The position numbers and the translations under genes are program-made. From positions 1 to 21,434 of the IMG/VR virus record IMGVR_UViG_3300028364_000168: DNA of 21,434 bases. The stretch is one strand, 5' to 3'. Origin of the DNA: a virus. The notes below the pieces were generated by a model that saw nothing but the letters and a program-made list of their open reading frames with translations, searched no databases and had not been told where the DNA came from. Positions 1 through 21,434 of the stretch are shown here, piece after piece (position 1 is the stretch's first letter; each line of letters starts with the position of its first letter).

Positions 1-1
1 T

Positions 2-523
2 GTATACCTCCCGAGTTACAAGGGTACCTCAGAGGACGAAGTGCTACAGGCTATCAAAGAGTTTACTGATCGTGAAAACTTCTATCAGTTTACCCTAAGT
101 GTAGACGATGACCCTATGTCTATCCTTGAACAGATCAGGTACTTCGCAGAGGTATGTGGCTGCCGGTACGTGTTCTTTGAACCTATCCAAGACCTAGCGT
201 ACTCACGACAGAACGATGCAAGTATTGAGGGCTGGCTCAGTGAGTTATCCACCAAGCTGTCCCGTCTTGCTACTGAACTAGGGGTAGGCATTGTGTCTAT
301 TGCTCACGAGAATGATGATGGGCAGATACGTGACTGCCGTATGATTGGTAAGCGAGCCAGTGTTGTCGTCAAGCTAAGCCGTGACAAGCTGGCTCCTGAT
401 GATGATACTCGTAACACTACGAGTCTTATCGTTGATAAGAACCGACCCGTTGGTCCAACAGGATTCGGGGGTATGCTTGAGTTCGATCCCTCAAGCTTCA
501 CACTAGGAGAGAAGGAGTTTTAA
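2..523 (+). CDS. Replicative DNA helicase (T7 gp4/DnaB type), C-terminal part
   Basis: This frame is open to the left edge of the window, so only the C-terminal part of the protein is present. It matches the RecA-like core of the T7 gp4/DnaB hexameric helicases, which unwind DNA ahead of the polymerase using NTP. Visible are a Walker B-like strand (YVFFEPIQDL), a long amphipathic helix (SELSTKLSRLATELGV), the strand and polar motif VSIAHEN (motif H3, where T7 has VVICHLKN), and the C-terminal block DKNRPVGPTGFGGMLEF, equivalent to T7 KCRFTGDTGIAGYMEYN and containing the arginine-finger region. Whether a primase domain is fused upstream cannot be seen. The stop TAA abuts the ATG of the next gene. 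The fold is secure; the split between helicase-only and primase-helicase is unknown. Confidence 0.85.
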   Translation, partial: VYLPSYKGTSEDEVLQAIKEFTDRENFYQFTLSVDDDPMSILEQIRYFAEVCGCRYVFFEPIQDLAYSRQNDASIEGWLSELSTKLSRLATELGVGIVSIAHENDDGQIRDCRMIGKRASVVVKLSRDKLAPDDDTRNTTSLIVDKNRPVGPTGFGGMLEFDPSSFTLGEKEF

Positions 524-1099
524 ATGTGGATTAACACAGCCAACATGGAGGTAGGCTTAACCTACCAAGTAAACGAAACCTCAAAACTATTTGTATTCTT
601 AGGATGGGGGCCAAACGAGCACACTTGGTCGAGTGGAAAGAGTATCCGTGCTAAGTACAGTACCTCTGAACACAACCTACCTTATCGTAAGACTATCTTC
701 GAAACACCAGACCAACCAAAGGAAAATACAATGGTTAAACTTTATGAAATCACAACAGACGGTAAGACAGTATTCGGAACTAAGCTGGCAGTAAACAGCT
801 CAGGTGACTGGGTAATGGAGATCAAGGGTGAAGGCACAGTTATGGCTGTACCTAAGGTTAACGTACAGGAAGTCTTCCCTTACACTGTAGAGATTAAGTT
901 TAACGATCACCGTTCAGGGGCTACACAAGGGTATAGCTACTTCGCTACTGCCGGAGACTGGGCAGTTGGTGACCTCGTAGTACCAAAGGACAGCTCAAGT
1001 ATTGCTACTGTAACTAAGCTTGACTGCAAGTCTGCTGCTGCTACCAAGTGGCTCAGTGGTATGAAGCTACAGGGTACGTACATTAAATCAGGAGAGTAA
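524..1099 (+). CDS. Hypothetical phage protein with possible internal start
   Basis: A 191-aa protein I do not recognise as a named family. It starts directly after the helicase stop, with GGAGAGAAGGAG as a strong ribosome binding site. The first ~69 residues are rich in aromatic and polar residues; the rest (from Met70) is a compact beta-rich segment with KLYEITTDGKTVFGTKL near its start and KWLSGMKLQGTYIKSGE at its end. Met70 (position 731) has its own good binding site (AAAGGAAA at 718-725), so two products or a former two-gene fusion are plausible. There are no transmembrane segments or catalytic motifs. Its place between helicase and polymerase suggests a replication-linked role, but that is only context. 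Confidence 0.75.
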   Translation: MWINTANMEVGLTYQVNETSKLFVFLGWGPNEHTWSSGKSIRAKYSTSEHNLPYRKTIFETPDQPKENTMVKLYEITTDGKTVFGTKLAVNSSGDWVMEIKGEGTVMAVPKVNVQEVFPYTVEIKFNDHRSGATQGYSYFATAGDWAVGDLVVPKDSSSIATVTKLDCKSAAATKWLSGMKLQGTYIKSGE

Positions 1100-1102
1100 C
1101 CA

Positions 1103-1230
1103 ATGAACTTTATGATTGAAGAGTTTGAAGAAGAAGACATGGGCACACACCCTGGGGTTGGCACTTCTTAGTAGGGGTACTGGCTGGTGTGATGCTTGGT
1201 GTTGGAGTAACCGTAATGTATTTAACTTAA
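1103..1230 (+). pseudogene. Small single-pass membrane protein, frame interrupted (or -1 frameshifted)
   Basis: An ATG at 1103, after GGAGAG, opens an acidic peptide (MNFMIEEFEEEDMGTHP) that runs to a TAG at 1169-1171. The -1 frame carries a convincing transmembrane helix (WHFLVGVLAGVMLGVGVTVMYLT) ending in TAA at 1228-1230, directly before the next gene's ribosome binding site, and that frame has no start codon after the TGA at 1126. Joining the frames at the proline codon (CCC TGG instead of CCT GGG, around 1150-1155) gives a 42-aa protein with an acidic head and one membrane span. A one-base loss at this point, or -1 slippage of the proline tRNA on CCCT, would both explain it. The function is unknown. 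Confidence 0.55.
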
Positions 1231-1240
1231 GGAGAGACAG

Positions 1241-1408
1241 ATGAATGAAGCAAGAGTAAAAGCCTGGCTTAAGCAGGCAAAGTCAAAAAGAGAAAGCAAC
1301 CTTATCCTTGCAGCTTTGAAGGACGCATTTAAAGAAGGTAAACATGCCAGACAAAAAGAAGTAGAGGGAGCTTTAATTGTGTTGGGTGTAGCCTTGTTGG
1401 AGGAGTAA
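1241..1408 (+). CDS. Small hypothetical protein (55 aa)
   Basis: ATG at 1241 preceded by GGAGAGACAG; the frame runs to TAA at 1406-1408. The product is Lys/Arg-rich and predicted helical (MNEARVKAWLKQAKSKRES...), ending in a short hydrophobic stretch (ALIVLGVALLEE) too short to be a sure membrane span. It lies between two predicted membrane-protein genes, and its stop is two bases before the next ATG, so translation is probably coupled. I recognise no family. Support for a real gene is the binding site, the tight packing and the absence of any other candidate here. Confidence 0.6.
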   Translation: MNEARVKAWLKQAKSKRESNLILAALKDAFKEGKHARQKEVEGALIVLGVALLEE

Positions 1409-1410
1409 CA

Positions 1411-1623
1411 ATGCTAACAGTCCTAAAGGTGTTTGTATCAGGTCTTAGAGTTATACTAGAAACAACAGCAGCTGTATTTCTTTCTATAGTTATACTCTCA
1501 ATGTTTCTTTTCCTTACTATTGGACCCTTGGTGTTAACTATAGACCTAGAGCAACCTTGGTACCTAACAATTTACCTAGTTACTATTCTTTTATTTGGAC
1601 TATTAGAGGAGAACACATGTTAA
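1411..1623 (+). CDS. Small membrane protein, two predicted spans
   Basis: A 70-aa protein with two strongly hydrophobic segments, roughly residues 20-43 (AAVFLSIVILSMFLFLTIG and onward) and 50-64 (WYLTIYLVTILLFGLL), separated by an acidic turn (DLEQP). Ribosome binding site GGAGG lies eight bases before ATG 1411. The last seven bases overlap the polymerase start (ATGTTAA), so polymerase translation is probably coupled to it. The size and topology would suit a phage inner-membrane protein (superinfection exclusion, holin-like, or replication anchoring), but nothing in the sequence chooses among these, and early placement argues against a holin. Confidence 0.75.
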   Translation: MLTVLKVFVSGLRVILETTAAVFLSIVILSMFLFLTIGPLVLTIDLEQPWYLTIYLVTILLFGLLEENTC

Positions 1624-3043
1624 CAGTAGTCTCGGATTGCGAAACAGATGGGCTAGACCCAGACAACCTGTGGTGTGTAGTCAATAAGGAACTAGGGGGA
1701 AAGTCCTACAAAGCCTGGGACATAACCTCAGGGTATGATACCTTCATTGACTACGCAAAAACAGTAGACCGTTGGGTATTCCACAACGGCATAAGCTACG
1801 ATGGTCCCGTGATAAATAAACTACTCGGGTCCACGGTAATTGATCCCTTTAAAATCTGTGACACCTTTGTTGTCTCCCGCCTTGTGAACTATGTAGGGTA
1901 CAACGGTCACGGACTAAACGAGATTGGTATATCATTAGGGCAAGCCAAGACAGTGTTCAACGATTGGGAGAAGTACACCCCAGAGATGTTGTCCTACTGT
2001 GAAGACGACGTAGACTTAGGCACCAAGATATACAACAAGTACAAGAAGTATATCGACGATCCTGCTTGGGCTATGTCAATGGAAACTGAGCACCGTATGG
2101 CTATGTTGTGTAAGAAGATGCACGACAATGGCTTTAAGTTTAACCTACAGCTTGCTAACGAAGTACTACCTCAGATACAGGACAGACTCGACGAGCTTAG
2201 TGCAGGGATGCAACGAGCATTCCCACCTGAGCTTAAGGAGGTTCATCGCATACAGTATCGTACTAAGGCAGACGGTGAACTGTATGTCACCACAGCTAAC
2301 GCTATGGATAACTTTCCTAAGACTGTAATCGAGGGGGACGAACTGGTGTGTTTCAACTGGGTATCGTTTAACCCTGGGTCTCACCTCAACCGTATTGATA
2401 AACTATGGGAGGCAGGGTGGGACCCTACTGAGAAGTCCAAGTCACACTACAAGTTCTCTCAACGGGGTGCAGTAGGTGACAAGTGGGGTAAGAAGATACT
2501 AACTCAAGAGATGTACGACAAGAAGAAGGAAGAGTTTGACCACTATGGTTGGACAGTAACAGACGAGAACCTTGGGACACTGCCTAGTACGGCACCTCAG
2601 GGCGCTCGTGACCTTGCTGAGTGGTTGTGCCTCAATGGTAGACTCAAGCCACTAGAGGAACGTATCAGGGAGTGTGAGAGTGACGGACGTATCCGTACTA
2701 ACTTCTGGCATATTGGCGCATGGACTCACCGGATGTCCCACTCATCTCCTAACCTAGCTAACATCTCCTCACCATTTCACGGTGAAGCGGTGACTGCGGT
2801 TGACCTAGTTAAGGAAAGGTTTGACGGTCAACTACGTGCTATGTTTACAGTGGACGAGGGTAACTGGCTGGTAGGTACAGACGCTGAGTCTATCCAGCTG
2901 CGTATCCTAGCTCACTACCTAAAGAACGACGAGTACGTACAGGCTATCCTTGAAGGGAGAAAAGAAGATGGAACAGACATCCACAACGTTAACCGTGCAG
3001 CACTCGGACTTGGTCACCTTACTCGGGACCACGCCAAGACTTT
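1617..3043 (+). CDS. DNA polymerase (family A, T7 gp5 type), exon 1
   Basis: First exon of the phage replicative DNA polymerase: residues 1-475 plus two bases of codon 476. Start ATG 1617 is chosen because GAGGAG lies just upstream; the frame extends 60 bases further up but without a comparable site. The N-terminal 3'-5' proofreading domain has ExoI D7/E9 (SDCETDG), ExoII HNGISYD (56-62) and ExoIII Y127xxxD131. The polymerase domain begins in this exon with the NFWHIGAWTHRMSH segment and motif A (LVGTDAESIQLRI, catalytic D422), then the start of motif B (R470 and K474 in TRDHAKT). The T7 thioredoxin-binding insertion region appears shorter here, with about 45-50 residues before SFNPGSH. Read without splicing, the frame hits TAG at 3051-3053, inside the intron. 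Confidence 0.93.
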
Positions 3044-3323
3044 TAACACGTAGAAGTCTATAAACTCGGTGAACTCAGGGAAACTCCTAACGTAAAGACG
3101 AGGACAATCCTGAGCCAAGCTAAGTAAACAAAGCTATTGATTACTTAGAAGGTGCAACGACTATCGAAAGCACATCGAAAGATGGAAGTTAGTAGAGTAC
3201 ACCCAAGTGGGTGGAAGCGCCGAGCACTCTAAGGAGAGTGGTGATATAGTCTGCTCTGCATGGAGACATGCAGCAGTTCATAAGAGAACGGGCTGAGCCT
3301 AACGAACTCAGTTGAACATAAGG
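3044..3323 (+). ncRNA. Group I intron (IA2/td-like) in the DNA polymerase gene
   Basis: A 280-nt insertion interrupts polymerase motif B. P1: exon bases 3037-3043 (AGACUUU) pair with 3053-3059 (GAAGUCU), leaving a U.G wobble at the 5' splice site. P7: GACUAU 3159-3164 pairs with AUAGUC 3246-3251. P8: CACUCU/AGAGUG (3225-3230 with 3235-3240). Extra hairpin CACCC/GGGUG (3200-3204 with 3209-3213), as IA introns have near P7. P9: CUGCAUG-GAGA-CAUGCAG (3256-3273, GNRA loop). The 3' end GAACAUAAGG closes with the terminal G (3323). The stretch GAUAUAGUCUGCUCUGCAUG and the GAACAUAA 3' end are, from memory, almost identical to the phage T4 td intron. It contains no ORF. Splicing restores the T7-like reading KTFIYAWLLGAG. 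Confidence 0.92.
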
Positions 3324-3810
3324 TATCTACGCTTGGTTACTCGGGGCAGGAAGTGGCAAGGTCGCTCGCATCCTGGGATGTACAACACAACAGGCTAAAG
3401 GAGCGGTGGATTCTTTCGTTGAACGTACCACGGGACTTGGGAAACTTAAATCAGGACTTATCCGTAGAGATGCAGCCCGAGGTTACTTTGAAGGTTTCGA
3501 CGGTAGAAAAGTTATATGTCCCTCAGAGTACTTGATGCTTGCAGGGTACTTGCAGAACGGAGAAGCTGTAATCATGAAGAGAGCCAACTGGTTATGGGAC
3601 AAGTGGTGTACAGAAGATGGCTTGAACTTCAAGCAAGTCAATCTGGTTCACGATGAGTACCAAACAGAAGTTTGTGGGACGTATGAAGAAGCAGAAAGAG
3701 TAGGTTACCTACAGTGTAAAGCTCTTGTAGCTACAGGAGAAGAACTCGGATTGTTTTGCCCAATGTCTGGTGAGACACGAGTAGGGAGGTCTTGGCTTGA
3801 AACCCACTGA
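3324..3810 (+). CDS. DNA polymerase (family A, T7 gp5 type), exon 2
   Basis: Second exon; the first T completes the Phe476 codon, and the spliced protein is 637 aa (T7 gp5 is 704). It carries the rest of motif B/O helix (IYAWLLGAGSGK, Tyr478 equivalent to T7 Tyr526), DGRKVICPSEY matching T7 DGRKVHVRSPH, and motif C LVHDEYQ with catalytic D586 and E587. The position equivalent to T7 Tyr530 is Leu482, a departure from T7 and E. coli Pol I (both Tyr). Tyr at the T7 526 site is what T7 itself has. Without splicing this exon has no appropriate start, so production of active enzyme depends on the intron. The 3' end overlaps the endonuclease gene by 14 bases. Confidence 0.93.
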
Positions 3811-4213
3811 TAAACGGTGTAAGCATTGTAAGGAGTATAAACCAGCAACCTTCAACTTCTTCTTTAGAAAGAAATCTGCTAAGGATGGCTACACCCCAGA
3901 CTGTAAAGTCTGTCACGTTGCTAAAAACAAGGCAAACCCTAACTTCATAACTCAACAGAGAAAGTCATGGTTAAAAACTAAATACGGTATTACCCCTGAA
4001 GACTACAACAGTTTGTACAAAGAACAGGAAGGACTCTGTGGTTGTTGTGGCGAGCCTAGCAAAGAGACCTACCTCTGCGTTGATCACTGTCATTCTACTA
4101 AAGAAGTAAGAGGTTTGTTATGTCGTATGTGTAACAAGAGTATCGGAGGTCTTGGAGACACAGTTGAAGGTTTACAGAAAGCGATAGACTACTTAAAGAA
4201 ACACACACACTAA
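3797..4213 (+). CDS. Endonuclease VII-like HNH (His-Me finger) nuclease
   Basis: A 138-aa protein with the recombination endonuclease VII signature: YGITPEDYNSLYKEQEG (63-79), C81/C84, VDHCHS (95-100, catalytic His97), RGLLCRMCN (105-113) and GGLGD. An extra N-terminal CxxC pair of pairs (C8/C11, C36/C39) probably forms a second zinc knuckle. In T4 this family cleaves Holliday junctions and branched DNA; related stand-alone copies act as homing or nicking enzymes. The start is TTG 3797, seven bases after GGGAGGT; ATG is absent nearby. It overlaps the polymerase stop, and it lies just downstream of an ORF-less intron, so a role in intron mobility is possible. A PD-(D/E)XK resolvase candidate exists further on, so the resolvase job may not be its own. 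Confidence 0.85.
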   Translation: MKPTDKRCKHCKEYKPATFNFFFRKKSAKDGYTPDCKVCHVAKNKANPNFITQQRKSWLKTKYGITPEDYNSLYKEQEGLCGCCGEPSKETYLCVDHCHSTKEVRGLLCRMCNKSIGGLGDTVEGLQKAIDYLKKHTH

Positions 4214-4223
4214 GGAGAACACA

Positions 4224-4418
4224 ATGGCTTACGTTTGCACCTGCAAGGACTGTAAGAAAATGAAGAAGAAGGGATACATACTTGGCACACGTAGGTCTAC
4301 TCACTTTGCAAGCGGATGGTCTCCTGACGGCAGCGTAGGTACTTACTCAGCGTACGTAAAGTACTTTAAGTACCAGCCAGGACGTAGGCCAGATGTAAAG
4401 TTCGACAAGAACCCTTAA
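4224..4418 (+). CDS. Small Cys/Lys-rich hypothetical protein
   Basis: A 64-aa protein with a good ribosome binding site (AAGGAGAAC) before ATG 4224. The N-terminus reads MAYVCTCKDCKKMKKKGY: three cysteines in CxCxxC spacing followed by a lysine run, which could bind a metal, but no second Cys/His pair is present to complete a zinc site. The remainder is basic and aromatic (YVKYFKYQPGRRPDVKF), consistent with nucleic-acid contact. I do not recognise a family. It is followed 19 bases later by another small gene with the same kind of binding site. Confidence 0.65.
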   Translation: MAYVCTCKDCKKMKKKGYILGTRRSTHFASGWSPDGSVGTYSAYVKYFKYQPGRRPDVKFDKNP

Positions 4419-4437
4419 CACACTAAGGAGAATAACA

Positions 4438-4620
4438 ATGTCTTATAAAATGGAAGAAATAACTAGTAACGTAAGGGTTGGTCGCCCCTCCGATGGCTCG
4501 CTTAACGTAGAAATTTGGCAGGTAACACGAGGGTGGTTACCAGGAGCTGATCTAGGTCCTATGGAAGAGTTCTTTATACCCCCCAACGCTGTAGAATCTT
4601 TGTTCGAGTACTTACGATAA
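4438..4620 (+). CDS. Small hypothetical protein (60 aa)
   Basis: ATG 4438 follows AAGGAGAA. The product (MSYKMEEITSNVRVGRPSD... ending AVESLFEYLR) looks like a small mixed alpha/beta domain: two strands (NVRVGR, LNVEIWQVTRG) and a C-terminal helix. No motif or membrane segment is visible. It is the last gene before promoter 4624-4652; its stop codon is only four bases before the -35 box. The function is unknown. Confidence 0.6.
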   Translation: MSYKMEEITSNVRVGRPSDGSLNVEIWQVTRGWLPGADLGPMEEFFIPPNAVESLFEYLR

Positions 4621-4623
4621 CCC

Positions 4624-4652
4624 TTGACACAACTCTAAGACTAACTTACTAT
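4624..4652 (+). promoter_or_regulatory. Sigma70-like promoter upstream of ssb
   Basis: TTGACA (4624-4629), a 17-nt spacer and TACTAT (4647-4652), continuing TAAC. The same layout, TTGACR-N17-TACTATTA, recurs before thyX (11357) and before the 13525 gene. It sits in one of the few intergenic gaps (4621-4693) on the + strand. The transcript would begin about 30 bases before the ssb start, whose binding site is AGAGGAAT. The -10 TACTAT matches consensus at four of six positions; the -35 is perfect. Confidence 0.8.
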
Positions 4653-4693
4653 TAACGTATTGAAACAACAGACAGCTATAAGAGGAATCACAA

Positions 4694-5140
4694 ATGGCTT
4701 CTAACACCTATTACATTACCGGAACTGCACAGTGGGCTAAGGTATTTGCTCATAACAAAGACAAGAACGAAGACTTCCATGGGCCAGGTGGTGCATACGT
4801 TGTTGACCTCGTGGTTGACAAGGAAGAGCTTGATGCTTTCGTATCGACTGGCGCACGTACTACCCCTAAGGCTACTGACGAAGGTATGTCTATCAAGTTT
4901 AAACGTAAGCATACCCACCCCACTATCAGTGCCTTCGGGGGTCCACCTCAGGTAGTAGATGCAAACAAAGACGCATGGGATGGCACCCTGATTGGCAATG
5001 GTTCTACTGTTGAGCTTGCATACACAGTATATGACACTAAGATGGGCAAGGGTTGCCGCATGGAAGGTATGCGAGTGATTGAACACATCGAGTTGCCACC
5101 TATGGAAGGTGACTCTGGTGTTGCCAAGCTGCCGTTCTAA
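4694..5140 (+). CDS. Phage single-stranded DNA-binding protein
   Basis: A 148-aa protein resembling the OB-fold ssDNA-binding proteins of marine podoviruses. Family features seen: the GTAQWAKVF opening, a strand AYVVDLVVDKEEL, IKFKRKHTHP, GGPPQVVDANKDAWDG, the conserved block LIGNGSTVELAYTVYDT and a final strand MEGMRVIEHIEL. The protein ends in a bare C-terminal Phe (KLPF). T7 gp2.5 also ends in Phe, but here the preceding tail is only mildly acidic, so the usual acidic partner-binding tail is reduced. The role would be to coat single strands and coordinate helicase and polymerase. It is the first gene after a promoter, which fits a highly expressed protein. Its stop overlaps the next ATG (TAATG). 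Confidence 0.75.
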   Translation: MASNTYYITGTAQWAKVFAHNKDKNEDFHGPGGAYVVDLVVDKEELDAFVSTGARTTPKATDEGMSIKFKRKHTHPTISAFGGPPQVVDANKDAWDGTLIGNGSTVELAYTVYDTKMGKGCRMEGMRVIEHIELPPMEGDSGVAKLPF

Positions 5141-5421
5141 TGGAGGATACCTTGGTGAAGTACACAGAAGAAGACCTACAAGACATGGTCTGGGGTGACC
5201 ACCCAAACTTTGAAACAGTTGTTGACGAGAGTCCTACAGGGGCAAGCCGCTGGAGCACCCGCTACGAGAGTATTATTAAAGAGAAGGACACAGGTAAATT
5301 CTTTAACCTCTCTTGGTCTGTCGGTTCAACAGAGAGTCAAGAATGTGATCTTGATGTATTTCTTTTTGAGGTAGTTCCTAAAGCAGTAACTCAAGTAGTG
5401 TACGTAGAGGCACCATCCTAA
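5140..5421 (+). CDS. Hypothetical protein (93 aa)
   Basis: An acidic protein with an EEDLQDMVWGDHPNFE start, a central RWSTRYESIIKEKDTGKFF and a beta-rich end (FNLSWSVGSTESQE, DVFLFEVVPK). I do not recognise a named family. ATG 5140 overlaps the ssb stop (TAATG) but lacks its own binding site; GGAGG at 5142-5146 points instead to TTG 5152 or GTG 5155 in the same frame, so the true start may be 12-15 bases downstream. Its stop overlaps the next start in the same way. Confidence 0.65.
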   Translation: MEDTLVKYTEEDLQDMVWGDHPNFETVVDESPTGASRWSTRYESIIKEKDTGKFFNLSWSVGSTESQECDLDVFLFEVVPKAVTQVVYVEAPS

Positions 5422-5612
5422 TGGAGAAAATAATCCTAGACTGCGGTCCAGAACTAATGGGGGCAGCGTTAAACGCTGTCTTCCAAGTGCAACTACAGAA
5501 CCCTGACCAACAGGTAGGCTCTGAGTTTGCTATCAACACACAGGTTAACGGTGTCTCAATGGATGTCATTCGTAACCTCAACTCGTACACAATCAGGGAG
5601 CCGTACTCATGA
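5421..5612 (+). CDS. Small hypothetical protein (63 aa)
   Basis: The start overlaps the preceding stop (TAATG at 5419-5423). The sequence begins MEKIILDCGPELMGAALNAV, with a predicted helix followed by a strand-like QVGSEFAINTQVNGVSM. There are no motifs. The end overlaps the next ATG by four bases (ATGA). The chain of overlapping starts from 4694 to 6740 indicates a single translationally coupled unit. The function is unknown. Confidence 0.6.
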   Translation: MEKIILDCGPELMGAALNAVFQVQLQNPDQQVGSEFAINTQVNGVSMDVIRNLNSYTIREPYS

Positions 5613-5875
5613 GCACTTCTACAAACTATGCAGCACAGATGATGATGCAACTAGACACCACTGTAACACTACGTCTTATCACAGTGCTGGAGGATATCGA
5701 GGCAGCTAATGACCCTGCTCACATCTCCTTCTATGACTCTCTCAATGAGACCTTGTCCTTCATGCTTAAGCCTGAGGAGCTAGAGCGATTGTCTACCCGT
5801 GATATTAACCCTGCGTGGCTCACTACTGTGGCGAACCAAGTTGAAGACGCAGAGGTGGTCACTGAGGATGCCTAA
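5609..5875 (+). CDS. Hypothetical protein (88 aa)
   Basis: An acidic, largely helical protein (MSTSTNYAAQMMMQLDTTVTL..., NETLSFMLKPEELERLS) ending in an acidic tail (VEDAEVVTEDA). The start is ATG 5609 in an ATGA overlap with the previous stop; the end overlaps the nuclease start by eight bases. No family is recognised. Such small acidic proteins just upstream of an exonuclease could be partners or inhibitors, but nothing in the sequence shows that. Confidence 0.6.
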   Translation: MSTSTNYAAQMMMQLDTTVTLRLITVLEDIEAANDPAHISFYDSLNETLSFMLKPEELERLSTRDINPAWLTTVANQVEDAEVVTEDA

Positions 5876-6740
5876 AGATATCTCAACACTTATCCCTGAT
5901 ATTATGAAGGTGGTTGACGGGGAAAGGGGGTGGGACGAGACGATCACTAAGTACCTTGCAGATACAATCTCTGAGGTAGCTAGTGAACGTTTCGGTGGTG
6001 TACCGGAGAAGCCTAGGGATACCCTTAGTCTCTCCGGTATTGGCAAACCCTGTGAACGTCAACTGTGGTCTAAGGTAAACGAGCCTGACCAACAGGAAGT
6101 AATCAATGCTGAACTCAAGGGTACGTTCTTCTATGGTGACCTACTGGAAGCCCTAGTGATTGCTCTTGCTAAGGCAGCAGGGCATGACGTACAAGGAGAG
6201 CAAGATGTTCTCTACGTCAATGGTATCAAAGGTCACCGTGACTGTATCATCGACGGGTGGACTGTTGATGTTAAGTCTGCTAGTGACTTCTCCTTCGAGA
6301 AGTTTAAGCGTGGAGACCTAGCTTCTAATGATCCCTTCGGTTACTGCAGTCAGCTCAGCTCCTACCTCTACGCTGGTCAAGACGATCCACTGGTTACCGA
6401 GAAGAACAAGGCAGCTTTCCTTGTCATCAAGAAGAACCGCTTTGAGTTGTGTCTCGACGTACATGACTTCACTACCCGCCTACCCCACAAGGAAGCTGAG
6501 GTACAACACAAGAAGGACATGGTCAAAGGCCCTATGCCGCCCATCCCTGCTGTTGCTGCTCCAGTTCCTCAATCAAAGACTTCACCTAACATGAAGTTGT
6601 CAACGCTGTGTACTTACTGCTTTCGTAAGAAGAAGTGCTACCCTGGGATGCGTACTTTCATGTACTCAGGTGGTCCATCGCACCTCACCTTCGTAGGTAA
6701 GGAACCACAGGTACCAGAGATTAACAAGGAGATTTGGTGA
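5868..6740 (+). CDS. PD-(D/E)XK exonuclease with Cas4/AddB-like Fe-S cysteines
   Basis: A 290-aa nuclease of the RecB/Cas4 branch. Motifs in order: GxxE (FYGDLLE, E95), GHRD (D125), the catalytic VDVK (D134, K136) and QLSSY (Q162xxxY166). Cysteines frame the domain: C62 in GKPCERQLW and the C-terminal CxxCx5C (C248, C251, C257). This is exactly the arrangement that holds a 4Fe-4S cluster in Cas4 and AddB. The product probably degrades DNA ends during replication and recombination, taking the place of T7 gp6 exonuclease. Start ATG 5868 is chosen over upstream in-frame ATG 5799 because it joins the preceding gene by a short overlap and fits the family start. A Pro/Ala-rich linker (221-240) precedes the final cysteines. 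Confidence 0.82.
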   Translation: MPKDISTLIPDIMKVVDGERGWDETITKYLADTISEVASERFGGVPEKPRDTLSLSGIGKPCERQLWSKVNEPDQQEVINAELKGTFFYGDLLEALVIALAKAAGHDVQGEQDVLYVNGIKGHRDCIIDGWTVDVKSASDFSFEKFKRGDLASNDPFGYCSQLSSYLYAGQDDPLVTEKNKAAFLVIKKNRFELCLDVHDFTTRLPHKEAEVQHKKDMVKGPMPPIPAVAAPVPQSKTSPNMKLSTLCTYCFRKKKCYPGMRTFMYSGGPSHLTFVGKEPQVPEINKEIW

Positions 6741-6961
6741 TGAAAGTAGAGTACCAGTACGACCAAGACCCTAGGTACGGATGGGCTTCTATAACTGTAG
6801 ACGACAGTAAGCAAGAGCTAATTGTTATGCACAGTGCATCCGGTGGGTCTAGAGGTTTTTATTATGATGGTGAGTCTTTTACTCCAACCTGTATTTGCTC
6901 TGCTCACGAACCTTCTGAGTGCGCTTGTGAAGGAGTTAGCTGGGGAGATACGTATGACTAG
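6740..6961 (+). CDS. Small Cys-rich hypothetical protein
   Basis: A 73-aa protein beginning MKVEYQYDQDPRYG. ATG 6740 overlaps the previous stop (TGATG) and lies nine bases after AAGGAG; in-frame TTG 6734 and GTG 6737 are possible alternatives. A short beta-rich body (WASITVDD, QELIVMHS, GFYYDG) is followed by CICSAHEPSECACEG, four cysteines and a histidine in 15 residues that could bind a metal. No family is recognised. Its end overlaps the following gene by eight bases. Confidence 0.65.
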   Translation: MKVEYQYDQDPRYGWASITVDDSKQELIVMHSASGGSRGFYYDGESFTPTCICSAHEPSECACEGVSWGDTYD

Positions 6962-7328
6962 AATAACAACGTCTAGTGCCAAGGCCAAGGGACGGAAACT
7001 TCAACAGCTTGTACGAGATAAACTCATAGCTCTGCTTACTCCTCGGGGTATCGTAGAGGATGACGTTAAGTCTACTGGTATGGGACAGGGAGGGGAAGAC
7101 GTGCAGCTTTCCCCTGCTGCTCGTAAGTATATGCCAGTCAGCATTGAGTGCAAGAGGTACTCTAAGTTTGCAATCTATGGGTTGTATGAGCAGGCGGAGA
7201 AAGCCTCTGGTTCATACGAACCTCTCCTTGTTATCCAAGGGGATAGAAAGAAACCACTCGCCATTGTATCTCTGGACTACTACTTGTCCTTAGAGGAATG
7301 TCGTATTAAAGGAGAACACGATGGGTAA
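6954..7328 (+). CDS. Putative PD-(D/E)XK endonuclease (Holliday junction resolvase-like)
   Basis: A 124-aa protein with a basic N-terminus (SAKAKGRKLQQLVRDKL), then GMGQGGEDVQLS and VSIECKRYSKFAIYGLYEQA. The acidic residue in GEDVQLS, the E-x-K of IECK and the following helix form the compact PD-(D/E)XK core seen in small phage resolvases and VRR-like nucleases, which cut branched DNA. The start ATG 6954 (after GGGGAGA) is preferred to the in-frame upstream ATG 6822, which would read through the previous gene in another frame. The end overlaps the phosphoesterase by eight bases. The substrate is inferred from family and context only. Confidence 0.65.
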   Translation: MTRITTSSAKAKGRKLQQLVRDKLIALLTPRGIVEDDVKSTGMGQGGEDVQLSPAARKYMPVSIECKRYSKFAIYGLYEQAEKASGSYEPLLVIQGDRKKPLAIVSLDYYLSLEECRIKGEHDG

Positions 7329-8094
7329 AACAACGCTAGTATTTAGTTGTGCTCATGCTAAACCAGAGGCAAGTAACGAGAGGTTTGATTGGCTTGGTAA
7401 GTTTATCTACGACCTGAAGCCTGACATGGTGATTGACTTAGGTGACGGGGCAGACATGAGCAGCTTAAACTCCTACGACAAGGGAAGACCACAGGCTATT
7501 GTAGCCCAGAACTACGAGGCGGATATTGATGTCTACAACGACTCCCAAGAAAGACTCCGGCACCAGTTCAGGTACCACCGCAAGGGTAAACCTCAGTGGG
7601 TTGGCTTCGAGGGAAACCATGAACATAGAATCCAAACTGCTGTCGGTCTTGACCCACGACTTGAGGGATCAAAGTACGGGATTTCCTTTAGCCATCTTCA
7701 AACAGACAGGTGGTTCGACGAGTACCACGAGTATGAGAACTCAGCCCCCGCTATCGCTAATTACGATGGTGTGGACTACGCTCACTACTTTGCTCCTGGT
7801 AATTCTGGCAGGGCTGTTGCAGGTACCCACCATGCTTATGGCCTCCTCAACACTCGTAACGCTTCTTCAACTTGCGGCCATAGTCATCTACGTAATATCG
7901 CTTTCAAAGACGGTGCTCGTTCTCCTGGCCTTATCGCGTCTGTCGTTGGTTGTTACAAAGGGGCGGACGAAGCTTGGGCTGGGCAATCGAATCTAGCGTG
8001 GGCTAAAGGTGTCATGGTTAAGCGCGAGGTAGAGGACGGAATGTACGACCCCCAGTGGGTTTCTATGAAAGCCTTAAAGAAAGAGTACTCATGA
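7321..8094 (+). CDS. Calcineurin-like metallophosphoesterase
   Basis: A 257-aa protein with most metallophosphoesterase metal-site motifs: DLGDGADM (residues 40-47), GFEGNHEHR (GNHE motif), GTHHAYG and GHSHLR (the H-x-H motif). The first motif, normally DxH, reads SCAHAK, so the usual first aspartate is replaced by cysteine. These enzymes hydrolyse phosphomono- or diesters with two metal ions; in phages the substrate is generally unknown and may be nucleotides or DNA ends. The protein ends GMYDPQWVSMKALKKEYS. The start ATG follows AAAGGAGAACACG, a strong binding site located inside the preceding gene. Confidence 0.82.
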   Translation: MGKTTLVFSCAHAKPEASNERFDWLGKFIYDLKPDMVIDLGDGADMSSLNSYDKGRPQAIVAQNYEADIDVYNDSQERLRHQFRYHRKGKPQWVGFEGNHEHRIQTAVGLDPRLEGSKYGISFSHLQTDRWFDEYHEYENSAPAIANYDGVDYAHYFAPGNSGRAVAGTHHAYGLLNTRNASSTCGHSHLRNIAFKDGARSPGLIASVVGCYKGADEAWAGQSNLAWAKGVMVKREVEDGMYDPQWVSMKALKKEYS

Positions 8095-8252
8095 ACATTG
8101 AAGTAAACCTAAACCTAACCGTAGACCCAGAGGCAAACTTCCTTGAGTGTGACGATGCAGCTGTGTTGTCTGTACTCATGGACACTATTAAGACAGCGTT
8201 CTACGAGATTGATGACATTAAGTTAACCTACATCGAACTGGAGAAGACATAA
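8091..8252 (+). CDS. Small acidic hypothetical protein (53 aa)
   Basis: ATG 8091 overlaps the phosphoesterase stop (ATGA). An in-frame ATG at 8055 lies inside the phosphoesterase gene and has no reason to be used. The product, MNIEVNLNLTVDPEANFLECDD... ending LTYIELEKT, has strand-helix-strand character and many acidic residues. No motif is seen. Its stop overlaps the next start (TAATG), continuing the coupled operon. Confidence 0.55.
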   Translation: MNIEVNLNLTVDPEANFLECDDAAVLSVLMDTIKTAFYEIDDIKLTYIELEKT

Positions 8253-8548
8253 TGTACGGTGACCACATCATCAGGTATCGTCCAGGTTACAACACTAAGT
8301 TAGAGTTAGTATACCGAATACACGATCTAGGTGGCACGAGTTACGAGCATGTCTGTTGGTTTACAGACTTTAAAGATTACCCTGACGCTTACTTCCTTTA
8401 CGACGATGAAAGGTTAGAGTGGATAGCAGACCTTAAATTGGACGACCCTGACAAAGTAGTTGACGAGGTTAAAGTTTTTAAAGTGGAAGAAGTATATGTC
8501 TATACTAAACCTCAAGTACATATTTGTGAAACATCACTAGGAGCATAA
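8252..8548 (+). CDS. Hypothetical protein (98 aa)
   Basis: ATG 8252 overlaps the preceding TAA and has GGAGA upstream. The protein opens MYGDHIIRYRPGYNTKLELVY and continues with aromatic and acidic stretches (CWFTDFKDYPDAYFLYDDERLEW, split here only by context) and a final strand KVEEVYVYTKPQVHI. It looks like a small beta-rich fold. No family is recognised and no membrane segment is present. Confidence 0.6.
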   Translation: MYGDHIIRYRPGYNTKLELVYRIHDLGGTSYEHVCWFTDFKDYPDAYFLYDDERLEWIADLKLDDPDKVVDEVKVFKVEEVYVYTKPQVHICETSLGA

Positions 8549-8549
8549 C

Positions 8550-8744
8550 ATGACAGACTTGTATCTTGTTTCCCATCCTCAAGGAGAAGACATCAGAGGT
8601 GAAGAAGAAGCATTGAAACTTTACAAACGTATGAAGAGCACACAATGGGGTTCTTGTTGCACAGGTCAAACTGTAAGGATGTATAAATTGAGTAAAATCT
8701 CAGAGCACATTATTGAAGGAGAAGGCTATGCAGGTGGATGGTAA
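8550..8744 (+). CDS. Small hypothetical protein (64 aa)
   Basis: ATG 8550 after CTAGGAGCATAAC, one base beyond the previous stop. The protein begins MTDLYLVSHPQGEDIRGEEEA and contains adjacent cysteines (WGSCCTGQT) and a Lys-rich centre (LKLYKRMKS). Small size, no motif, unknown function. A 21-base gap with GAGGAGAAG follows before the next gene. Confidence 0.55.
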   Translation: MTDLYLVSHPQGEDIRGEEEALKLYKRMKSTQWGSCCTGQTVRMYKLSKISEHIIEGEGYAGGW

Positions 8745-8765
8745 GAAAATTATAGAGGAGAAGAC

Positions 8766-9005
8766 ATGAGTCTATGGGTTGAAGTATACGTCGGAAGTAA
8801 AAAGAACAGGATACTCGTAGCAGAGTCTGTTGCATACAATGTCTCTAACCTAGAGGATACATCTGACTACGCTTTCACTAACACAGAGTTTGGAGCAGCG
8901 CACCTAGGTATCCCCCCGTCAGAGACTAGGGGTGCCGTCAAAGGACACAACAGGTTATCCTCTGTATGGAAACTTGTACACAAAATCACAGGAGAAACAA
9001 CATGA
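8766..9005 (+). CDS. Hypothetical protein (79 aa)
   Basis: ATG 8766 follows AGAGGAGAAGAC. The protein (MSLWVEVYVGSKKNRILVAESVAYNVSN...) starts with two predicted strands, has FGAAHLGIPPSET in the middle and ends RLSSVWKLVHKITGETT. No motif is recognised. Its stop overlaps the MazG-like start (ACATGA), and the GGAGA for MazG lies in its last codons. Confidence 0.6.
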   Translation: MSLWVEVYVGSKKNRILVAESVAYNVSNLEDTSDYAFTNTEFGAAHLGIPPSETRGAVKGHNRLSSVWKLVHKITGETT

Positions 9006-9373
9006 CACAGATGACATTCCTACCCCCCACCATTGCCGACATGGTTGAAGAGTATGCTACTGCTGCTAACCAACCGATACTCAAGGGACGTTATGCTACT
9101 GCTATTCAAGAGGAGTATGGCGAGTGGCGGGACGAAGTAAACGTAGGGAACCACAGCCCTAAGGCAGAACTAAAAGAACTCTCTGACTTGGTGTACGTTT
9201 GTTATGCTCGTGCTCGGGAGATGGGTTACAAGTTAGATGAAGCAGTATCCCTGGTACATAAGAATAACATGGGACGTATGTATCAGCCTGACGGTACGAT
9301 CTTACGTAGAGAAGATGGTAAGATTATTAAGAACCCCGAGTATCCTCGGGTATACCTAGGAGACTTAGTATGA
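9002..9373 (+). CDS. mazG: MazG-like nucleotide pyrophosphohydrolase
   Basis: A 123-aa all-alpha NTP pyrophosphatase-type protein. The metal-binding signature is EExxE (E37, E38, E41 in QEEYGEWRDE) followed by ELSD (E59, D62), then HKNNMGRM and a C-terminal GTILRREDGKIIKNPEYPR region typical of phage MazG/PRA-PH-like proteins. Enzymes of this type hydrolyse (d)NTPs to monophosphates and pyrophosphate; in phages they are proposed to recycle nucleotides or lower alarmone levels. The start 9002 is chosen because GGAGA lies just upstream; the in-frame ATG at 8966 is inside the previous gene. It stands just before RNR and ThyX, consistent with nucleotide metabolism. Confidence 0.8.
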   Translation: MTQMTFLPPTIADMVEEYATAANQPILKGRYATAIQEEYGEWRDEVNVGNHSPKAELKELSDLVYVCYARAREMGYKLDEAVSLVHKNNMGRMYQPDGTILRREDGKIIKNPEYPRVYLGDLV

Positions 9374-9576
9374 GAACTGAGGGTATGGCTAAGATTAGTA
9401 TTGACATAGATACACTAGACGCTATCACAGTGGAGGGACTAAAAGATGTCTACCGACTAGCACACTCTTTCGAGGAGACTAAGGAGTGTCTAGCAGTGTT
9501 AGTAGTCCTGGAGTACATGATGTCAACAAAAGATTACAAACAGTTTCTAGATAAACTAGATGAAAAGGAAGTATAA
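9370..9576 (+). CDS. Small hypothetical protein (68 aa)
   Basis: ATG 9370 in an ATGA overlap with the MazG-like gene, seven bases after AGGAG. The product is helical and acidic (ITVEGLKDVYRLAHSFEETKECL, with KQFLDKLDEKEV at the end). A second in-frame ATG at 9385 is possible. It is three bases from the RNR start and could be a regulator or partner of the nucleotide genes, though no motif supports this. Confidence 0.6.
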   Translation: MRTEGMAKISIDIDTLDAITVEGLKDVYRLAHSFEETKECLAVLVVLEYMMSTKDYKQFLDKLDEKEV

Positions 9577-9579
9577 TAT

Positions 9580-11352
9580 ATGAGTAACGTATTTCGATCA
9601 CCTATCGCAGAACAAATGTGGGACATGAAGTACCGCTATAAGGAGTACGATGGTACCCCTTTGGATTTGACTGTGCAAGACACATGGACTCGAATTGCTA
9701 AGCACCTAGCAGAGCCAGAAGACGACACAGCGCACTGGGAGGAACGCTTCTACGAAGCACTAGAGTCCTTCAAGTTTATCCCTGCTGGCCGTATCAACGC
9801 TGGGGCAGGAACAGGGGACCGTAAGGTTACTCTCTTCAACTGCTTCGTGATGGGTACACTTGAGGATAGCCTTCCTGGTATCTACGATGGACTCAAGGAT
9901 GCTGTCCTCACTATGCAGCAAGGTGGTGGTATTGGTTATGACTTCTCCACGCTACGACCTAAGGGTGCTGAGGTTAAAGGTGTTGCCTCTGATAGCTCAG
10001 GGCCACTAACCTTCATGGATGTATGGGACTCCTCTTGCCGGACTATTATGAGTGCAGGTGTACGCCGTGGGGCTATGATGGCTACCATGAGGTGTGACCA
10101 CCCTGACATCGAGGACTTCATCTCCGCTAAGCGTGACCCTGCGCGTCTCCGTATGTTTAACATGTCTGTCCTTGTCACTGACAAGTTCATGGCAGCTGTG
10201 AAGAACAACGAGAAGTTTGACTTAGAGTTTAACGGCAAGGTCTACAAGACGATCAATGCTAAGTCCCTCTGGGATAAGATTATGTCAGCTACGTATAACT
10301 ACGCTGAGCCAGGTGTTATCTTTATTGACCGTATCAACAAGATGAATAACCTCAACTACTGTGAGACTATTGCAGCTACAAACCCTTGTGGTGAGCAACC
10401 TCTTCCACCCTACGGTGCCTGTCTCCTAGGGTCTATTAACCTTGTCGCTCTACTCGATGACTTCGATTACTCCATCAACGAAAGTAGCTTGCAGTCTACT
10501 GTAGCTGTAGCTGTCCGTATGCTGGATAACGTAGTTGATGTCTCTAAGTTCCCTCTTCCTCAACAGGAAGAAGAAGCTAAGAACAAACGTCGTATTGGTC
10601 TTGGTGTTACTGGTCTTGCTGATGCACTTGCACTTGCAGGTATCGTCTACGGTTCAGATGAAGCAGTAGCTTGGACAGACAAGATTATGAAGATGATCTC
10701 TGTTGCTGCTTACCAAGCTTCTATTGACTTGGCTAAGGAGAAGGGTGCATTCCCTCTGTTTGATGCTGAGAAGTACCTGGCTACTGAGAACATGAAAGGT
10801 ATGCCTCGCCATATCCGTTCACAGATTAAGGAGCACGGTATCCGTAACGCACTGCTAACCTCTATTGCACCTACTGGTACTATCTCTCTGTACGCTGGTA
10901 ACGTTAGCTCTGGTATTGAACCTATCTTTGCCCTGAGCTATGAGCGTAAGGTAATGCAGAAGGATGGCAGCAAGATCACTGAGGTTGTAGAAGACTACGG
11001 TGTTACCAAGTTCAAGCGAGACAACGTAGGGGTAAAGCTCCCTGCTAGTTTCGTTACTGCTCAGACACTCACACCAAGTGCTCACGTTCGTATGCAAGCT
11101 GCAGCTCAACGCTGGGTAGACAGCAGTATCTCTAAGACAATCAACTGTCCAGAGGATATCGACTTTGATTCCTTCAAGCAGGTCTACATGGATGCCTACG
11201 ACACAGGGTGTAAGGGTTGCACAACGTACCGACCTAACGATGTTACAGGGTCTGTCCTCACAGCTACAGAGGAAGGGCAAGTAGAAGAGGGAGGTGCTTG
11301 TGAGATTAAGTACGACGAGGAGACAGGGCAACTTATGCGTTCCTGTGAGTAA
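9580..11352 (+). CDS. nrdJ: Ribonucleotide reductase, class II (adenosylcobalamin-dependent)
   Basis: A 590-aa catalytic subunit that reduces ribonucleotides to deoxyribonucleotides. Active-site residues: the NPCGEQ motif (N268, C270 thiyl radical site, E272), redox pair C88 (TLFNCFVMG) and C281 (ACLLGSINL), which is 11 residues after the radical Cys as in class II enzymes. APTGTISL (430-437) and GGIGYDFSTLRPKGA (116-130) are further family blocks. The C-terminal CKGC (544-547) and final Cys could reduce the active site. No ATP-cone domain is present, and no NrdB-like radical subunit or activase is seen in the window, which supports class II. It therefore depends on host B12. The gene closes the operon before promoter 11357. 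Confidence 0.92.
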   Translation: MSNVFRSPIAEQMWDMKYRYKEYDGTPLDLTVQDTWTRIAKHLAEPEDDTAHWEERFYEALESFKFIPAGRINAGAGTGDRKVTLFNCFVMGTLEDSLPGIYDGLKDAVLTMQQGGGIGYDFSTLRPKGAEVKGVASDSSGPLTFMDVWDSSCRTIMSAGVRRGAMMATMRCDHPDIEDFISAKRDPARLRMFNMSVLVTDKFMAAVKNNEKFDLEFNGKVYKTINAKSLWDKIMSATYNYAEPGVIFIDRINKMNNLNYCETIAATNPCGEQPLPPYGACLLGSINLVALLDDFDYSINESSLQSTVAVAVRMLDNVVDVSKFPLPQQEEEAKNKRRIGLGVTGLADALALAGIVYGSDEAVAWTDKIMKMISVAAYQASIDLAKEKGAFPLFDAEKYLATENMKGMPRHIRSQIKEHGIRNALLTSIAPTGTISLYAGNVSSGIEPIFALSYERKVMQKDGSKITEVVEDYGVTKFKRDNVGVKLPASFVTAQTLTPSAHVRMQAAAQRWVDSSISKTINCPEDIDFDSFKQVYMDAYDTGCKGCTTYRPNDVTGSVLTATEEGQVEEGGACEIKYDEETGQLMRSCE

Positions 11353-11356
11353 CACC

Positions 11357-11385
11357 TTGACGTAGTACTCAAAGTACTTTACTAT
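11357..11385 (+). promoter_or_regulatory. Sigma70-like promoter upstream of thyX
   Basis: TTGACG (11357-11362), a 17-nt spacer and TACTAT (11380-11385) followed by TAAG, the same arrangement as 4624 and 13473. The -35 box begins four bases after the RNR stop. The spacer and -10 edge contain AAAGTACTTT (11371-11380), a perfect 10-bp palindrome, and AGTACT twice, which might be an operator. The leader to the thyX start is about 60 bases. Confidence 0.78.
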
Positions 11386-11397
11386 TAAGCTATCACC

Positions 11398-11422
11398 TGA
11401 GCAACTGTGTCTAAACTGCTCA
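11398..11422 (+). repeat. Inverted repeat in the thyX leader
   Basis: TGAGCA (11398-11403) and TGCTCA (11417-11422) can pair across a 13-nt loop in the transcript started at 11357, or serve as a dyad operator. It is not followed by a T run and is short, so it is not a terminator, and function is unproven. Confidence 0.35.
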
Positions 11423-11453
11423 ACCTAATTGAAACTACACTAAGGAATAGAAG

Positions 11454-12326
11454 ATGAAAGTAACTTACAAGGACCACATGGGGTCTGACTTGGAAGTAGT
11501 AAACGCAGCACGAGTAAGCTTCTCTAGTGAGAGTGACTGGGGCACACAAAAAGTAACTGTTATTGGTTTGCTCCCTCAATTTGAAGCTACTATACCTACT
11601 CCAGGAATACTCTCAGCCAAAGACACACACCTCATTAAGTTTCTAGCCCGTGGTTGTACCACCAAGGACTGGGAGGAGCTTGTCGAAGAAATTACATCAT
11701 GTGGATTAGGTCAGTACTATGACGACTTTTCGTGCAACCCTGTTACAGAAGAGGAGTGCAAAGAGCTAGACCTAGAGCTACGTAAGCTGCTCAACCACGT
11801 TAAGCGTATGCCTTCCCATTGGGTACCCTTTGCTAATGGTGGTCAGATCAAGTTACACTTCAAGGTTCCACTCTTTGTTGCTCGTCAACTACAGAAGCAC
11901 ACAGCAGGGTTTAACCCTTGGTCTGAGGTGTCTCGTCGATACGTAGATAGTGACCCAGAGTTCTATACTCCTGAGGTATGGCGAGGACGTAGTGCTGACA
12001 AGAAGCAGGGGTCTACTGGCGTGGTCGAAGGGATTCTTGAGTTAGAAGACGGCCCTTACTTTACACCAGAAGACGGGTATGGCTTATGTAAAGAAATGTA
12101 CGAAATGCTGTTATTAAAGATGGTGGCCCCTGAACAAGCCCGTATGGTCCTCCCTCAGTCGATGTACACAGAGTTTGTATGGTCTGGTAACCTCTACGCT
12201 TGGGCATCCCTGTATAACACTCGTTCATGGGGTGACAGCCAAGCAGAAACAGCACAGGTAGCAGAGCAGATCAAGGCTATTGTCGAGCCACTATTCCCCG
12301 TTTCATTTAAGGAACTTACAGCATGA
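11454..12326 (+). CDS. thyX: Flavin-dependent thymidylate synthase ThyX
   Basis: A 290-aa enzyme making dTMP from dUMP with FAD, NADPH and methylenetetrahydrofolate. The family block is ARQLQKHTAGFNPW then SEVSRRYVD (143-165), which replaces the standard RHRxxSxNExSxR; the KH variant is typical, as I recall, of SIO1-like phage enzymes. Other ThyX features: DTHLIKFLAR (57-66), SHWVPFAN (121-128, usually HxSPFEH), FYTPEVWRGRS, KKQGS and a C-terminal ARMVLPQSMYTEF. Between LIKFLAR and SHWVPFAN there are about 50 extra residues (67-120), which accounts for the protein being longer than the usual 210-250 aa. ATG 11454 follows AAGGAATAG. The stop overlaps the next start by four bases. Confidence 0.88.
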   Translation: MKVTYKDHMGSDLEVVNAARVSFSSESDWGTQKVTVIGLLPQFEATIPTPGILSAKDTHLIKFLARGCTTKDWEELVEEITSCGLGQYYDDFSCNPVTEEECKELDLELRKLLNHVKRMPSHWVPFANGGQIKLHFKVPLFVARQLQKHTAGFNPWSEVSRRYVDSDPEFYTPEVWRGRSADKKQGSTGVVEGILELEDGPYFTPEDGYGLCKEMYEMLLLKMVAPEQARMVLPQSMYTEFVWSGNLYAWASLYNTRSWGDSQAETAQVAEQIKAIVEPLFPVSFKELTA

Positions 12327-12559
12327 GCAATTACAACCCAGTGAGTAAACCTTCTCACTACAACCAAGGGGACGGCATCGAGTGTATTACCTACATCAAG
12401 CAAGTCCTTGGTCCGGATGGATTCGTAGCATACTGCCGTGGCAACCTCGTTAAGTACAACCACAGGGCTATGTACAAAGGCAATCCTCTGGAAGACCTCG
12501 CTAAGGCACAACAGTACCTAGAGTGGGCCAACGAAACACTAAAGGAGATTCACAAGTAA
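12323..12559 (+). CDS. DUF3310 family protein
   Basis: A 78-aa protein with the DUF3310 pattern: KPSHYNQGDGIECITYI (9-25), GPDGFVAYCRGNLVKYNHRA (30-49) and PLEDLAKAQQYLEWA (55-69). This domain occurs in many phages, among them T7 gp1.7, which affects nucleotide metabolism; the biochemical role of stand-alone copies is not established. It is coupled to thyX by an ATGA overlap and to phoH by TAATG, within the nucleotide block. Confidence 0.78.
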   Translation: MSNYNPVSKPSHYNQGDGIECITYIKQVLGPDGFVAYCRGNLVKYNHRAMYKGNPLEDLAKAQQYLEWANETLKEIHK

Positions 12560-13257
12560 TGGTACAGCAGAAAGCAAAGCCAAAGACTGCTCGTGTGGTA
12601 ACTAAACATGACGTAGACAAGAAGTCTATCAGTATCATCCCTAAGACTGAGAAGCAAGGGGAGTACGTCAAGGCGTGTGTAACCGCTGAGCAAGTTATAG
12701 TTTCAGGACCCAGTGGTTGCGGTAAGACGTATCTTTCAGCATCTGTCGCTGCCTCTCTGTACTACACTAAAAAGATCAATAAGATTGTCATCACTAGACC
12801 TCACGTCTCAGTCGGTGAACGTATCGGTATCTTGCCGGGTGACCTACGTGAGAAGTGTGAGCCTTGGGCACTCCCAGTCCTTGATGTACTAGACAGGCAT
12901 TTAGGGAAGGGAACAGTGGACACTGGAGTTAAGAACGGTAACATCGAGATAGCGCCCTTAGCCCTTATGCGCGGTCGTTCCTTTGAGAATGCCTATTGTA
13001 TCTGCGATGAAGCTCAGAACATTACCTTCCACGAACTCAAGATGCTTCTAACTCGTATGGGTGAAGGCTCTACTCTAATTATGAATGGCGACATAATGCA
13101 GTCTGACCTTAAGGAAGCTGATGGTCTCTCACGTATTATTAACCTTATTAAGAAATACGACATGCCTATCCCCATCATTGAGTTTAGTGTGGACGACATT
13201 GTACGCAGCAGCATGACTAAACTCTGGGTAGAAACGTTTATCAAGGAAGGTGTGTAG
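12559..13257 (+). CDS. phoH: PhoH-like ATPase
   Basis: A 232-aa protein with Walker A GPSGCGKT (50-57), the PhoH hallmark RPHVSVGERIGILPGD (80-95), Walker B CICDEAQN (147-154) and a sensor NGD (176-178). It is a P-loop NTPase related to SF1 helicases; phoH is common in marine phages, but its job in infection is unknown (phosphate stress or RNA metabolism have been proposed). Start ATG 12559 overlaps the DUF3310 stop (TAATG); an in-frame ATG at 12523 lies within that gene. The first ~30 residues are basic and possibly flexible. Confidence 0.9.
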   Translation: MVQQKAKPKTARVVTKHDVDKKSISIIPKTEKQGEYVKACVTAEQVIVSGPSGCGKTYLSASVAASLYYTKKINKIVITRPHVSVGERIGILPGDLREKCEPWALPVLDVLDRHLGKGTVDTGVKNGNIEIAPLALMRGRSFENAYCICDEAQNITFHELKMLLTRMGEGSTLIMNGDIMQSDLKEADGLSRIINLIKKYDMPIPIIEFSVDDIVRSSMTKLWVETFIKEGV

Positions 13258-13484
13258 TGGATGATGAGTTCTACCTAGAGTGTTGTCCCTTCTGTGGACC
13301 CCAACCAGACGGTATAGACAACGTAGTACTAGCTGAAACCAAAGATGTACGAGACGACTACATCCTTGGGTACACAGTGTACTGTCCTAAGTGTGAGTTT
13401 GAGATGACTAATGAGTTTATGGAGGACCTACTGGAAACATGGAACAACAGATTTTATCACCACGAAAACCCCTTGACACAGTAA
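13257..13484 (+). CDS. Lar-like zinc-ribbon protein (restriction alleviation family)
   Basis: A 75-aa protein with CPFCG (10-14), YCPKC (42-46) and a closing ETWNNRFY, the layout of the Lar family (zinc ribbon followed by a WNxR helix). Rac-prophage Lar relieves host type I restriction, so an anti-restriction role is possible; many phage copies are untested. The start is GTG 13257, overlapping the phoH stop by one base after AAGGAAGG; the nearby ATG is out of frame. Its last codons contain the -35 box of the next promoter. Confidence 0.75.
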   Translation: MDDEFYLECCPFCGPQPDGIDNVVLAETKDVRDDYILGYTVYCPKCEFEMTNEFMEDLLETWNNRFYHHENPLTQ

Positions 13485-13501
13485 GTCTACTAGCTTACTA
13501 T
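13473..13501 (+). promoter_or_regulatory. Sigma70-like promoter upstream of small-gene cassette
   Basis: TTGACA (13473-13478), a 17-nt spacer and TACTAT (13496-13501), then TAGTATAAC. This is the third copy of the TTGACR-N17-TACTATTA pattern, again preceded by CC. The -35 box lies within the last codons of the Lar-like gene, and transcription would start close to the 13525 gene's binding site (AAAGGAAG). Confidence 0.8.
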
Positions 13502-13524
13502 TAGTATAACACAAAGGAAGCCAA

Positions 13525-13704
13525 ATGAATAAACTCCACATGAAGTACCAAATCCTGACAACCCTCTGTATGTCCAATAGTAAGTTTACCCCTACTGAGC
13601 TGTTAGAAGCTACCCAAGGGTTGTACGATTTTATTACAGAAGGGGCTGACATGAAGGAAGCAGACGAGTCTTCAGTAACTAACATGTTTACGGTGGTCCA
13701 ATGA
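13525..13704 (+). CDS. Small hypothetical protein (59 aa)
   Basis: The first gene after promoter 13473-13501, with AAAGGAAG before ATG 13525. The protein (MNKLHMKYQILTTLCMSNSK...) is mostly helical, with FTPTELLEATQGLYDFITEG in the middle, and could be a small winged-helix-like or helical binding domain, but that is only an impression. The stop overlaps the next ATG by four bases (ATGA). The function is unknown. Confidence 0.65.
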   Translation: MNKLHMKYQILTTLCMSNSKFTPTELLEATQGLYDFITEGADMKEADESSVTNMFTVVQ

Positions 13705-13901
13705 TCCTAGGGTATATCTTAATCTGCGGTATGGGGCCACTGGAACCAGGGACAATCGAAGGGTGTCGTCTTTTTACACAGCAACACCCCACAGAAACCT
13801 CCTGTGAGGCAGCTCTAATGCGTTTCTATCAAGATGTCACTCTTCGACCTGAGCATTACATCTCAGCAGGAGCGTGCTTTGTAGTGGGGACTGATACATG
13901 A
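13701..13901 (+). CDS. Small hypothetical protein, hydrophobic N-terminus
   Basis: A 66-aa protein beginning MILGYILICGMGPLEPGTIEGC, whose first ten residues are hydrophobic; with no basic start it is not a clear signal peptide. Four cysteines (ICG, GCR, SCE, ACF) could form disulphides if exported. The start overlaps the previous stop (ATGA) and the end overlaps the next start the same way. Unknown function; an envelope role is possible but weakly supported. Confidence 0.6.
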   Translation: MILGYILICGMGPLEPGTIEGCRLFTQQHPTETSCEAALMRFYQDVTLRPEHYISAGACFVVGTDT

Positions 13902-14065
13902 ACACCTTTAAGTTGGGCATCAAACACTTCAATGAGAACAAGTACGACTACTCCCTCTTTGCAGATGGAACAGAAGACAAAAGGAATTACGAGCATGGCT
14001 ACAGCAAAGCTTACTTCCGAAAGCTTGACAACGTCAAAGCCCGAGAGGCTCGCTCCCAAGGGTAG
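13898..14065 (+). CDS. Small hypothetical protein (55 aa)
   Basis: ATG 13898 in an ATGA overlap, running to TAG at 14063-14065. The product (MNTFKLGIKHFNENKYDYSLF... ending KAREARSQG) is rich in Lys, Asn and Tyr with a basic tail. The last 71 bases also encode the next gene in a second frame. No family is recognised; support rests on the continuous chain of overlapping starts under one promoter. Confidence 0.5.
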   Translation: MNTFKLGIKHFNENKYDYSLFADGTEDKRNYEHGYSKAYFRKLDNVKAREARSQG

Positions 14066-14204
14066 ACCTAAGGCCCTTACTAACAGAGAGTACTTTGCAG
14101 GAGTAGGTTTGACATTCTTCATGGAACATAACTATGCAGTATGGGACATGGAGCGTATAAAAAAAGAGGCCTACCTGTTGGCAGACCTCATGATTGAAGA
14201 GTAA
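13995..14204 (+). CDS. Small hypothetical protein (69 aa), overprinted start
   Basis: The start ATG 13995 follows AAAGGAATTAC and is preferred to the in-frame ATG at 13932, which has no binding site. The product begins with a polar, Ser/Thr/Lys-rich segment (MATAKLTSESLTTSKPERL, GRPKALTNRE), then a helical C-terminal half (YFAGVGLTFFMEHNYAVW, RIKKEAYLLADLMIEE). The first 71 bases overlap the previous gene out of frame. It is the last gene of the rightward operon; its stop is four bases before the terminator stem. Confidence 0.6.
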   Translation: MATAKLTSESLTTSKPERLAPKGRPKALTNREYFAGVGLTFFMEHNYAVWDMERIKKEAYLLADLMIEE

Positions 14205-14208
14205 TACT

Positions 14209-14242
14209 GAGGGGGAGCCGTAAAAGTTCCCCCTCTTTTTTT
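14209..14242 (+). terminator. Rho-independent terminator of the + strand operon
   Basis: A perfect 8-bp stem, GAGGGGGA (14209-14216) with TCCCCCTC (14228-14235), an 11-nt loop and seven Ts (14236-14242). It lies in the 40-base gap between the convergent operons. In the - strand direction the same stem is not followed by a T run, so it would act only weakly on the late transcript. Confidence 0.93.
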
Positions 14243-14244
14243 GT

Positions 14245-17200
14245 TTAGTCAAACACAGCTTTGTCTCTACGACCCTCGGCGTCTTGTGAACTCTGGACAC
14301 TATCAAAGAGTAGCTGTAGCTGAGGTATGCTTAAGTCCCCAAGGCTTTCTTCATCAGTACCAAACACTGCTAGCATATCACTAAACGCTTGACTACCCTG
14401 GTTCTTAAGGTTGTTAATGTTGATGATAAGTCCAGCTTCTGCCCTTGGGCCTGATGGAGCGTTAGCAAAAGATTCCTTAACCTCAGCTTTAACCATAGAC
14501 ATGATGTCTTTAAGTGTTTGCTCCTTTTCAGGTAAGCTCCGAGCAGCCCAACGACCATTACTCAAAAGCTCGTCAGCCCTATACTCAAGCAACGGGAAGA
14601 TAAATTGTTCGTAAACCTCCTGTGCTTCCTTGTTTTCCATACGAATGTTAGTCTGCCATTGAGGCTTACCAATGTCATTAAAGAGACGACCAATGGAGGA
14701 TGTAACAGGAACCTCTCTTGAACCTGAGATACGCCCTGGGTTTACCCCAATGTTCCTGTTGTTTGTAGCGTTGAAGTTCTGTGTGCTGTAAGCTTTAGCT
14801 ATGCCTTCACCAACAACAGGTATGTTCTCCAAACCGATTATACTGTCAACGATCTGGTCAGTGTACCGTAGTGCATTGTTTAGGTGTTTGTTACCGATGT
14901 TACGTGCAGGAGAAACATAGTCCTCTCCTTCAGAGAAAGCCATAGCAGTGTTGATTGGATCAAGGAAACGAGTACCACCTGAGCTATACATGTTTATAGT
15001 AGCCGACAGGGTGACAGGTATTACGTCGCCGTAACCTGCTTCACCAGCGAATATATCTTCAGCCAGTTGCTGCACACCTCCAGCTGCGTCCCCTAGTCCA
15101 CGGGTAACAGAAGGTAGCGCGAACGTGGCAAGATACTCTTGATACAAAGGCCGAGGCACCCCGCCATCTCTTTGCATGTGAGCACCCATACGACCAATAA
15201 TCTTCCAGAAAGAAAGAGGGAAGTCATAGAGTCTAGACACAACTTTACCGTCAGAGTTACGCTCTTCGTGCCAAGCGAGTCCATTCTCAAGGTTGTCCAT
15301 TTCCTTTATAGTTGCTACAGCTATAAGGCCCCAGCCAGCAGCAGCCCTTGTAAGCAGCTCCATACCCGACTTACTTGTTTTAGTGTAGGGTTTTAGAGCA
15401 AGGGAGATACCTGTGTGATCCGCCATGAAGACAATAGAGTTGTTGAAGAACTGGCCGAAAGGGATCAGAGCACCGAGGACAGGAACGTTACGGGCTTCCT
15501 CTAGAATGTCTGCAACAAACTCAAGGTTTGTACCGGAGTTACGTTGACCAAACTTACGTGCAAAGACGTTACCAAGGGATTGTTCAACAGCAAGCGCTTC
15601 TATCTCCATGAAGTCCTGATAGCTTGCACCCTTCTGCGGGTCCTTAAGGAGAGTAAAGATGTCGTCTCTCTGCATAAAGTCGTTGTAAGACATGTTGTAT
15701 TTGTTACGGATGTTTAGGTCTAAGGCGTACATAAACTCTTGTGACTTAGTCAGCATGTCCTGAGCAGTAACTCCATACATAGTCTGAGCAAAATCCATAG
15801 CCTTCGTCATTCCTGTCCGTGGATCAGGGCTGTCGTCGATTATACGGTTAACCTTAGCTAGTGTGTCTCCGTTATCAACACCACCAGAGAGATAGCTAAA
15901 CATAGCCTTCTGCGCCTCAGGGCGGTGCATAAGGTAGTCCAGTGTTTCATCCCGAGTACCTTGGGGGTTAACAAGGTTTCTAAACTTATTGACCTGTGCT
16001 TTGTAAGCGTTACCAGCTAGACGACGATAGTCAGCGGCACCGACAGAGTCTCCCACAGCGTTCTTTAACACAGAGTAACCTCCGTAGAGAGTGCCCTTCA
16101 TCATATCAACAGTGGACTGCATGGCACTAGCGTAAGCCCAACCAACAACGTTAAGAGCTGTAGTAGCAGGGTGGGTAACAAGCATACGAATGAAACCATT
16201 CTGGAAGTTACTAGACCATTGTTTAAAACCGTCAGGTCCATCCAGCTCTTTACCACCAGTCATGTTTTTAACACCCACAGATACAACGTCAGCATCAGGG
16301 GTGCCATCGGGTACAAAAGCCCTTGACCGTTTAGCAGCCCCAAGGCTGCCAAGGACAGAACCAGACACACTGGCTACCTCAGCTCCTTTTGCCAGAATCT
16401 CGTCAAGGTCTAAAACCTTACCGTCAGCATTCTGGAAGACACCATCGACTAGAGTCTCAATCTGCTCTCTCCACTCAGAAGGAAAGTTCTCATCTTTAAT
16501 AACATCGCTGTACCACCCAGCCCTACGCTGACCTAGTCTAGCGTTTAGAGAGTCGATAGGAATACCAGCGTCGTTAAAGAAACTCTTCAGTCCTCCGTAG
16601 AACTTTACAAACTCAACGGGTGAGATACCCTCTGCATCAACCCCACGACCAGCAGCAACCAACTCCTCAAAAGGAGTGAGAAAGTTACGTAGTGATTGTT
16701 GTACAACTTCATCTTCTTGTGTCTCTGCTACACGAGCAGCAGCACCCTCGGCTTCGTCCACACGTTTAAGAGCTTCTTCAAACTTCTCCTCACCCCTCTG
16801 GAGGCTAGTACCAGCAGTGTTGGTAGGACTCCACCCACGGGTCATCAGAAGGCCACCTTGTAGTCCACCCCCTACGACACCCCCGAGTGCAGAGATGGCA
16901 CCCTGAGTAGCGTTGTAGCCCTCCTGACGACCTGACATACGGTCTACACTTTGTATACCAGCGTCAGCAGCTACACCAGCAGCAGAATCTAACACAGAGC
17001 TACCTACAATGTCACCCACTACACGACGACGACCAGCTGTTTGACCAGCTTCAGTACCCAACTCTTGAAAACCCCTAGTCATTACCCGTGACCGAGCTTG
17101 GTTAGCAACCTGAGCAGCAGCTTTCTTAGAAACACCACGGGTGATAGCAGCTTTAGACGCAGCTTCACCAGCAGCGCGAGCCACAGACTTAAGAGCCTGA

Positions 17201-17664
17201 GTAGCACTACGGGTTGCAAGAGCACCCCCGGCTTTACCGAAGCCAAGAGACACAGCGTTTACAGGGTCAAGTATGATGGACCTAGCGTAGTCTCCTACCG
17301 CATCAAACCTCTCCCCAGCAGTTGTGTTCTCATTAAACGCTCCACCAAGAGAGTCCCAAAGGTCATAAGCAGAACCAGCAGTAGCCCTACGTGAGTCCAG
17401 CTCTGCTCCTTCACCTTTGTAAAGGTGGTTCATCTCCTGAATAACGTCAATAGAGTTACCAGAGTTAAACCCACGCATAGAGTTAACAAAGGAATCTCTA
17501 ATCTCTTCACGAGAGTAGTCATCCTCTGTCATTCCGTTACGGTCCTCCATGTAGGCAGCGACTGTGCTAAACTTGTCGTCGTCCAAGAGGTTTGATACAG
17601 TGAGTGGTCCTCTGTTAGGTTGACCTTCTTCAGAGTCTTTTAGGAGGTGAGAGTATCTTGACAT
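14245..17664 (-). CDS. Large internal virion/DNA-ejection-type protein
   Basis: A 1139-aa protein, the last gene of the leftward late operon. Composition and size fit the big internal proteins (T7 gp15/gp16-like role) that podoviruses inject to span the cell envelope. An alanine-rich, helical region with small apolar patches lies near residues 130-190 (ILDPVNAVSLGFGKAGG, AARAAGEAASKAA), followed by AGVAADAGIQ and GGVVGGGLQGGLLM; the second half has further long helical and apolar stretches (ALIPFGQFFNNSIVFM, GWGLIAVATI). No lysozyme motif is present; that activity appears to be in the separate 20311-21066 gene. The start 17664 follows AAGGTAAAT, overlapping the previous stop region. The assignment rests on size, composition and position. 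Confidence 0.65.
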   Translation of the reverse strand: MSRYSHLLKDSEEGQPNRGPLTVSNLLDDDKFSTVAAYMEDRNGMTEDDYSREEIRDSFVNSMRGFNSGNSIDVIQEMNHLYKGEGAELDSRRATAGSAYDLWDSLGGAFNENTTAGERFDAVGDYARSIILDPVNAVSLGFGKAGGALATRSATQALKSVARAAGEAASKAAITRGVSKKAAAQVANQARSRVMTRGFQELGTEAGQTAGRRRVVGDIVGSSVLDSAAGVAADAGIQSVDRMSGRQEGYNATQGAISALGGVVGGGLQGGLLMTRGWSPTNTAGTSLQRGEEKFEEALKRVDEAEGAAARVAETQEDEVVQQSLRNFLTPFEELVAAGRGVDAEGISPVEFVKFYGGLKSFFNDAGIPIDSLNARLGQRRAGWYSDVIKDENFPSEWREQIETLVDGVFQNADGKVLDLDEILAKGAEVASVSGSVLGSLGAAKRSRAFVPDGTPDADVVSVGVKNMTGGKELDGPDGFKQWSSNFQNGFIRMLVTHPATTALNVVGWAYASAMQSTVDMMKGTLYGGYSVLKNAVGDSVGAADYRRLAGNAYKAQVNKFRNLVNPQGTRDETLDYLMHRPEAQKAMFSYLSGGVDNGDTLAKVNRIIDDSPDPRTGMTKAMDFAQTMYGVTAQDMLTKSQEFMYALDLNIRNKYNMSYNDFMQRDDIFTLLKDPQKGASYQDFMEIEALAVEQSLGNVFARKFGQRNSGTNLEFVADILEEARNVPVLGALIPFGQFFNNSIVFMADHTGISLALKPYTKTSKSGMELLTRAAAGWGLIAVATIKEMDNLENGLAWHEERNSDGKVVSRLYDFPLSFWKIIGRMGAHMQRDGGVPRPLYQEYLATFALPSVTRGLGDAAGGVQQLAEDIFAGEAGYGDVIPVTLSATINMYSSGGTRFLDPINTAMAFSEGEDYVSPARNIGNKHLNNALRYTDQIVDSIIGLENIPVVGEGIAKAYSTQNFNATNNRNIGVNPGRISGSREVPVTSSIGRLFNDIGKPQWQTNIRMENKEAQEVYEQFIFPLLEYRADELLSNGRWAARSLPEKEQTLKDIMSMVKAEVKESFANAPSGPRAEAGLIININNLKNQGSQAFSDMLAVFGTDEESLGDLSIPQLQLLFDSVQSSQDAEGRRDKAVFD

Positions 17665-17668
17665 CTAT

Positions 17669-19789
17669 TTACCTTGTATTTGAACTATTGCGTCGTATGT
17701 CCTCGTTAACAAGCAAGTCGTAGTAGCTGTTAACTAACTGGTTTACACCCGAACCTTCGAGAGAACGAGCAGGGCTTGGAGGGCCACCCCTTGCGTCTTG
17801 GTTTACGAGGGTATCGTAGTATATACTTACCAACTCGTCAAGTCCAGACCCTGGGCCTACGGGAGCTACTCTATTGAAGTCATCATCAAAGTTCTTATCC
17901 GCCGGTATACTAACAGGGTCATTCCTGTCTTCGTTAGGTGCCTGCCACAGGGTTGGCTGCGTAGGAGCGCGACCAGGTCCTGTTAAAGGATTACGTCTGA
18001 CTGGTTGACGAAAAGTATCTAAGAGCAAAAGCAAAGTCTCTACGTTTTCAGGTACAGTCTCTAGAGTCCTAAGGATGCCTACAGCAGAAGTAACCATTTC
18101 ATCTCTAACGTTTAAGTCTTCTTCACGTAAAAGAGCAGTGAATACCTCCTCAAACTCAGGACTGTTTATATCTTCTATGCCAGTTATTACAGCAGATAAT
18201 ACAGCAGACTCAGGTCTTTGGTCTGTCTGGCCCAGTTGATCTGGTCTTGAACGAGGGCGCATACTGCTTACTGCTCCTTCAAGGACAGCAAGGGGTTCCT
18301 GACCGGGTCTTGAACGAGGACGCATACCACTAACATTTGTACCTAAGGTAACCGGGGTGGTTTCAGACTCTAAAGCCTCTATAAGAGTTTGGTCATCAGG
18401 GTTTACGTCAGGTTGAGAAGGGATAGATTTAATATGAGCTCTAGCCATTTCTAGCCCATACTTCTCAGTGAAGGAGATTAGCTCGTCATCGAGTATACCT
18501 TGGTCATTTCCATTAAAAGCAGCAGTAAGAGAAGCCCTGTCATCACTTTCCTCAATACTCAAAGGAGGAACCTGTTTTCTAGTGACTATAATAGGCTCAC
18601 CCCTAAGAATAATTTCAACCCGGTCTACCTCTGTGTCTGCAAAGATACCTTCAGCAATTAAACCAGCTTCTTCAGGAGTGTTTGCAGTTAGGGTAGACGG
18701 ACGAGACCGAGGCCGTACAGTCTCTTCAGTAAGCGCAAGAGGAGTCCCAGCTGGATTGGCAGACACACCACTAGGATCAACAGCTGAACCACCAGGCACA
18801 CCACTAGCATTTATAGCGGCATCTGACGTGTCTTCTCCTGAGTTACCAAGCAGAACATTAAGTGTTGCAGCAGTAGAACCAGACTCTGAGTTAAACAAGC
18901 TTGTACCTAGGCTGTCGCGTAGCATAACGGTGTTAGGTCCAGGAGTGATACCAAGTTCAAGGATAGCGTTTAGACGTAGGACACCGTTTAGAGAGTCAGC
19001 AGCCATAAGACCTGCCTTAGTAGACTCTAGCTCAGCTACTCTAGCTACACCCTCCTCTGTACTTACATCTGCGTTATCTACTTTAGCACTGTTGATAGCT
19101 TCGTCTATCTCTAAGACCATAGACTCTAGGTCATAGTCTGAGTTAGCAGTAGCCATATGAGCATTAAAGTCAGCAGCTCTCATAGGCTCAGCAGAAACAG
19201 GAGCTGTAAAGTCGTAAGTCACTCCACCTTCGTTAGAACCTTGAGCCTGAATAGGTAGGTTCATACTAGCCATAATCTGGTCACCAGTCATCCCGCCAAC
19301 AATCTGTTGGTTGTATACTTCGTTAGACAGAGCTTCATCAACGTTGAGTCCAAGCCACGAACCAATAGAGCGACGACGAGATGTCACTGGGTCTGTGTCG
19401 TTAGGCATCTCTTGTGCAGTAGGTAGGATTGAAGTAAGGATTTCCTCCATAGAGGCCTCGCTACGGTAGTCAGCAGCGATAGACATCATATCGTTAAGGT
19501 TGTTTCCTGTAATTCTGTTATCATCTTTAGTGTCGGAGTACACCATCATCAACCCTTGGGGGTCCATCTCTAGAGTACCGAGGACTGTACGCTCATCAGC
19601 ACCACGGCGGATAAGACTAGTAGCTGCTCGTTCGTAAGCACCACGTTGCTCTTGAATACCTGCTTGACGCTTCAGACCTTGTTCACGTAGGTATGTACGG
19701 TCCTCATCTACACGGGCACGGATGTACTGCTTCTGGTTTGTGATATCATTATTGAGTTGCCCAAAGAACCCTGCTGCAAAAGAACTCAT
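17669..19789 (-). CDS. Large virion-associated protein with RPRSRP motifs and C-terminal repeat
   Basis: A 706-aa protein, probably an internal or ejection protein (T7 gp15-like position). The N-terminal ~65 residues are helical and charged (NQKQYIRARVDEDRTYLREQ), followed by acidic, low-complexity linkers rich in Ser, Thr, Asp and Pro. The peptide RPRSRP occurs three times (359-364, 490-495, 511-516). The C-terminus has a 22-residue unit twice: GSGLDELVSIYYDTLVNQD (647-) and GSGVNQLVNSYYDLLVNED (679-). No enzyme motif is visible. ATG 19789 overlaps the previous stop (TAATG) with AAGGAAG upstream. Confidence 0.6.
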   Translation of the reverse strand: MSSFAAGFFGQLNNDITNQKQYIRARVDEDRTYLREQGLKRQAGIQEQRGAYERAATSLIRRGADERTVLGTLEMDPQGLMMVYSDTKDDNRITGNNLNDMMSIAADYRSEASMEEILTSILPTAQEMPNDTDPVTSRRRSIGSWLGLNVDEALSNEVYNQQIVGGMTGDQIMASMNLPIQAQGSNEGGVTYDFTAPVSAEPMRAADFNAHMATANSDYDLESMVLEIDEAINSAKVDNADVSTEEGVARVAELESTKAGLMAADSLNGVLRLNAILELGITPGPNTVMLRDSLGTSLFNSESGSTAATLNVLLGNSGEDTSDAAINASGVPGGSAVDPSGVSANPAGTPLALTEETVRPRSRPSTLTANTPEEAGLIAEGIFADTEVDRVEIILRGEPIIVTRKQVPPLSIEESDDRASLTAAFNGNDQGILDDELISFTEKYGLEMARAHIKSIPSQPDVNPDDQTLIEALESETTPVTLGTNVSGMRPRSRPGQEPLAVLEGAVSSMRPRSRPDQLGQTDQRPESAVLSAVITGIEDINSPEFEEVFTALLREEDLNVRDEMVTSAVGILRTLETVPENVETLLLLLDTFRQPVRRNPLTGPGRAPTQPTLWQAPNEDRNDPVSIPADKNFDDDFNRVAPVGPGSGLDELVSIYYDTLVNQDARGGPPSPARSLEGSGVNQLVNSYYDLLVNEDIRRNSSNTR
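17690..17851 (-). repeat. Duplicated 22-residue unit at the C-terminus of the 706-aa protein
   Basis: Two copies, encoded at 17786-17851 and 17690-17755, of a peptide with pattern GSG-x3-LV-x2-YYD-x-LVN-x-D-x-R, separated by about ten residues (GPPSPARSLE). The DNA copies differ at many third positions, so the duplication is old and the peptide appears selected. Confidence 0.8.
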
Positions 19790-20301
19790 TATACTTCCTT
19801 TCGTGACATCAAGCCACCGCGTTTAGGTTTATCTTCTGGAGCTTTTTCTTCCATACTTGTAGGAGTAACCTCAGCAGACTCAAGGTCATCAGCTTCAGGC
19901 TTCTTAGTCTTTAAACCTGTGATGGCGCTAGACAGAGCAATACTCTTACGTATGTCTTCGTCACCATCTTCCTCAAAGAACTCTTCAAACTCTACCCCTT
20001 CGTCTTCAAGGAGAGTAACAATGTAGTCTTGAATTACAGGGGCAATCATCATAGAGATGTCGATACTGTGAATCCCTTGAGACACTGCTCCTGTAAGAAC
20101 CATCTCTGTAAACAAAGACACAGGCATACCTTGGGCCACACCATCAAGAATACTATCGAGAACCTTAGGGTTACCTAATCGAGTTAAGTGATGAACAATA
20201 GCTTCATCAGGATTAGAAGTCTCAGGTGGACGTTCCCAAGGGTGATTCTTAGGTTCGTTAGTGAGAGACTGGCCGGGGATGGGGGCATCAAATTGTTTCA
20301 T
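19789..20301 (-). CDS. Conserved marine-phage virion-region protein (170 aa)
   Basis: The N-terminus MKQFDAPIPGQSLTNEPKNH and HPWERPPETSNPDEA resembles, from memory, a protein family widespread in cyanophages and pelagiphages. The middle is helical with hydrophobic faces (LDSILDGVAQGMPVSLF, GIHSIDISMMIAPVIQDYI), and the C-terminal third is acidic then basic (EFEEFFEEDGDEDI, KPKRGGLMSRKEV). It is probably a structural or assembly protein; no catalytic motif is seen. ATG 20301 follows AAAGGTAA. The stop overlaps the start of the 706-aa gene. Confidence 0.6.
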   Translation of the reverse strand: MKQFDAPIPGQSLTNEPKNHPWERPPETSNPDEAIVHHLTRLGNPKVLDSILDGVAQGMPVSLFTEMVLTGAVSQGIHSIDISMMIAPVIQDYIVTLLEDEGVEFEEFFEEDGDEDIRKSIALSSAITGLKTKKPEADDLESAEVTPTSMEEKAPEDKPKRGGLMSRKEV

Positions 20302-20310
20302 GGGTTACCT

Positions 20311-21066
20311 TTAGGTTGCGCCTAAGTATCTGCTTGCTCGCGAGCGACGGTATTCAGGAGAGGGACGAAGGAAGTGGTTTACAATCGCAGCCCCAGCCTC
20401 ACCAGCTGTGCTCGTCGCAAAGATTTTACCAGCAGCAGAAGACTCAGAGCCTTCCAGTTCCATCATCAAGAAGTCAAGTTGAGCATCTGTATCTGAATAA
20501 GGTACACCCCTGCTGTCAGCAAAGGTTTCGTATTCAACACGACGTGGCCCAGTGAGTTGGTAGAGACCAAAACCCCCACGAGACCCTGGGACCAAAGGTA
20601 CAAGCTCGTTGATGCCTGAGTCAAGACCAGACTCATCTTTGAAGTTCATAACGAAACCAGCAGCAACGTGCGGCTCAAGACCTCTGTCTACCAGGCCCTG
20701 TCTGAGTTCTTCAGCGTACGTACTATCGCCTACTCCACTTCGTGATCGAGGGCGACTACCAGAGGAAGTGTTCTCAATAGGACTCATGTCCAGAGCACCT
20801 GTAGTACTCTGTTCTCTACTCGCTCGCTCAGCGCGTAACTCGTCAATGTTACTCATCCAACTATTGATACTGTCCTTAGGACTATACTCAGCTTCCTGTG
20901 CTTGCCCCATGCGTTGGAGAGCACGACTAGTTTCATCCTCTGATCTAGCAATCTCCCTCTGAGCTAACCCAATACGTTGCTTAGAGGTACTCACTGTGTC
21001 AGGTGTTTCACGCCGCCCACGAGAATTACGTTGGGCACGAAACTGCTTGATAGAGTTCTCAATCAT
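20311..21066 (-). CDS. Tail lysozyme-domain virion protein
   Basis: A 251-aa protein. The first ~95 residues are charged and probably coiled (SKQRIGLAQREIARSEDE), then a linker with SRPRSRS (104-110), then a phage tail lysozyme-type domain: YAEELRQGLVDRGLEPHVAAG (117-137), FKDESGLDSGINE (142-154, E145 the likely catalytic acid), GGFGLYQLTGPRR (164-176), TDAQLDFLMMEL (193-204) and ATSTAGEAGAAIVNHFLRP. Such domains cleave peptidoglycan locally as DNA enters the cell. In T7 this function is fused to gp16; here it is a separate protein next to the large internal proteins. ATG 21066 follows AAGGAATAAAAA. Confidence 0.78.
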   Translation of the reverse strand: MIENSIKQFRAQRNSRGRRETPDTVSTSKQRIGLAQREIARSEDETSRALQRMGQAQEAEYSPKDSINSWMSNIDELRAERASREQSTTGALDMSPIENTSSGSRPRSRSGVGDSTYAEELRQGLVDRGLEPHVAAGFVMNFKDESGLDSGINELVPLVPGSRGGFGLYQLTGPRRVEYETFADSRGVPYSDTDAQLDFLMMELEGSESSAAGKIFATSTAGEAGAAIVNHFLRPSPEYRRSRASRYLGAT

Positions 21067-21076
21067 TTTTTATTCC

Positions 21077-21433
21077 TTATCCAAATAGGAGGGTACTTGC
21101 AATGTTAGCTAGTACAGCTCCCTTAGCTTGGTCTGCTTGCATATCCATCTGTAGCTTTAGAGCTGACTTCTGACTTGTATCACTAAGCTTAGAGAGTAGG
21201 ATAGAGTTAGCACGATCTAGTTGTCCCTCTGAGCTTTTAAAAGCAAAGTCCATTAAGTCCCGCTCCCTTTGCCAAATCTGATCAAGAGCTGCACCTGTGA
21301 TAGCGTTAGTGTTCTTTGTATACTCTAGGTTAGAAATGTTCTGAGCAGCAGTACTGGCAGTAGCTACTGTTTGACGCCACTGAGCATTAGACTGAGAAAT
21401 GACAAGAGAGTTCTGAGCATTAAACTGATCTCT
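21077..21433 (-). CDS. Partial internal virion protein (T7 gp14-like position)
   Basis: The frame is open from the right edge to the TAA at 21077-21079 (118 residues seen, start outside the window). The sequence is Gln/Ala/Asn-rich and helical: NAQNSLVISQSNAQWRQTVA, then DLMDFAFKSSEGQLDRANS and DMQADQAKGAVLANIASTLL at the very end. This composition fits small internal core proteins that oligomerise with the larger ejection proteins; the order (small Ala/Gln-rich protein, then larger proteins) follows T7 14-15-16. The identity is by composition and position only. Confidence 0.55.
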   Translation of the reverse strand, partial: RDQFNAQNSLVISQSNAQWRQTVATASTAAQNISNLEYTKNTNAITGAALDQIWQRERDLMDFAFKSSEGQLDRANSILLSKLSDTSQKSALKLQMDMQADQAKGAVLANIASTLLFG

Positions 21434-21434
21434 C

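Follow-up and report, generated by a model that had tools for sequence, protein, structure and literature searches.

How does a group I intron that has no ORF of its own persist, and does the endonuclease gene next to its host gene help it to spread? This question is raised by a locus in a 21,434-nt IMG/VR record, which we call the window. How an intron and a separate endonuclease come to form a pair is unclear according to one account, which proposes endonuclease turnover as an alternative (PMC10448857). The window and its relatives bear on that hypothesis.

The intron itself is genuine and belongs to a familiar type. Using cmscan, we found a match to RF00028 at 3034-3273 (+) with a score of 91 bits (E 1.8e-22), well above the gathering score of 50 bits, and this was the sole Rfam match above threshold across the 21,434-nt window. 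Read without splicing, the polymerase frame ends at a TAG (3051-3053), but joining exons 1617-3043 and 3324-3810 gives a single 637-aa frame over DHAKTF^IYAWLLGAG; the intron coordinates proposed by the first-pass annotation, 3044-3323, are exact. The fold energy is also unusual (z -3.7), with none of 100 shuffled sequences folding as well.

The features of the intron are as follows:

3044 to 3323 (+): group I intron of 280 nt, ORF-less, with a terminal G (RF00028, exact exon joint, empty sites in relatives)
3037 to 3059 (+): P1, exon AGACUUU at 3037-3043 with guide GAAGUCU at 3053-3059 (pairing check, minimum-energy fold)
3049 to 3054 with 3326 to 3331 (+): P10, CGUAGA with exon-2 UCUACG (pairing check)
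3065 to 3273 (+): catalytic core (cmscan alignment, helices kept in related introns)
3065 to 3071 and 3218 to 3224 (+): P3, core helix
3074 to 3079 and 3109 to 3114 (+): P4, core helix
3159 to 3163 and 3247 to 3251 (+): P7, core helix
3225 to 3230 and 3235 to 3240 (+): P8, core helix
3256 to 3262 and 3267 to 3273 (+): P9, core helix

P1 comprises 7 bp with a U.G pair at the splice site, and the minimum-energy fold contains it as well. P3, P4, P6a, P7, P7.2, P8, P9, P9.1, P9.2 and a 6-bp P10 are there too; the first-pass annotation had named P1, P7, P8, a P9 closed by a GNRA loop (here GAGA) and a G as the last intron base. P3, P8 and P9 stay intact among related introns through compensating changes. 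For example, P3 is CUCGGUG/CGCCGAG in the window and CCUCGUG/CGCGAGG in the related intron of L003, with both strands altered. The intron appears to carry IA2-type P7.1/P7.2 elements: P7.2 (ACCC/GGGT, with GUA just before it) is clear, and P7.1 is assigned from position only, without subgroup models. The intron most likely splices itself out of the polymerase mRNA.

The first-pass annotation had rightly placed the intron in a T7-type DNA polymerase gene, and the spliced protein matches PF00476 (family A DNA polymerase, 1.5e-28). The gene consists of two parts:

1617 to 3043 (+): DNA polymerase exon 1, encoding the 3'-5' exonuclease and a portion of the polymerase domain; its last bases belong to the Phe codon of KTF
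3324 to 3810 (+): DNA polymerase exon 2, encoding the remainder of motif B, the HDE motif and the C terminus (spliced frame)

Among named phages, the closest polymerases come from Roseobacter phages CRP-5, CRP-4 and CRP-9 and Lentibacter phage ICBM2 (44-48% identity). CRP-4, CRP-5 and ICBM2 are classified in Zobellviridae, Cobavirinae, and by sequence we regard the window polymerase as a Cobavirinae-like family A enzyme. The intron interrupts the O-helix codons of motif B (...DHAKTF^IYAWLLGAG), and ten relatives (L005-L009, L011, L012 and L014-L016) have a precise empty site there. In E. coli Pol I numbering, inferred from the motif rather than computed, the insertion site is codon 760, phase 2 (760/2). 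Published polymerase intron sites are 674, 676 and 881 (PMC3428280), so the window site differs from them.

Directly behind the polymerase gene lies the second element of the locus:

3784 to 3789 (+): Shine-Dalgarno-like GGGAGG, 7 nt upstream of the endonuclease TTG start
3797 to 4213 (+): free-standing Endonuclease VII (DHHRN) gene, 138 aa, TTG start (PF02945, 5.5e-23)

The first 14 nt of this gene coincide with the end of the polymerase gene, its TTG falling within the last polymerase codons. The conserved residues D96, H97, H99, R105 and N113 are spaced like D101, H102, R110 and N118 of F-CphI (PMC6083498), and on these grounds the product can be assigned to the DHHRN (Endo VII) family of homing endonucleases. 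Compared with its counterpart in L003, the gene has a dN of 0.043 and a dS of 0.518 (dN/dS 0.083), i.e., it is under purifying selection.

Collaborative homing has this layout, in which the intron lacks an ORF and an endonuclease gene stands by itself next to the host gene. In cyanophage S-PM2, the F-CphI gene sits approximately 67 nt behind the intron-containing psbA; F-CphI cuts intronless psbA, while the intron blocks self-cleavage, a relationship for which the term collaborative homing was introduced (PMC6083498). Our locus resembles that of S-PM2 in having a split gene with an Endo VII (DHHRN) gene directly behind it and not in the intron, and in the spacing of the D-H-H-R-N residues. It differs in its host gene, which is a DNA polymerase gene rather than psbA, and in showing both a mosaic core and what is left of an internal endonuclease.

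We consider collaborative homing in the S-PM2 psbA/F-CphI style, following endonuclease turnover, to be the best reading of the locus and a likely one. The group I intron in motif B, apparently of IA2 type, would excise itself from the polymerase mRNA. Having lost an internal P6a Endo VII of the kind that its relatives carry, it would now rely on the product of the downstream gene, a free-standing homing endonuclease of the Endo VII (DHHRN) family. When another phage with an intronless polymerase gene infects the same cell, this enzyme would nick or cleave motif B of that gene, the ensuing repair would copy the intron, exon 2 and the endonuclease gene as one unit, and the intron, lying inside the recognition site, would shield its own genome. 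The arrangement probably arose through endonuclease turnover, with the internal enzyme lost and an unrelated free-standing one gained, and a later step would have been a core exchange with an intron at a neighbouring site. The endonuclease could instead target another locus, or just its own insertion site.

The strongest competitor, which we judge unlikely but worth weighing, is that the ORF-less intron is immobile and vertically inherited, while the downstream Endo VII is an independent selfish gene that gives it no help. The relatives speak to both sides of this. Intron and endonuclease are both present in L002, whose polymerase region is identical to that of the window, and in the L003/L004/L010/L013 lineage (polymerase 94%, endonuclease 89%), and both are absent from L005, L007, L011, L012 and L015. 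Among near relatives, the intron and a complete window-type gene occur solely together, which argues against independence. The pair would thus seem to be inherited together, being found in two related lineages and jointly missing from at least five relatives. However, since the two intron-plus lineages are related, this co-occurrence represents few independent events.

Three intronless relatives favour independence. L006 has an unrelated Endo VII (32%) in the equivalent spot, and L008 and L009 retain just the last 17 endonuclease codons (L008:3330-3400, L009:3193-3260) right behind the polymerase gene, which we interpret as a degraded window-type Endo VII. As all three lack the intron, the spot behind the polymerase gene seems to receive endonuclease genes independently. 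Against this, L006 (5001-6929) is altered at the intron codon itself, with KTYIYA replacing KTFIYA. This is expected if the cleavage site lies there, and KTY is possibly a cleavage-resistant target. The apparent recent exchange of intron cores, described below, also counts against an immobile intron. Separately, the L006 polymerase domain contains an in-frame TAG (TGG GAT AGA TAG TGT), either a real lesion or a sequencing error.

We also surveyed 80 further polymerases that gave an alignment. None had a motif-B intron, and in none did the first 1 kb downstream contain an Endo VII gene. Of the two search patterns, KTFIYA[WYF] straddles the insertion site and so overlooks genes with the intron, a limitation that HDE[WY]Q[TV]E does not share.

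The relatives of the intron indicate where a lost internal enzyme would have been. Motif-B polymerase introns with an Endo VII inside occur at 762/1 in Bas93, LUZ24 and L078, at 764/1 in IME184 and, in L103, at the window's own site, 760/2. The L103 intron was found through a tail-motif search; the pattern GAACATAAGGTNATHTAYG, tried for more introns at 760/2, gave seven matches, none of them polymerase introns. LUZ24, Bas93, IME184, L103 and L078 share with the window a family A polymerase, insertion in motif B, a group I core and the Endo VII family, L103 having exactly the same insertion site, but they encode their Endo VII within the intron, in P6a, and these enzymes make up a clade of their own. 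The ORFs of Bas93 and IME184 supply, with their 3' ends, the 3' strand of P6a, and the window has a trace of such a sequence at this point:

3130 to 3150 (+): Endo VII ORF vestige in P6a, AAAGCTATTGATTACTTAGAA, reading KAIDYLE (sequence comparison)

The P6a loop and 3' strand of the window read AAAGCTATTGATTACTTAGAA, and the ORF of IME184 ends in AAAGCTATTGACTACTTGAAA (KAIDYLKV*) at the same position, where the intron-encoded Endo VII ORF of L131 has KAIEYLEGATTI. KAIDYLE is short and partly P6a helix too, but no KAIDYLE-like vestige is present in the ORF-less introns of KIL1 and L128, so an Endo VII belonging to the intron-encoded clade was probably present in the window intron at an earlier stage.

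Could the free-standing gene be that same enzyme, shifted from P6a to behind the gene? An Endo VII vestige within the intron, an Endo VII gene 473 nt downstream and KAIDYL near the end of both speak for relocation. However, intron-encoded Endo VIIs form one clade (97/99) with the free-standing enzyme outside it, and the N-terminal regions of the two kinds are unlike. The tree thus disfavours relocation, which we regard as very improbable; because the clade excludes the free-standing gene, that gene more probably replaced the internal enzyme than descended from it by relocation.

The intron is also a patchwork. The L003 intron interrupts the polymerase gene 5 nt downstream of the window's site (ACTTTTATCT^ATGC, site 762/1), with a different guide sequence and P1, and yet the two share one perfectly conserved block:

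3119 to 3213 (+): block from P6a to P7.2 identical to the L003 intron at 95/95 positions (segment and sliding identities)

Neighbouring segments are just 63-72% identical to L003 (P4-P6 29/46, P3'-P8 21/29, P7'-P9 23/32). In P4-P6 the window is nearer to KIL1 (40/46) than to L003, and in P7'-P9 it is nearer to L128 and IME184 (31/32 each). Differential constraint was considered as the cause of the identical core and is disfavoured, both because P6a-P7.2, though identical to L003, matches the other introns compared at just 43-83% per segment and because the dS of exon 1 is 0.53. In our reading, introns at adjacent sites have recently exchanged their cores.

The flanking sequence bears on what else moved. 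Between the window and L003 lineages, dS is 0.53 for exon 1, 0.32 for exon 2 and 0.52 for the endonuclease gene; as the endonuclease value equals that of exon 1, there is no sign of a recent horizontal gain of the endonuclease between these lineages. DNA identity to L003 climbs to 0.92-0.95 approaching the endonuclease gene, whereas identity to L005-L007, which are without the window-type gene, drops to 0.66-0.72 in the last stretch before it. We read this as exon 2 probably being inherited together with the endonuclease gene.

These observations permit a more specific version of collaborative homing, which we offer tentatively and think somewhat less probable than its opposite: collaborative homing was assembled by turnover, the endonuclease is the stable partner, and its tolerance of introns at several target positions would allow cores to swap between 760/2 and 762/1.

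Finally, the first-pass annotation had called the intron td-like, its 3' third being almost the same as that of the T4 td intron, and had suggested transfer between T4-like phages and a marine podovirus. The resemblance is real, but it is not specific to td. We compared the 81-nt 3' tail of the intron with other phage introns, and the nearest was the polymerase intron of Klebsiella phage IME184 (75/83, 90%), followed by the L003 intron (67/76, 88%), the KIL1 terminase intron (71/82, 87%), T4 nrdB (69/82, 84%) and T4 td (61/79, 77%). The string GATATAGTCTGCTCTGCATGG was found exactly in 65 IMG/VR stretches. Being widespread among phage introns of this type, the td resemblance is best taken as their common property and no pointer to T4. 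That a td-type intron moved from T4-like phages into the window podovirus is hardly credible: P7'-P9 is identical to T4 td at 31/32 positions and the 3' end, GAACATAA, agrees with it, but L128 and IME184 give an equal 31/32, four introns including T4 nrdB are closer over the whole tail, GATATAGTCTGCTCTGCATGG is ubiquitous, and neither the insertion site nor P4-P7.2 has any special likeness to td. Identities in the tail and by segment, together with how common that string is, led us to reject a td origin. As a comparison, the T4 td intron, of group IA2, is alike in an almost identical P7'-P9 and apparently in subgroup, and different in host gene, insertion site and core.

Nor would a IA2 intron in such a gene be new: PhiI, W31 and Pf-WMP3, all T7-like phages, have published introns of this subgroup in their DNA polymerase genes (PMC3428280). 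Those introns (I-TslI in PhiI/W31, I-PfoP3I in Pf-WMP3) differ from that of the window in lying outside motif B, at sites 881 and 674 in E. coli numbering (PMC3428280), and in having HNH endonucleases internal to the intron. What makes the window interesting is instead the pairing of intron and free-standing endonuclease, and the natural series that it forms with its relatives: an empty site, the intron with the gene, an intron 5 nt away with the same gene, a remnant of the gene, and a different gene with an altered codon. A separate endonuclease, an internal remnant and a patchwork intron together illustrate a possible origin of paired selfish elements. The first-pass annotation had noted none of these three features. 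T3 gene 5.3 is a further free-standing endonuclease gene next to a polymerase gene; its product targets the site of a known intron and is not known to belong to the Endo VII family. The T3 polymerase gene differs from that of the window in having no intron at that site. The placement of the T3 gene is mentioned in PMC10448857. The locus fits the turnover proposal of that paper, and together with its relatives it makes the hypothesis directly testable in vitro.

Several further observations were made in the relatives. Phage polymerase motif B hosts introns at four or more positions inside approximately 20 bp; another motif-B site follows codon 765, where the L110 intron has a different zinc-finger ORF inside and the L128 intron is ORF-less. 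In many relatives (L178, L179, CRP-5, ICBM2, L172-L177, L180, L187 and L205), the match to the polymerase is interrupted around residues 280-306, where the exonuclease domain gives way to the polymerase domain, and in CRP-5 and ICBM2 the polymerase is annotated as two genes. The interruption is 677 nt long in L178 and 416 nt in L179, and each has an Endo VII-like match within it or close by, which suggests a polymerase gene split by an endonuclease gene.

Other genes are interrupted as well. The primase/helicase gene of L010 (1671-4304, L003-type lineage) has an apparent intein at its Walker A motif (GVGK/QLPNTT...VTHN/T), and an HNH-type gene (4306-4836) lies between its primase/helicase and polymerase genes. 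Two IMG/VR contigs of 143 kb and 204 kb have group I introns in a RecA-like gene (L049:5000-5350 and L051:4770-5120), with a P7-P7.1 segment 90% identical over 52 nt to the window intron and a different endonuclease-like ORF. In Roseobacter phage CRP-7 (L062:1505-4123), an intron-like match and an ORF lie between the halves of an adenosylcobalamin-dependent ribonucleotide reductase gene, and the match is apparently an unannotated intron.

Follow-up and report, generated by a model that had tools for sequence, protein, structure and literature searches.

Gene content and signals of the junction cassette

The window, by which the whole 21434-base virus record is meant, contains two main gene blocks that converge. 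The rightward block encodes a split family A DNA polymerase, ThyX, a DUF3310 protein, PhoH and a protein 49% identical to the ribonucleotide reductase region of phage CRP-9. The first gene met in the leftward block, labelled virA here, codes for a protein of 1139 aa that is 35% identical to CRP-9 gp36 over 98% and matches CRP-207 and CRP-603 more weakly. Since CRP-9 has been assigned an HMO-2011-type late module (PMC8528129, excerpt), homology of the large convergent-block protein to that of CRP-9 identifies the window, by sequence, as a phage with HMO-2011-type late genes. Phages of this type are described as dominant and of wide oceanic distribution (PMC9038755, excerpt). At the meeting point of the two blocks, four small genes face the leftward block. 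They are listed below with their predicted signals and neighbours.

12523-13257, plus strand: phoH (context; PF02562, E 3.3e-62)
13257-13484, plus strand: Lar-like gene upstream of the cassette (context; TIGR03655, E 1.7e-7, below cut-off; phrog_599, E 1.5e-5)
13473-13501, plus strand: putative cassette promoter, TTGACA-17-TACTAT
4624-4652, plus strand: sister promoter, both hexamers exact
11357-11385, plus strand: sister promoter, one mismatch
13525-13704, plus strand: ORF1, 59 aa, no known family
13701-13901, plus strand: ORF2, 66 aa, four cysteines, predicted beta-beta-alpha-beta
13898-14065, plus strand: ORF3, 55 aa, family also represented in HMO-2011 and CRP phages, weak similarity to ribosome modulation factor (RMF)
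13995-14204, plus strand: ORF4, 69 aa (start initially placed at 13932), weak match to phrog_2201, a family without assigned function
13995-14065, plus strand: ORF3/ORF4 overlap, 71 bp, different frames
14166-14189, minus strand: hairpin within ORF4 codons with a T run after it, resembling a terminator of leftward transcription
14209-14235, plus strand: predicted forward terminator, a hairpin followed by a T run (simple scan)
14245-17664, minus strand: virA
20311-21066, minus strand: tail lysozyme-domain protein (PF18013, E 3.1e-20)

The initial annotation had described four small genes of unknown kind with their own promoter and terminator, lying between phoH/lar and the convergent block. This description was borne out: the open reading frames, the promoter and the hairpin were located, the genes and the promoter hexamers recur in relatives, and the gene map confirmed the position. 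None of the four proteins matched a Pfam or NCBIfam family at E<=1, nor did any match a family of known function. The proposed coupling by ATGA applies to ORF1/ORF2 (13701) and ORF2/ORF3 (13898), whereas ORF3 and ORF4 are joined by an out-of-frame overlap instead.

The numbers of promoters (3 versus 3.0) and terminators (2 versus 2.1) detected by scanning were equal to those in shuffled sequences, so the case for the cassette rests on conservation of the promoter hexamers and of the genes. The -35 box of the putative promoter lies within the 3' end of the lar-like coding sequence. Both hexamers are invariant 5' of ORF1 in all eight non-redundant loci possessing this gene; L008, where the lar-like gene is missing, also has them. 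The promoter is thus present, as had been claimed, and conserved, but it is not private to the cassette because of the two sister copies elsewhere in the window. Two to four copies of the pattern occurred in each of five related records searched, while a reversed-pattern control gave no copies in these records and the window. With up to one mismatch allowed, the minus strand of the window contains no copy. Allowing up to two raises the number of matches in the window to five, which is not unusual as 10 of 100 shuffles reached this number. The simple scan revealed no forward terminator in the region 12500-15300 other than that at 14209-14235; read-through from phoH and lar is therefore likely and the cassette is not fully independent.

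The lar-like gene product scored below the curated TIGR03655 cut-off (31.4 versus 39.6 bits) and is accordingly not counted as a member of that family; against Pfam Lar it reached 14.4 bits (cut-off 28.6). Farther upstream, a group I intron at 3034-3273 on the plus strand (RF00028, 91 bits, E 1.8e-22) splits the DNA polymerase gene into two parts, 1557-3053 and 3406-3810; the frame of the second exon resumes at about 3324. The split gene is followed at 3797-4213 by one of the recombination endonuclease VII type (PF02945).

ORF3/ORF4 overlap and hairpin within ORF4

The fourth reading frame is open from 13932. In the related locus L004, a stop codon interrupts the frame after the position matching 13932 and before that matching the ATG at 13965; in L008, the latter ATG is missing. 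The ATG at 13995, preceded by AAAGGA (13980-13985), is the only start common to the window, L004 and L008. For this reason, ORF4 most likely comprises 13995-14204 and 69 codons for amino acids rather than beginning at 13932. The 90-aa reading of ORF4 matched phrog_2201 weakly (E 0.00099), and homologues from L115 and from the CRP-9-like L069 gave E values of 0.00018 and 0.034, respectively. A tblastn search of phage records with ORF4 of the window yielded no match at E<=1.

With the start at 13995, ORF3 and ORF4 share 71 bp that are nearly invariant among the closest relatives. All 68 bases compared are identical in L045 and 64 of 68 in L048. Outside the overlap, identity to the window amounts to 82 (L045) and 81 (L048) of 97 bases in ORF3 and to 101 (L045) and 99 (L048) of 138 columns in ORF4. 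If sites are assumed to be independent and to change at the ORF3 rate, zero changes in 68 have a probability of 1e-5. Recent recombination is a possible cause of this identity. ORF3 of the window is also shorter than its homologues in L045, L048 and L049 (55 versus 61 or 62 aa), ending 6 to 7 residues sooner at the stop codon 14063-14065.

Read on the minus strand, ORF4 contains a hairpin (14189-14166) with a stem of ten pairs, two of them G-T, and a T run after it. When the codons of ORF4 were shuffled synonymously with the peptide fixed, such a hairpin arose in only 6 of 20000 cases, and it was absent from all 14 other window genes tested. Its strict form is present in the window, L045, L048, L050, L053 and L059. 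One T-A pair has been replaced by A-T, a compensatory change preserving the pairing; in L049, a G-C pair has become A-T with pairing preserved, along with one mismatch. In L056/L057, the stem is disrupted. By its G+C-rich stem and T run, kept beyond the demands of the peptide, the element has the properties of an intrinsic terminator, and it is likely that the ORF4 codons carry the predicted terminator of the opposing operon. Compensatory evolution of terminators has been reported (PMC5381666, excerpt). According to the excerpt available of PMC3517423, the Pseudomonas putida phage tf likewise has a predicted rho-independent terminator where two converging units meet. There, a single bidirectional terminator lies between the genes, whereas in the window the leftward one falls within the coding sequence of the last rightward gene. 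The most distinctive result of this analysis is the predicted minus-strand terminator in ORF4, combined with the ORF3/ORF4 overlap: a coding sequence has apparently been preserved by evolution to terminate the opposing operon as well. In L061-L064, L066 and L069, the N-terminal codons of the ORF4 homologue (KKTLEQEAQEF) contain another terminator-like hairpin on the minus strand, some 209-242 bases ahead of the virA stop.

Occurrence in relatives and affinities of ORF2 and ORF3

Relatives were gathered by scans with phoH, ORF2, ORF3 and ORF4. From a scan with a virA alignment, the best 80 of 165 relatives were used, which together with the window gave 81 virA-adjacent stretches and, at 95% identity, 48 non-redundant loci. 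In these 48 loci, iterated profiles (E < 0.001) recognised ORF1 eight times, ORF2 four times, ORF3 six times and ORF4 16 times. The complete set in the order 1-2-3-4 is present in the window, L045, L048 and L049 (4/48). Four loci possess ORF1 and ORF4 (L050, L053, L057, L059), two ORF3 and ORF4 (L058, L115) and six ORF4 alone (L061-L064, L066, L069), while none of the genes was recognised in the remaining 32. In 15 of its 16 loci, ORF4 ends no more than about 60 bases away from the virA stop; in L049, an ORF of 70 aa intervenes. Between virA and the last core gene recognised, 248 to 3647 bp were measured in the 44 of 48 loci that allowed it.

The comparison of this interval for hypervariability, suggested by the initial annotation, gave a mixed answer: the slot does vary, but not in the manner of plain hypervariability. 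In L042/L049, the full set is kept in order though virA is only 46% identical. At about 42-46% virA identity, L050, L053, L057 and L059 have nevertheless retained only ORF1 and ORF4. Because the full set occurs in few loci, subsets occur elsewhere, and the order is kept in the nearest relatives and L049, the slot is called modular within this wide group. The cassette is thus real, conserved in part and modular. Since the set is missing from most loci and no structural role emerged, the data do not show four universally conserved genes of known structural function, which would have contradicted the initial proposal.

In Roseobacter phage CRP-9, gp35, the last protein encoded before the virA homologue gp36, aligns with ORF4 (26% identity), and in the IMG/VR relatives of CRP-9 (L062-L064, L066, L069) ORF1, ORF2 and ORF3 were not recognised. 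In the phage records examined, the small genes at the junction are merely annotated as hypothetical. Among the matches listed for literature on phage RMF, HMO-2011-type roseophages and convergent-gene terminators, the cassette is not named in the portions of text available.

The ORF2 family comprises 22 IMG/VR loci, several of which are copies of one phage. Across 17 sequences three cysteines are invariant; the fourth is lost in L036. Homologues were found in phages with otherwise different neighbours, often 5' of a DUF6378-like gene in the neighbourhoods shown (one tested, the others by eye). Gp39 of Octadecabacter Antarctic DB virus 2 resembles ORF2 (47% identity over 64 residues) but is located in a different context, a run of other small genes followed by a DNA polymerase subunit. 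The model of ORF2 has good confidence (pLDDT 88.3) and predicts a beta-beta-alpha-beta arrangement. Fold searches yielded no match at E <= 0.001; the best E value was 0.051 in the viral library, where the matches include uncharacterised proteins from CRP-4, CRP-5 and P12053L, and 0.85 in the PDB. In a second look (VIA), carboxysome shell proteins ranked first (Z 5.9), while the phage inhibitors p56 and T7 Gp2 reached Z 4.3 and 3.7. These values are at the level of common folds, and no function is drawn from them. A profile search of solved-structure sequences returned two sequences (best E 1.3), and none of 52 pattern matches obtained by scanning GTDB genomes with the ORF2 alignment was confirmed. 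The small four-cysteine proteins encoded 5' of ORF1 in L050, L053, L057 and L059 resemble ORF2, but the comparison, with a probability of 5.2% (score 16.93; maximum of 60 column shuffles 16.24), falls short of establishing homology. L014 was regarded as a chance match.

While ORF3 of the window did not match phage records in tblastn at E<=1, its homologue from L115 retrieved nine records at E <= 1, the best being CRP-345, CRP-1 and CRP-3, then HMO-2011 (E 0.002) and weaker others. HMO-2011 gp20, CRP-1 gp29 and CRP-345 gp38, all hypothetical proteins, are homologues of the ORF3 family. Like that of ORF3, their genes close the rightward block, after ribonucleotide reductase and before the convergent gene; they differ in that mazG stands between the homologue and the convergent gene, that no ORF1, ORF2 or ORF4 is annotated as such and that the proteins have a partly basic N-terminal extension which is missing from ORF3 of the window. 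In CRP-3, the homologue is unannotated and separated from the convergent gene by two others.

Some members of this family weakly resemble RMF, a ribosome-binding protein that favours 100S dimers. Of nine ORF3-family proteins scanned with the Pfam model PF04957 (cut-off 27.9 bits), four gave sub-threshold matches (Ep020 25.6, CRP-3 17.1, CRP-1 14.7 and L115 13.7 bits), and the proteins of the window, L058, L042, CRP-345 and HMO-2011 gave none at E<=1. The match of the CRP-1 homologue to RMF was outscored by a P63C domain. In whole records, the ORF3 homologue was the sole match of the RMF model in CRP-3 (E 0.001) and CRP-345 (E 0.007); none was detected in HMO-2011 or in five IMG/VR records including the window. 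ORF3 and E. coli RMF are similar in length and in the spacing of glycine and aromatic residues, with G16 and G43 kept, though ORF3 is devoid of the basic N-terminus of RMF. Of the four residues required for ribosome binding of E. coli RMF, G16, C29, W40 and W44 (PMC8126665, excerpt), only G16 is retained; both tryptophans are replaced by tyrosine and C29 is not kept. Profile-profile comparison gave a probability of 0.85% (E 0.065, 38 columns) with only four gammaproteobacterial RMFs used, and 0.11% with a smaller ORF3 alignment. The trimmed score of 10.69 is inside the range of 200 column shuffles (mean 8.6, maximum 16.2). For comparison with the helix-linker-helix fold of RMF, the structure model of ORF3 suggests helices at 3-12, 18-21 and 37-53 with low pLDDT (57.9). 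A profile search of solved-structure sequences returned five sequences, none of them RMF (best E 0.52), and E. coli RMF as query did not match the phage records. With Pfam scores below the cut-off, non-significant profile comparisons and lost residues, ORF3 is rejected as a proven RMF; the weak resemblance of the sequences is a lead, not evidence of membership. For phage Milano, two potential proteins of the RMF superfamily have been named (PMC6588377, excerpt). The genome of Pseudomonas phage Ep020 (L132; OQ603351.1, 71094-71222) contains two RMF-like matches below the Pfam cut-off.

Possible role of the cassette

The cassette would be the last transcription unit of the rightward block, whose genes serve replication and nucleotide metabolism. 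It is most likely transcribed by host RNA polymerase from one of several sigma-70-type promoters of nearly identical sequence, and read-through from phoH and lar probably adds to this. Judging from the anatomy of the genes, translation of the four small soluble proteins may be coordinated through two ATGA couplings and one overlap. Host processes, not the virion, are the most likely site of action of these products: ORF3 would be a small ribosome-associated protein with distant similarity to RMF, ORF2 a small beta-beta-alpha-beta binding protein, and ORF1 and ORF4 small partners. Rightward transcription would end at 14209-14235, and transcription from the opposing block most likely stops at the predicted terminator inside ORF4, for which the sequence evidence is good. 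The slot is filled in a modular way, with all four genes in some relatives and subsets in others. Taken as a whole, we give this explanation an even chance of being right. A host-takeover role of the cassette, which the initial annotation had brought up, is plausible. A counter-defence role, mentioned along with it, is a further possibility.

According to the latter reading, the four proteins, together with the Lar-like protein encoded upstream, block restriction or other anti-phage systems. The Lar-like neighbour, in spite of its sub-cut-off score, the occurrence of ORF2 in phages with different neighbours, the modular slot and the small sizes of the proteins agree with such a function. However, the cassette has its own promoter and persists in L008 without the Lar-like gene, ORF2 gave no strong fold match, and comparison with PADLOC, which covers defence proteins only, gave no match beyond chance; that of ORF3 (GajB, E 0.026) is regarded as chance. 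We therefore consider counter-defence rather unlikely, though it is the foremost alternative. Somewhat less probable still are accessory genes of phage DNA and nucleotide metabolism or of late-gene control without a direct host target. It is true that the cassette terminates a block encoding polymerase, ribonucleotide reductase, ThyX and PhoH, shares its promoter type and that ORF3 homologues adjoin mazG in three isolates, but no sequence match to functions of this kind was obtained and the gene content differs among relatives. Minor virion or assembly proteins are very improbable. The cassette adjoins the convergent morphogenesis block, yet it is encoded on the opposite strand with a promoter of the rightward type, and ORF1 to ORF4 are absent from most of the 48 virA-bearing loci.

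A more far-reaching version of the host-directed explanation holds that the ORF3 family consists of phage RMF-like proteins which retune the translation of marine bacterial hosts in the course of infection, and that ORF3-ORF4 is multiple-use DNA, with two overlapping proteins encoded on one strand and, on the other, the terminator for the late operon opposite. This combined proposal is tentative and, in our estimate, doubtful. By the present comparison, the small genes at the junction have become linked across isolates and contigs, and ORF3 has been given a ribosome hypothesis that can be tested.

Further small genes were noticed at or near the slot. L004 possesses one between phoH and the lar-like gene (5735-5950) and L008 one in place of the lar-like gene (1367-1582), both not present in the window. 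In the more distant relatives L087, L112-L114, L116 and L121, a protein of 73 aa with two conserved cysteines (MIWVYTVVMMM...) is encoded near the same slot.
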